DNA of 64,000 nucleotides from Massospora cicadina. Its lineage: Eukaryota; Entomophthoromycota; Entomophthoromycetes; Entomophthorales; Entomophthoraceae. Shown one piece after another: positions 1 to 64,000 of this stretch. Below the pieces are notes generated by a model. That model ran no database searches. It was not told the origin of the DNA and saw nothing but the letters and a program-made list of their open reading frames with translations. A program made the translations under genes and the position numbers. How positions within the stretch are numbered: position 1 is the first letter of the stretch; the number at the start of each line of letters is the position of its first letter. Where the stretch lies: assembly GCA_022478985.1 (NCBI GenBank), contig JAKSZP010009243.1:124001-188000 (forward strand), written 5' to 3'.

Positions 1-1
1 C

Positions 2-1010
2 CTTGGTTCCTTCGCCCCACCGGACCCCATCCTAGTTGACCTCCCTCTGGACTTTCCCTCCTTCCTAGCACCATATGAGGCCATCTTTGACATGTCACTG
101 GCATCCAAGCTCTCTTCACACTCCAAATATGACTTGACATTCCAGCTGACAGTCGACCTAGTCAAGATCAACTGCCCCCTCTACCCCTATACAGAGGAAG
201 AGGATAGGGCTTTGGGCATTTGAATGGACGAGATGCTAGAGAAGGGGTGGCTCATCAAGAAGTCTTCCCCAGTCGCCTCCCCAATAGTTTTTTTCCAGGA
301 AAGCAGATGGGTCCCTGCGCCCCTGCGTTGACTATGGTCACCTCAACAACATCAACATCCCTGACTGTACCCCTTACCCTTAGAGCAGAGCATTGCCCAG
401 GCCATTGCCAAGTCTCACATCTTCTCAAAGTTGGACCTGGTGAACGCCTTCATTCAGGTGAGGGTGGCGAGGGGACAGGATTGGCTCACAGCCATCTGCA
501 CTCGTTGGGGGCTTTTTTCAGTTCAGAGTGATGCCGTTTGGCTTGAAGAATGCGCCAGCCACCTTCCAGCGCCTCATTGCCAATGTGTTGGGGGACATGC
601 ATTTCTCATGCGCAGTGGCCTATATTGACAACATTTTGTTCCATTCCCCCACCCATGAACAACATGCCAGGGACCTTGAAGCGGAGTGGCAGCCCTCCAC
701 AAGGCAGGGCTATTCGTTAAACCCTCTAAGTGAGAATTCTTCAGGGACGAGGTTACCTTCCAAGGGAATCTTGTCCTGAAGGATGGGTATGACGTCCCCC
801 CTGCAAGCTGGAGGCTAATCAGTCTTGGCCTACCCCAACCACTCAAAAACAGCTTCACAGCTTTCTTGGCACCGTCACCTTTTGAAGAAATTTTCCCTGC
901 TCTTGCCCAACTGGCAGCACCCCTGCACCACCTCACTGGGAAGAACGCCCCCTTTAAATAGCCCCCTGAGTTCCAGAAGGCCTTTGAGGCTATCAAGGAG
1001 GTGTTTCGCA
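2..1010 (+). pseudogene. CV-A reverse transcriptase (broken)
   Basis: RNA-directed DNA polymerase that would copy the element RNA. Coding starts in the frame beginning at base 2 (first residues LGSFAPPDPILVDL). Visible landmarks: YPYTEEEDRALG near 190-220, SSPVASPIVFFQ near 262-300, KLDLVNAFIQVRV near 430-468, MPFGLKNAPATFQRLI near 531-578, and the catalytic box as AYIDNIL near 619-640, where YxDD has become YIDN, so one catalytic Asp is lost. A TGA at about 222-224 and frame changes near 330, 520 and 700 break the frame. Known of the family: the YxDD Asp pair binds metal. Inference: inactive. Confidence 0.88.
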
Positions 1011-1445
1011 CAGCCTCCGTCCTGTGGCATGCCAACACTTCCCACCCATTCATAGTAGCCTGTGATGTCTCGTCAGTGACATGGGTGCCATGCTGCTACA
1101 GGAGCATGAGGGAGCTGAGCACTCGGTTGGCTATTACTCTGGAAGTTTACCACAACAGAGCAGGCGTGGCTGATATCCAATAAGGAGCTAGAGGCGGTGG
1201 TTTGGTCACTCACCCACTGAAGATACCTCCTGCAGGGCGCCCTGCATGAAATTACCATTTGGACAGACCATAAGGCCCTGCTCTACTACCACAAGCCTCA
1301 GAAGCTAGGACACCGGCAAACTCGCACATATCAAGACCTCTGTGGGTTCCATTTTAAGCATGAATTCATCAAAGGTCCCCTGAACGTTTTGCTGGACATG
1401 CTCAGCTGTAACCCCTCCATGTTTCCCAATGGGGAGGAAGACCCA
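1011..1445 (+). pseudogene. CV-A RNase H (broken)
   Basis: RNase H degrades the RNA strand during reverse transcription. Recognisable pieces are HPFIVACDVSS (first catalytic Asp region) near 1048, ELEAVVWSLTH near 1186-1220, and TDHKALLYYHKPQKLGHRQ near 1263-1320 followed by GPLNVLLDMLSCNP near 1375-1415. This is the usual Gypsy order between RT and integrase. A TGA interrupts SLTH/RYLLQGA and frame shifts lie between the pieces. The copies in CV-F (21580-21960) and CV-C (14160-14578) support the call. Confidence 0.85.
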
Positions 1446-1632
1446 TTAGACCTTATGATGGTAGTGCCCCCTCCCAAATCCTTGCATTGGCCCCCCTACT
1501 GTATCCTTCGCTGATGTAGACCCTGAAACTCCGCTCCTCCCACGTGTCCTCACTTCCCAAACCTGCTGCCCTGAAGGAATTGGGCTTATTGCTGACTTAG
1601 AGTCCATGCGCCACAAGAGAACTCCATAAACC

Positions 1633-2816
1633 TTGCAGGATGCAACAATCTGGTTCTGTGATTGGGTTTGGGTTCCTCCTTCCCTACGCAGCCATGTCAT
1701 TGAGGAACACCATGTCCCCCAGACCTTCAGCCACCCCAGTATCAAAAAGTGTGCAGATCTCATAAAGAGAACCTACAATTGGCCTGTGTCCTCAAAGGAC
1801 ATTCCTGCTTGGATCTCTCATTGTGTCACCTGCGCCTGGGAAAAATCGGATTTCTCTGGGAAGAAGGGACTGTTACACCCCTTGCAGCAGGCTGAGGGGC
1901 CATGGACCTCAGTCTCAGTGGACTTCATCATGGAGCTCCCACCCTCCTGTGGCTCTGATGCAATAATGGTAGTTGTAGACCGATTTACCAAGTTTGCACT
2001 CTACATCCCCTGCCTCTCTTCTATTAATGCGGTGGAGAGTGCAAACTTATTTTTCAACCATGTCTTCGCCATGTTTGGTCTCCTCAAAGAGATAGTGAGT
2101 GACAGGGGACCCAGTTCACAGCCCGGTTCTGGGGAGAGTTGTTGACCCTCCTTCACATCAAGCCCTGTAGGTCCACTGCCTACCACCCCCAGTCCGATGG
2201 GAAGACCAAGAGGGTGAACCAGGTACTGGAGCAGTACTTGCGCTGCTACACGACGGCCTTGCAAGACACCTGGGCCAAGGACCTACCCCTAGCACAGTTT
2301 GAGTACAACCATTCCCTCCATTACTCAACCAGCTTCTCTCTCTTTGAGGTCACTCTGGGGCATAACCCCTCTTTCCAGATTGGTTCTCAACTCTCCTCAG
2401 CAGTTCCCGCCGCCATGGACCATGTAAGCTCTCTCCACAAGATGCACAGCCTGGTTTGCAAACACTTAACAAAGTCCATTGAGGACCACAAGAAGTTCAC
2501 TGATCAGAAGCGTCTTCCAGGTCATGAGATCATGGTTGGTTCCCTTGTCATGTTAGATATCCGCAACCATCACTTGAAAGCCCCCACCTGCAAGCTTGCA
2601 GTCAAACGCTCAGGACCCTTCAAGGTCAAGAAGGATTTAGGCAACGGAGCCTACCACCTGAGACTGCCCGCACACTGGAAGCAGCACAATGTCTTCCACA
2701 CCTCCCTCCTAACCCCCTTTAAGGGGGAAAGGCCAACATCCCCTGAGCCAATCGTCATTGGGGAATCCCAGGAAGCGGAGGTGGAGGCCTTTGTAGCTTC
2801 CCAAAGGTCTCGCTGA
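1633..2816 (+). pseudogene. CV-A integrase (broken, catalytic Glu to Lys)
   Basis: Inserts element cDNA into the genome. The zinc-binding end shows CVTCAWEK near 1827, the core shows VDFIMELPP near 1918 (first Asp), IVSDRGP near 2093 (second Asp) and YHPQSDGKTKRVNQ near 2180-2220, where the catalytic Glu of the usual QTERVNQ motif reads Lys. The C-terminal half includes LGNGAYHLRLPAHWKQHNVF near 2638-2695. A frameshift lies near 2140 between SDRGP and the next segment. The frame leads directly into the chromodomain; the TGA at 2814-2816 sits where CV-F reads a sense codon. Confidence 0.9.
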
Positions 2817-2943
2817 TCCATTCAGTACTTGGTCTCTCGGAAAGGTTACCCCTCATTTGAGAACAGCTGGGTGAACGTGCGCAATTGTACAAACTGCAAG
2901 GACCTGATAGAGGTATTCCATTCCTCCCACCCAACAGCCCCCA
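2776..2943 (+). pseudogene. CV-A C-terminal chromodomain remnant
   Basis: Chromodomains at the integrase C-terminus steer chromoviruses to modified chromatin. Read through one TGA (2814-2816) the segment gives EAFVASQ, then IQYLVSRKGY, then ENSWVNVRNCTN and LIEVFHSSHP. This is the chromodomain pattern of aromatic-rich YLV-KGY followed by NSW and a terminal helix. The same block occurs in CV-F (about 23290-23470) and CV-C (about 15957-16120). The sequence supports the fold; binding specificity cannot be judged. Confidence 0.82.
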
Positions 2944-3044
2944 CCCTCCCCAGAAGATTTCGCCCATTATGGCCATAAAGTCACCGGAGTGCCATAAGAA
3001 CTATGCTTTGATCCATGCCCCCAGGGGCGGAATTTTTCCTGTTG

Positions 3045-3060
3045 AAAAAGGAAAGGGTAG
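3045..3060 (+). promoter_or_regulatory. CV-A polypurine tract
   Basis: A purine-only run except one T (AAAAAGGAAAGGGTAG) lies directly before the LTR start TGTAAG. It would prime plus-strand DNA synthesis. CV-F has AAAGGAAAGGGTGA at the same place before its 3' LTR, and CV-C has GGGAGGAGAGGGTAA. An open frame covers it, reading KGKGSVSLG across the junction. Confidence 0.8.
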
Positions 3061-4146
3061 TGTAAGTCTTGGGGACCAACCCTTGCAACTGGATAGGGAG
3101 CAGCACCCCTTCCGGATGAAAAGGGGCCCCTAAGGCTCCAGTGGACCCTCTGTCACAGCTGGGCGACCTAGCCCTTGTGATAGATGAGCACTGAGTGATG
3201 ACTTTTCCACCCAAAGATATCCCACTCTCACCTCTTCCCCCCTCTTCAACCCCGGTAAGTTTGATAGAAGGGGTCTGCAGGGAGATTGCACACATCAGGG
3301 GGCATGGAGGGGCCCCTGAGACCACCCACTCCCTAGGAAAAAATATAAAAATTTTGGAAAAATGGCAATTCCCAACATCGGAGCCCGGCCAGCAATTTCC
3401 AGACTGGGGGAGCCAGTCTGGACTGGCCTGCTTCAGAAATCAGATCAGAATTAGCTCGGATCTTGAACCCCATCCAAAATGACTTGGATCATCTGCCCCA
3501 GCACTCCAAAATGGATCCATGGAATTTGGATCACACAAGTAGCCCAATCGAGGCATTGGCTGAAATCACAAATAATCCAATCCAAGGACCCCTGCCTCCC
3601 AGGATAAATCTGAACTACCCAAGCCATACAAACAGGGCGAATAAAGTCACCAGGACCCAGATCAGTAGTATTGACTTAGTTTTGCCCCAAGGATCCAGGA
3701 AAGCTTGCAAAAATTTTCTAGGCTTTTGCCAGAATTGGGAGCAGCTTTCTACCCCCCTCTGAGCCAGCCAACCAAGTCCCTTCCCCAACCCCCAAATGAC
3801 CAATCCCTCAATACCTCCCCATGCATATAGCCCAGTTTTAAAAAGAAACTGCCCCAGCTGAGGGTAGTTGTCAGTTCATTCTCTTTCCTTCTATTGAATA
3901 ATAATCAAATACCCCGACTAGCTTGATGCAGCCTCTGTCTACTACTTTAATTTTCAAATTTTTTTTTTGCTGATCAATCTGACGAAGTGCGCCATTGCCC
4001 AAATCCTCCTGCCAATGTTTGCCAACTGGATTATCCAGTCGCTCAATCCCATCATGCAGCGGCGGATTGTAAATGTGATAATCTGCCTCACCCCCAATGA
4101 CAAACCTGCTGCTTCATACATTTTCATGCATCCGTTTAATGGAGAC
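3061..4146 (+). repeat. CV-A 3' LTR (right end uncertain)
   Basis: Starts TGTAAGTC straight after the PPT and aligns by eye with the first bases of the CV-F LTRs (TGTAAGAC, then GGGGAACGTC against GGGGACCAAC). Promoter-like parts sit where they do in CV-F: a CATATAG box at about 3824-3830 and a GTTGTCAGTT stretch at 3867-3876 comparable to the proposed CV-F transcript start, then an AATAATAATC run as a possible poly(A) region. Size by comparison with CV-F (about 1150 bp) would put its end close to the GY-B border, so GY-B probably landed in or at the edge of it. Confidence 0.65.
3961..4146 (-). other. Possible minus-strand poly(A)-tailed insertion inside CV-A LTR
   Basis: A run of about ten T at 3961-3970 is followed by about 175 bp with no match to the CV-F LTR and a higher GC content. 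Read on the minus strand this is unique sequence ending in A10, as left by a retroposed transcript or LINE end. No target duplication could be found because GY-B cuts off the other end. It could equally be normal LTR sequence of this copy. Confidence 0.25.
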
Positions 4147-5026
4147 TGTTTAATTTGAGTGTCTGCTTCAGAGGGCTGGTTCTTCTTTTTGGGTGGGATG
4201 TGGGTTTGAGCGTTTATAGTGTGAGGACAATAGACAGGATGGTGATTTTAAATTCATGATATAGCTTTTTGGTAACACTTCAATTGTATACCCAGTTGTT
4301 TCACTTGGATGATGGCATGCTGCCCTGATCCTACTGATCCCAAGTGAAAATTGAATTTAATATAAAATAAAGTAATAACACAAAAATTTCATAAGATAAA
4401 TTATAAACTTAATCCAGAAGTTAAAGGATATTTTATTAGTGTAAATGCAAGGGTTATTTATAGGGTTTGATGTTAACCACATCTTACCCATGACGCCTTA
4501 CTTTCAGTGACCCTTGGCCACATAAAAAGTTTGTAATGACACCTACAAATACTTTGACTCAGGGCATCATGCTCAGCCTCAGAGTCAGAGTAAACACCAT
4601 CATCATCCTTAAAATGGCGTTTTGTCATACCTTAAAAATAGCTGAACTGATTCACTTTCACATGCAATTGGCAGCATATACCAAGGTGATTCATATCACT
4701 AATTAGTAATTAATTTGATTGATAACTCGACTAACATTAAAAACTAATTTTGACATAGACCAACAAAGCCCATGTGACCAAGTCATTAAATCAAAACTTA
4801 AATTTAAGTTTGACCTAACCAACAAAGCCCTTGAGCCTGTATCATCATAATCAAATATAATTAGGTGAAATTGCTAAGCCGCGGATTCTAAGCTTTGCAT
4901 AAGCTTAGAATATACCTGGTCCATAATCGCTAATATCTGATATGATCCATTAAAAAGTTTATAAACAGCTACACTAATTATTTCCCTATCAAACAATTGA
5001 CGATTAGGTCCAGTCAGTTACTCTCA
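4147..5026 (-). repeat. GY-B 3' LTR
   Basis: Matches 12340-13214 along its length. On the plus strand it begins TGTTTAATTTGAG and ends near GTTACTCTCA; the right copy begins TGTTGAATTTGGG and ends ATTACTCAACA. Shared blocks include TGTCTGCTTCAGAGGGCTGG and ACCTGGTCCATAATCGC. The PPT adjoins its right edge, which makes it the 3' LTR of a minus-strand element. Confidence 0.92.
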
Positions 5027-5040
5027 CTTCCCCCGCCTTG
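5027..5040 (-). promoter_or_regulatory. GY-B polypurine tract
   Basis: On the minus strand CAAGGCGGGGGAAG ends exactly where the 3' LTR begins (TGAGAG). This is the expected plus-strand primer and shows that bases 5041-6380 belong to the GY-B interior and are not a later flank. Confidence 0.8.
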
Positions 5041-5080
5041 ACTGAATATAAGCGGCAGGTACCCTTCTTCTCAGTTCACA

Positions 5081-6271
5081 ATGTCTGGCTTTTTGCGCTC
5101 CTCCAAGTATGAATGTTATCTCAATAGCCTTTCTGCCTCGGACTGATGAGCCTTCCTAAGTCTAAGCAAGTCCATGCAGCGAGCTATTGTCAACTTGGGT
5201 CTGTTGCCCATGGTTCCTCAAGCTGGGTTGACCAGCTACGCTTCAACAATACTAGAATTTTGGTTTCTCAACCCATTGCAATAGCACCAATCAATCAACC
5301 CAAACAAGCCTCTGTAGCTTCAGGTGCAGTTAGTCAAACATTCTGATAGATCGAGCGGGATCCCCTTTTGACATATTTAGTATCTCTTCGGCCTTCAGAA
5401 GCCATTCAGTCCAAAGAAACCCTAATCCAAGATCAATTCGCTTCAGATGGGGATATTCTTCCGGACTTCTTGTTTTTGCTTTTTAACATCTTCCCTTCGA
5501 AAAGTCTTGCTTCCTCTCTTCATGCAGGCAGCGTGGCTTTGTTGGGTCTTGAGCTTAACTCAATGTTGGAGCTTGTGAACGCCTACTTGTCATCCACACT
5601 TGCAACAGGTCCTGAGGTTGCCGCTTACAATACTTTTGAGGCCAACCAGGCCCTTATTTTTGCTAACTCTGTTGCTAGGATTTGGTGTGACCCAGCTTTG
5701 GTTCATACCAATTTTCACATCACATTGGGCCTCAAGACTCAAGTTCTCAAAGGATTGGAACATCCTGGTGCTATACCAAGCCCTTTGTAAGAGCTTAGCT
5801 AAGGGGCTTCCTGAGAAGTTTGTCCCTCAGATGGCTCTTTTAGGTGCATGCATTCGCTTCCCTCCTTTGTTGCTCCCCACTGATACTGTGCCCAACATGT
5901 GCAGGGTATTAGATGAGGCCCGTTCCCAAATGTTTTGCGCAAAGGAGTTCCTCCCCTCCATTTACCCTTGCCTTGATAGTCTTCTTGCCGATTGTGTCTT
6001 CCTTTCAGTGGCATTTACTACAGAGTCAAATCTCTCCCGCCTATTCCAAAGTCCCTACCAATGGACTTTCCCTTTAGATTAATGGCCTTTCCTAAGCTGA
6101 CAGGGCCTTCATGCCTGGTGCCAAGCTTTCTTGGGTTTGGCACATCTCCGCCAGGGTCTAGATAGTCAGGATTTATATGAAATTCGCCTCTCTCCAGTTC
6201 CGTTGTGCTCTCTTCCCCCTACCAAAGAGGGGGAACCTAGTTCTAATGCCAGCAAGGCATCAACAAAATAA
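5081..6271 (+). pseudogene. Antisense reading frame inside GY-B, unknown protein (frameshifted)
   Basis: Read against the element direction, between integrase and PPT, three overlapping frames give a protein-like chain of about 390 codons. An ATG at 5081 starts MSGFLRSSKYECYLNSLSAS; the next frame runs MSLPKSKQVHAASYCQLG (5146) and, after TGA TAG at 5341-5346, continues through DGDILPDFLFLLFNIFPS and ARIWCDPALVHTNFHITLGL to 5790. A shift near 5770 leads to LCKSLAKGLPEKFVPQ and ends at 6082; a further frame runs HAWCQAFLGLAHLRQGL to SSNASKASTK and a TAA at 6269-6271. An AATAAA overlaps the stop (6267-6272). No motif I recognise. Known precedent: some plant Gypsy (Tat lineage) elements carry antisense ORFs at this place. 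It could also be an inserted foreign fragment. Confidence 0.55.
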
Positions 6272-6283
6272 ACTCTATGGCTT

Positions 6284-6356
6284 TCAATTATTATTATTTT
6301 TCTTTTTTACTTTTTATTATTTTATTATTTATTATTTTATATATATATATTATGCT
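6284..6356. repeat. AT-rich simple repeat
   Basis: Runs of ATT/TTA units followed by six or more TA steps. It lies just past the 3' end of the antisense frame and just past the integrase stop on the other strand. Probably replication slippage; no coding potential. Confidence 0.8.
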
Positions 6357-6384
6357 TTATGAAAGGATGAAGGAACTTAGCATG

Positions 6385-7440
6385 TACTCAATTCACAACC
6401 CAGCCGCCTTGATCCTTAATGGTATATACATCTTCAGACAATTTCTCCAAAATTATAAATGGACCCTTCCAGAGTGAGGCTAGTTTGTGTGCGTGGCCTG
6501 CGCTATGAGTGTCACAATATACTACTAAATCTCCTTCATTAAACTTATTCACCGTAGCCTGTTTGCCATCATCATAGCTCTTTGAATAGTTTTTCAACTA
6601 ATCACATTTGATAAGCTTCCAATTGCAACTTGATTAGGGTCTTCACCAGTTGCTCAACATAGTTATTTGGGTTAATTGCGTCGGGTGAACTGAGTACTGA
6701 GTATAATAATGGAGGTAGAGTGGGCTGTCTACCATACAAAAGTTGAAACGGAGAGTGGCCTGTGCTGTTGTGGTGTCTGATATTGTATGCAAACATGGTC
6801 GCACTAATTGAAGTTGCCCATTGTGAAGGTGCCAAGGCTGCATTTTTATAAAATGCTGACTAAAGTGCCATTCACTCGCTCTACCATACCATTAGTCTCA
6901 GGATGGTATGGTGTTGACAACACTCCTTTGATAGACATCAACTCATTTAGCTGTTGTACCATTTGGGCAGTAAAATTTGTGCCATTGTCTGTCAATATCT
7001 TCTGGGGGCATCCATGCTTATAGATAATATTATCCATAATGAACTTGGCAGTAGTTAGGGCCCCAACATCTCAAATTGCTTTTGCTTCCACCCATTTTGT
7101 TAGATGGTCAATAGCAACAATTATGTATTTGTTGCCTAGGCTACTCACAGGCAAAGGGCCAATTACATCAATTGACATGGTATGCCAGGCCCAGTCAGGT
7201 TTGATCAGCTGATATTTCACATCTGACTTCATAGGTTTTGCAATTTGGCATGAATGACATTTCTCAAGCACATCTTGGATATTGAATCGCATGGAATCCC
7301 AATAGTAACTGGCTCAAATTAATTCTAGCATCTTAGTCATTCCCCATGTCTGATGGCCTTGTGTGCTTGTGTAATAATCTCCATTTGGTTGGAAGGTTTT
7401 GGGAAGATTTGACGTTGTCCATCGGGCTTAAGTTTGTATA
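6385..7440 (-). pseudogene. GY-B integrase (one stop and small shifts)
   Basis: Joins element DNA to target. Zinc finger tail CHSCQIAK at about 7250; core Asp in SIDVIGPLP near 7160-7185; second Asp in [13 protein letters not shown] near 6975-7015; Glu in [14 protein letters not shown] near 6865-6905. Between the second Asp and the Glu there are 35 residues, the DD35E spacing. C-terminal part FAYNIRHHNSTGHSPFQLLY near 6730-6790 and LASLWKGPFIILEKLSED near 6420-6480, ending WVVN before a stop. No chromodomain follows. A TGA at 7071-7073 (AKAI stop DVGA) looks like a CGA to TGA change; a shift lies near 6600-6850. Confidence 0.92.
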
Positions 7441-7559
7441 GAATTCCATTTCAATATTTGGTGTCAATTAATGCTTTCTTGATCACCTTTTGAACTTTGG
7501 GTGGTTCATCTCCATATGTTCAGTTAATCATTTTTTCATGAAGCTCATCAGCCAAATTG

Positions 7560-8851
7560 CTCAGGACAGCTACAATGGGAAGTTGCGATAGTCCATCTGC
7601 ATTTTGATGGGCTGCTCCAGCTCTATGAATAATTTCATAATTGTACGCTTGTAATTTCAGAGCCCAGCGGGCTAACCATCCTTCAGGTTCCTTGAGATTG
7701 TGGAGCCATCATAATGAGCTGTGATCCATTACTACTTGAAATTTGGTGCCATGAATGTAAACCCAAAATTGTTTACAAGCATAGATGACAGCCAGGCATT
7801 CTCTTTTGGTCACCGTGTAATTATGCTCATGCTTATTCAGCGTCCTGCTGCAATAAGCGACTGGATGCTCCTTGCCATCATCCCCAATCTGCGATAGCAC
7901 ACCACCAATTGCAGTCAATGAGGCGTCAGTTTGTATGATAAAAGGCTTGCTGAAATTGGGATATTGGAGGATAGGCGCTGAGCTCATTTTGTTTTTCAAA
8001 GCCTCAAAGGCTTGTTGGCATTCCTCTGCCCAGCAAAAATGAACTCCTCCTTGTAGCAAGTGGAATAGAGGCTTGGCAATCTTTGCAAACCCTTCCACAA
8101 ATCTTTGATAGTATCCTACCATGCCTAAGAACACTTGGACATCTCTCATACTCATCAGAGGTTGCATTTTGTTAATCGCCTCCACCTTTTGAGGCTGAGG
8201 CCGCAAGCCCTTGGAATCAATGATGAACCTGAGGTATTCCAATTGTTCTTTAAAGAATTGGCATTTTCTAGGTTTTATCTTCAGATTGGCCTTCAACAGA
8301 TGTTTGAACACTTGCTCAAGGTGCTCCAGATGTTCAGAAAATGTTCGCAAAAAGACATTGATGTCATCCAGGTACACCAGAACGCAGGACAATTTAAGGT
8401 CCCCCAAGATCGTGTCCATTGCGCGCTGAAAGGTTGCTGGAGCGTTACACAGCCCCTGGGGCATGCGTGTCAGTTGAAAAAGCCCTTGAGCAGCAATCAT
8501 CGCGCACTTTTCCTGCTCCTCTGGTGGCAACTCAATTTGCCAATATCCAGAGATGAGGTCCATTGCGGTAAAGTACTTTGCCCCTCCCAGATGGTCCAGA
8601 GCATTGTCAATTCTGGGCAATGGATATGAATCCTTTTTTGTAATGGCATTGAGGTGTTGATAATCAATCACAACTCGATTGCTGCCATCTTTCTTTTTTA
8701 CAATTAAAATGGGGCTGGCCCATGGGCTTTTGGAAGGCACTATCATTCCGCTTTTCAGCAATTTGTCTAACTCTTCACCAACTATTTTGTTACTGGCTCT
8801 GGGGCGCCAAATTGGCCTCATTCTAATAGGCATATGATCCCTGGTATCCAC
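7560..8851 (-). pseudogene. GY-B reverse transcriptase and RNase H, RT frame intact
   Basis: The frame 8851 to 7709 gives 380 codons without a stop, the best preserved gene of the window. Landmarks: DKLLKSGMIVPSKSPWASPI, VIDYQHLNAITKKDSYPLPR, AMDLISGYWQIELPPEEQEK, LTRMPQGLCNAPATFQRAM and the catalytic box VLVYLDDINVF (YLDD complete), then FLGMVGYYQRF. RNase H follows with QTDASLTAIGGVLSQ and KRECLAVIYACKQFWVY and MDHSSL, where TGA (7709-7711) replaces the Arg codon that GY-E keeps in LLRWLQNL. Past this stop the frame continues LHNLKEPEGWLARWALKLQ. Alone the RT region looks able to fold; the element as a whole is not intact. Confidence 0.93.
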
Positions 8852-8914
8852 AAAATGCTGAACTCCTTTTGCACAACCTAAATCTTGGTCATCTTTGGCG
8901 AAAATTTCAGAGTA

Positions 8915-9350
8915 TCATTCAAACAACTCTAGTGCTTCATCCTTCTGTTGTTCCAATAATCTGGTGAATGATTCTTGGGGTATTACCGCATGTGCCCTGA
9001 GGGCTTGGGTTGGTAAGCCAAACTCAGATAAATCACCAAATTTGACAGCTGATATTAACTCATCCCTTGGAAGTAGGTGCATGAAAGTGACTACTTGAAA
9101 TTTCTTGACCTTAATATTTTGGCTGGTCAAATTTGCTAGTAATACATCAATCTCTCCGTGCCCCTGGTATAAGTATTCCAGGCGCCACACTAGGTTCCAT
9201 TGGAGAATGATGCCATGGGGGTACGACCTCCCCATACAGTCCTTCTGGAATATCCAGTGTAGTCCCAGTTCTCATAACCAGTTGATGGCCTGGAGCTATT
9301 GTTGCATCCTTATTCACATGTAGAGGTATTCCTCAATTTTCATTTATGGC
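8915..9350 (-). pseudogene. GY-B protease to RT linker
   Basis: Open frame 9235-8915 with LVWRLEYLYQGHGEIDVLLA and LPRDELISAVKFGDLSEFGL, then LEQQKDEALELFE, which leads to the RT start after a stop near 8912. The same region in GY-E (26880-27150) reads HGEINVLLVNL and in GY-K PPKSYIMKTLKF. It is the variable Pol segment between protease and RT in this group; no catalytic residues are expected here. Confidence 0.75.
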
Positions 9351-9367
9351 AGTTGGCATGGGGGGCT

Positions 9368-10156
9368 TTAATTCCCCCACTGAATATACCCTACTGGTAT
9401 TATCCCATTGGCATAAGATATATTGATAAAATTCCTATGACAGCTTGTGGGCTTTGTATCATTGCGAGAGTAATAAATTGGAAGCAATTGGCCCAATATT
9501 GTCAAGATGTTTTCTTTAAAATTGCATGAGATCCCATAGGTCCTTAAAAAACTAGTTCCAATTAATATGTCATAATTGGCGTTTGGAAGCACTATAGCAG
9601 GTGCAGCTACTACCAAAGCTCCAAATCATAGTGGCAAAGCGCTGTAAGCTCCTTCACTCTTAGTGCTGTTAAGGCCTGCGGTCCCATATTCTTGATGATG
9701 GTCAATATCTGGAGCTATTTTCAGTTTCTTAACCAGTTTTGTGGAAACAATGTTTACAGGTGCTCCGCTATCAACAATAGCTACAACTTTAACCTTGTTG
9801 ACTAGGATATCCACATAAGTGCACTCAGAATAGTAAGAATCAATAGAGTTTACTAAATGAATATGGGAAGAGTCCAAAGAGTTAAGAGTGTGCTTCAGAG
9901 TATTCCCAATACTGGGACATTCATTGATGAATGTGTCAATTGGCATTGCTATATTGACCCCTTTCAGGCTTGGGGTATCTGCTGCATTGCTCAGCCTGTC
10001 AGCTGGAATATTCTCAAGTATTTGTTGCACATAGGGTTTAGTGACTACCTCAGAGGCTTCAGGTATGACAACCTTACTCTGGGAGCGAGTTACCACATGT
10101 ACGTTTGAGAAATCTTTGTTTGATACTAAAATAGAATCGATTTCATTGTCTAACAA
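9368..10156 (-). pseudogene. GY-B aspartic protease
   Basis: Retroviral-type protease that would cut Gag-Pol. The active site reads VDSGAPVNIVSTKLVKK (about 9735-9790), an intact D-S-G. The second half shows VLPNANYDILIGTSFLRTYG at about 9535-9595, equivalent to the ILG motif. A stop and frame change lie near 9620. Upstream within the same frame is an acidic, Ser-rich stretch with VTRSQSKVVIP that links it to the Gag zinc knuckle. GY-D (DSGSPINIV near 39220) and GY-E (DMGTPVNIV near 26420) carry the same motif. Confidence 0.9.
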
Positions 10157-10227
10157 GGCCCTATGGCCATTGTTTTCTTGTCAATTGGGTGGGACTAGTG
10201 TCTTAGGCACAATAGAGCGTCCCGCAT

Positions 10228-10667
10228 CTATTGTGCTTGTTCTTTTCCCTCCTCTTGCACGGTGTTGGGAAGGACTACATTGACATTTTGCTGATGGCAT
10301 TGGGAAGCATAGTGACCTTTACAATGGCAATTAAAGCAAGTAATTTCACTCACTGGCCGTGGGGCTCTTGCATTCAAGTTTTGCTCATTTCTTATAGGTG
10401 GATTACTGTCAATCTTCTTATTGGTTTCAAAGGGCTTTCCAGCAAAGGCAGCGGTTCCCAATTTGTAACCAGTATTAGGAGGGCCATAATTTTTTGAGCA
10501 TCTGCGCAAGTAGTCAACCAATTCAGATGTCACAAGGTTTTGCATGAAAGCAGGCAATAGGGTGTTTGATAGATTAGGGTAAGGTTCTACTGCATGCTCT
10601 AGTGCAATCTTGGCATCAAAATTGACCATAGCCCGCGCGCCTAAGAGAACCTGAGCTTTGCAATAGA
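10228..10667 (-). pseudogene. GY-B Gag C-terminal part with CCHC zinc knuckle
   Basis: The nucleocapsid-like zinc knuckle ITCFNCHCKGHYASQC at about 10300-10350 fits CX2CX4HX4C and would bind element RNA. Before it comes MVNFDAKIALEHAVEPYPNL, the end of the Gag capsid-like part shared with GY-M. The frame closes a few codons after the knuckle and protease follows in another frame, so a shift or readthrough would have been needed, or this copy has decayed. Confidence 0.88.
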
Positions 10668-10668
10668 A

Positions 10669-12329
10669 TCAATCTGCAAATTTGTCAATTGCTTCATCTT
10701 TCTTAAAGCTGATGTTCATAAACTTGGATTTTCTGGTCGACATCTGTTCTGGACCTCCAAATTCATGAAGCACGGCCTCCTTGACTTCAGCATATGTTGG
10801 ATTTTCGTTAATGTGAGGCATAATTAACTCAATGCTCCACTCATCCAAGCAGTTAATCATGGTGGCTGCTTTGTTGCGGTCGCTGGCCCCATGCATGGCC
10901 ATTTCAAAACGTTTGACAAATGTGGTAATACTTCTGTTCTTGTCAAAGGCCAGCAGGTTTGCTGGTTTATAATTATCGTTTCCCTGTTCCTGGTTATCAT
11001 GATTATTTCTAGGTTGACTAGAGCCAGGCGTACTAGGGCGTTGGGGCATTGTATCCCAGTTTGAGGTGCTAGGGTTGGCAAAGGCAACCATATTGCTAGG
11101 CAGTTGTTGACGTGGCCCAGAGTCCATTTTGGTAGCTATTTCTGAAGCTTTGTCCTCATAATATTCAGAAGAATTTCCAGTCAAGTGGGTTGTAGCACAC
11201 TGACAACGCCCGTTGTCCAGAGCTCAAATTTGCTTGTTTATTTTGTTTTCCCAATTGACATGATTTTGGTTTTTTAATTTTAATTTCACAATTTCCTCAT
11301 TCAGGCTAGTAGCTTGTAGCTGCAAGGTGGAAATCACTTGGTTTTTTCTTTTATGGCCTTCTTGCACTGGTTCAATTCTCCATGGAGATTATTGTTTGAC
11401 TCATTAATAATATTAACATCATCATTGAGATTATTGATCTGTAGATTAAGATGATCAATAGAGTCTCATTTTTTTCATTTTTTGCCCGTTGGTCCTCAAA
11501 TTGTGTTTTCCAGTAATTGATTTTTCTGGTGTATTCATCCTTCATCTGTGAAATTTGGGCACTCAGGCATCAATACTGGTCACAGAATTCATCGTTATGG
11601 TTTAACTGTGCCTCTTGGGCTTCGTGATTAAGCCTCATGGACTCTGCAGCATTAATAGAAGTCTGATTGATATTGCTGACCCAAGATTTGGTGACTCCTC
11701 TTTCCTCTAAGAAATTTTCAAAGATAGGATGCAATCTGTCATTTAGCTCTTGTGCTAATACTGCTACCGGGTTATTAGCCCAAGTGACTAAGTTGTAGTT
11801 TTCCTCCAAACTTGAACAGACCTCAGCGAAGTTGGCTTCCAATCGCTCATTTAGAATTTGGCCCACCTAGTTGGAGTTGCGAGAGAAGTTCACCAACTCA
11901 ACAATGGCTGCATGATGGTGGGCGATTGTCATCTGAGAATTTCTAGAGGTGGGATGTATGAATTCAATTAAGTATTGGGCGATATTCTCTATCCCAATTA
12001 AACTGTTTTCAGATCTGAGCTACACTTAATTGATGATGAGCAAGATATCTCATCCACAATACATCTTGCTGTCATTGGCGGTAAAAAGGGTTGCTACTAT
12101 TGTCTACGGGCCCTTGTCCTAATTGATACCCTTTTAACAACTGCTGCTCAAGACGTTCCAGCTCTTCAGGTGAAATGGGATCATTGGGATAGGTAATAAT
12201 GGGTACTTCTTCCCAATTAATCTGGGACACAGTCATTTCAGTGTTCCCATTGGGGCTGGCGATGGTTCTGAATAATTGATTGGGATTGCTCCCCTGTTCA
12301 GCGCGATCACCATCTGTGGTCCCAGCCAT
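10669..12329 (-). pseudogene. GY-B Gag N-terminal and central parts (broken)
   Basis: The only ATG in frame close to the primer site is at 12329 (MAGTTDGDRAEQGSNPNQLF); it lies inside the primer binding site itself. The frame to 12072 is acidic. A second piece 11866-11570 is predicted helical (ERLEANFAEVCSSLEENYNL), and 11184-10669 holds the capsid-like block NRSITTFVKRFEMAMHGASD and YAEVKEAVLHEFGGPEQ. Stops and shifts separate the pieces. The block is shared with GY-D (40210-40623) and GY-M (63490-63900), which is why I assign Gag even though its N-terminal part has no recognisable motif. Confidence 0.8.
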
Positions 12330-12337
12330 GAGCGCCA
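12320..12337 (-). promoter_or_regulatory. GY-B primer binding site
   Basis: On the minus strand the LTR ends TTCAACA, then AG, then TGGCGCTCATGGCTGGGA. TGG two bases after the LTR end matches the CCA end of a tRNA primer. It differs from the shared site of GY-E, GY-K and GY-M (TGGTGCTCACTACAGGG) after the first bases. The gag ATG (12329-12327) is within it. Confidence 0.7.
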
Positions 12338-12339
12338 CT

Positions 12340-13214
12340 TGTTGAATTTGGGTGTCTGCTTCAGAGGGCTGGTTCTTCTTTTTGGGTGGGATGTGGTTTT
12401 GAGCATCTATTGTGTGAGGACAATAGACAGGATGGTGAATTTAAATTTATGATATAGCTTTTTGGTAATACTTCAATTGTATACCCAGTTGTTTCACTTG
12501 GACGATGGCATGCTGCCCTGATCCTACTGATCCCAAGTGAAAATTGAATTTAATATAAAATAAAGTAATAACACAAAAGTTTATAATATAAATTATAAAC
12601 TTAGCCCAGAAGTTATAGGATATTTGATTAGTGTAAATGCAAGGGTTATTTATAGGGTTTGATGTTAACCACATCTTACCCATGACGCCTTACTTTCAGT
12701 GACCCTTGGCCACATAAAAAGTTTGTAATGACGTCTACAAATAATTTGACTCAGGGCATCATGCTCAGCCTCAGAGTCGGAGTAAACACCATCATCATTA
12801 AAATGGCGTTTCATTATATCTATAAAATAGCTGAACCAATTCACTTTCATGTGCAATTGGCAGCACATACCAAGGCGATTTGTATCACTAATTAGTAATT
12901 AATTCAATTGAAAACTCGACCAACATTAAAAACTAATTTTGACATAGACCAACAAAGCCCACGTGCCTGAGTCATTAAATCAAAACTTAAATTTAAGTTC
13001 GACCTAACTAACAAAGCCCTTAAGCCCGTGTCATCATAGTCAAATATAATTAAGTGAAATCGCTAGGCCACGGATTCTAAGCTTTACATAAGCTTAGAAT
13101 ATACCTGGTCCATAATCGCTAATATCTGATATGATCCATAATAAGTTTCTAAACAGCTAACCTTATTATGTCCCTATCAAATATCTGACAATTAGTCTAG
13201 TCAATTACTCAACA
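12340..13214 (-). repeat. GY-B 5' LTR
   Basis: Direct repeat of 4147-5026 and the better preserved copy: plus-strand start TGTTGAATTTGGG and end ATTACTCAACA give the 6-bp inverted ends TGTTGA/TCAACA. On the minus strand it contains a short frame (12868-12665) that is largely conserved in the other LTR, see findings. The primer site adjoins its left edge. Confidence 0.92.
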
Positions 13215-13755
13215 AAGTCCCTTCTGTCTATCTGGTCGCCAAGTCTGCCAAAACTGCTCCCCAGCTAGAGCAGCCCCCGGGCGCCCATGACCCACCATGC
13301 ATGGGCTTGGTTTCCATAGCTGCCTCTGCCACTGCTAGCCTGGCCCACCAGCAGGACCTAGAGCGCCCCCTCCCGGGAAGCTTGGTATCAACCCCTTGCA
13401 GGGGTCTTACCATACTTCTTCATACATCACAAATCAAGTGGCGGCCTCTGTGCCATCCATCACTGGTGCACAAGTCCCCTACTTGAATCTAAAGGTCAGC
13501 AACCGTGAACCCTGGAGGAGTCATTGTCCTCTCTGCTTCTCCCGCCCTTGTGGGTTGCCCCCAACGCAGTATCTGGCTTTCCTTGGGGGCTTTTGGTATG
13601 TTACTGAACTTTTACTTTCCTCACATCCCCCATAGAACCCCACTTACATTAGTCACTCGGATTGCTATGCCTTTGGCATTCTGGGGCTTCCACTGGGTGA
13701 CTGCGCACCCCAACTGGGAGCCCAATCTTTTTCTTTTTAGCCAAATCCGTGACAG
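13215..13755 (+). pseudogene. CV-C upstream region with protease end
   Basis: A 540-bp stretch with open but frame-hopping coding look. The end at about 13668-13720 reads FGILGLPLGD and, in the next frame, GFHWVTAHPNWEP; together they resemble the ILGLPWL-HNP motif that closes Gypsy proteases. Nothing upstream in 13215-13500 matches a domain I recognise; it is Pro/Ala rich and may be the gag-protease link. It joins RT sequence at about 13755 with no RT N-terminus. Confidence 0.5.
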
Positions 13756-14578
13756 GTATGCGCAGTTGCCTACATGGATGATATCCTGGTGTTTTCCCCC
13801 TGATCATGAGTTCCATGCAGTACACCTTCGGCAGGTAGTGGAGAGGTTAAAGGCAGCCAGTCTTATGCTGAAGATTAGCAAGTGTGAATTCTTCAAGTCC
13901 CAAGTCACTTTTCTGGGCAACATCATGTTTGACTAAGGACACATGATAACTCCAGACAAGGAGAAGGCTATTTGTGAGTGGCCCACCCCCACTTTGGTCA
14001 AGGAATTGAGGAGCTTTTTGGGGACGTGTACGTTCCTCAAGAAGTTCATGCCCAAACTTTCCAAGGTTGCAGAACCCTTATATAAGGCTAGCGGTGCAAA
14101 GGTGCTTCAGTGGTTTACCATTTTGGAGGATGCTTTCAAAGCAGTGAAGTGCACCTTGTTGTCCATGTCAGCCCTTCGCCATGTTGACCCCAATAAAGAG
14201 TTCATTGTGTCTACTGATGCTTCCAACTTCGCCATAGCAGCTGCCTTGTTACAAGTAGGCGAAGATGGGATAGAGCATACAGTGGGATATTTTTCTAGGA
14301 AAATGTCTTTTCCTGAGTTGAATTACGCCGTTTATGACAAAGAGTTACTAGCAGTGGTGGAGGCGCTGACTTATTGGCGTCACCACTTGTATGGCTCCTC
14401 CCAACCTTTCCATGTACATACAGATCACCGTGCCTTGCTGTACTACTGTGCCCCTCATGTCCTAACCCCATGGCAGACCCTTTGGCATGAGATCCTTGCC
14501 CAATTTGCCTTTTCTTATGAGTTCAACAAGGGCCAGGATAATGTTTTGGAGGATTCCTTAAGCTGCAACCCTGCTTAA
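13756..14578 (+). pseudogene. CV-C reverse transcriptase C-terminal part and RNase H
   Basis: At 13763-13795 the sequence reads AVAYMDDILVFSP, an intact YMDD box, in a frame one base off the following text. Then HLRQVVERLKAASLMLKISK and CEFFKSQVTFLGNI, a TAA at 13934-13936, then ELRSFLGTCTFLKKFM. RNase H: EFIVSTDASNFAIAAALLQV with the first Asp, DKELLAVVEALTYWRHHLYG with the Glu, and VHTDHRALLYY with the next Asp. The frame 13943-14578 is open for 211 codons, ending at a TAA after LEDSLSCNPA. Confidence 0.92.
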
Positions 14579-14617
14579 GCTCCTGATCCAAAGGAGGTTG
14601 AGGTTCATAACACCCAG

Positions 14618-15885
14618 TTGATGATTCCGCTGGGTAAGATTTTATCTCAGCTTTCCGCTCCCATGGCCAACACGGCAGCGCTCGCACCTCTGGAAAATGC
14701 AGAGGAATACAATATGGTCAGAAAGGTAGTCCTTTCTCAGCTGCTATCAGCCAAATATACTATGGTACTTGCTAATAGTGCCTTGAATCAGGAGGACTTA
14801 TCCAGGGGTTATCATGTAAAGGATAAGATGGTGTGGTTTCAGGGGCGTCTATGGGTTCCTGCTGGACTATTGCGCCTGGAAACCATCTAGACCATCATGA
14901 TTGAATCACCATTGGTCATCCTGGGAAAGCAAGGACCTTGGAGTTGATATGTCGCACCTACAATTGGGAGGGCTTGTCTGCTCAGGTGGGGCGGTATTGT
15001 AAAGAGTGCCTGATCTGCAATCAAATGAAACCCAATCTTCAACCGTTAGCAGGGTTGTTGGTACCAGTCCAAAAGGCTGAAGGGCCCTGGACTTTCTTAT
15101 TGGTGAATTTCATTGTGGAGTTACCTGCTTCTGATGGCTATGATACCATCATGGTGGTGGACCGTTTTACGAAGTTCTCCAACTTTATTCCTTGCAGAAC
15201 AACAATAACCGCGGCTGAGAAGGCCAGGCTCTTCGTCACTCATGTGTTTGCGCTCCATGGGGTTCCCCAAGAAATTATCAGTGACCAGGGACCCCAGTTT
15301 ACCTCTGTCTTTTGGGAAGAGTTGTGTAAGACTCTTCAGATTCGCCCCTGCTGTTTAACTGCCTATCACCCCCAATCATATGGGCAGACTGAATGAGTGA
15401 ACCAGTGGCTGGAACAGTTTCTGCGATCTTATACCGCCGCGGATCATTCAGATTTGGTTTCTCACCTTCCTATGGCCCAATTTAGTTACAGCAACACTTT
15501 GCATTCTTTGATCAGTTGTTTCCCTTTTTTAACCAACTATGGCTTTAACTCCGCCTTTAATATGGATCCCAGCTGTGGATCTAAGGTTGAAGCGGTGGTG
15601 GACTTTGCTAAGAATATCAAGAAGGTCCACCAGGGGGTTTCCACAAGTTTGGAGGCGGCAATGCAGGTGTATAAGGAGAACACTAATGGCAAGCGCCGAG
15701 TGGGTCAGGCATATAAGGAAGGAGATCTCATGATTCTTGATGCTCATAAAATACCTATCAAGCAGCCATGCAAGAAGCTGGGACCAAAGAGGAAGGGCCC
15801 TTACCACGTTGTTAGAAAGGTGAGCCATGCCTCATACCAGCTAGATCTTCCCTCTTCATTTTGGATCTTCTATGTCTTTCATTAG
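14618..15885 (+). pseudogene. CV-C integrase (two stops)
   Basis: N-terminal part carries the zinc-binding tail CKECLICNQMK near 15000-15030. Core: FLLVNFIVELPAS near 15094 (first Asp reads Asn, VNF for VDF), EIISDQGPQFTSVFWEEL near 15272-15325, then YHPQSYGQTE and a TGA at 15394-15396 where the family has Arg (CGA to TGA). After the stop VNQWLEQFLRSYTAA continues to FKGP-like RKGPYHVVRKVSHASYQLDL. The catalytic Glu is kept but the first Asp is not, so the enzyme is dead twice over. A TAG near 14888 also breaks the zinc domain. Confidence 0.92.
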
Positions 15886-15950
15886 AGCAAATTGATGTTG
15901 TATAAGGGCCCCCATTCGAGACTCCTGAGGCCTATCTCATAGATGGGGCG

Positions 15951-16236
15951 CCATAGTGGGAAGTGGAGGAAATAGTAGCCTCCAGCCATGTTAAAAGAAG
16001 ACTTGAGTACCTGGTATCTTGGAAGGGTTTAATGGTTCAAAACAATTAGATCCCGGCGCATGACTGTGTGCATGCCCAAGACCTTATTAGAACCTTACAT
16101 AAGCGTTTCCCCCAGGCCGCTGGCTCTCAACCCAAACTGACCGTTGCCGCCGTGAAGTTGGCCCCAGCCCACAAGAACTTTTCCCTAGCACAAGCCCTTG
16201 GAGGTGGGGTTGAGCCCCGTCGGGAGGAGAGGGTAA
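15951..16236 (+). pseudogene. CV-C chromodomain and C-terminal tail
   Basis: In one frame: VEEIVASSHVKRRLEYLVSW then KGL, a TAG at about 16048 where NSW is expected, and IPAHDCVHAQDLIRTLHKRF. This is the best chromodomain of the window. The frame stays open after it (FSLAQALGGGVEPRREERV), passes the PPT and continues about 200 bp into the LTR to a TAG at 16437-16439. The overlap of pol end with LTR is shared with CV-A and CV-F. Confidence 0.88.
16219..16236 (+). promoter_or_regulatory. CV-C polypurine tract
   Basis: GTCGGGAGGAGAGGGTAA directly before TGTTATGG, the proposed LTR start. It matches the CV-A and CV-F tracts in sequence style (AGGGT plus two purines before TG) and in position about 100-150 bp after the chromodomain. 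Confidence 0.68.
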
Positions 16237-17096
16237 TGTTATGGTTAAATTACATGATAGTGGGAACCAACCCCAAGGATAAAGCTGGGAAACAGGAGGC
16301 CCAGAAGGTGAAGCTTAAGGCCCTCCCTGACCTCAGGCACACAGTAGACCAACGCTGGGTACAAGCCAAATATTCCCAGGTTGGTACTAGTGAGGTGCCT
16401 AACGCCCAGCCCCTTGCGTCAGCCCAGGCATTAAAGTAGACAGTTCATTCAATTAACGCAGATGGTTCGATTTGGTTAGCTGAGGAACAGGGTTTTGAAA
16501 GCTGTTCCATTTACAAAAATTTCGCATTTGGGTCAGATCCAACTTCAATCAATTACCAGATTGAAGTCAGTTTCAGTGTATTTACCAATTGGATGGTAGT
16601 GTTAGCCTATTGGTGAATCAATGCTTGGGACTGCTTTGCCAGATTCCAAATTTCCCCAACAAAGTTTAAATATGTTTTCCACGACCAACATTGCTTGTTG
16701 GTCAACTTCTTACAATAAAACTTCCCCATTTTTCCCATTTTATTTATGCGATCTCTGACATTCCTGTGCACGAACCTCTTCAAGGAGGTCTCACACTACA
16801 TTAAACATTACATTTTATAAGTGACTAGGTTATCACCTAGTGCACCGTTGGTTCGCCCAGGTTCCCTCCGACCTGGGACGTTTACCACTTCTCCCTTAGT
16901 TCACCGTGTCATTGTTGGTTGGTTATTTACCCTAATGATTGCTCTCTTGTACTTGAGTTATTATTGCTCCAGCATCCTCTGCTGGGCCCTATTAACTTTT
17001 ATTCTAAGGCTAGTTCCCTAGCGTTGGCTCTGTGCACCGTGCACCAACACGCTGGGAACAAGAGATTTATAAACACTCTCCTTACAACCAGGGTGA
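16237..17096 (+). repeat. CV-C 3' LTR with promoter parts
   Basis: No second copy is present, so limits come from the PPT on the left and from the point at which CV-H sequence resumes on the right (CTTACA then ACCAGG). Inside: TTTAAATATG at 16665-16674 as TATA box; GTTGGTCAAC at 16697-16706, 32 bp downstream, as likely transcript start; AATAAA at 16714-16719. The CV-F 3' LTR has the same TATA-to-GTTGGTC spacing. The 3' end is an estimate. Confidence 0.6.
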
Positions 17097-17744
17097 TAGG
17101 AAGGATTAGGAGAGGTGAAACCTTCAGAATGGACTATGACCCACCACTCATCTACTGCCTGGGATAAATTGCCCTAGTTGATGAGGGTAAGCAGCCTTCT
17201 TGTACCCTTCTTAGTTCTATGAAGGAACTCCTTCCTGTTCAGGCGTAAAGGTTGCTCCCCAGGACAAACACTATCCTTTTTTATTTTAACAAAAGGTGCT
17301 CCTCTACCAGAGACTTAAGCAAGCAATTAATTCTTGAGCACCCTGAATAGATTGATGGCCAGGGTGGCTGTAATCTATTGGGAAGGACAGGCACACGTGG
17401 TGTAGGATATGTGAAAATCTTCCACCAGCTCCTTGCAATTGGTGCAATCCCTAGAACTTATCAGCTATTCACATGTGAAGGAAAACCCTTCCAAGTAACC
17501 AGGTATTTAACTTCGTGGCAGAGTTTTCAATAAGCTGGAATTGCTTCAACATCAGTTTCCTGGGAGTTTTCTACCATTATGGCCTCTGGTGTGGACAGTA
17601 ATTTGCCTTAAAACAGGGAAAGATAAGACGCATGAGAATGTTATGCTGCTTACAATGGTGGGAAGCATCAGGTGGAAAGCCCCATTAACCAAATCTCTTT
17701 CCACCTCATGGGACTTAAACGGTAATTGCAAATTTTTTTGAGGG
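17097..17744 (-). pseudogene. CV-H: tail of a minus-strand chromovirus (integrase end, chromodomain, LTR start)
   Basis: On the minus strand bases 17744-17205 encode the integrase end (PSKKFA, then VNGAFHLMLP) and a chromodomain start YLVTWKGFPSHVNS followed by TGA TAA. Bases 17213-17205 form a purine run AAGAAGGG, and 17204-17097 resemble the first part of the CV-F LTR (compare TGGTGGGTCATAG with TGCTGGGTAACAG). CV-C ends against it at about 17096 and GY-E begins at 17745, so both probably inserted here. A second copy of the same gene end lies at 30421-31008. Confidence 0.7.
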
Positions 17745-18311
17745 TGTTTCAAGATTCTGATATGAATGGACTATAAGCTCTAAATAGCCACAGCAGTTTG
17801 GCTAGAATCCGCCAACCATGATTTACAGTATACAAATATTTGAGCGCCTTGGGATGAGGCGATATTGGTTCAGGAAGGATGATTATTAGATCACTAACAA
17901 ACAAGGCAATAAGATGATGTCGACATATGATGAATATTTAGTAGATCACTTCAAACTAAGGCGATAGGGAATTTAAAATAGTATACTCTGTGGAGCCAAT
18001 GAGAATATGGCTGAACCAAATAGTATAAGCCAAAGGAGCAGCCTTGACCAAAGATGTTGATATATAATTGGGATGCGACAATTAGTGAGAGGAGGATAGT
18101 TAGTAGATAAGATAGAGTGGAGAAGAGAGTATCTGCTGCTAAATATTAAAGTTAATAAGGAGATGTCATTGGGGAAATCGCTCCATATTTTAATATTTAC
18201 TAAGTGTTCTAAAGGACTGGAAATCTCCACATCATCCGCCCATTGCTCAGTGGGCTTGACCCTGCGCAAAACTCTTCCAGCGTATAGCAAGTATTTTCTA
18301 AAATTATAACT
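17745..18311 (+). repeat. GY-E 5' LTR
   Basis: Begins TGTTTCAAGATTCTGATATG and ends AAAATTATAACT; the 3' copy (29860-30420) begins TGCCAAGATTCTGATATG and ends AAAATTATAACA. Shared blocks include TTGAGCGCCTTGGGATGAGG and AATAAGCCAAAGGAGC. The final A of the TG...CA rule is mutated here. Confidence 0.9.
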
Positions 18312-18312
18312 G

Positions 18313-18330
18313 TGGTGCTCACTACAGGGG
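18313..18330 (+). promoter_or_regulatory. GY-E primer binding site
   Basis: TGGTGCTCACTACAGGGG starts one base after the LTR. It is the same as the GY-K site (minus, 51437-51454) and nearly that of GY-M (62265-62282). It predicts a tRNA ending CCCCTGTAGTGAGCACCA. I cannot name that tRNA. Confidence 0.82.
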
Positions 18331-18676
18331 GCCCATTGATCAAACACCAAAATAAAAATTCTCCAGTCGCTGGTCATGTCATTTCAGGCCTGCTTTAACA
18401 GTAAATCCTCATGGCCCACTGTACCAACCAAATATGTGAAACTTAAACTTGTTTTAGATGCAGTGCCTAAGAAGCATGATGGGCTCCTCAGGAGCAGAAC
18501 AATGTAATAAACCAGCTTGACAACACTAAGTCAGATGTGGATTCTGGGACAACAAAACAGGCAATTCACTACCATCTAGTACTAAAAAAAACAGGCAACT
18601 CACTAATCACCTGGATGACACTACTGAATGACTGCATTATGCAGAGCAAAAGTTAGATGGTACCCCCCAGCCCCCT
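18331..18676 (+). other. GY-E leader before CV-F insertion
   Basis: About 345 bp of interior sequence between primer site and CV-F. No long frame is seen. It contains the very short A-tailed insertion at 18571-18590. The leader resumes after CV-F at 24739. Confidence 0.7.
18557..18604 (+). mobile_element. Minimal A-tailed retroposon, copy 1, with target duplication
   Basis: ACCATCTAGTACT plus seven A (18571-18590) is flanked by ACAGGCAATTCACT (18557-18570) and ACAGGCAACTCACT (18591-18604), 13 of 14 identical. Long target duplication plus 3' A-tail is the mark of target-primed reverse transcription. The same 3' end with its own, different duplication occurs at 34745-34798. Confidence 0.72.
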
Positions 18677-19830
18677 TGTAAGTCCAAGGGAACGTCTTCT
18701 TTGCTTAGATCAGGCAATTTTTCTTTTCCCAAACAAGAAGGGTCCTAAGAGGACGGCTAAACCCTCGTCACCTAGGGTGACCTCACTCATGGGGTAGATG
18801 AGCGCTGGGTAACAGCACTCCCTCTAAGAATTCCTCCCCTGGTACCCACACTCACCTATGCTGAACTTGTCCGCTGGATTGAGGAAATCTGCATCAAGAT
18901 CACCAAATCGAAGATGGAAATCCAAAACTGACAGGAATGAAGCCCAACTATCAGAAACCTAATAGTCAAGAAAAGATAAGTATCAAATTATTGGCCATAA
19001 TTGCTGATGATTTTGACTCAGGTAACAGTATGATCACTGATGCCAAACACTCCTCAAAATTGTTGGGGATGCTCTCCGATGAGTAGATGGAACCTTCAGG
19101 GTCATTTGTTGATATTTTCATAACCTCTATCTAATGATATGAGAGTTTCATCCAACATAACTCATTTTGTTAAACAAATGCCTTAGTGACTGGGCATGGT
19201 CAAGTTGGGCATCCTGAACCCGTTTCCAACCAATTGGGACTACACCTATGTGGGGTGGCCCTGGTGAATTCCCGTTGCTCGTTGGGACAGATGCCATCAT
19301 GCCAACCAATGAAAATGCAGTTGAGCCTCAGTTCAGGCATTTGCAGCTGAACTGATAGCAACTCAGCCTGCCGCCAAATCCTTCAATAGTAGTTCCAATT
19401 AGGATTATCTGCCCCCTCCCCCAAAAATTTGCCAGGTTAGATCAAATTTAAGGAACCCAATCCTTGCTTTGACCCATTACCAATCAAGCACTATTTAATC
19501 AGTTGCATTATACTGAGAAAATTATTGGTTGATTTCTTTATCCATCTTTCCAATAAAAACCCTTAACCCGATTCAAGTTCTTATGCTTAAGACTAAACTG
19601 CTTTTTTGTCGGTATTTTAACAACCATCAGGGCTTATGGTCATGTTCATCTGGTATTTTGCTAGGTGTCAATACACAGTTAGAGTTCATGGGTACTTAAT
19701 GGTGGAACTCCTTCCTAGTTCCATAACAGTAATACCAGCATTAGTGCCACTGCATTCAGGGTTGCCGCTTTGGTGCTTCAGCACTTAAACTGGCAGGCTG
19801 GTCTAAAAATAACTTGCTGTTTGCCTGACA
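18677..19830 (+). repeat. CV-F 5' LTR
   Basis: TGTAAGTCCAAGGGAACGTC at the start and GCTGTTTGCCTGACA at the end, matching 23581-24733 throughout. The TATA-like TATTTAAT (19493-19500) is kept; the downstream GTTGGTCAATT of the 3' copy reads ATTGGTTGATT here (19524-19534), so the start region has decayed in this copy. Confidence 0.93.
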
Positions 19831-19831
19831 T

Positions 19832-19842
19832 AATTGACCAAC
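19832..19842 (+). promoter_or_regulatory. CV-F self-priming site (proposed)
   Basis: AATTGACCAAC, one base after the 5' LTR, has no TGG start and so does not look like a tRNA site. It is the exact reverse complement of GTTGGTCAATT at 24425-24435 in the 3' LTR, which lies 32 bp after a TATA box. Tf1 and sushi-like chromoviruses prime from the first 11 nt of their own RNA; the length match of 11 fits that. Confidence 0.68.
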
Positions 19843-19963
19843 CATCATACTAATCATTTCCGCCTTTCTCGTTGATATTGGCATAGCAATGGTCCTTTTT
19901 TCTCAGCTGAACCAGGTTGTGAATAAGTTTTACTAAGGCCATAATAGCCTAGTCCCTCTCAAA

Positions 19964-20425
19964 TTGTCCAAACCACATCCAATAGTTGCCACGGCTGTCA
20001 TGTCCATGTCAGTAATTTCTGGCACTTTGACTTGTGGAGGGTTTACTCCTGATACAAATCTAGTAATTTCCCCCTATCCTAGTACCATCTCTTCCATATC
20101 AACGTGTCTAACTAAAGCTGCCAATAAAGAGAATCTCGCCTACATTATATTGCCCATGAAGATTAGTATCAGGTCTCACCATATTTACTTTGAGGCTTTG
20201 GTGGATACCAAAGCTGAAGGCAATTTTATGAGCGTTGAGCTAGCCCAACAGTTGGAGCTGGACCTGGACCTAGGTCCTTCGGTGATGGTTGCTTCATCAG
20301 ACTCCCAGATCTCATATCTAGTCCATCAGCTGGTACCTTTTTTGGTACATCAATTTAGCTTTTGTAATTGGTTCTCAGTAATGCCAAACTTGGTGTTTCC
20401 GGTAATATTGGGGGTCAGATGGTAG
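19964..20425 (+). pseudogene. CV-F protease remnant
   Basis: Open for 153 codons. HHIYFEALVDTKAEGNFMSV at about 20179-20240 is the protease active site, with D-T-K in place of D-T-G, so catalysis is lost. It ends FPVILGVRW near 20400, the ILG motif, then a stop. The N-terminal 60 residues are Ser/Thr rich and have no recognised domain; they may be what remains of gag. Confidence 0.8.
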
Positions 20426-20479
20426 TGACAGCAACATGTAAAAATTCACCTGGAGTCAAATATGTTGTCATTTGTTAAT

Positions 20480-21580
20480 GAGCAAATGGAGGGAGAATTT
20501 CCCTTAGTTAATACTCTTAAGAAAACTCAAGGCCGCAGCTCTATCACTTCACTCGTTTCCCCTGCGGGCCTTCTGTCTGATTTTCCCAAAGAATTGATGT
20601 GATATCAAAGTATCTTAAATTCTGAGAAGGCGGACCATCTTCCCTCTCACACCAAATTTGACTTAGGATTCAAAAATTTTACAGTTGTTGAACATCAACT
20701 GTCCCTTGTATCCACACACAGCGGAGGAGGAGGCTGCTCTTAACACCTAGTTAGATGATATGCTCAAAAAGGGTGGTTATTCAAAGAGATGTCACCAATT
20801 GCCTCTCCTATCACTTTTGCAGTAAGCCGATGGTACCCTCCATCCCTACGTGGATTATGGTCACCTAAATAAAATCACAGTTAGCAATACCTACCCTTTG
20901 TCCCTGGAGTAAACTATCAGTCAAGTGATTGCTAAGTCTTGTGTGTTTTCCAAGCTTGATCTTGTCAATGCCTTCAACCAAATACAGGTAATGGAAGGTC
21001 AAGAATGACTTACCATGATTAAAACAAAATGTAAGTATTTTTAAATTCCATATAATGCACTTAATGTTGAAGAACGCCCCAGCCACATTCCAAAGAATGA
21101 TTGATAACGCGCTGGGTGACCTCTAGTTTGCTTGCGCAGTTGCTTATATTGATGAAATCTTGATTCACTCCCCAACTCCCAAACAACATGAAAAAGACTT
21201 GGAAGCAATTGTGGCTGCTTTGCACAAGGTGGGCCTGTTTGTCAAGCCATCAATTGCGAGTTTTATAAGGAGAAAGTTACCTTTCTTAGAAACCTAGTCT
21301 TAAAAGAAGGTTACGTGATCCCTCCCAACAAGTTGGACGCCATCCACGAATAACTAACTCCAACAACCCAAAAACAACTAAGAAGTTTCTTGGGCATCAT
21401 TATTTTCCTGAAGAGTTTTTCCCATCCCTTTCCCAGCTAGCCGCTCCACTTCAACCCCTAATGGGTAAGAATGTACCTTTTCATTGGACGTCTGAGTGCC
21501 AGCATGCATTCAAATCGATTAAAGAGGTGTTCTTATCACCCACCCACCCTAAATCATGAAGACCCCTCCAAACTGTATAT
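20480..21580 (+). pseudogene. CV-F reverse transcriptase (heavily broken)
   Basis: Pieces in several frames: MSPIASPITFA near 20790, KLDLVNAFNQIQVMEGQE near 20954-21006 then TGA, LKNAPATFQRMIDNALGDL near 21066-21123, and the catalytic box CAVAYIDEILIHSP near 21135-21176, with YIDE for YxDD. Then HEKDLEAIVAALHKVGLFVK near 21188-21246, RNLVLKEGYVIPPNKLDAIH and QLRSFLGIIIFLKSF. Similar to CV-A across the whole stretch. Inactive. Confidence 0.85.
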
Positions 21581-21960
21581 TGTCACATGTGATGATTCAT
21601 TAGTAGCAGTTGGGGAATTCTGCTCCAGGAGCATGATGATTTATAACATCCAGTCACCTACTTTTCCCAGAAATTTTCCTCTACTGAGCAATCATGGGCC
21701 ATCTATGATGAGGAGTTGTCAGCCATAGCACGGGCGTTGACTCATTGGCGGTACCTGTTACAGGGTGCCCAGCATGAGTTAACTGTGTGTATGGACCACC
21801 AAGCTCTTCTGTATTTCCTTAAACCACAAAAATTGGCACATAGGCAGGCTCATACCTATTGGGATTTATGCAGCTTCAATTTTAAATACAAATTCATGAA
21901 AGGCGCGTTAAATGTGCTCCCCTATTTCCTTAGCTGCAACCTGGCTCATTGTCCCATAGA
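21581..21960 (+). pseudogene. CV-F RNase H remnant
   Basis: LYIVTCDDSLVAVGEFCSRS (first Asp region) near 21574-21630, then in another frame AIARALTHWRYLLQGAQHEL and VCMDHQALLYFLKPQKLAHR, closing with ALNVLPYFLSCNLAH near 21950. The frame from 21716 continues without stop into integrase for 362 codons, the longest open stretch of CV-F. Confidence 0.85.
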
Positions 21961-23095
21961 CTCAGAGGGATGTGGACCTGGTTACCATGATCCCACCACC
22001 CAAATTTTATCTATTGTACCACCCATGGTTGCGTCTGTAGACTTAGCTCCTGACGCTCCGCTTGTTTCACAGGTTTTAGCAGCTCAAATGACCTGCCCTC
22101 AAAGAGTGGAGTTACTAGACCAATTTCTCCTTAAAACTCACAAACATTCCCTAAATTTCTTGGTGGAGGGTCTCATTTATTTTTGGTTGCGGGTTTGTGT
22201 TCTCCCTCTCTTCAGGGCTGAGGTGTTTTGGGCACATCACGACCCTCCTGCAATTGGCCATCTGGGTAATAAGAAATGTACCAAGTTGATAAAGGGGACT
22301 TTTAAATGGCAGGTTTATCAAAGGAAGTACCAGCCTGGATTGCTGCTTGTGTCACTTGTGCACAGGCAAGTTGAATCAATCATGAAAGAAGGGTCTTCTT
22401 CATCCCTTACAACAGGCGGAGGGCCCATGGACATCATTGTCCATGGATTTTATTGTGGAACTTCCCTGTTCAAATGGATTTATGGCAGTGATGGTGTGGT
22501 CAGTTGCTTTACTAAATTTTCCTTATTTATTCCATGCTCTTCCACAATTACATCAGAAGAGACCACTTGTCTCTTTTTACGCCATGTGTTTTCTATGTTT
22601 GGTCTCCCTCAAGAGATCATCAGTGACTGTGGGCCCCAGTTTACAGCGCATTTCTTAAATGTGCTATTAACCATCTTGAAAACACCCCCTGCTGTTCCAC
22701 AGCATATCATCCCCAGTCCAACGGACAAACCAAGTGGGGTTACAAATTTTGGAACAGTATTTGCGCTGCTACTCTGCGGCCGCACAGGATACCTGGGCCA
22801 ATGACCTCCCCCTCGCTCAATTTGCCTATGATAATGGAACTCACGCTTCTACAGGGTTTTCTCCTTATGAAGCAATATTGAGGTATAATCCATTGCTTTC
22901 AGTTGGTCCCTTCCTGCTTCCAGAGGTCCCTGCTGCCGCAGATCACACTGAGCACATTTGGTCTACCCATTCCTTAGTGTGGAAGCATCTCACAAACACT
23001 ATCAATACTACAAGTGGTTTGTGGGGCAAAAAATGGCTCCCTAGCTATGACATAGCGGTGGGCTCATGTGTTATGCTAGATACATTCCATTTGTA
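21961..23095 (+). pseudogene. CV-F integrase (broken, catalytic Glu to Lys)
   Basis: Zinc part HHDPPAIGHLGNKKCTKLIK near 22237-22290. Core: MDFIVELPCSNGFMAVMV near 22440 in one frame and the continuing EIISDCGPQFTAHFL near 22613-22660. At 22715-22735 NGQTKWG replaces NGQTERV, so the catalytic Glu reads Lys as in CV-A. Next frame: LEQYLRCYSAAAQDTWANDL and YNPLLSVGPFLLPEVPAAAD, ending near VMLDTFHL and a stop at 23094-23096. Fragments overlap in three frames. Confidence 0.87.
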
Positions 23096-23096
23096 G

Positions 23097-23580
23097 ATGC
23101 AGGTACCTTCCCAGAAGTTTGCAAGCAAGCGTTCAGGTCCCCACTTGGTGGAGGAAGACTTGGGCAATGGTGCTTTTCAGTTAAACCTGCCAGCTCATTG
23201 GAAACAGCACACCATCTTCCATGTATCTCAGTTGTCCCCATTCAAGGGGACTGTTCCCACTGATCCTGAGCCAATAGTGATTGAGGATGCAGAAGAAGCT
23301 AAGGTGGAAAACATCTTAGCATCCCGCAAATTATGGAGGTCAGTTGATTAACTTGTCAATTGAAAGGTTATTGGCCTATGAGAACAGCTGGGTCAAGGCC
23401 TGTGATTGCGCAAATTGCATGGAACTGGTCAAGGCGTTTCATGAGTCCCATCCGTATGCTCCCCATCCTCCCCAAAAGTTTTGAACTTGATGGCAATCAA
23501 GTTGCCCAAGGCACACAAAAAATAGCCCTTATGAAGTTTTCTGGTGGTGGTGCCCCTCCTTTGGCTAAAGGAAAGGGTGA
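23097..23580 (+). pseudogene. CV-F integrase end, chromodomain and C-terminal tail
   Basis: Frame 23097-23351 reads KFASKRSGPHLVEEDLGNGA and LPAHWKQHTIFHVSQLSPFK, then the chromodomain start KVENILASRKLWRSV with a TAA; across it come KGYW, ENSWVKACDCANCMEL and FHESHPYAPHPP in the next frames. The tail frame reads IALMKFSGGGAPPLAKGKGD across the PPT and on into the LTR until TGA at 23606-23608. Tail wording KGKG-V-LG matches CV-A. Confidence 0.85.
23567..23580 (+). promoter_or_regulatory. CV-F polypurine tract
   Basis: AAAGGAAAGGGTGA immediately before TGTAAGAC, the 3' LTR start. Same tract as CV-A (3045-3060). Confidence 0.8.
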
Positions 23581-24733
23581 TGTAAGACTGGGGGAACGTC
23601 CACTTTGAGTAGATCGAGCTATTTTTCCATTCCTGAACAAGAAGGGCTTAAGAGGGCGGCTGTAACCCTCATTACCCAGGGCGACCTCACTCACGTGGTA
23701 GACGAGTGCTGGGTAACAGCACTACCTCTAAGGATTCCTCCCCCGACCTGCACTCAACTCTGCCAAACTTGTCCACCAGTTTGAGGAAATCTGTATTGAG
23801 ATCACCAAATTGAAGATGGAAGGTCTGAAACTAACGGGAATGAAGTCTGAAAATTGAAAACCTAATAGTCAAGAAGGGACAAGTATCAAATTATTGGCTA
23901 GAATCACTGATGATTTTGACTCAGGTAACAGTATGATTGCTGATGCCAAACACTCCTCAAAATCATCAGGAATGATCTCTGATGAGCAGATGGAAACTTC
24001 AGGATCATTTGAAGATATTTTCAAACATTTATCTAATGAATTGAGAGTTGCATCCAACATAACTCATTTGGTTGAACAAATGCCCCAATGACTGGGCAAG
24101 GGTGGGTTGGGCATCACAAACCCATTTCCAACCAATAGGGACCACCCCTATATGGGGTGGTTCTGGGGAATTCCCATTGCTTGTCAGGCCATATGCTGTC
24201 ATTCCAACTGATAAAATGCAGTTGAGCTTCAGTTCAGGCATTTGCAGCTGAACTTATAGCAACTCAGCCTACCGCTGAATCCTTTGATGTTGGTTCCAAT
24301 TAGGATTATCTGCCCCCTCCCCCAAAAATTTGCCAGGTTAGATCAAATTTAAGGAACCCAATCCCTGATTTGACCCATTAACAATTGAACACTATTTAAT
24401 AAGTTTAATTGCACTGAGAAAATTGTTGGTCAATTTTCTTTATCCATCTTTCCAATAAAAACCCTTAACTTGATTAAAGTTTTTATGCTTAAGACTAAAC
24501 TGCCTTTTTGTCAGTATTTTAACAACCCTCAGGGTTTATGGTCATGTTCATCTGGTATTTTGCTAGGTGTCAATACACAATTAGAGTTCATGGGTACTTA
24601 ATGGTGGAACTACTTCCTAGTTCCATGACCATCATATCAGCAGTAGTGCCACTGGCATTTGAGTTTTCCACTTGGGTGATTAAGCACTTAAACTGGCATG
24701 CCAGTCTAAAAATAACTTGCTGTTTGCCTGACA
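23581..24733 (+). repeat. CV-F 3' LTR with promoter parts
   Basis: Full repeat of 18677-19830. TATTTAATA at 24393-24401 is a TATA-like box; GTTGGTCAATT at 24425-24435 is the proposed first transcribed bases; AATAAA at 24454-24459 is a poly(A) signal. Ends GCCTGACA followed by the target duplication CCCCT. Confidence 0.93.
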
Positions 24734-24738
24734 CCCCT

Positions 24739-26280
24739 CATTGGAAAGTGGATAAGCACCAAGGGGCTGCACGGGGAGAATTGTATCATTAGAAATATGA
24801 AACTGACGTGAACTACTCCACTCAGGAGAACAGCTATGGAAATGATTATGTATATGAGAACCAAATCCACCAAGTAATAGATGTACTATCCATCAAAGGG
24901 ACCCACTAAACCACTGAATCAGTTGACAGACTGTCCGCCACTGGACTACTGGTCTAGCTCCACATCGAGAAACTTATTATGGGTCTCAAACCATTCCTCA
25001 GTAAACTCAAAAAAGTCATAATTATGAGTGGGATGAAGAGAATTTGCATCAAAAAGCTGCCTCCATTAAATCATGATGGGAATATCTATGGCTTCTTTAG
25101 ATGATTCAAGTTAGAGGTGGAATGAGCTTCAGATCAGCATAAAGCTAAGTTGTTAATATCCGCCTTGGATGTTGGAAGTGCTGACCAAGTCACCTGCTAT
25201 CTTCAAGCAGTACTATTACATACCAAGAAGTGAAGAATACTATGCTGCAGTTGTTTGGAGGTACCACAAAGATGTCACAGCAAAAGGTTGAATAATTGAC
25301 CATTGGGTTCAATTTAATGATACCCTCACTGCGTTTGCTGAATGATTTATGGTGGAAGCCCATGTGCTTATTAGTGCAGGGACTTTATCCAAACTCAATG
25401 TGTGCATTGTGCTGTCCTCGGTGGTAAAGCCATACAATGAGCTTTACAGTGTCATGAACCCAATTTTGGATGACAACGTACCTCTTCTCAATGTTGTTCA
25501 GTTCTTACACCAACTATCCGCTATCTTTCCTCCACACAACACAGAACGGAAGCATACCAATGTCGCCGCTGGACCTTCTTATTTGGGGGAATTCTCCCAT
25601 CCTATTCAGCTCCTACCTAGTAGCCCTGGCCTTGTTATCATGCGCCTCACCCTTGGCCAAGTTACCCTCAGCAGTTTGAGTTCCGTTATAGCCCTGCTTA
25701 TGAAAATCGTCAGAAGACCAACTACCAACATGGACCTAATTACTCTGATAGTCATCCATTATCCTATTGACCTGGCACTGATTAACTGATCATTAACAAT
25801 CAAACTATCAGCCTAGACCTTCTTGTGAGAACCAAGGATGCAGTACCTATGGGGTTAATTGATTTGAATGTGGTTGCCCTGGCCACCTTTCACAGAGTTG
25901 CCCTAACCATAAAGTTCACTATGTACAACAGGATTCATATTACCAGGGAAAGATAGCAGAGTAGAGATGGGACTCTCTACCTCCGCTATACTCAACCCAA
26001 AACATCTCACCTGAACCTATTGTAGTATATCCATCAGAAGTTCTTCAATATAATGATGGGTTTCTATACCAGCAACTGGTTGGAGGAGTGAACGTACTAG
26101 CATGGGCTCAAGCCAGGGTCACGGCGGATGAAGGACCTCAGGAGCAACTAAAGCCATACACCTGTCAAATGTTTGACCAAGATCCTTCAGATAAGCTGGA
26201 CCCAGCCGCAGATGCACCTTTCCTAAAAGGTGTAAACGTCGCCCTTCTGGTAGAAAATATTGTTAAAGAATAAACCAAAA
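24739..26280 (+). pseudogene. GY-E Gag remnant with damaged zinc knuckle
   Basis: Frames are broken throughout. Acidic N-terminal text (YETDVNYSTQENSYGNDYVY) near 24800-24860, helical segments LNHDGNIYGFF near 25065-25100, and the zinc knuckle at 25860-25900: FECGCPGHLSQSC, where TGA (25860-25862) stands for the first Cys of CX2CX4HX4C. The end near 26190-26250 reads DPAADAPFLKGVNVALLVEN, comparable to GY-B AADTPSLKGVNIAMPIDTF, which supports the family link. Confidence 0.78.
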
Positions 26281-26389
26281 TTGGTGAGTAATTATGAGCT
26301 TTCCTGAGAAAAAAGATCCCTTAAATGTCCACATATTAAACAATCAAACTTTATTCTTATTAAGAGTGTACAAACTGTGACATTTTTGT

Positions 26390-26815
26390 AACAAAAAATC
26401 AAGTACACGCGTTATAATAGATATGGGCACCCCAGTCAACATAGTTTCCACCAAGTTGGTGGCAAAGTTGACGTTAGAGCCTGATGTAGAACACTAAATG
26501 GTGTATGGGAACTCTAGAGCAGAAAGAAAAGTCTCTAAGGAAGCGTACAGAATGCTCCCTTTGCAGTTTAGGTCGATTGTCATTGTAGCCCTGGCAATAG
26601 TTCTACCAAACAATAGTTATGACATGTTAGTTAGAACTGCTTTCAACGACACTTCAGGGCCATTGTTGATATGACAGCGGAGACCCTCAAAATTTTGGTG
26701 CAGCGGATCCCAATTTACTTTACCTCTAGCGGAGTGCCAAAGGATCCAATGAATATGGGACACACCAACTTTGCACACCTTGATGGGGTAATTCCAGTTC
26801 TCTACCATTGACTAA
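26390..26815 (+). pseudogene. GY-E protease remnant
   Basis: IDMGTPVNIVSTKLVAKLTL at about 26415-26475 corresponds to GY-B VDSGAPVNIVSTKLVKK; D-M-G for D-S-G removes the conserved hydroxyl residue. Then AYRMLPLQFRSIVIVALAIV and LPNNSYDMLVRTAF near 26600-26640, matching the GY-B second half. Several stops follow. Confidence 0.82.
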
Positions 26816-27338
26816 AGAGCAAGACCTGGGCCCTTCTCCAGCAAATATATGAATATATTGGGCTGCCGCTCAGAGCTGCTGAACCTATATTCATCCCCAC
26901 CAGACACCAAGTCATAGTAAACACTGTGTTAGAGTTGGAAGTACCATCCAGGCTCTATGGAAGATCATTGGGGCCTTATCAACAAACGTGGCTTGAGTCT
27001 CATGTGGTTCCAGGCATTATAATTCTAGAACATGGGGAGATCAATGTTTTACTAGTGAATCTACAGAAAAAACTAATGCAAATTCACTGGCACCAGATAT
27101 TGGCATATTTACACTTGACTCAGTCAAGGAGGTCCTTCAGGTTCACAAGTTAGGTCACTGGATGAAATTGGTCTACCTGTCAGGCCGCAGCCCTGTATAA
27201 TGAGGGTGGTACCAAGGAAGAATTTAATAGAGTTACTAGAAGAACAAAAAGTCCAAGCAATAGCTTTATTTAAGAATTATAAAATAATTTCACTGTAAAT
27301 AATTATGATTTAGGATGCGCTTGGAGGTGGTCCATTGA
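26816..27338 (+). pseudogene. GY-E protease-RT linker
   Basis: VLELEVPSRLYGRSLGPYQQ and GIIILEHGEINVLLVNLQKK (26926-27080) match the GY-B linker. A run near 27230 (ELLEEQKVQAIALFKNY) equals the GY-B segment LLEQQKDEALELF just before RT. Confidence 0.7.
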
Positions 27339-28185
27339 TTGAGCACTGGAGATCATCTCCTCATTTGGTCTCAGCCAATACATCAATCAAGGGCAGCTGA
27401 AGAAGTTGTCACTGAGGAAATTGGTAAGCTGCTGGAGCAAGGGATGCTCGAACCATCCAAGAGTCCATGGGCTTTGCCCATTCTGGATGTAAAAAAGAAG
27501 TATGGTACCAACTGGGTGGTGATAGACTACTGGAAGCTCAACAGTATCACTAAGAAGGACTCATATTCCTTGCCTCAAATTAACAATGCTTTGAATCATC
27601 TTAGGAGGAGCTTGATACTTCACAGCAATGTATCTGATATCAGGTTAATGGCAATTCAAGTTTCACACAATGGAACAGGAGAAATGTGCTGTAATCACAT
27701 CCAAAGGTCTGTTCCTACTGACATGTATGCCTCAAGGGCTATGTAACGCCCCGCTACATTCTCATAGGCCATGGACACTATCCTTGGTGACCTGAAGCTG
27801 TCATGCGTCCTCATGTACCTCAATGACATCAATGTTTTATATTGAACTTTTTATGAGCAACTTGACTATCTAGAAGAGGTATTCCGCCAGCTCGCTGAGG
27901 CAAACATCAAAAAAGGCCTCATAATTGTCACTTCTTCAAAAGGTTAGCTGGAACACCTGGGGTTTGTGATAGACTTGAAGGGGATGAAACCACAGCTGGC
28001 TAAGGTGGAGGCCATCCAAAAAATGATTACGCAAAACAGTAAACACAACATACAGATATTTTTGGGGATGGTAGGGTACTACCAACGCTTCATCCCTAAT
28101 TTTAGCTGTATGAGGGGCCCGTTATTTGAGTTTAAAAAATGCCATGTTCTAATGGATGGAACGCCTTCTATGCTCCTTTAACACC
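27339..28185 (+). pseudogene. GY-E reverse transcriptase (broken)
   Basis: EEIGKLLEQGMLEPSKSPWA, VIDYWKLNSITKKDSYSLPQ, a shift near 27620, then AMDTILGDLKLSCVLMYLND, where the YxDD box has become YLND. Then EHLGFVIDLKGMKPQLAKVE and IQIFLGMVGYYQRFIPNF. Identity with GY-B and GY-D RT is clear by eye in each block. Confidence 0.88.
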
Positions 28186-28660
28186 TTTTGGACTGCGCTG
28201 ATCAGAGCTCCAGTGCTATGATATCCAAACTTTATGATAAAGAGTTTATTATTCAGATGGAGCATCCCTTTGTGCTTAGGGGCTTCCTATTCCAAAAAGA
28301 CGATGAGGGGTAGGAGCACCCAGTGGCGTACTGCAGTCAGAGCTTAAATTTCCAAGAACGTAATTATACTATAACTGAGTGGGAGTGCTTAGTGGTGATC
28401 TACATTTATAGGCAATTTAGGGTATATTTGCATGGGGTGAAGTTTAAAGTTGTAACAGATTATGCTTTGTTACGCTGGCTGCAGAACCTCAAGAAGCCTG
28501 AAGGGCGACTAGCCTGATGGGCCATCAAGCTGCAGGTGTATGACTTTGAGATCATCCACTGACCTGGAGCCAAACACCAGAACGCTAATTGCTTTTTGAG
28601 ATTGCCAGCAGTTGCTGTCACAGTGGATCTAAGCAGGGTGATGTTTAACAAAATGCTCAG
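28186..28660 (+). pseudogene. GY-E RNase H (broken)
   Basis: HPVAYCSQSLNFQERNYTIT and ECLVVIYIYRQFRVYLHGVK then VVTDYALLRWLQNLKKPEGR near 28318-28512. The TGA at 28514-28516 follows GRLA where the family has Arg or Leu. After it KLQVYDFEIIH and GAKHQNANCFLRLP. This part keeps the Arg codon lost in GY-B. Confidence 0.87.
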
Positions 28661-28779
28661 TGGGAAATATGACGAATGAGTTGCCTCAAGGCATAAAGGC
28701 GTTAAATGAGATGTAGCCAATACCTTCCAGTGAAACGAAAAGTTGTATGAACTGATTAGAGTTTTATAACGAACTTCCC

Positions 28780-29847
28780 GTGACTCTCAGCACATCCTAG
28801 AATTACTATGAGCGCATATAAGGAAGTCAGACATAGTGGAGTGTGCAAGATGTTGGAATTGTTGCGGCCTTGGCATTACTGGGAAAGCATGAACTTTGAT
28901 GTGCTTGAAACAATCTCCTGATGCCACCAGTGCCAAGTAAAAATCGTTCCACCAGAAGACCTTGTACCAGTCAGTGAAACCACATTTTGCTTGACATACG
29001 TTTCCATTGATGTCGTTGGCCCTCTGCCAATGGGAGCTAACTGGTCCAAATACACTCTGGTGGCGTTTGACCACTTGACCAAGTAGGTGAATCACAGGTG
29101 ATATATTATTTGGGGGAGGTCACAGTGGCCAAGTTCATAGTTGAATGTATTATCCAGAGGCATAGCTACCCTCAGTTCCTCCTTACCAATAATGAAACTA
29201 AATTCGCTTCCCACATCCTTCCAAAGCTGAATGAGCTTATGGCCATCCGCAGGGTCCTAATGATCCCATACCACCCTGAGTCTAATGTGATGGTTCAGTG
29301 AGTAGTTGGTACTTTAGTAAACATACTCCATAAACTGGTAGCGGATTGACCTTCAGATTGGAGTTCCCTCTTTTACACCGTTGTTTTTGCTTATAATATT
29401 AGCTATGATTTCGCCACGGGGAAAATCCCCTTTAAGTTACTATATGGGCAGCACCCTGCTCTTCTGGCGCTGCTCTATTCCTACATAGAGGATATTGGCG
29501 GAAGGGATCCCCAACGTTATTTGATTATACTAGACAACACGTTAAACAAAGTTGCAAACCAAATAATACTCTTTCAGTATGGCTAAGAAGATAAGTAATC
29601 AGGCATTAATCAGGAATGGGTAGCAAGATCCCTTAGTTCAAAGATGGAGAGCAGGTTTTATTTCATGACTAACATGGGTTTGGTAGGAAGCACAAATTGG
29701 CCAGCATCTGGATTGGACCATTTGCATTATTGAGAAAACAGGTGTCAACGCCTATACTATCAAGAACCCTGCAAGAAATCAGATTATTAACCAAGTGCAC
29801 ACAAGTTCCTTCAGACATATAAACAATAGGCGACATATCATCCAATC
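28780..29847 (+). pseudogene. GY-E integrase (broken)
   Basis: Zinc part CHQCQVKIVPPEDLVP near 28921-28970, core SIDVVGPLPMGANW near 29007-29045 and VAFDHLTK, second Asp region PQFLLTNNETKFASHILPKL where Asp reads Asn (TNNE for TDNG), and MIPYHPESNVMVQ with a TGA where the Glu motif follows. C-terminal part FAYNISYDFATGKIPFKLLY near 29395-29445. Frame shifts and stops throughout. Confidence 0.87.
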
Positions 29848-29859
29848 AAGAGGGGGTAA
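29848..29859 (+). promoter_or_regulatory. GY-E polypurine tract
   Basis: AAGAGGGGGTAA directly before the 3' LTR start TGCCAAGATT. Confidence 0.78.
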
Positions 29860-30420
29860 TGCCAAGATTCTGATATGAATGGACAATAATCATTGGATAG
29901 CTAAGGTGGATTAGTCAAAACGCCAGCCATAATTATTAGTTACAATAAATTGAGCGCCTTGGGATGAGGTGATATTGGGTCAGAACGGATAATTAATGGA
30001 TCACCTCCAAATAAGGCGATAAGGCAATGTTGACATATGATGAATATTTAATAGATTGCCTCAAACTAAGGGAATAGAGAATTTAAGAAAATATCTTACT
30101 CTTACAGAGCCAAGGAGAATACAATGGAACCAAATAGAATAAGCCAAAGGAGCGGCATCAATCAAAGTCACTGATATATAAGTGAGATGGGACAATTGAA
30201 GGGGAGGATTGTTGATAGGAAGTTAAAAGCGGAGCAGAAAGATCTACTAATATTACTATATAAATAAAGTATTGTGGTCAGAGCTAAATGCTTTGTATTT
30301 ACTAAAATCTCTAAGTTGTTTTGTGGACTGACGATCCTCACATCACCAATCCATTGTTCAGGGGTTTGACCCTGTGCAACCCTTATAGCGTATCCCAACA
30401 ATATTGCCAAAATTATAACA
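29860..30420 (+). repeat. GY-E 3' LTR
   Basis: Repeat of 17745-18311 with ends TGCC...AACA. Its right end touches a CV-H-like purine tract on the opposite strand, see findings. Confidence 0.9.
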
Positions 30421-31008
30421 TGCCCCTTCTTAGTTCTGTGAAGGAACTCCTTCCTATCCAGGTATAGGAGTTGCTCACCAGGACTTACATTATCCTTTTA
30501 TCATTTAACAGAAGGCGCTACTCCACCAGGGACTTAAGCATGCATGTAATTCTTGTACGCCTTGGTTAGCTTGATGGCAAGGATAGTTTCAATCTCTGTG
30601 GAGGATAAGCATGTGCAGGCTAGGATTTTTAGAAAGCTTACAACAGCTCCTTGCAGTTGGTGAAATTCTACAACTTTACCAGCTATTCTCATGTGAAGGA
30701 AAACCCTTCCAGGCAACTAGGTATTTAAAAGACTGGCGGGATTTTTAAGAATCCACACCTGCTTCAATCTCAGCCTCCTCGGAGTCTTCAACCAATATGG
30801 ACTCTAATGTGGACAATTTATTTACAACAAACAGGGAAAGTTGAGATGCATGAGAATGTTGTGCTGTTTCCAATGGTAAGGAAGCATCAGGCGAAAAGCC
30901 CCATTACCAGATCTCTTTCCATCCCATGGGACCCAAACTCTTATTTCAAATTTCTTTGAACAGACTTTTATCTCCAAGTGGTGTGTTTCCAATATGACTT
31001 TTGGAACA
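30421..31008 (-). pseudogene. Second CV-H-like chromovirus tail (integrase end and chromodomain)
   Basis: On the minus strand: ILETHHLEIKVCSKKFEIR near 30985-30930 (compare CV-A MLDIRNHHLKAPTCKLAV), GNGAFRLMLPYHWKQHNI near 30900-30850, then the chromodomain KYLVAWKGFPSHENSW near 30730-30680 followed by TAA. The purine run AAGAAGGGGCA ends at 30421, against the GY-E LTR. About three quarters identical by eye to 17205-17744, which is at the opposite end of GY-E. Confidence 0.78.
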
Positions 31009-31500
31009 TGTAAAGTTAGTCAACTGGCTATTTTTAGTATCTCTTAAGGCAGCAGGAAAATAATCAACTGGCCTGAAGAAACAATAATAAGTTGGCTTAA
31101 AGCTGTAAATTCTAGTCTAAGAGATAATTTAATATGCAGTTGTTGAAGAATCACTTAACAAAAGTAAATTAAAAAAGATCATAAGGCAAAACAAGTGAGT
31201 TTTAATTAAAACCTTATTTATTTATAGGAATGAAGGATTGCCTTTGATGAAATAGACTTTTAAGCTCTTATTTACATGATATTTCATCAGCCAATGTCAG
31301 GATGTTAACTGAGAAGATTTACTAGAGGAGTTTGGAGGTTGTTCATTTACATCAGAAGCTGTTACTTCAGGGGTATCTGAATTTTCTGACAATTGAGAAA
31401 AGTTTGTAGAAAAGGCTTCTTCATCAATTGATTTATTACTGAGGGAACCCTATTGGGGAATAGAGTCAATTTTATCTCCATTATTATCCAATGTCTGACA
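31009..31500 (-). repeat. GY-K 3' LTR
   Basis: Matches 51467-51959 with common blocks such as AGAGGAGTTTGG, GGTTCATTTACATCAGAAGC and TTCAGGGGTATCTGAAT. Starts TGTAAAGTTAG and ends ATGTCTGACA on the plus strand. Confidence 0.88.
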
Positions 31501-31514
31501 ATGTCCCCTTCAAG
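31501..31514 (-). promoter_or_regulatory. GY-K polypurine tract
   Basis: Minus-strand CTTGAAGGGGACAT ends where the LTR begins (TGTCAGACATT). Confidence 0.7.
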
Positions 31515-31599
31515 ATTATTCAAAGAGGGACATAGGTCCTAAGAAATCAAGAACTCAATTGACTACAGATCCATGGGCCAAATTGGCGACGGAATTAAT

Positions 31600-32470
31600 G
31601 GGTTGGCTTTGTATATAATTTTTTATGGACCAGACCAAGTGATTTCAAGCTCTTTGGGTCGACCTCCTGGTTGATGATGGTAAAAACAACAAGACCTCCT
31701 ATTAAATAAAGGCAATGCAGGCCATCTGGCATTTGATTGTTTGGTTTCACTAGAGATTGGGGATATTAATTTTTCCATATAAAAAGACTGTAACCATATT
31801 ATCTCATACTCTAGAGTCCTCATGGTTAGGTCAGCGTTATCTGGCACAGAATTGTAAAGCAAAGGTTGTATACTACTTGCCAATCTGGGTTTCTTCCATA
31901 TAAAGCCTGAAAGGGGGACACTTAAAATTTTGTGATAGCTTATTTTGTAAGTTATCATTGCACTAAGAAGGTAATGATTCCAACAATGAGGATCCAAACT
32001 TGCCACCTTTTGTAAGATAGAAATCAAACACCCATAAGCATGCTCAACTGCTCCATTAGATGAAGGATTATAAGTAGCAACAAAATGATGACTAATAATA
32101 AATAGAGAAGTCAGCCACTGGATTAACATTGCTGAGAAATTGAGATTATTATCTGATATCAATACTTGAGGTTATCCATGCTTTGTGAAAACGTGTTGGA
32201 ATAAGAACATCGCCATGGCTTTACCATTAGCAACCAGCACTAAAATGTCTTCCACCCAAACAGTTAAATGGTTCATGGCCAACGATATAATAATGGTCAT
32301 GTAGCCCTGTCAGTAAATGCCACACTACAATAATATTCAACTCATGTAAAGGTGAAGATGGAGCCAGATTTTTTATTGATAATGAGGTCCAGGCTGATCC
32401 TGGTTTCATCAAATGAGGCATGCCTTGAGGACTTAATGGATGTTGTCTAACATTATATCCCAAGGAAATT
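31600..32470 (-). pseudogene. GY-K integrase (broken)
   Basis: MISDNNLNFSAMLIQWLTSL near 32162-32100 holds the second Asp (SDN), and YNPSSNGAVEHAYGCLISIL near 32065-32010 the Glu region, with His after the Glu as in GY-D VEHANG. Upstream piece MPHLMKPGSAWTSLSI near 32425-32375 and LAPSSPLHELNIIVVWHLLT is the core before the first Asp; that Asp is not visible in this copy. The GY-D stretch 35087-35344 is its closest relative here. Confidence 0.83.
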
Positions 32471-32559
32471 GAGCTTCAGACATTTGTAACTTTTCTTTCA
32501 GGCACTGGACAATTGTATTATGTCCTTCCACAATTACTTCCATTTTTATAGAGGGTTGG

Positions 32560-33275
32560 ATACAGGGAATCCATTTACCATTGATAAGTTTATAGAGCAA
32601 TCCCTCTTAAATCTGAGTATTTCTGGTCTTCCTACGTAGTTTGTCCTGTTTTTCTTTAGTCTCAAGAGCCCATCTTTCCTGTCTGCTGATAAAATCATAA
32701 ATTCTATCCTCTTCAGGACTTAGCACAGCCAAGAAAGCATCCTGGATAGATCATCTGCGTTTTGATGGATTTTTCCAGCATGGTGTTCAATAGAGAATTC
32801 ATATTTATGTAATAAAGGGCCCATAATGCTAACCGTCTGTCAGGGTCCTTCATTTGTTGTAGCCACTGTAATGAGGCATAATCAATGACTACAGTGAAAT
32901 AAGGTACATACAGGAAGGGACGAAATTGTTTAATAGCTAACATGACAGCTAGGCACTCCCACTCATTTACGTCATATTTCTCTCCGCCTTACTTAGGGTT
33001 TCACTGTAGTAGGCGACTGGATGATATACTTTATCATCATCATGCTTAGTGAGGATTGCTCCAATAATAATATCACTGGTGTTGGTAAATAGTGTAAAAG
33101 GCTGATTGACTGAGGATGGATTAAATTTGGATGATTACACAAGGCAGTCCTGAGCTAATTGAAATCTTGTTCTTGTTCAGGTTTCCAATCAAATGGTATT
33201 ACTTTTTGTAACAGATAAGTTAAAGGTTCTGATAGCTCAGCAAATTTAAGGGATAATCTATCAGTAGTACCCAAC
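32560..33275 (-). pseudogene. GY-K RNase H and RT C-terminal part
   Basis: RNase H end VVIDYASLQWLQQMKDPDRR near 32890-32830 and MLAIKQFRPFLYVPYF just before it; upstream the plus-strand text GTAGTAGGCGACTGGATG equals the region of SYCSRTL in GY-B. The RT thumb follows up to the GY-D insertion at 33280. Frames are broken. RT continues across GY-D at 42353. Confidence 0.78.
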
Positions 33276-33280
33276 CATAC

Positions 33281-34393
33281 TGTGAAATTCCGAGGATATC
33301 TTGCTTGATAATTAGAATCCTGCATGCTAAATTGGGAAGATGTTCAGTCAACAAAACCTTGATTTTGCCAGTGACTTAGGTACTCTGACCGTTCAGAAAC
33401 TCACAAGGCTTATTGAAATAGCCCAAACTCTTCTGGTCAGTTTTGGGCTTAATATTTTCTTTGTAATTGGGAACACCTTCTGAGGCAGGAATAGATACAA
33501 GCTGGTGATTTGGTACTTCCAGCTTGTTGAAATTTCTCCAAAGAAAAATTTAGATGAGAAAACCAGAAAAGAGATGAAATAAAATATCTATTATTAAAGG
33601 ATTTTTATTTGATAATAAGTCATTAGGCCAGGCGCCAGTATCTATACCTCTAGGGCATCTCCTGGCCACATTCTAGCACAAAATTTCAAAAGATATTTTA
33701 ACGCCTCAGTTCAGCCCTTGAACTGATAAAACTGAGACCTATTCTTAGGTTTATTGGTGGCAAAATACTCTCAAAATTGGGAGGATTTAAGGGACGAAAA
33801 TTGTGATAAAAACATGCAAAATTGTCTTAGGATCTTTTTGATTTCAGTATCGTCTTAATGCTGATGAAATACACCTTCTGTGAAATTCTTGTATCAATTG
33901 AAGTAGATGATGTAACCATAATCAGGAAGTTGGCAAGCCTCTCTCTCAAAAGCAATTGGTACTCCCTTTTAGGGCAGTCCATGTGCAAGTGCTATCATGC
34001 CAATTACGCAGATTGACATACAAATTTCGCCCTATGGTGGGAAATTGATTACGTTATCATTTGTCTATTTGTCCATGGAACTTTTAAACATTAACTTCCA
34101 GGTTAGTCCCAAAAGATTTTGTATAAAAGATGTTTGATATTGTTCCCAATAATCAGGACCAAGTGCCAAGATTTGATGCAATGAAAATTGGCCATAATGT
34201 GCAAGCGTATATGGCCTGAGCTTTTTGATAAAGTACTTGATTGAATTGGAGTTGAGATATTTGGCCTGAGCCGTGTAGTTGCAATAGACTTTGAGGTGAG
34301 AATTAGGGTATTAGCTCAAGAATTAGGAGGATAATTGGCCCAATCTGATGGTTTTAAAGGGTTTATTTTTGACTCAGCCACCAAAATCTGACA
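33281..34393 (-). repeat. GY-D 3' LTR
   Basis: 1113 bp, plus-strand start TGTGAAATTCC and end AAAATCTGACA; partner 41238-42347 (1110 bp) starts TGTGAAATTCC and ends AGAATCTGAAA, its final CA mutated. Shared blocks include GATAATAAGTCATTAGGCCA and CAAATGATAACGTAATCAA on the other strand. Confidence 0.94.
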
Positions 34394-34577
34394 TCTCCCC
34401 CACTTGACTTGAACATAAGCCCTTAGAATTTTGATTAGCCTTTGTTGATCATCAGCATCTGTTATCTTCAGCCCAAACTGCAGATGATATGGAGTTGTAT
34501 CCTCTAATTGTTGGTTTTGGCCCATTTGCCCGATGATTCTGAAGTTGGATCCTCTCCCCAACCTCAAGTGCAAACAT
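34316..34577 (-). pseudogene. GY-D 3' reading frame crossing PPT into LTR
   Basis: On the minus strand an 85-codon frame runs from just after the integrase end, through the PPT and 75 bp into the 3' LTR: ITDADDQQRLIKILRAYVQV, KWGRCQILVAESKINPLKPS, stop TGA at 34316-34318. The other LTR keeps the same frame open longer (42347 to 42021), with FQILVVDSKINPSKPLDKAN and ALGPDYWEQYQTSFIQNF, and the 3' copy shows the same ALGPDYWEQYQ text after a frameshift. A start codon is uncertain (ATG at 34577 is in another frame). Unknown product. Confidence 0.45.
34394..34406 (-). promoter_or_regulatory. GY-D polypurine tract
   Basis: Minus-strand CAAGTGGGGGAGA followed at once by the LTR start TGTCAGATTTTGG. 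An open frame passes through it (VKWGRCQI). Confidence 0.8.
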
Positions 34578-34744
34578 AAAGTGTTAAATAAAATAAAATC
34601 GTTATTATATGTAAATGTTTTTTTCTTTCTTTCAACTTTTTTTTTCTTAATTGGCCCACTTATTGAATCTTCTTAGGAATTTTGCATGGACTTGGTTGGA
34701 TATATGGCAAGTCTTTATATTCTTAATTGTGTATATGAACTTAG

Positions 34745-34798
34745 ATGTATTCTTAATCACGGACCATCTAGTACTAAAAAAAATGTATTCTTAATCAC
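34745..34798 (+). mobile_element. Minimal A-tailed retroposon, copy 2, with perfect target duplication
   Basis: GGACCATCTAGTACT plus seven A (34761-34782) is flanked by ATGTATTCTTAATCAC at 34745-34760 and 34783-34798, 16 of 16 identical. Same 3' end as copy 1 (18571-18590), two bases longer at the 5' side. Confidence 0.8.
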
Positions 34799-34799
34799 T

Positions 34800-35344
34800 T
34801 TAAATGGCCCTACCCAGATGCAATCTAACTGCAATCAGCCCGATCCATGAGTGTTGCAAAATAAAACTTCGTCATTTTCTTCAAATTCAACCATTGTGTA
34901 GCGATTATCTAAGTCCTTATGATGCCAGGTCTTTTTCTTAGCAAAACTATTGCTGATGGCTTGAGCTTGTAGTTAGATTGAAGCATCTGAAAGCTTCTCC
35001 ACATATTGAGGATAAGTGTTTTCACCAGGATCCTCTATGGCCAAATATAGAAGCAAAGGTAAGGCCAGATGTTTTCCATATAGTACCTAAAACGGTGACA
35101 TCCTGGCTGAAAAATGGTAGAAGATATTGTAGGCAAATACTGCTGAACTTAAATAAGTGCTCCATTCAGATGGTTTGGCCAATTTTAATTTCCAGATAAT
35201 GTTCATCAATGTCCCATTTGCGTGCTCAACAGTCCCATTAGAGCTAGGATGATATGGGGCAGTGTAAAAATTTACTTTGGTTGTTATTGCAAGCAACCCA
35301 GTAACCTTTTTACTGCGCAGGTTCAGTTTCCTCATGCACTTCAT
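34800..35344 (-). pseudogene. GY-D integrase, C-terminal half
   Basis: YHPSSNGTVEHANGTLMNII near 35255-35200 has the catalytic Glu motif; then SEWSTYLSSAVFAYNIFYHF, a stop after MSPF, and VLYGKHLALPLLLYLAIEDP. Further on FEENDEVLFCNTHGSG near 34895-34850 and IWVGPFKVI near 34820 close the integrase. It is more like GY-K than the GY-D N-terminal half is like GY-B, so a recombinant origin is possible. Confidence 0.8.
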
Positions 35345-35349
35345 CGCAT

Positions 35350-36385
35350 TGTATAGAATGAATTATTAATCAATAATAGTATGGAGACTATTATCCATAA
35401 TTGAGTATGAATTATATTTTGGCCCAATGCTCAGTAAGTATTCCTGATTAAATACTCATGATGTACTCATAGGGATTTGTTCTTTGCTCTTATCCACCTG
35501 ATATTCGCTGAGATACCCCAGTGACAGTCTCTTTCAGCCCAACACATAGTCAGCAACTATCCCTGACTGTGGCTCCTTCTTCTCTAGATCCCCACTCAGA
35601 TCTTTACTCTTCTCTCTGAGAGTCTTTAATTATTTCCCTCTGCAATAATATCCTTGAGACAGAACAACATAATAGAAACTGATCGCTTAATTATACACTG
35701 AATGGATAAATTGGAATGTTTTACTAAACATTGTAAACACTGTTTTTTATTATAGTAAATCATAGGGAATATATAGTGGGGAATTTGGCTATCTAACACT
35801 TGGTTGACACCTCTTTGATGAAACGGCAGCTGTTGCCATTTTATCACCCATCCTCGCCTCAGAAGCAATGGTCTTCCCCATCCTGGATAGGATTCCATCA
35901 TTGGACATCCTTGAGACCTAAATGGAAAGAATTAGAAAACGTGTCCCTAACGTTTTACTCTCGATCCAAGAAAAACAACCATATTTGGCTAGCAACCTGC
36001 TTAGATAATGGGACTTATTACCCATTAAGGAAGGTCATGCACCAGCCGATTGATTTGCTAGTTGCAGGCGGCATTGCTTGCCTTGAAACTTTCTATTCAT
36101 TCACAATCAGTTGGTAATGAAACCCAACCAATCCCAATTGGTACACCTGATAGTTAATCACTATCAGATGCCCCTATTTGTTGGTAACTCCACCCAATGA
36201 GATTTTAAGTATTCATCCAGATTGATTCCCAACGGATATGACCAGGCGAATCTCCTAAAATCCCCTGAACATAGTTACTCTGAAACTCAGGCCAACTGAT
36301 TTCTGATTCACTTCGCCTTAGGGAATTTTCCCTAGCGATACCAGGTAATCTAGAAGGCTGGGAATATGGGTAAAAATCCCAACAG
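35350..36385. other. About 1 kb of unplaced sequence inside GY-D integrase
   Basis: Separates the two halves of integrase. Minus strand has ACTATATATTCCC as a TATA-like box and short frames (35901-35626; 36396-36205 reading ARENSLRRSESEISWPEFQS); plus strand has a 105-codon frame 35800-36117. None resembles a known domain. A solo LTR or a recombination scar would fit; I found no convincing target duplication. Confidence 0.4.
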
Positions 36386-36389
36386 GCAG

Positions 36390-36800
36390 AAAGCACACCA
36401 GTACTCCCAATAATTGGTTGAGCTTGGCAAGGACATTGGCGGTAAAGTTGGTTCCATTATCAGTCAGAATAAACTGGGGACATCTATGTTTCGGATGATG
36501 TTTTAAGGACAAACTTGGAGGTAGTTGCCGCTCCAGCTTCCTGAATGGCCTTGTCCTGAACCCATTTGGTCATGTGGTCGATGGCTACGATTATGTACTT
36601 GGCCTTCATATTGCTTGTTGGAAGTGGGCCAACCACATTGATAAATGCAGTGTGCCAGGCAAAGTTGGGCCGAACAAGCTGGTAAGATGTGCTTTTTTGG
36701 AATGGTTTTTCACCTTGGCACTCTGCACAGCATTCTAGCGTTTCTTGGATGTCAATATGCATTGACTCCCAGTATTAAAATTGCTTCAGATGCTCTTTTG
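36390..36800 (-). pseudogene. GY-D integrase, N-terminal half
   Basis: HIDIQETLECCAECQGEKPF near 36760-36700 (zinc-binding Cys pair), FAWHTAFINVVGPLPTSNM near 36665-36605 with Asn for the first catalytic Asp (INVV for IDVV), YIIVAIDHMTKWVQDKAIQE, and in the next frame [20 protein letters not shown] with the second Asp near 36490-36430. The frame then runs into the unplaced segment. Confidence 0.87.
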
Positions 36801-36949
36801 TCTTCTTGAATCTGCCATTCCCTATGGCCTTATGTGCTGCCATTACTAGGTCTGTTTGGACTGATGGTCTTGGGAAAATATACTTTTGTCCTTGACAATA
36901 TTGTAAAGCATCCCGTTTTCAATGGTTGTATCTTTTTCTAGATCTGATA

Positions 36950-37440
36950 ATATTTTCTGGACGGATTTGGGCTCATCTTGGTACTCTCCACTGATCATTT
37001 TCATGAACAACTCATTGGCAGCTCAACTAAGTGTTGCAATGGTGGGTAGTCTGGATAGACAGTTGGCGTTTTGGTGTTTTGCCCAGCTTGATGCTCGATG
37101 GTGTAGTCATAAGCTTGAAGCTTTAATGCCCAGCGAGCTAATTAGCCCTCAGGTTCTCTTAAGTTGTTTAACCATCTTAGAGAAGCATGATCAGTAACTT
37201 TTTGAAATGAATTCCATAAATATAGACCTGTAATTGCTTGCAAGCATATATGACAGCTAAGAATTCTTGTTCTGTCACCATGTAGTTCCTTTCATAAACA
37301 TTTAAGGTCCGACTAGTGGAGGCAACTGGATGTTATTCACCATCTTCTCCAACTTAGGATAACATGGCCCCCACTGCTGTTAGGGATGCATAGTTTGGAC
37401 GATAAATTCACAATCAAAGTCTGGGTATTGGAGAACAGGC
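36950..37440 (-). pseudogene. GY-D RNase H (broken)
   Basis: KVTDHASLRWLNNLREPEG near 37205-37150, with the Arg codon kept, then LARWALKLQAYDYTIEHQAG near 37140-37085 after a stop. Upstream text at 37210-37400 corresponds to the TDAS and YCSRTL region in broken frames. Confidence 0.83.
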
Positions 37441-38330
37441 GCGCCCAATATGGTAATTGGAGTTATTCAAAATGCATCCTGGCAAGATGGAGTCCAGTCA
37501 AATGGAACTTTATCTTTGGGTAGATAGAAAAGAGGCTCCCCAAGTTGTGCGAAATTGGCAATAAATCAGCAATAGTAACTAATCATGCATAGGAATACTT
37601 GAATATCATGATTGGATTTGGGCTATTTCATTTTGGAGATATCATCCAGCTTAAAGGTTGGGGCCAAAGACCTGCTTTGTCAATTACAGATCTGAGATAT
37701 TCCAGTTGGTCTTTGAAGAACTGGCATTTTATGGGTTTAGTTTTTAAGTTTGCAGCTGCTAGCCTTCTGAAAACCTCCTATAAGTGTTCCAGGTGGTCGT
37801 CAAAAGTGCGGCTGAAAACGTTGATATCATCAAGGTACACTATTACATATGACAACTTCAAATCTCCCAGAATTGTGTCCAAAGCCCATTGGAATATAAC
37901 TGGGGCATTGCAGAGCCCTTGAGGCATCCTTGTCAGCTGGAATAGGCCCTCTTGGGTTATAATTGCACATTTCTTGCACTCCTTTTCAGGAAGATCTATT
38001 TGCCAATGTCCATTGATAAGGTCCATTGCTGAGAAGAACTTCACGCCCCTAGCCTATCCAAGACATCATCAATCAATGGTAGAGGGTATGAGTCCTTCTT
38101 TGTGATGTTCTTTAACTTCTGATAATTAATGACTACTCAGTTGCTTCCACCCTTTTTATTCAATATTAAAATTTTTGCTGCCCATAGACTTTTTGAAGGT
38201 ACTAACATGCCATGATCAAAGAGTTCCTTAATCTCCTTGCATACAGCTTCTTCTGATTATTTCAAGAATCTAATTGGGAGTAATCAAGTTGGCTTATGAT
38301 CTCCAGTATCAATTTTGTGGGTGACACCCT
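37441..38330 (-). pseudogene. GY-D reverse transcriptase (broken, YLDD kept)
   Basis: The frame 38044-37778 is open: KFFSAMDLINGHWQIDLPEK, GLFQLTRMPQGLCNAPVIFQ and SYVIVYLDDINVFSRTFDDH, an intact YLDD. Downstream KPIKCQFFKDQLEYLRSVID near 37745-37685. Upstream KNITKKDSYPLPLIDDVL near 38110-38060. Stops and shifts lie on both sides. Confidence 0.9.
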
Positions 38331-39593
38331 TAGCACATCCCAAATTTGAAAGCATCTTGTGTAAATACTTCCCAATATTTAGAGAATAACTCCTGAGCTT
38401 GGCCTTTCTTGGAGTTGGTCAGGTTGCTTAAATTGGCCATAGGGACGACATTATTTATGCTGAGTAGGTCCTTATCAGGGAGCCCTAATTTGACAAAAGT
38501 TCCAAACTCATGGAATGGGTGAATTTCTGAGGTAGGGATCAGATGTAGAATGCGATTGTTTGATGTCACTTGATGGAGATGGGCCAATTTTCCAGGTTTG
38601 CACATAAGGTATGTATTTCTTTGTGGCCAGTAATGATAATACCAATGACAATGTTTGGTTTAGATCGAGATTTAGACCATGGTTGATATACTTAATTATA
38701 AAGCCCTTATGGGATATTAACTGTTAGTCCCGTTGGGACAATTACTTGATCTCCAGATGGTATAGTGATGCTCTGATTTTATTAAAGTGGAATGCCATTT
38801 GACTCACTAATCTGAGTGGGTAGTGCTTTTATCTTCAACCCAAACTTTGACATACTCAATTGGGATGACTCCATCTTTGTAGGCCAGATTTATGTATAGG
38901 TTGGGTTTCTTTTTTCAATTGCCCTATCCAGGCTATAGTAAATTGGAATAACCTGGCTAAGAATGGTGAGAGTATCATCTTTATGATTGATAACAACTTC
39001 ATATCTTCTTAGGAAATCAGTCCTGATTAGGATATCATAGTTTGTATTTGGCAATACTATAGCAGGCGCTGTTACTACAATAGATCTGAATCTGAGAGGT
39101 AGGATACTGTATGCGCCCAGCGATTTAATTGTATGCGCTACAGATGTTCCATATTCCTGACAGTGGGTGACATTAAGGAAAAATTTTTAGTTTTTTAACA
39201 AAATTTGTTTTGACTATATTGATAGGAGAACCACTATCAACGATGTCCCAAACTTCATCTTGTTTAATGCTATGTTACATAAGGTCATTCAGTGTAGTTT
39301 TCAGAGGTATTTATTGAATGAATGCTGTTATTGCTGCCAAATTACAGGTGTGATTTCAGGCATAAGCAAATACGTGGGAAATTATCTGCTAAGGTCTTCA
39401 TGGGAATAGCTACTTGAACGTTGTTAAGCTTAGGTAGGTCGGTTGAACATATGGATTGGAGGTATAAACCCTTATCAATAATCTGTTTTACATAAGGTTT
39501 TGATACCTTTGCCTGGGCTTCTTTGGTAATTTTCAAGTGTTTAGTTGCTTTTGCTGTGGCCAGAGTAGTGACCATCATGACATCATTAGACAC
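38330..39593 (-). pseudogene. GY-D protease and linker (broken)
   Basis: Protease active site IVDSGSPINIVKTNFVKKLK at about 39245-39190, D-S-G intact, then a TAA. Linker GTFVKLGLPDKDLLSINNVV and KGQAQELFSKYWEVFTQDA (38510-38350) correspond to GY-B FGDLSEFGLP and DEALELFE. The frame 39593-39342 (EAQAKVSKPYVKQIIDKGLY) equals the GY-B stretch between zinc knuckle and protease. Confidence 0.84.
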
Positions 39594-39699
39594 GGTATGG
39601 TGGAGGTTAATTTCAGAAACATCTTCAGTACTAAAGAGCTCACCAGGGTCAGGTGGAATGGTTTAAACATTGGTAAGTTAGAGGATTCCGCCTCTACTC

Positions 39700-40870
39700 C
39701 ACCTGCTCTTTTCCCACCTCACTGTCACTGTTGATTTTCTAGAGTAACGTTGACCCCAGGCTTTTTGTTGGACCATCTGTAGCATTCGCTAGCAAAGTGC
39801 CCCTTTTGACCACAGTAGTGGCATGTAATAAGCCCTTTTTTCAGCTTTTGCTCGAATTTTTGGTTCATAGTTTGGAAAATTTTTCCTGGCCAGACATAGT
39901 GTTGCTTTTTTGGGCCCAAAAATCAGGATATTTGCTGATATTTGGCCCAATTGGTATTGAAATTATGGGAATAGCTTCTCTAGTAATTGGTAAGCTCTTG
40001 GATTTCTAAGCTTCCATTGAATGCAGGTAACATGACATTGTGAAATTCACAGAAGGGCATACCTGCATGCTCCATTGCAATCTTGGCGTCAAACTTATCT
40101 ATTGCATTGCACCCACGCAGAACTTGTGCTCATGGAAAAATCTGTCCTTAAAGTTCTGTATAGTCTCATTTTGCTTAAATACAATATTAAGAAGCTTTCT
40201 TCTTCGTGTTTATAATTTATAAGACCTTCTAAACTGTTTTGTCACTGCAATTTTGGCATCCATATAGGACCAATTGTCACCCAAATAGGGCATAACGAGG
40301 TCACAGCTATGGGTGTCAATAAAATTAATCAGTGCTGATTTTTTTGCATGGTCTGATGCTCCCCTCATTGCTTTTTCAAATAGCTTGAGGAAAGAGTGGA
40401 TATTCCCATCATTATTGAACTTTGGTAAATTCAGTGGTATGAAGTCATCTCGTCCTAATTTTAGCATAAGGATTGTACTTCTTCTTGAATGTCTTGGTGT
40501 ATCATCGCTCATAATTGGCCCTCTTTCCCGTTGGGGAGTATCTGGAGTCAGGATTGCTGCCAAGATTCTAGGCATAGAATAGATGTTCAAAATATTGGTT
40601 TCTGTATCAGTATCAATTTCCAATGATTCAATTTCATAATATTGCTCTGAACTACTGGATTATGATGCTTGAATTCAGCTCTTTGTTGTTGTTTTTCCAA
40701 ACTGTTTAATTGACCTAAAAGCAGAGCTTTTTCCCATTTCCCTTTTGTAAAAGCTGGATGAGCATTTGCAGCTTTGTTTTTTAAGGTATTCAAGTTCTTT
40801 TTAAGTTTTTCATGCTTTTCTTTAAGTAAAGATTGATTGGAAGTTATGTTTTTAATGTCTTTGGCCAAAC
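39700..40870 (-). pseudogene. GY-D Gag with CCHC zinc knuckle (broken)
   Basis: Order on the minus strand: lysine-rich coiled-coil-like segment EKHEKLKKNLNTLKNKAANA (about 40830-40770), then LPKFNNDGNIHSFLKLFEKA and MRGASDHAKKSALINFIDTH (about 40440-40310), then the zinc knuckle GLITCHYCGQKGHFASECYR (about 39835-39780), a complete CX2CX4HX4C. Stops or shifts separate the three. GNIHSFLKLFEKAMRGASD parallels GY-B SITTFVKRFEMAMHGASD. Confidence 0.88.
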
Positions 40871-41217
40871 TGTCTACCTAGGAATTTGCAGTTGATAATT
40901 GCATTCTGAGTTCCCAATTAACCTGAGTAACTGAAGTATTTCTGTCCTGCAATCTTAACACAACCGTCCAAATTTTTGAAAATTCCTCTTTGTTTAAGGC
41001 GTCATCCTCATCCCTATTTGGAACGACTGGTTTTGCTGCATGAGCTCCCTCCAATATGATAAAATTTCAGGAGTAGGAGGTACCAGCTTCAGAGCCTTGG
41101 CAGATGGTAAAATAATCCGAGATTTCCTTGTCACTAGTATCCATCTTATTGTTGCGTTCTCATCTAGCTGAATCTGCCAGAAATTAAATACTTAAATCCA
41201 TTTTAGAGAGTGTCACC
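40871..41217 (-). other. GY-D leader between primer site and gag
   Basis: About 350 bp without a convincing frame apart from a short continuation of the LTR frame through the primer site. Possible start of gag; no ATG stands out. Confidence 0.5.
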
Positions 41218-41235
41218 GGTTTTGAGTGAGCACCA
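41218..41235 (-). promoter_or_regulatory. GY-D primer binding site
   Basis: Minus strand: LTR end TTTCACA, then AC, then TGGTGCTCACTCAAAACC. The first 11 bases equal the GY-E/GY-K site, the rest differ. Confidence 0.75.
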
Positions 41236-41237
41236 GT

Positions 41238-42347
41238 TGTGAAATTCCAAGGATAGCTTGCTTTATAATTAAAATCCTGCATGCTAAATTGGGAAAATGT
41301 TTGGCTAATAAACCCTCGAAATTGCCAGTGGCTGAGGGTACTCTGACCATTTGGAAACTCACTAGGCTTATTGAAATAGCCCCAACTCTTCTGGTTAACT
41401 TTGGGCTTAATATCTTCTTTGTAATCAGGAACAACTTCTGAGGCAGGGATTTATACAAGTTAAGGATTTGGTACTTACAGCTTGGTGACACTTCTCCAAA
41501 GAAAAATTTAGATGAGAAAACCAGGAAAGAGATGGAATAAAATATCTATTATTAGAGGATTTTTATTTGATAATAAGTCATTAGGCCAGGCTCCAGTATC
41601 TATATCTCTATGGCATCTCCTGGCCACATTCTACCACAAAATTTCAACAGATATTTTACTACCTCAGCTTGGCCCTTGAACTGATACAACTGAGACCTAT
41701 TTTTAGGTTTATTGGTGGCAAAATACTCTCAAAATTGGGAAGATTTAAGGGACAAAAATTGCGATAAAAATATGCAAAATTGTCTTAGGATCTTCTTGAT
41801 TTCAGTTTCGTCTTAATGCTGATGAAATACACCTTCTGTGAAATTCTTGCATCAATTGAAGTAGATGACGTACTCATAATCAGGACGTCAGCAGGCCTCT
41901 TTCTCAATTCACTAGGTACTCCCTCTTGGACAGTCCATGTGGGAGTTCTATTGTGCTAATTATTCAGATCGACATATGAATTTCTCCCTATGGTGGGAAA
42001 TTGATTACGTTATCATTTGTCTATTTGTCCATGGAACTTTTAAACATTGACTTCCAGGTCAGTGCCAAAAAATTTTGTATAAAAGATGTTTGATATTGTT
42101 CCCAATAATCAGGACCAAGTGCCAAGATTTGATGCAATGAAAATTGGTCATAATGTGCGAGAATATTTGGCCCAAGCTTTTCAATAAAGTACTTTATTAA
42201 ATTGAAGTTAAGATATTTGGCCTGAGTTGTGTAGTTGCGATAGACTTTGAGGTGAGAATTATGGTTTCTATTGAGCATTTGGAGGGTATTCGCCTTATCT
42301 AATGGTTTTGATGGGTTTATTTTTGAGTCAACCACCAGAATCTGAAA
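41238..42347 (-). repeat. GY-D 5' LTR
   Basis: Partner of 33281-34393; target duplication CATAC at its right edge (42348-42352). Contains a 109-codon minus-strand frame at 42350-42021. Confidence 0.94.
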
Positions 42348-42352
42348 CATAC

Positions 42353-43090
42353 CTAAAACTAAAAGATATCATCTAAACTATCAGCCCAGACATCTTCTTA
42401 ATTGCTTCAACCTTGTTGGGAAGAGGTTGAATCCTTTTTTGATACCTAATGCCCCAGAAACTCCATTTTGTTCTAAAAAATGTTCACTTTAATGACATCA
42501 CTTTTAGTGAAGCCTTTGGAGTTGATTGAATACTTCTCTTAGGTGATCCATATAAGATGTGAACTCTTCAAGTATACAGTTATATAGTTGAGGTAAATAA
42601 TATGCATGAAAGTTTGAGATTATTTAAAATACCATATATTGCTTGTTGTAAAGTAGATGGGTCATTAAACAATCCCTGCGGCATTCTTGTGGGGTTGACC
42701 AAACCTTTGCTGATGATTAAAGCATATTTAGGACTGTTTTCTGGAGCCAGTTTCAAATGAAATTACCACTTGCTAGATCTATGGCTGAAAATATTGGTCA
42801 TTAGCTAGTAGCAGAAGAGAATCGTCAATCCAAGGAAGGGGAAGACTATCCTTTTTATAACCACATTGAGGCGTTGGTAGTTTAAATCCACTCTATGACC
42901 ACCATCTTTCAGCTAATAACAGGGGAGAATCCCAGGGATTACGGGATGGAACTAATAATCTAGAATCCAATAGTTGTTTAAGTTCAACCATCACCTGAGC
43001 TTCTTAAACCTTACTCTTTTGATATGGTCAGGTACAAAATGGGGCCACATCTCCAGTCTCTACTTGATGTTCTACACCATTAATATTACA
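42353..43090 (-). pseudogene. GY-K reverse transcriptase, N-terminal part
   Basis: Read on the minus strand: MVELKQLLDSRLFVPSRNPW, DSPLLLAERWW, KKDSLPLPWIDDSLLLL, then further degenerate text to the GY-D insertion. The words correspond to GY-B LDKLLKSGMIVPSKSPWASP and KKDSYPLPRIDNALDHL. The catalytic box region is too eroded to read. Confidence 0.78.
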
Positions 43091-44100
43091 GAATCTTATG
43101 TAGAGGTTAAAAATGTTCATAATATTCATCCAATAATTTGTCTACTTCTTTGCACTGATCAGTAGCTAGTCCGGGATCAATGGAAGTATTAGTATGGCCA
43201 ATGGTAGGGGACTAAACAAGAACCATACCTCCTAGTTCCCCAAAACTCTAAACATCCACTTTTTCATCAGCAAATATGTGAAAGTAAACAATTGGGGTAT
43301 ATAGTCCAACAATTATTGGTTTATCCATTAAGTTTGCTAATAAAACTGAAATAGGCTAGTATATGCAGGATCTTAAACCACAACAAGTCAAGACTTCTCT
43401 TACAAAGGACTTAAATGTCGTGAACTTATAGTAGCTGCCCAGGTATAGTAACATGAATTTGAGTGTCTTCATAATGTAAGATTTGGGAGGGATTACCATA
43501 ACTTTAGGTGAATAGAGTGGCATACCTTCATATCCATCTACTGATTTAGGAGGCAGTCAGACTCTAGTCCCACATATATGATACTTGAATTGATCAACTT
43601 TATTTTCTGTTTCAAGTAGACATAACTTTATATTTCAGTTATATCGGTTGAAATTCAAAATCAATGGCACTCAATGCCCAAGGAGAGAAAGAAATCCTTA
43701 ATTATAATTGATAATAGCTACTTGATTATTAAAAATTGAGTACCAATCAAGATCTTATAACTTGAATTATCTGAGGCAACAGCAGAGGTTGTTATTAATA
43801 TTTTTCAAATTTTATGAGTAAGGATAAGTACGCTCCAATAGCTCAAGTGCATAAAAGACCAGAAGTCTTATACTCCATATAGTGAGTACATTTGAAGCAA
43901 TTTTGATCCGCTTCATAACTTTGGAAGATATACCATTAACAGGTGAGCAAATATCTATAATATCTAGAGCTGGAATCTTTTAAACCTTCAGGCTACATGA
44001 GTCACTTGGCTACTAAATTGTGGGGCAAGATGAAGAACATAGGTGTCTCATCAACCAAGGAATAAGGGAAAGTAGGATCTTTATATCATTGAAGACCCAA
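43091..44100 (-). pseudogene. GY-K protease and linker (broken)
   Basis: NSSYKILIGTQFL near 43760-43720 equals the GY-B protease end NANYDILIGTSFL. The linker reads SPKVMVIPPKSYIMKTLKFM near 43520-43460 and LIVGLYTPIVYFH-like text near 43320. The active-site D-S-G could not be read with confidence in 43960-44060. Confidence 0.65.
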
Positions 44101-45357
44101 TCACCTCCTCCAATACCGTTTGAATAACTTGTTCAATATCAATAGGTAAAATGGACTTAGGTTGAGTCTTAGTGTTATCGTCAACTTGAAGAGCCTCAAC
44201 CTTCATCTTGACCTTTCTTTTTCCGCCATATCTGAAATTTTTTTCCAACAAATTCGTTCCTGTTAATGGATTCCATTACAATAGGTTCACCAAATTTCCT
44301 TTTTGGACTCTATTGCATGTACTTTGGGTCATTTAAGAGTGGTAGAACTTCTATGAACCCATATCAACTAGGAACATTGATAAGAGCTTTTTTAATATCC
44401 TGTATAAAACTGAAATATTCTTCAAGTTAATCATGTGGAGTGGAACTTCGGTATTTGGTTCCAAGGCTGAAATTACTTATGTAATAGTATAATACAAATT
44501 AATTCTCTTATTAGTCACTACAGGATGAGAGTTGGCATAGAAACAGATAGCAAAATAATAAGGACTCTCTCCCTTGTTTAATTGGATGCCTATAAAAGCC
44601 TGATTCTGGTTCAAAAGGATTTAGTAACTTCCAAATTCTAGAATTAAAGCACTTTGAACTTGACTCAAATATTAGCACTCCTGAAGGTGAGGGGTCATTA
44701 TCTCTCTGGCAGCACAGCTTAATCAGAAATGAATATGCTTGACTTTTTTATGGTCAGTTGCTTCTTCTATTGCACTCTTAGGCGATCAAAAAAAGCTATA
44801 CTATCCTGTCCTAGGACATAATTTCCTAAAAATTAAGTTTGGAAGAAAAAATTACCAGGGTCAATAAAGTGTTAATGCCAGAGACCATGATAGGGCAGAG
44901 GATACAATGTCCGTTTAAGTCAGTGGAGCTGGTACAAAATTTGACTCCAAATAGTCTCTAATTCTTATTGAGTTTTCTCCAAATCTAATTTAAGGAGGAT
45001 GCTGAAGCCTTTTGAGTTCTCTGAACTTGCAAAGTCTGAATCTCAATTTGATTGAAATGTAATTGAGCTTCACATTGGCTTACTCGGTCATTAAGGCATT
45101 TGTATTTGTCATCTAATTGGTTTAGATGTCCATCATCAACTTCTTTAAATGTCATAAAGTTATCCATTCAAGCAGACAAAGCACTCAAAGTAATTTGAGG
45201 GTTAAAGGGACTCCCATCAAGGCGTACCTTGAATTCAGTAGCCAATTTTTATAATTGAGACTTCAAAGTGGCTATAACCTTGGTTTATATCTTCTTTCCA
45301 TGAATCATCATCTCCAGATACAGGGATAACCAGTCCAGGAGGTCCTGGGGGTCCTTC
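44101..45357 (-). pseudogene. GY-K Gag remnant
   Basis: Low-complexity, stop-rich. Readable pieces: ILPIDIEQVIQTVLEEVIGS near 44165-44105 (as in the gag-protease link of this group) and HLNQLDDKYKCLNDRVSQCE near 45130-45070, a coiled-coil-like stretch comparable in place to the GY-D lysine-rich coil. No zinc knuckle could be read. LN-1 follows on the right. Confidence 0.55.
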
Positions 45358-45506
45358 TCATCCATCCTAGTTTATCTAAAGTTATTGTGGGGAAGACTGA
45401 CCATGGGATGGACACTTCCGAATATGACTCAGGAAAGACAAACTTAGTACCAGGGGAGGCACCCCAGAGAAGCGATGCTATCTCTTGTTGCCAGCGGGAA
45501 CGCCAC

Positions 45507-48500
45507 TTATGGGGAGGGAGAGGGGACGTGTGAAGGGGCCGTAGCCACTATTGAGCACGTGTGGAGGAAGGGGTCTGATTTGATGAACCAGATTTGGAAC
45601 CAGGAGGAGACCAGCTGTCGGCGACGCGGTGGGAGGTATCCAAACATCCATGCTTGGAAGTGGTCCACCAAATGAGACCGAAATCTTTGGAAAGTTTCTG
45701 GGAGGGTGGGTGTGGAGCCTGCGATGGCATCTAAGACGATCGTGTGGATGTTCCACATGGCGATTGCAACCACCAGAGCACGGAGGGAGGGTGGAAGAGG
45801 GGAGGCCATTGATAGAGCAAACATATCTCTTGACAGACTGAAGGGATGCGTTTGATCCTGGCCCAGCAGACGTTGAACTTCGCGCCATATCACTTATGAG
45901 GTGGGGCACTTCTCCAGGCGGTGGATCAGCGTTCCATACTGGCCACACATGACACAGGATGAGTGTAAAGCGTTAGAGCGCTCAGCTGTACGATACACCC
46001 GCCTCAGGCAGCGCCACACATGGGAGCGGACTTAAGGCTGCAACAGAGGATGGTGTGCGTATTTCCAGATAGTTTTTTGGGTCTCAGTGGAATAAGGGAT
46101 GTTTATCATGTCCAGGTAGTCCACCCTGGATAGGACATGGGGCCGAATGGGGATCACGCCATCATGGATGGGTAGCCCTTGTACCTCTTGTGTGAACTGA
46201 GGAGAGGGGCGGCCTCTTCAGGTTGTATGTCCGCTAATACAAATTCTCAACTCTGCGCTTCGCATGGAGAGTAGGATTCGTTTGTAGTGGGTTTTAGTCC
46301 CGTGAGGACCTGTGGCCGATGTGTGTGATGCGAGGTATTTCATCAGGGAGTGGGGGTTTGATGGATTGTTGAGGCCCAAGGCTCAGGAGAAGTTGGAGTG
46401 GGCCGCGCGGGACCAGTGTTGGGATGGGAGTGTAGGAGCGGTGACGGCCGCGATCCAGGTGCTCAGGATCTTGGCAGCATGGGCTTTGAAGTCAAGCAGG
46501 CCCATGCCACCTTGATGATGAGGGCCAAACAAGACCTCTAGCCGTACTGGTGGAGGGCGGCCTGACCAAAGCCATCCTTGCAGCAAGGCATACAGGGATT
46601 TGAAGAAGCTTGGGGAGAAGGGGATGGCGTGGGCTCCAAACCAGACTTTGGATAGGAGCATAGAGTTGGATAGAACAACCCTGCCAGTGAGGGTAGTAGG
46701 GTGGGCTTCAAGAGAGGCGATTCGCTTCGTCACGTTGTCCAGTATAAGGCCCTCCATTAATGCTGACGCGTATCCGCCTGCCTCCATCCACACGCCCAGA
46801 TGGCGCACCTGTCCTATGGTAGGACGTGGCACAAGGGGAGCACCCGTGGGGTGGTGGGTGTTGAGTTAGTAAGGCGTGGGCGTGGGCGAGCAGATGGGCC
46901 GGGTTGGGAACTAATTGCTGGGGCCCAGCAGTTCTGAAACCGACCAAGGAGGATGATTTTGGTTTTGGAGGCGTTCAGTGTCGCGTTGCTTACCCAGGAA
47001 TATTCCTGGATGAGGGCTTCAAGTGCGCGTGCATCTTTGTTATTAGACACCCGCACCACGCAGTCATCTGCAAATGTCATCATCTTGACTGGGGTTTGTC
47101 CTGGCACATGGACCCCAGTGAGTTGGGCATTCACATTTCGCAGTAGTAGGTCAAGGCTGAAGTTGTATAAGAATGGCTGAGGAGGTCCCCTTGTCGCAAG
47201 CCCCTTTGAGGGTGGACTACTTCCGTTAGAAAGCCTGGGCCACGCACTGCCATTGTTGCAGATTCCGTGAGCAGCATTACCCAGTTTATGAAGTGGGGGG
47301 GTAGGCGGAATTGATGGAGGCAGGCCCTAAGGTATTCCCAGTTTACTCTATCGTAGGCCTTTTGTTGGTCCAAGAATACCAGTGCCCCAGAGGCTGTGGA
47401 CTGACATGCATTAGCCACAGAGTGCACGTTATCCCAAATCGACCTTCTGGAGATGAAAACGAATTGTTCTGGGGAGATGGTGGCAGATGCTACAGTCCCT
47501 AAACGGTTAGCCATGATTTTTGTTAAAATTTTATTTTCTGTGTTTGTTAGAGAAATGGGGCGCCAGAAGGAAAAGTTAAGCTTATCCCCTTTCTTGTAGA
47601 GTGTGACAGTAAAGGCCTCATGTCCTCCTGTTAGGAGGCGCGTTTCCAACAGGCTTTGGTTAAGTGAGGCTAGCAGCAATGGGGATATATATCTGAAATA
47701 TTTTTTGTAGAACTCATATGGAATGCCATCTGGGCCTGGGCATTTTTGGTTTGGCACACCGCGAATGGCTGTCCATAATTTGTTCGGAAAAATTCAATTC
47801 ATTATTTCTGGGTATCAGAAAATGGTGCAGATATGAGCTCAGTTGAGAAATTCTGCCATTTTGCCAGCTGAATTGGTTCAGCTCGGTATAACTCGGAGTA
47901 ATATTTTTGCATTTTGATTGCCACTTTGGCTGGTGTGTCCAAAATGGAATTATCTGATCTTCACACCTGTGTGCAGGCCACGCTCTGGCGTGGTGCAAAA
48001 TTTTTTTAAAGAATTATGCGGTGCACTTTTCACCTTTAGTGATGCATGTGGCCCTGTATTGGACACAAACCCAATGTTTGTGTTGCCTTTCAAGTGCGTT
48101 GAGGTGGGCGGCTGCCTCTGCCCACTTCCAGCCCCATGCAGGGCTGTATCCTGTAGCTGGAATGTTGGACTCCAAGTGGGCCAATTCCGCCAGAGTGCAT
48201 GAGATAACCGCCGATGTGGCTCATGAGCATCTGGAGGAGAGATGGCGATTGTGGTGGATGGTGTCCTCTTTGAAAGTTGCCCATGTGGAAATGGGGTCCG
48301 CGCAAAATGGTGCAACAAACAATTTGCCGAAGTTGCCTCTTCCACCCATGTGGAAAATCCTGGTGATGTGAGCTCGGGGGGGGCAGATTTTGCACCAATG
48401 TGGGGCCTTTGCAACTGTGACAGGTAAGTGGTAGGTTATTGATACCAGTCAGTGGTCAGAGAATTCCATTTTTGTTGTTTTGAAGAGGGAGATTTGGGGT

Positions 48501-49130
48501 TGGAATTTCGCCGGTGTTAGAATAAGGTTGATGTGGGTCATGGACCTTAATTGGCCATTGTGGATGTGGGGACGCATCATGTTTTTGAGCAGCGGGGCAT
48601 GTCGCAGCAGCACACCATTAACCCAAGGGTGGCCTTTAGAACGCATAGCTCTACATGACCCTGTGCAGCGTGGGGTGAGGGGGTCACCGGTCCATTGGTG
48701 AGGTTAGCCAATAGTTCATGTCGCTGACTAGGAAAGAATCAGGGGGTAGCAGGAGGGATTTGACTGATGAGAAAAATTCCTGACGCTCGTGTGCACCATT
48801 TGGGGCATAGATGTTGACGATTGCATGCACTACATCAGCCCACAAGAAGTTGACGACGAGCACTCAGCCATTTAGGAATGTTTTTGAGGATGTGAATTTG
48901 AAAAAATTATATTTCTGATTTAGCACCCCACAGTGCTTTGACCAAAAGGATAGGGATGGGAGGAGCATTGTTTTCCAAGCTTTCTTGGAACCTCGTGGAC
49001 AGTGGGACTCCTGGATGGCCAGGATATCCATGGGTAAATTGTGTTGTAAAAAACTCAGTTTTCTACCCCGGGATGGTGAGGCCTTGAGTCCAGCGATATT
49101 CAACGTCCTTAGAGTGAAGGTTTCCCCCAT
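45507..49130 (-). pseudogene. LN-1 ORF2: endonuclease, reverse transcriptase, CCHC (broken)
   Basis: Starts at ATG 49130 with MGETFTLRTLNIAGL, then the endonuclease motif DILAIQESHCPRGSKKAW near 49040-48985 and VNIYAPNGAHERQEFFSSV. RT: KCPGPDGIPYEFYKKYFRYI near 47750-47690, GHEAFTVTLYKKGDKLNF, FWRPISLTNTENKILTKIMA, FLDQQKAYDRVNWEYL, then LRQGDLLS, and the catalytic box MMTFADDCVVRVSNNKD near 47085-47035 (FADD complete). The end has CVMCGQYGTLIHRLEKC (CX2CX7HX4C) near 45950-45905 and a terminal helix. Frameshifts near 49000, 48400, 47200, 46800. LINE clade not assigned; the layout fits L1-like fungal elements. Confidence 0.92.
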
Positions 49131-49319
49131 TGCGCCTTAGGTGTGAGGGGTGAGCCCCCAGGCCCACCAGCCTCTTCAAGGTCCCCACGGGCTTTCACAG
49201 CAGTGTGGGTGTTAGCAGCAACGCTATTGGGGTTTTTGTTAATTTTTGTGGAAAGAGTTGTGTTGGCTTTGGCCTTCGCTTTTTGTTTTCCCAACGTCAG
49301 ACAAAGTTTTTGCGGTGCA

Positions 49320-50549
49320 GATGAGTTCAGTGCACCATCAAGCGGGTCAAATTTTTTTTTTCAGCTGGGATAGGTCCCAAGTCAGTTTCAACTGGAGCTT
49401 GGGTGCAGCGATTAGGTGAGATCAAATCTCCCATTGGATCCTCAAATTGAGTGGCCCACTCAGCCTGGGCTTCCCAATCTGATTGGACGATAGATTCCCA
49501 AGTTGCTTCCACCACGAAGGTCTCCATGTCCTCCTGGCGTTGTGAGTGTGGGATGGCGGTGGTGGCCTTGGCCGCTTCCTTGGCCATGGCCCTATGGGCC
49601 TGCTTGGCCTTCTTCCACTCCTGCGGGGAGATGGGCTTTACCAATAGGTAGCAGCCTTGTGCTCCCCACGGGAAAGCCTCCTTGGTGCTTGCAGTTGGTT
49701 CATAGTGCGCCTCTCCGCTGGCCATGGCCGCCGAGGGGTGCTCTTGGAATGTATCGCCCTCCTTGATGGGGCATGTGTGCACCTTATGGCTGAACGCGTC
49801 ACAGTGGGTACAAATGGGGGGCGCGCTGTCCACAGTTACCTGGAATGGGTGGGTGGTATGCCCTACAATATCAATAAAAGTGGAGTGCAGGATCTGGGTT
49901 AGGTCCTTCGCGATCTCCTCAGTTGGGGTCAGAACTGCGATGGCTTTGCCGGTGCACAGGTGTGGCATCAGCGTGAAGCGTTGCATTTTGAAAGATTGTA
50001 TTTCGCTATATACGGCGAGACCTTCTTTCAGGTGTTGTTTAAAAATGGCACATTTTACCTTAGTAGGCAAAAAGTCAAACATGAGGAAAATTTGGTTTGA
50101 TTTTGTCCATCTAGTGCATTTGGTTTTGATGACCCATTGCCCTTCAGGAGGTCAACCACTATGTGCACCGCTGCAGCCTCATCTGCTGCTTTTTTGCTTT
50201 TAAAACCTAGGTCCAGCCAACCACGCGACATGGAGTGAGGTGCAACGTACACCGCGGTCAGGAAAACTTTGTGTGCATCTTCACAAAATTTTTCCCATAA
50301 GGCCGTTTTTTGGATGTCCAGATACACATGGACTCCGAATTCCACTGACGAAAGTGGCTGGGAGTGTGGCGTGTTGATGTACTGGTTGCATCGTGCTTGC
50401 CACACGAGTATCTTTGGGGAAATTGTGGCCGCCAGTTTTTTAAGATTTTTGTCTATTCCACCGGATTCTCTGGGGCGTTTTTGAACGTTGGAGGCCACGG
50501 GCCTTCCACCTGCTCCTCTTACCTTGCTTGCCTAACTGCTCCCTGACAT
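49320..50549 (-). pseudogene. LN-1 ORF1: RNA-binding CCHC protein (broken)
   Basis: ATG at 50549 (MSGSS) meets TAG at 50532-50534 where LN-2 has TGG, so the start is dead. The text continues MASNVQKRPRESGGIDKNLK (50498), YINTPHSQPLSSVEFGVHVY and GWLDLGFKSKKAADEAAAVH to about 50150, then shifts to DFLPTKVKCAIFKQHLKEGL and the zinc knuckle PICTHCDAFSHKVHTCPIKE near 49815-49760 (CX2CX4HX4C). The Ala/Lys-rich C-terminal part is HRAMAKEAAKATTAIPHSQR. Likely binds the LINE RNA. About 400 codons, as in LN-2. Confidence 0.88.
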
Positions 50550-50660
50550 GGGCACAGACTAATCTCCTCTGTGAGATCATCAAACTAGATTCAGTCTTGA
50601 GTTGAATAGGTTGCAATAGTGATTGCAACGAGAAAGAAAAGTCCTCATCCATCCTATTTA

Positions 50661-51436
50661 GACAAACACTCAGGCCCTTGGGTCACACCCTTCCATGACG
50701 TCTTGTTGAGTCAATTTCTGATAACGTTGCTGCAAAGATCATAATGTAACTTTAATTTAATTAATTCTCTGAGCCCAACCAACATCAAGTTCCTGAGACG
50801 TTGATTGAACTGATTAACAAAATACATAGAAATCCCAATATCAATTAAGGTAAATTGCATTTGAGCTTCATTTTATCAAACGTCAGCTGTCAAGAATAGC
50901 GTCTATATTGTTATGAACTTAGGATGAAGCAGTATTATAAAAATTTACCACTGCCAAGTGTGATTTGTGAGACAATTCTAGCTTTTTATCTAACTCAATA
51001 TGATGTACTAAAAGGAACTTAAGAAGATGATGCACAGCGGGATGTAAAAATTAGTGAAGATAATGAACTGTACCATTTACCAACTTATTAATGATAATTG
51101 ATTAGATTCATACATTATACACAATGTAGAGGGTAATGCGGAATCCCAAAGCGAAAAGGATTATCACCCATAAGGCAAGCCCCATTAAGTATTAGTTAAA
51201 TTTGTATTCCAATATTTTTAACCTGAAAATGATACTGACGCTGATTAACATTATAAAATCATAAATTAATTTCAAAGTATCCTGTAACTCCAAGGCTTCA
51301 GGCTGCAGAGGAGTTACTTGATATCTAGACTAAGTTAACCAGTTAGTCACACTTCTAGCATGATCATGGTTATCATTTTGACTGTTTGTTATTCTCCATG
51401 GAGTGATAGACGTTTTCACTAGCAACATCTTAGAGG
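50661..51436 (-). other. GY-K leader between LN-1 and primer site
   Basis: AT-rich, short frames only. On the minus strand the part next to the primer site reads MENNKQSK in one frame. No domain recognised. Its place between primer site and gag makes it leader plus lost gag start. Confidence 0.55.
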
Positions 51437-51454
51437 CCCCTGTAGTGAGCACCA
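51437..51454 (-). promoter_or_regulatory. GY-K primer binding site
   Basis: Minus strand TGGTGCTCACTACAGGGG, identical to GY-E over 18 bases. About 12 bases (GAGAAAAAAG-like on the minus strand) lie between it and the nearest LTR homology, more than usual. Confidence 0.78.
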
Positions 51455-51466
51455 CTTTTTTCTCAG

Positions 51467-51959
51467 GACAAATTTAACAGCCAATTTGCTGATTTTGATA
51501 TCTCTTAAGGCAACGAGAAAATAGTCAACTGGCTGAGAAATCAAAAATAAGGTGGCTCAAATCTGTGATTCCTGGAAAAGGATATTCTTTTAATAATTAT
51601 TTGTTGTAGAATCACTTAATGAAACTAAACAAGAAGATCATAAGACAAAAAAAGGATGTTTATTTTAGTTAAGCCTTGTATACAATGGTAATGCAGGATT
51701 GTTTTGGAAATATGAACTTCTAAGATTTCTTCATATAGGATCCTTCATCAACCACTGTCGCAATGTTAATCATGAAGATCTCCTAGAGGAGTTTGGTGGT
51801 GGTTCATTTACATCAGAAGCTGTCGCTTCAGGGGTATCTGAATATTTTGACATTTGAGGATCAAGTGTAGAAATGACTCCTTCATCAATTTATTTATCAC
51901 TGAGGTAATCTTATTAGGAGTAGAGTTATTTCATCTCCATCATTATCCCAATGTCTGCA
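51467..51959 (-). repeat. GY-K 5' LTR
   Basis: Partner of 31009-31500; ends ATGTCTGCA at 51959. The left limit is by alignment and may be off by a few bases. Confidence 0.83.
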
Positions 51960-52535
51960 ATGATAGAGCACTACTTAAACCTAAGTTTAGGAAGAGGTAT
52001 GAAAATGGACCACAGGATGATTTTTGCTCTTAACTCTAAGGGTAAAAAATTATTAATTACCAAAGCAGTTACCCAAGGATAAAAAAAGTGGGGTCAGCAT
52101 AGTTTTAATAGTTCCTTAGAGTTAATAATAAACAAAACTGCTGTTATTATTTTAGATGCCCAAATTATCCAGCTTTATAATATAATAACATATCTGTTTA
52201 GTTATGAAGGGTTTTTATTTATACTATTAGTATCTATATACTGGACAAATATGATTTTTTAAATGGTTAATGCTTACTGAATCTTATGTACTGATTAGCG
52301 CTGATTCTGAATATGAAGTCAGAAATTTTCTATGGCCTCAGTTTTTTGCAATTGCCCTTCTTATTTCTCTAGAAAATACATGTGCACAAACTAGCAAATG
52401 CTTTATATATAACATTATTAAACTAATCTTTGCATAATGCATGTTGCTATTCAAACTGTATACCTATTAATTTATTTCAGTTTATTAATATTCATGACAG
52501 ATAAGTTTATTATGTCAACATAATAATACACTATT
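51960..52535. other. AT-rich spacer, nothing recognised
   Basis: About 575 bp, no long frame, no match to other parts of the window that I can see. Its last bases AATAATACACTATT (52522-52535) resemble AATAATAACTATT at 61461-61473 and may be the target duplication of LN-2. Confidence 0.6.
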
Positions 52536-52633
52536 TCAGGACTTTTCTTTCTCGTTGCAAACACTTTTGCAACCTATTTAATTCAAGACTAGATCTAGTT
52601 TGATAATCTCACAGAGGAGATTAGTCTGCGCCC

Positions 52634-53888
52634 ATGTCAGGGAGCAATTGGGCAAGCAAGGTAAGAGGAGCAGGCGGAAGGCCCGCGGCCTCCAACGTTC
52701 AAAAACGCCCCAGAGAATCCGGCAGAATAGACAAAAATCTCAAAAAACTGGCGGTCACAATTTCCCTGGAGATACTCACATGGCAAGCACGATGCAACCA
52801 GTACATCAACACGCCACACTCCCAGCCACTTTTGTCGGTGGAATTTGGAGTCTGTGTGTATCTAGATATCCAAAAAACGGCCTTATGGGAAAAATTTTGT
52901 GAAGATGTACACAAAATTTTCCCAACCGCGGTGTACATTGCACCTCACTCCATGTCGTGTGGTTGGATTGGACCTAGGTTTAGAAAGCAAAAAAGCAGCA
53001 GATGAGGCTGCAGCGGTGCGCATAGTGGTTGACCTCCCTGAAGGGCAACGGGTCATCGAAACCAATTGCACCAGATGGACAAAATCAAACCAAATTTTCC
53101 TCACGTTTGACTTTTTGCCTACTATGGTAAAACGTGACATTTTGGAGCAACACCTGAAAGATGGTCTCGCTGTATATGGCAAAATACAATCTTACAAAAT
53201 GCAACGCTTCACGCTGATGCCACACCTGTGCACTGGCAAAGCCATCGCAGTTCTGACCCCAACTGAGGAGATCGCGAAGGACCTAAACCAGATCCCACAC
53301 TCCACTTTTATTTATATTGTAGGGCATACCACCCACCCATTCTGGGTAACTGTGGATAGCACGCCCCCCATTTGCACCCACTGTGACGCGTTTGGCCATA
53401 AGGTGCACACATGCCCCATCAAGGAGGGCGTCACATTCCAAAAGCACCCCTCGGCAGCCATGGCCAGTGGAGAGGCGCACTATGAACCAACTGCAAGCAC
53501 CAAGGAGGCTTTCCCGTGGGGAGCACAAGGCTGCTACCTATTGGTAAAGCCCATCTCCCCGCAGGAGCAGAAGAAGGCCAAGCAGGCCCATAGGACCATG
53601 GCCAAGGAAGCGGCCAAGGCCACCACCACCATCCCACACTCACAACGTCAGGAGGACATGGAGACCTTTGCGGTGGAAACAACTCGGGAATCCATCATCC
53701 AATCAGATTGGGAAGCCCAGGCTGAGTGGGCCACTCAATTTGAGGATCTAATGGGAGATTTGATCTCACCTAATCGCTGCACCCAAGCTCCAGTTGAAAC
53801 TGACTTGGGACATATCCCAAATGAAAATTTTTTTTTGACCCACTCAATGGTGCACCAAACTCATCTGCAACGCAAAAAATTTGTCTGA
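52634..53888 (+). pseudogene. LN-2 ORF1: RNA-binding CCHC protein (one frameshift)
   Basis: ATG at 52634: MSGSNWASKVRGAGGRPAAS, then CNQYINTPHSQPLLSVEFGV. A frame change near 52975-52985 (LN-1 stays in frame here) leads to LGLESKKAADEAAAVRIVVD, and the frame is then open to 53888 with the knuckle PICTHCDAFGHKVHTCPIKE near 53373-53430 and HRTMAKEAAKATTTIPHSQR. Only one lesion is visible, less than in LN-1 ORF1. Start chosen because LN-1 has the same ATG context. Confidence 0.9.
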
Positions 53889-54055
53889 TGTTGGGAAAAC
53901 AAAAAGCGAAGGCCTAAGCCAACAAAACTCTTTCCACAAAAATTAACAAAAACCCCAATAGCATTGCTGTTAACACCCACACTGCTGTGAAAGCCCGTGG
54001 GGACCTTGAAGAGGCTGGTGGGCCTGGGGGCCCACCCCCTCGCACCTAAGGCGCA

Positions 54056-57000
54056 ATGGGGGAAACCTTCACTCTAAGGACGTTGAATATCGCTGGACTC
54101 AAGGCCTCCCCGTCCCAGGCTAGGAAACTGAGTTTTTTACAACACAATTTACCCATGGATATCCTGGCCATCCAGGAGTCCCACTGTCCACGAGGTTCCA
54201 AGGAAGCTTGGAAAAAATGCTCCTCCCATCCCTATCCTTTTGGTCGAAGCACTGTGGGGTGCTAATTCAGAAAAATAGTTTTTTCAAATTCACATCCTCA
54301 GAAACATTCCTAAATGGCCAAGCGCTCGTCGTCACCTTCTCATGGGCTGACGTTGCGCATGCAATCGTCAACATCTATGCCCCAAATGGTGCACACGAGC
54401 ATCAGGAATTTTTCTCATCAGTCAAATCCCTCACGCTACCCCCTGATTCTTTCCTAGTTGGCGATATGAACTGTTGGCTAACCTCACCAACGGACTGGTG
54501 GCCTCCCTCACCCCACGCCTCACTGGGTCACATAGAACTACGCGTTCTAAAAGCCACCCTTGGGTTAATGGATGCGCTGCTGACATGCCCCACTGCTCAA
54601 AAACATGACGCGTCCCCACGTCCACAACGGCCAATTAAGGTCCATGACCCGCATCAATCTTATTCTAACACCGGCGAAATTCCAACCCCACATCTCCCAC
54701 TTCAAAACAACGAAAATGGAATTCTCTGACCAATGACTGGTCTCAATAACCTACCACTTACCCATCACAGTTGCAAAGGCCCCACATTGGTGCAAAATCT
54801 GCCCCCCAAGCTCGCATCACCAGGATTTTCCACGTGGGTGGAAAGAGGCAACTTTGGCAAAATTATTTGTTGCACCATTTTGTGCAGACCCCATTTCCAC
54901 ATGGGCAACTTTCAAAGAGGACACCATCCACCACTATCGCCATCTCTCCTCCAGACGCTCACAAGCCACATCAGCTGTTATCTCATGCACTCTGGCGGAA
55001 TTGGCCCACTTGGAGTCCAACATTCCAGCTACAGGATACAGCCCTGCATGGGGCCAGAAGTGAGCGGAGGCAGCCGCCCACCTCAATGCACTCGAAAGGC
55101 AACACAAACATTGGGTTTGTGTCCAATACAGGGCCACACGCATCACTAAAGGCGACAAGTGCAACACATACTTCTTTTAAAAATTTTTGCACCACAATAG
55201 AGCGTGGCCTGCACACAGGTGCAAAGATCAGATAATTCTATTGCGGACACACTGGCTGAAGTGGCAATCGAAATGCAAAAATATTACTCTGAGTTATGCC
55301 AAGCTGAACCAATTCAGCTTGCTGAAATGGCAGAATTTCTTGACCGAGCTCATATCTGCACCATTTTCTGATACCCGGAAATAATGAATTGAATTTTTCC
55401 AAACAAATTATGGACAGCCATTCGCGGTGTGCCAAACCAAAATGCCCAGGCCCAGATGGCATTCCATATGAGTTCTACAATAAATATTTCAAATATATAT
55501 CCCCATTGCTGCTAGCCTCACTTAACCAAAGCCTGTTGGAAACGCGCCTCCTACCAGGAGGACATGAGGCCTTTACTGACACACTCTATAAGAAAGGAGA
55601 TAAGCTTGACTTAGTCAACTGGCGCCCCATTTCTCTAACAAACACAGACACCAAAATTTTAACAAAAATCATGGCTAACCGTTTAGGGACTGTAGCATCT
55701 GCCACCATCTCCCCAGAACAATTCGTTTTCATCTCCAGAAGGTCGATTTGGGATAACGTGCACTCTGTGGCTAATGCATGTCAGTCCACAGCCTCTGGGG
55801 CACTGGTATTCTTGGACCAACAAAAGGCCTACGATAGAGTAAACTGGGAATACTTTAGGGCCTGCCTCCATCAATTCCGCCTACCCCCACTTCATAAACT
55901 GGGTAATGCTGCTCACGGAATCTGTGACAATGGCAGTGCGTGGCCCAGGCTTCCTAACGGAAGTAGTCCACTCAAAGGGGCTTGCGACAAGGGGACCCCC
56001 TCAGCCCACTCTTATACAACCTCAGCTTTGACCTACTACTGCGAAATGTGAATGCCCAACTCACTGGGGTCCATGTGCCAGGCCAAACCCCAGTCAAGAT
56101 GATGGCATTTGCAGATGATTGCGTGGTGGGAGTGTCTAATAACAAAGATGCACGCGCACTTGAAGCCCTTCATCCAGGAATATTCCTGGGTAAGCAACGT
56201 GGTACTGAACGCCTCCAAAACCGAAATCATCCTCCTTGGTCAGTTTCAGAACTGCTGGGCCCCAGCAATTAGTTCCCAACCTGGCACATCTGCTCGCCCA
56301 CGTCCACGCCTTACTAACTCAACACTCACCGCTCCACTGGTGCTCCCCTTCGTGCCACATCCTACCATAGGACCGGTGCGCCATCTGGGCGTGTGGATGG
56401 AGGCAGGTGGATATGCATCAGCAGTAATGGAGGGCCGTATACTGGACAACGTGACGAAGCAAATCGCCTCTCTCAGAGCCCACCTACTACCCTCACTGGC
56501 AGGGTAGTTCTTGCCAACTCTATACTCCTATCCAAAGTATGGTTCGGAGCCCACGCCATCCCCTTCTCCCCAAGCTTCTTCAAATCCCTGTATGCTTTGC
56601 TGCAAGGATGGCTTTGGTTAGGCCGCCCTCCACCAGTACGGCTAGAGGTCATGTTTGGCCCCCATCATCAAGGTGGCATGGGCCTGCTTGACTTCAAAGC
56701 CCATGCTGCCAAGATCCTGAGCACCTGGATCGCGGCCGTCACCGCTCCTACACTCCCATCCCAACACTGGTCCCGCGCAGCCCGCTCCAACTTCTCCTGA
56801 GCCTTGGGCCTCAACAATCCATCAAACCCCCACTCCCTGATGAAATACCTCGCATCACACACATCGGCCACAGGTCCTCACGGGACTAAAACCCACTACA
56901 AACGAATCCTACTCTCCATGCGAAGCGCAGAGTTGAGAATTTGTATTAGCGGACATACAACCCAAAGAGGTCGCCCCTCTCCTCAGTTCACACAAGAGAA

Positions 57001-57676
57001 ACAGGGGCTACCCATCCATGATGGCGTGATCCCCATTCGACCCCATGTCCTATCCAGGGTGGACTACCTGGACATGATGGACATCCCTTATTCCACTGAG
57101 ACCCAAAAGACTATCTGGAAATACGCACACCATCCTCTGTTGCAGCCTCAAGTCCGCTCCCATGTGTGGCACTGCCTGAGGCGGGTGTATCGTACAGCTG
57201 AGCGCTCTAACGCTTTACACTCATCCTGTGTCATGTGTGGCCAGTATGGAACGCTGATCCACCGCCTGGAGAAGTGCCCCACCTCATAAGTGATATGGCG
57301 CGAAGTTCAACGTCTGCTGGGCCAGGATCAAACGCATCCCTTCAGTCTGTCAAGAGATATGTTTGCTCTATCAATGGCCTCCCCTCTTCCACCCTCCCTC
57401 CGTGCTCTGGTGGTTGCAATCGCCATGTGGACTATCCACACGATTGTCTTAGATGCCATCGCTGGCTCCATCCCCAACCTCCCAGAAGCTGTCCGCAGAT
57501 TCCGGTCTCATTTGGTGGACCACTTTCAAGTGTGGATGTTTGGATATCTCCCACCGCGTCGCCAACAGCTGGTCTCCTCCTGGTTCCCAGTCTGGTTCAT
57601 CAAATCAGACCCCTTCCTCCACACGTGCTCAATAGTGGCTACGGCCCCTTCACACGTTCCCTCCCCCTCCCCATAA
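54056..57676 (+). pseudogene. LN-2 ORF2: endonuclease, reverse transcriptase, CCHC (broken)
   Basis: ATG at 54056, MGETFTLRTLNIAGL. Endonuclease: ILAIQESHCPRGSKEAW, VNIYAPNGAHEHQEFFSSV, and PDSFLVGDMNCWLTSP near 54445-54490. Breaks near 54200, 54725 and around 55150-55380. RT: KCPGPDGIPYEFYNKYFKYI, VNWRPISLTNTDTKILTKIM, FLDQQKAYDRVNWEYFRACL (55389-55870), MRQGDPLSPLLYNLSFDLLL (55982), catalytic MMAFADDCVVGVSNNKD near 56099-56150 with FADD complete. C-terminal CVMCGQYGTLIHRLEKC near 57230-57280, then MIWREVQRLLGQDQTHPFSL to 57676. Frames change about eight times. Confidence 0.92.
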
Positions 57677-57823
57677 GTGGCGTTCTCGCTGGCAACAAGA
57701 GATAGCATCGCTTCTCTGAGGTGCCCCCCTGGTACTAAGTTTATCTTTCCTGAGTCATATTTGGAAGTGTCCATCCCATGGTCAGCCTTCTCCGCAATAA
57801 ATTTAAATTTAAATTTAAATAAT
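57677..57823 (+). other. LN-2 3' UTR and AAATTT tail
   Basis: GGCGTTCTCGCTGGCAACAA and CATCGCTTCTCTGAGGTGCC are shared with the LN-1 end. The tail is AATAAATTTAAATTTAAATT and on. LN-3 shows a related but shorter end (GGTTAAATAAAAGCTTAAA), so the tail is of short A/T units and not poly(A). Confidence 0.8.
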
Positions 57824-60800
57824 CTCCCTGCGAAAACCCCTTGTAGAAATCTTGGCCATCCAAGAAACCCACTGTCTACAAGGGGAAGAAGGATCCTGGA
57901 CAGCCAGGGTCTCACCATCACAATCAGTATGGATTTCTCAATGTGGGGTGATCATCCGAAATAACAAAAAATTAAAAATTAAAAACTCCTCATCATACCT
58001 TCACAGTCGCATCCTGGTAGCAACAATCACATGCCAAGAGGAAACAATCTCAATAGCATGCATCTATGCACTGTGCACTGCAGCTGAAAGAAAACAATTT
58101 CTTGAAACTGTTTTAACACTCATCCTCCCACCAGATACCACCCTGTTGGGTGACTTTAACTGCTGGGATAACTTCAACATGGACTGATGGCCTAACCCCA
58201 GGGATACCCACCGGGGCACATCAAATTCCGCACAATGAAGGCATCCCTTGGCCTACAGGATGCCCTCCCCCTGGATCACCACTCCTTCCCCACATGACAT
58301 GGCCCAACATATGTGAGGGAGCACTCATATTAATGAGCCACATCGAGCACATCCTCATTCTACAAACCCAACGATCAAAATTTCCAAATTTACAACAAAA
58401 AAGTCAATTTCTCTGACCAATGACTTGTTTTAGTGCAGTTATTGCCAACCCAAACCCACGCTCAGGTGTCGCCCTGGAGAAAGCTACACCCAGAAAACAT
58501 TAAATTACCCAAAATATCTGACTGGGTTGAACATGAGGCTACAAACCAAGAATTCACAGCCCCATTCACATCAGATCCCATTGTAACATGAGCAAATTTC
58601 AAAAAGGAACTAATCAACAAAACCTGACATCTCATATCATGTAAGTACACCGCTGATACAGCCACAATTAGGCGTACCTTGGCGTAACTGGACCACCTTG
58701 AGCTTAACACCCTGAGATCTGGTTGTAGCCCCAACTGGGGATGCAAATGGGCGGAAATATCCGCCCAACTAATCACCCTCATCTTTGAGCACCAACACAG
58801 AATGAAAGTATCAAACAAAGGTAAGTCCATAAAGGAAGGTGAAACATGTTTGACATATTCTTCCACCAATTCCACTCCCACGGCAACCAGCCCACATGCA
58901 TACAGGTCCACAAGACTGACGGCACTGTGGCAACTGACCCTGAGGAGGTCAAGGCGGAAGTACACCGCTATTACACTGAATTATACTGTGATACGCTGAC
59001 AGACCCACAAAAAATCAAAAAATTTATACAAACTGCCAGAATACAAATCACACCGCCGAACTACAATATTCTAAATCTAATTACATGGGAGGAGCTTTAG
59101 GATACAACCCGCGGTGCACCACATATGAAATACCCAGAGCCTGATGAAATACCCTACAAAATTTTCCAAAAATATTTTTAGCAAATTGCCCCCTCCTATT
59201 GGCGTCTATGAACCAGTGCTTGTTTGATACACGCCTCCTGCCTGGTGGCCATGAATCATATGTCATAACCTTGTATAAAAAGGGTGAAAAATTGGACCTG
59301 GCCAGCTGGCGTCCAATCGCACTCTCTAATACTGACACAAAAATTCTAACAAAAATTTTAGCAGCCAGATTAGGCGCAATTGCCTCTGACGTCCTGTCAT
59401 TCAAACAGTTTGGGCTTTTACCAGGGAGCTCAATCTGGAACAACATACACCCTGTTGCAAACATATGTCAGTTCAAAGCAACTGGATCCCTGGTCTTCTT
59501 AGACCAGGAAAAGGCATACAACTGCATCAGTTGGCCATACCTAAATGAATGCCTACACGCTTTCAAACTCCCACCCAGATTCATAAACTGGGTGATGCTC
59601 CTTACAGAATCTTCAATCATGGCTGTATGCGGCACTGGCTTCCTAACTAACAAGATCACATCACACAAAGGGCTCAAACAAGGGGACCCCCTCAGCCCAC
59701 TTCTGTATAATTTCAGTTATGATCCACTCCTCCGCGTAACTGACTCATGCCTCATGGGCATAACTGCACAAGGCCAGCCAACAGTCAAGATACTGGCCTT
59801 TGTGGATGACTGCGTGGCAGGTATAGCTAACAACAATGATTCCCAACAGCTGGAACGCACCCTAGAGGAATACTTCATGGTGAGTAATGTATCGCTCAAC
59901 AAAAGGAAAACAGAAATCATTCTAATTAGGCAAGTACACTAACAACTGGGCTACAACACCAGAACCTCATAACCCCTTATGAAGGAAAAACCCACTCATC
60001 TTACCTTTTGCATCACCTCCCATCAACACTCCTGTCCGCCACCTTGGGATATGGCTGGAAACAGGGGGATATGCCAATGAGACAATGGAAAGTAACCTAC
60101 TACAGCGGATATCCAACCGCGTAGCCTCCCTCAAGGGAAGATCCCCAGGACTAACGGGGTGAGTAACAGTTGCTAATTCTCTCATCCTCCCAATACTGTG
60201 GTTCCCTTCCCACTCAATCGCCTTCTCATCCACCTTATAACTTTAATTCGCGCGCTCATCCAGGGCTGGCTGTGGCCTAGATCCCATCCTCCCATATGGA
60301 TGGAAACACTCTTTGGCCCACGCTCAAGCGGAGGCATGGGACTAATAGATTTTGAGAGCCACGCCAACTGCATCCTGGGTACCTGGATAAAGGAAGTCCT
60401 TACCCCAAACCTCCCGCAACAACACTGAGCCAGGGAAGCGAGGACTAACTTTGCACAGGCGCTCAAACTAACCAACCTACATAGCCCACCCAGACTAATA
60501 TCATACTTGCTAAACACCCTACTGCAACGGGCCCACATGGAAACCCCCCTCACTTCAAATGCATCCTCCAAACCATCCGCCACATGGGATGGACTGTAGA
60601 GAACACTGGCACTGTGCAGGGAAGGGGATGACCCAGCACCCACTTTAAATTATGAAATCTTTAAAACCACCCTAGAGATAAATGCTTGCTATGACCCCAT
60701 CCATTGCTAGAATTGAATACCAAGATGCGTTGGACATTCTCTACGACTTAACCACACAGAAGATAGTGTGGAGAATGACGCACCACCCACTCCTACAGCC

Positions 60801-61460
60801 AAGGGTAAGAGCCAACGCCTGGAGCTGTCTGAGAAGGACCTATAGGATGGCGGACCACTCCAATTCCCTCCACGCAACCTGCGCAGTATGTGGAGGGGAG
60901 GGTTCCCTACATCACCGCCTAGAAGCATTCCCCCAACCAAAGCCATACGGCAGGAAGTCGCGCGCCTGTTTAAGATCCAAAATGAGCAGGAATTTTCTAT
61001 ATCAAAGAGCCTCCTCGCGCTCCATATTGAGTCACCAATACCATCTACCCTCCGCTCCCTAATGATACCCATTTCAATGTGGACAATCCACACCATTGCC
61101 TTAGATGCGTTCAGGGGCACGGTCCCAACCATACATGGGGTTATCAACAGGTTCCACGTCCACTTACTGGAGTACTTCCAAGCCTGGCTCTATGGATATA
61201 TGAGGCCAAGGCAACAGGCGCTCATAGAATCGTGGTTCCCACTCTGGTTCCTCCACACAGACCCCTTCCTTCACACCTGCTCCATAGCGGGGGAAACCCC
61301 CTTGGAGTAGTGCACCAACTTCCCCCATACCTGGCAGTCCCGCTGGCAACAGGGGTAACCTGAGTACCCCGAGGTGCCAAATTTTATATATCTTTGTTTT
61401 CCACAAATACTTGGTAATGTCCGTCCCCTGGTTGGCTTGACTCGGTTAAATAAAAGCTTA
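57824..61460 (+). mobile_element. LN-3: 5'-truncated LINE of a related subfamily
   Basis: Begins inside the endonuclease (EILAIQETHC near 57845) with no ORF1, so 5' truncated as is common for LINEs. Runs to GGTTAAATAAAAGC at 61444-61457. More diverged from LN-1/LN-2 than those two are from each other. TTAAATAAT at 57815-57823 and 61458-61466 may be its target duplication; if so, it inserted at the tail of LN-2. Confidence 0.88.
57845..61310 (+). pseudogene. LN-3 ORF2 remnant: endonuclease, reverse transcriptase, C-terminal CCHC
   Basis: Endonuclease AIQETHCLQGEEGSWTARV, ISIACIYALCTAAERKQFLE and TLLGDFNCWDNFN near 58140-58180. RT: GHESYVITLYKKGEKLDLAS, WRPIALSNTDTKILTKILAA, FLDQEKAYNCISWPYLNECL, LKQGDPLSPLLYNFSYDPLL, catalytic LAFVDDCVAGIANNND near 59793-59840 (FVDD keeps both Asp). 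The frame 59199-59942 is open for 247 codons. C-terminal motif CAVCGGEGSLHHRLEAF near 60881-60930 has Phe for the last Cys. End RPRQQALIESWFPLWFLHTD near 61200-61260. Confidence 0.9.
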
Positions 61461-61473
61461 AATAATAACTATT

Positions 61474-61613
61474 AACTTATCTTACACAGATCAATCATTT
61501 GTTGCTGGTTAATAAGGGTTTATTAGCAGTTGTTGAAGCATTGACAACGCTCTTATTGGCATCAACTTGCAGGTAGCTGTCAAACAATAACAAGTCCAAT
61601 TATTTAACCAGAG
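61474..61613 (+). pseudogene. Scrap of chromovirus RNase H
   Basis: KGLLAVVEALT then, after a one-base shift, WHQLAGSCQTITSP near 61510-61600. Compare CV-C DKELLAVVEALTYWRHHLYG. Too short to place in a family. It lies between the LN-3 end and the GY-M LTR, so both probably inserted into an older chromovirus. Confidence 0.6.
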
Positions 61614-62262
61614 TGTTTTGGATCAAAGTAAGGAGGAAATTAGGATGGAATTGGCCAAAAGACCCCGTCTGACTCTTAGTGGAGTACGTTAAATTGGGTC
61701 AATATAAATAGCAATAATAATTGGCCCAATACACCAAAATCATGTAATCAAATTGCACTGACTATGCAGCAAATTCAGGAGAGGCCATCAGAGGCTCCTC
61801 CCCAGGCCAATACTAATTTAAAAAGACCTACCCCTCAGAGGCTGGCCCCTTTTATAGGGTCAGAAGGGGTCTTTCCAGGTAAAAATATTTTCATTCCCAA
61901 TGATTTGGCTAAAATATTATATCATTACCTCGCGGTCTTATCCTACCAACAAAAAACTTTTCCATTGGTTGTTCTATCAACAAAGCGAGTTTTCTGAGAT
62001 CTGATAGGTCATATATCAAATTTTTCTAATTCATATTTTTATAATAAATCCAAACTTTGAACCTCAAAATATTAAAAACTAAATAATGACTTGTTAAGAA
62101 TGTTTATTTCTTATCCCTCGTGGCACTTAAAAAACTATAAAAACCACAACTTCCAAGTTTTATCAGTTTATTTATCTTTTTTTTTCAGTGTTTTATATCC
62201 CCTATTTGTTAAATTTTTAGTCCTTAATGCACCAGCGAGCTTAAAACCCCAAAAATCCAACA
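61614..62262 (+). repeat. GY-M 5' LTR
   Basis: Right end is set by the primer site (AAAATCCAACA then AG then TGG). The left end TGTTTTGGAT is chosen because it mirrors the right end (ATCCAACA) and lies just past the RNase H scrap; no second copy in the window confirms it. CTATAAAAACC at about 62134-62144 is a TATA box. It includes a 77-codon frame (61764-61997). Confidence 0.6.
61764..61997 (+). other. Short open frame inside GY-M LTR
   Basis: 77 codons from ATG 61764: MQQIQERPSEAPPQANTNLK, then LAPFIGSEGVFPGKNIFIPN and FPLVVLSTKRVF. Pro-rich start, no domain recognised. It ends about 140 bp before the TATA box, so it would be in U3. Chance frame cannot be excluded. Confidence 0.3.
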
Positions 62263-62264
62263 AG

Positions 62265-62282
62265 TGGTGATCACTACAGGGA
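62265..62282 (+). promoter_or_regulatory. GY-M primer binding site
   Basis: TGGTGATCACTACAGGGA, one change (C to A at the sixth base) from the GY-E and GY-K site over the first 17 bases, two bases after the LTR end. Confidence 0.75.
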
Positions 62283-62500
62283 TATATAAAACAATCAAAT
62301 ATAAAAAAGAAAGGTGTTGGGGTGAATAATTCATTTTATTTAACTGAGGTAAGTTAACCAGGGGACGGGAATTACTGAAGCTTATAAAAGTTAAAAAACG
62401 AACAAACTGACCTACCCAAATGGAATTACCGCAAAAAAAGAGAAGGTGAAACACAACTGAATGAGAATACAACCAACTAAGTGAGACAGCGATGAGTCGC

Positions 62501-63440
62501 TCATTCCACCATGGTGGAAGGGGAAGGGGTTTTGGGTGGCTTATCCTTGGTATCAGATTCCATATCAAAGGCAAGTGTGCAGGATAAGGCGGAGAGCAAT
62601 GGTGTGGGGTGATCTGCAACATGGGGAGCAAGTTGGTTGATGGCTGGCTGGTCGTTAAAATTACCTGCATCAAAAATTGCACTTGATTATTTGGAAAAGC
62701 AGTCTTCCACATGATGGTGGATGGAAGGATGATGTGATGGTAAGGCTGTGGTGGCGTGGGTGGTTTTTGTCTTGGCCTGAAAAGTGATAGCAACTTTATT
62801 GATGGCGGCATTTGCTTGTTTTTAAGGGTTTATGACGTTACTTCTGACATGCAAGGCTAAGGTCAGAGCCAAAATGGGATGAGGGAAACCCTTGGCAAGT
62901 ATCTCTACTGATTAGTCAGTTACCTCATGGATGTCAGTGTTATCTGGGATTTCAGCTGCAGCAACAGTGAGCTGGTGGTCAGAGCGGAACTCAGCAGCAT
63001 CTGGTCAGTGGGCATAAAAACGCCAAGGGATTTGAATGAGGTGTTGTAACTGTATAATTTTTTGATTTGGGTATTCAAGTCTTCAATTACATTGCCCATC
63101 TCATTGGTTTCATCCAATGAAGTCCATGGATTCAAGTTGTACTGAAAATCAGGGTTGGTGAATTTATGTGCTGTGGCTATCAATTTAGGAATAACATGGG
63201 ATCAAACCATTATTCAAGCTGTCTTTTGATTGGTTGAAGCGCATGTTGCACTGGACTGAGGAGGGCCTGATTGGCAGCTGCAGGCACTGCATCAGCTGCA
63301 GGTTTTGGGGGAAGAGGGGAAGGATTGTACCCTATACCAGAAAGGGGTGAATAACCCTTGCAACCTCCCTCTGCTTCTAAACCCCAGCTAGTTGCCCTTG
63401 AACAACAGCTAGCAAGCGCTTTATCAAGACATTAAAATCT
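62501..63440 (-). pseudogene. Antisense reading frame in GY-M leader, unknown protein
   Basis: On the minus strand, three joined frames give about 310 codons. First part (about 63440-63215): SWGLEAEGGCKGYSPLSGIG, PKPAADAVPAAANQALLSPV, QHALQPIKRQLE. Second (63183 to about 63000): ATAHKFTNPDFQYNLNPWTS, VIEDLNTQIKKLYSYNTSFK. Third (about 63000 to 62501): RSDHQLTVAAAEIPDNTDIH, LAKGFPHPILALTLALHVRS, AINKVAITFQAKTKTTHATT, then AFDMESDTKDKPPKTPSPST and TGA at 62501-62503. The third part has three internal stops, all TAA, as if from CAA. Ala/Pro and His rich, no known domain. It is antisense to the element and lies wholly between primer site and gag. Confidence 0.5.
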
Positions 63441-63487
63441 TGAATATTGCCCATTTAAAAGTCCCTTGAAGAATAAGTCCACCCCTG

Positions 63488-64000
63488 GCGAGGGTAGTAC
63501 TTCTTCATTTTTATACGTTTATGAAGCAGCAATGGAAGGGGTGACTGACCACCAGAAGGCCAAGAACATTCTTCCTCGTTTAAGTCGCTTGGCCCAAGAA
63601 CTTATGGTCCCATATATGGATACTCTACACACCTGAGTCGAGGTTAAAGAAGCCTTATAGCGGAATTTGGATCCAAAAAGAGTTTTACCATGAAGAAACA
63701 GGGTTTTATGTGTTTTTTATGTATGAAGATGAACAAATTTACTGCCTTTTCAGAGAGGTTCTACCTTGCTGCTCAGAGGTTGTCAGCATCCAACATGCTA
63801 AACCTTGATGATGCCATCGCAAGTATGCTATTTGGGCTAATTTCACAACCTTCTTTGCTCAATATAACATCTCCATAAAGCAAAACTTAAAAAGTCCATG
63901 ACATAAAAGAGGGCTTGTTATATGTTGCTGATTTTTATGACTGTGCGACAACAAATGAAGCTGTGATGAACCCACAGGTTTGGACTATTAATGAGTGTTT
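63488..64000 (+). pseudogene. GY-M Gag, N-terminal and central part (broken, runs off window)
   Basis: FLYVYEAAMEGVTDHQKAKN and AQELMVPYMDTLHT (63508-63630) parallel GY-B FVKRFEMAMHGASDRNKA and IELIMPHINENPTY; a TGA follows LHT, then VEVKEAL and a TAG. The next frame 63690-63878 reads NKFTAFSERFYLAAQRLSAS and NMLNLDDAIASMLFGL, the segment seen in GY-B as DKFAD and MVNFDAKIALEHAV. A zinc knuckle is expected beyond the window. Confidence 0.78.

Follow-up and report, generated by a model that had tools for sequence, protein, structure and literature searches.

Very short A-tailed insertions with target-site duplications in Massospora cicadina and their LINE source

Introduction

L1-like LINEs produce 5'-truncated insertions by target-primed reverse transcription, and L1 copies are mostly far longer than 13 to about 47 nt. 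SINEs are short and A-tailed and carry duplications. How LINE integration completes after first-strand synthesis is, to our knowledge, an open question. Massospora cicadina is a cicada-killing fungus with a giant genome. We describe here a short A-tailed insertion in this genome, located inside a Ty3 element (GY-D), and the family of similar insertions (stubs) to which it belongs. The stubs share the A-tail, the fixed 3' end, the 5' truncation, the long target-site duplications and apparently the A-rich target with L1-like LINEs, but differ in that 54 of 61 copies are 13 to about 47 nt long (by-eye sorting) and in that their lengths are clustered. They resemble SINEs in being short, A-tailed and flanked by duplications; however, the insert is a subset of a LINE 3' end, and at 15 nt it is too small to hold the internal pol III promoter part (tRNA, 7SL or 5S related) of a SINE.

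According to the accessible part of a published genome comparison, a LINE expansion that is unique among the genomes compared came after the Ty3 expansion in M. cicadina (PMC10515909). The stubs lie in this same genome, two of them inside Ty3-rich sequence, but that part of the publication makes no mention of stubs, 3' ends or truncation. A search of the open-licence literature, matched by words and not by meaning, returned no account of very short or abortive LINE insertions, as judged from titles and opening lines of abstracts; the retrieved portion of one article (PMC5105311) held no relevant content on this subject, and the only match to the word ACCATCTAGTACT was, as far as its retrieved portion goes, an article on breast cancer.

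The insertion at 34745-34798 and a second copy in the window

The analyzed window is a stretch of 64,000 nt, which contains two stubs. The initial annotation had proposed that the one at 34745-34798 is an insertion of GGACCATCTAGTACT with an A7 tail, flanked by a perfect duplication of 16 bp, and direct reading of the sequence bears this out:

34745..34760, + strand: left copy of the 16-bp target-site duplication, sequence ATGTATTCTTAATCAC, with two occurrences genome-wide
34761..34775, + strand: 15-nt LINE 3' end GGACCATCTAGTACT, identical to the 3' end of long LINE copies
34776..34782, + strand: A7 tail; an eighth A is common to the tail and the right duplication copy (A-run 34776-34783)
34783..34798, + strand: right copy of the 16-bp target-site duplication, identical to the left copy

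The second stub, copy 1, has the same core with a shorter tail:

18554..18570, + strand: left copy of a 17-bp duplication, which pairs with the right copy
18571..18583, + strand: 13-nt LINE 3' end ACCATCTAGTACT, the same core as in the insert at 34745-34798
18584..18587, + strand: A4 tail; the A-run runs on into the duplication
18588..18604, + strand: right copy of the 17-bp duplication, with 1 mismatch to the left copy

The 20-mer ACCATCTAGTACTAAAAAAA, which joins the 13-base core to seven A's, is found at two places in the window, where only 0.01 would be expected even with up to 3 mismatches allowed. The duplicated 16-mer has two exact matches in the window; when up to 3 mismatches are allowed there are four, compared with an expectation of 0.81. 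In the whole genome (1,469,884,898 bases in 16,968 contigs) it occurs exactly twice, both times at 34745-34798, and therefore no other Ty3 copy shares the insert. Neither a tRNA nor an Rfam family at gathering score was found in the window, and derivation of the stub from either was dropped.

An alignment of other GY-D copies across the site had been suggested as a check, with a single copy of the 16-mer expected at an empty site. One relative, albeit a distant one, spans the site: the stretch L042:8489-8970 can be aligned at 65% identity over the flanks of the stub once these are joined, and it lacks both the stub and a second repeat resembling the 16-mer. A related stretch elsewhere in the window matches only to 42345, short of the stub site, and among the sequences compared no relative spans the site of copy 1. 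Since the 16-mer is private to this copy and L042 lacks the insert, the stub is younger than its Ty3 host, as had been surmised from the perfection of the duplication. As far as exact 16-mers go, their number in the genome rules out the opposite outcome, in which every other copy would have the stub with both repeats. An origin as ancestral Ty3 sequence was dropped on the two grounds just given, the private 16-mer and the relative without the insert.

Genome-wide abundance

The 20-mer ACCATCTAGTACTAAAAAAA occurs 25,962 times in the genome, compared with 0 for its reversed control and an independent-base expectation of 0.008. With this number and a 16-mer unique to the site, a chance direct repeat was dropped as an explanation. 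The 13-base end followed by five A's, ACCATCTAGTACTAAAAA, occurs at 30,390 places (reversed control 0), so that 85% of the places have at least seven A's; the density corresponds to about one exact place per 48 kb. The insertion type proposed at the outset is supported, and can be refined in that the stub is one member of a family with about 30,000 exact places.

We also counted exact LINE-end words by the minimum length they represent. Ends of at least 21 nt were found at 10,831 places, of at least 41 nt at 6,648 and of at least 55 nt at 2,352, with reversed controls of 0 each. The mean loss per nucleotide among these exact words is 12% for 13-21 nt, 2.4% for 21-41 nt and 7.2% for 41-55 nt. 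The words, of 17 or 18 bases, pass over mutated copies, and the 21-nt word misses the CTCAGG subfamily; the counts for this large family are lower bounds, and for these reasons the length curve is approximate. Tens of thousands of copies end in the same 13 bases, and apparently most of them are stubs left by a near-immediate stop of copying. Stubs can lie close together, for example at G000:C8:409681 and 409745, and in L029, where a pair is 251 bp apart on opposite strands.

Source LINE

The stub grades into a longer shared 3' end among the 30 loci found with the 20-mer ACCATCTAGTACTAAAAAAA. Four long copies (L003, L005, L013 and L014) have LINE coding sequence upstream over about 1.5 kb, to the edge of the sequence examined. 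In L013, positions 405-1106 encode a reverse transcriptase zinc finger (zf-RVT, Pfam, E 2.4e-6), and a FADD box was identified by eye in L014; thus long copies with the same 3' end carry a reverse transcriptase signature in the form of the zf-RVT of L013. The upstream frame L013:3-404 has no match to a Pfam family. Matches to RVT_1 are confined to other LINEs in the window and absent from the stub family, whose recovered source sequence excludes the 5' part of the element and contains neither an endonuclease domain nor a full-length copy. The 3' end of the source LINE reads AATAAACATCGATGAATC, a run of C, TTGGGTTGGGACCATCTAGTACT and an A-tail, a pattern that can also be written ...AATAAACATCGATGAATC(C)nTTGGGTTGGGACCATCTAGTACT(A)n. 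The insert at 34745-34798 corresponds to the last 15 bases of a LINE (non-LTR retrotransposon), and the still hidden retroposon that the initial annotation had postulated behind it is now found as a LINE with a reverse transcriptase zinc finger and the same 3' end.

The L013 frame has two protein matches, P0001 and P0002, both from M. cicadina; to one 'hypothetical protein' of this species it shows 96% identity across 91% of the frame. Public protein sets give both of these LINE ORFs that name. Relative to L003, an internal deletion in L014 joins GGTCTGCACTA to GGCGTAATTC.

Other LINEs are present in the window. The intervals 45374-50645 (- strand) and 52538-57808 (+ strand) are two inverted LINE copies, with aligned pieces 88-97% alike; this pair (45.4-50.6 and 52.5-57.8 kb) was dropped as a source of the stub because its 3' ends differ. 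A further LINE reverse transcriptase fragment is located at 59148-59942 (RVT_1, E 2.9e-30), and its closest database relative is 46% identical and unnamed. This fragment, which is not of the stub family, resembles human LINE-1 ORF2 chains (E 1.3e-19); its top solved chain, 8c8j, named only as RNA-directed DNA polymerase, scores about equal to LINE-1 ORF2.

Anatomy of 61 copies

We collected 61 copies from the 30 loci of the 20-mer, from 20 stretches around further listed places and from the window. L001 and L002, which are the window itself, were left out as loci, and duplicate places (L030 overlaps L029) and those too near the locus ends were dropped. The loci were picked by the exact 20-mer, and shorter and decayed copies are accordingly under-counted. 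Throughout this set the 3' end is fixed and followed by an A-tail, and the 5' end varies.

Duplications of 11-23 bp, as expected for target-primed insertion of LINEs, were called in 50 of the 61 copies. They are perfect in 41 of these 50, and 13 mismatches are found in 807 bases; true flank pairs score at least 10 in 46 of 61 copies, compared with 5 of 3,660 mismatched pairings. The caller reached only 60 nt upstream, which puts long copies out of its range, and the 11 copies without a call include the long L003, L005, L007, L013, L014, L044 and L048 (minus strand), the others being L025, L031, L039:6700 and L043:4338. Among the 50 called copies, 46 have A as the first base of the duplication and 41 have A as the second; the caller extends through A's, so these values, together with positions +2/+3, are partly set by construction. 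The A or T at position -2 in 47 of 50 called copies is independent of this extension. Microhomology at the 5' junction is slight (0.84 nt versus 0.43 nt in shuffles, p=0.0014). The stub at L037:4905 (minus strand) has six extra A's 5' of ACCATC, perhaps from a template switch into an A-tail.

Length classes and shortest inserts

The initial annotation expected a fixed 3' end with variable 5' truncation. The first part holds; the 5' end does vary, but it clusters in classes rather than varying freely. On consensus coordinates, with 5' microhomology added, a length could be assigned to 37 of the 50 called copies: 26 measure 13-24 nt, 11 measure 41-43 nt and none falls between. The 13 unplaced copies have extra or changed bases. 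Eight of the 11 placed copies of the middle class measure exactly 41 nt and start one base inside AATAAA.

For all 61 copies, the program assigned 35 to lengths up to 24 nt, six to 25-38, 12 to 39-44, three to 45-150, one to 151-1499 and four to at least 1490 nt, one of these four being the reference L013 itself. Sorting by eye gave 36 copies up to 24 nt, three at 25-38 nt, 15 at 39-47 nt and seven long ones. The re-sorting took account of added bases in L008, a duplication called too long in L011, a start that varies in L023, a match that runs on by chance in L043:4338, the internal deletion of L014 and one altered copy whose start is uncertain. The copies between the classes are L025 (28 nt), L031 (25 nt) and L039:6700 (34 nt), so the gap has exceptions. 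Over the range of 25-150 nt, drop-off at a constant rate is rejected on the program classes (P 2e-6) and on the by-eye classes (P 3e-9 for 15 of 18 copies, 1e-8 for 15 of 19). The losses per nucleotide from the genome-wide exact words are in keeping with these classes.

Even shorter inserts were recovered by a scan for any A-run with a duplication, irrespective of the LINE end, over 352,620 bases lying mostly around known copies and hence a biased sample. It returned 65 structures, 46 of which carry a LINE end of at least 12 nt. In L047, an 8-nt insert, CTAGTACT, is flanked by a perfect 16-bp duplication; in L031, a perfect 16-bp duplication flanks a 4-nt insert, TACT, although four bases could match by chance. 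Among the remaining 17 structures, at least four are second readings of stubs already known, and the rest are weak or have no relation to the family.

Proposed mechanism and alternative explanations

We consider it probable, with good confidence, that the insert is an abortive LINE copy, for which target-primed reverse transcription stopped very early while integration still went to completion. In the proposed course of events, a presumed LINE endonuclease would nick beside an A-rich stretch, with a top strand approximating W-[T>C,G]|AARA. The DNA end, which terminates in T, would then pair with the LINE RNA at its A-tail, and reverse transcription would begin. In most events, the enzyme may come off its template before more than about 24 nt of LINE sequence have been copied, on entry into a 3'-terminal segment able to fold as GAUGAAUCCC..GGGACCAUC; a second sharp exit point would lie one base inside AAUAAA, which on the consensus is 41 nt from the end. 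The short cDNA would finally be joined across a staggered second cut, which would give the full duplication (11-23 bp as called).

Several candidates may account for the two presumed barriers, namely a hairpin, a protein bound to AAUAAA, a polymerase of weak processivity or a cut template. The ends at 13-24 nt fall in the 3' arm and loop of the possible hairpin GAUGAAUCCC..GGGACCAUC. However, its stability is no better than that of shuffles (z -0.19, -0.07 and +0.30), and in a longer fold of 107 nt another pairing replaces it; a purely structural barrier is therefore weak, and hairpin stability as the sole cause is unsupported by the shuffle comparison. A fuller version of the abortive-copy reading, which we put forward tentatively and at somewhat below even chances, regards the genome as a fossil record of aborted target-primed reverse transcription. 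The polymerase would meet two set barriers, the terminal 24 nt and AAUAAA (occupied, e.g., by a polyadenylation factor), and the second-strand steps would be independent of cDNA length, so that even 4-8 nt could be sealed with a full duplication.

An RNA with a defined 5' end could account for the sharp 41-nt start just as well. Short inserts might be complete copies of short A-tailed 3' RNA fragments, either LINE mRNA cut by RNAi or another nuclease or a discrete 41-nt RNA, so that their 5' ends would be RNA ends instead of polymerase stops, which we judge unlikely. This explanation accords with the common starting base of eight of the 11 placed middle-class copies and with the presence of both CTTGGG and CTCAGG ends in that class, which therefore arose more than once; related fungi are reported to have RNAi machinery, according to the accessible part of the publication cited above (PMC10515909). 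Yet the 5' ends of the short class are scattered, down to 8 and 4 nt, and drop-off gives such ends more easily. The chances are slimmer still for an independent non-autonomous retroposon of about 41 nt that uses the LINE machinery: the sharp 41-nt class and the 4,296 exact places (6,648 - 2,352) that end at 41-54 nt or are mutated upstream would fit it, but the CTCAGG end of the middle-class copies L035 and L047 is also that of the long L044 and L048, and 41 nt leave no space for an internal promoter. Chance direct repeats, ancestral Ty3 sequence or an assembly artefact can hardly be credited, for although homopolymer lengths may be off in a published assembly built from noisy long reads (PMC9584336, in its accessible part), the excess of exact 20-mers, the separate duplication of each of the 50 copies, the confinement of the 16-mer to this site and the one relative without the stub all speak against them.

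Implications

The process as such, that of L1-like LINEs, is already known; the extreme shortness, the number and the clustered ends of the copies are without precedent found in the searched literature. If complete duplications, as seen in the 50 copies with called duplications, flank tens of thousands of inserts of 4-43 nt, second-strand cutting and joining cannot need a long cDNA. The stop positions would then show at which points a block acts on the polymerase or on its template. As genome markers the stubs are dense, and ordinary repeat masking probably misses them. With most of these copies apparently left by a near-immediate stop, the M. cicadina genome would be a natural record of aborted jumps.
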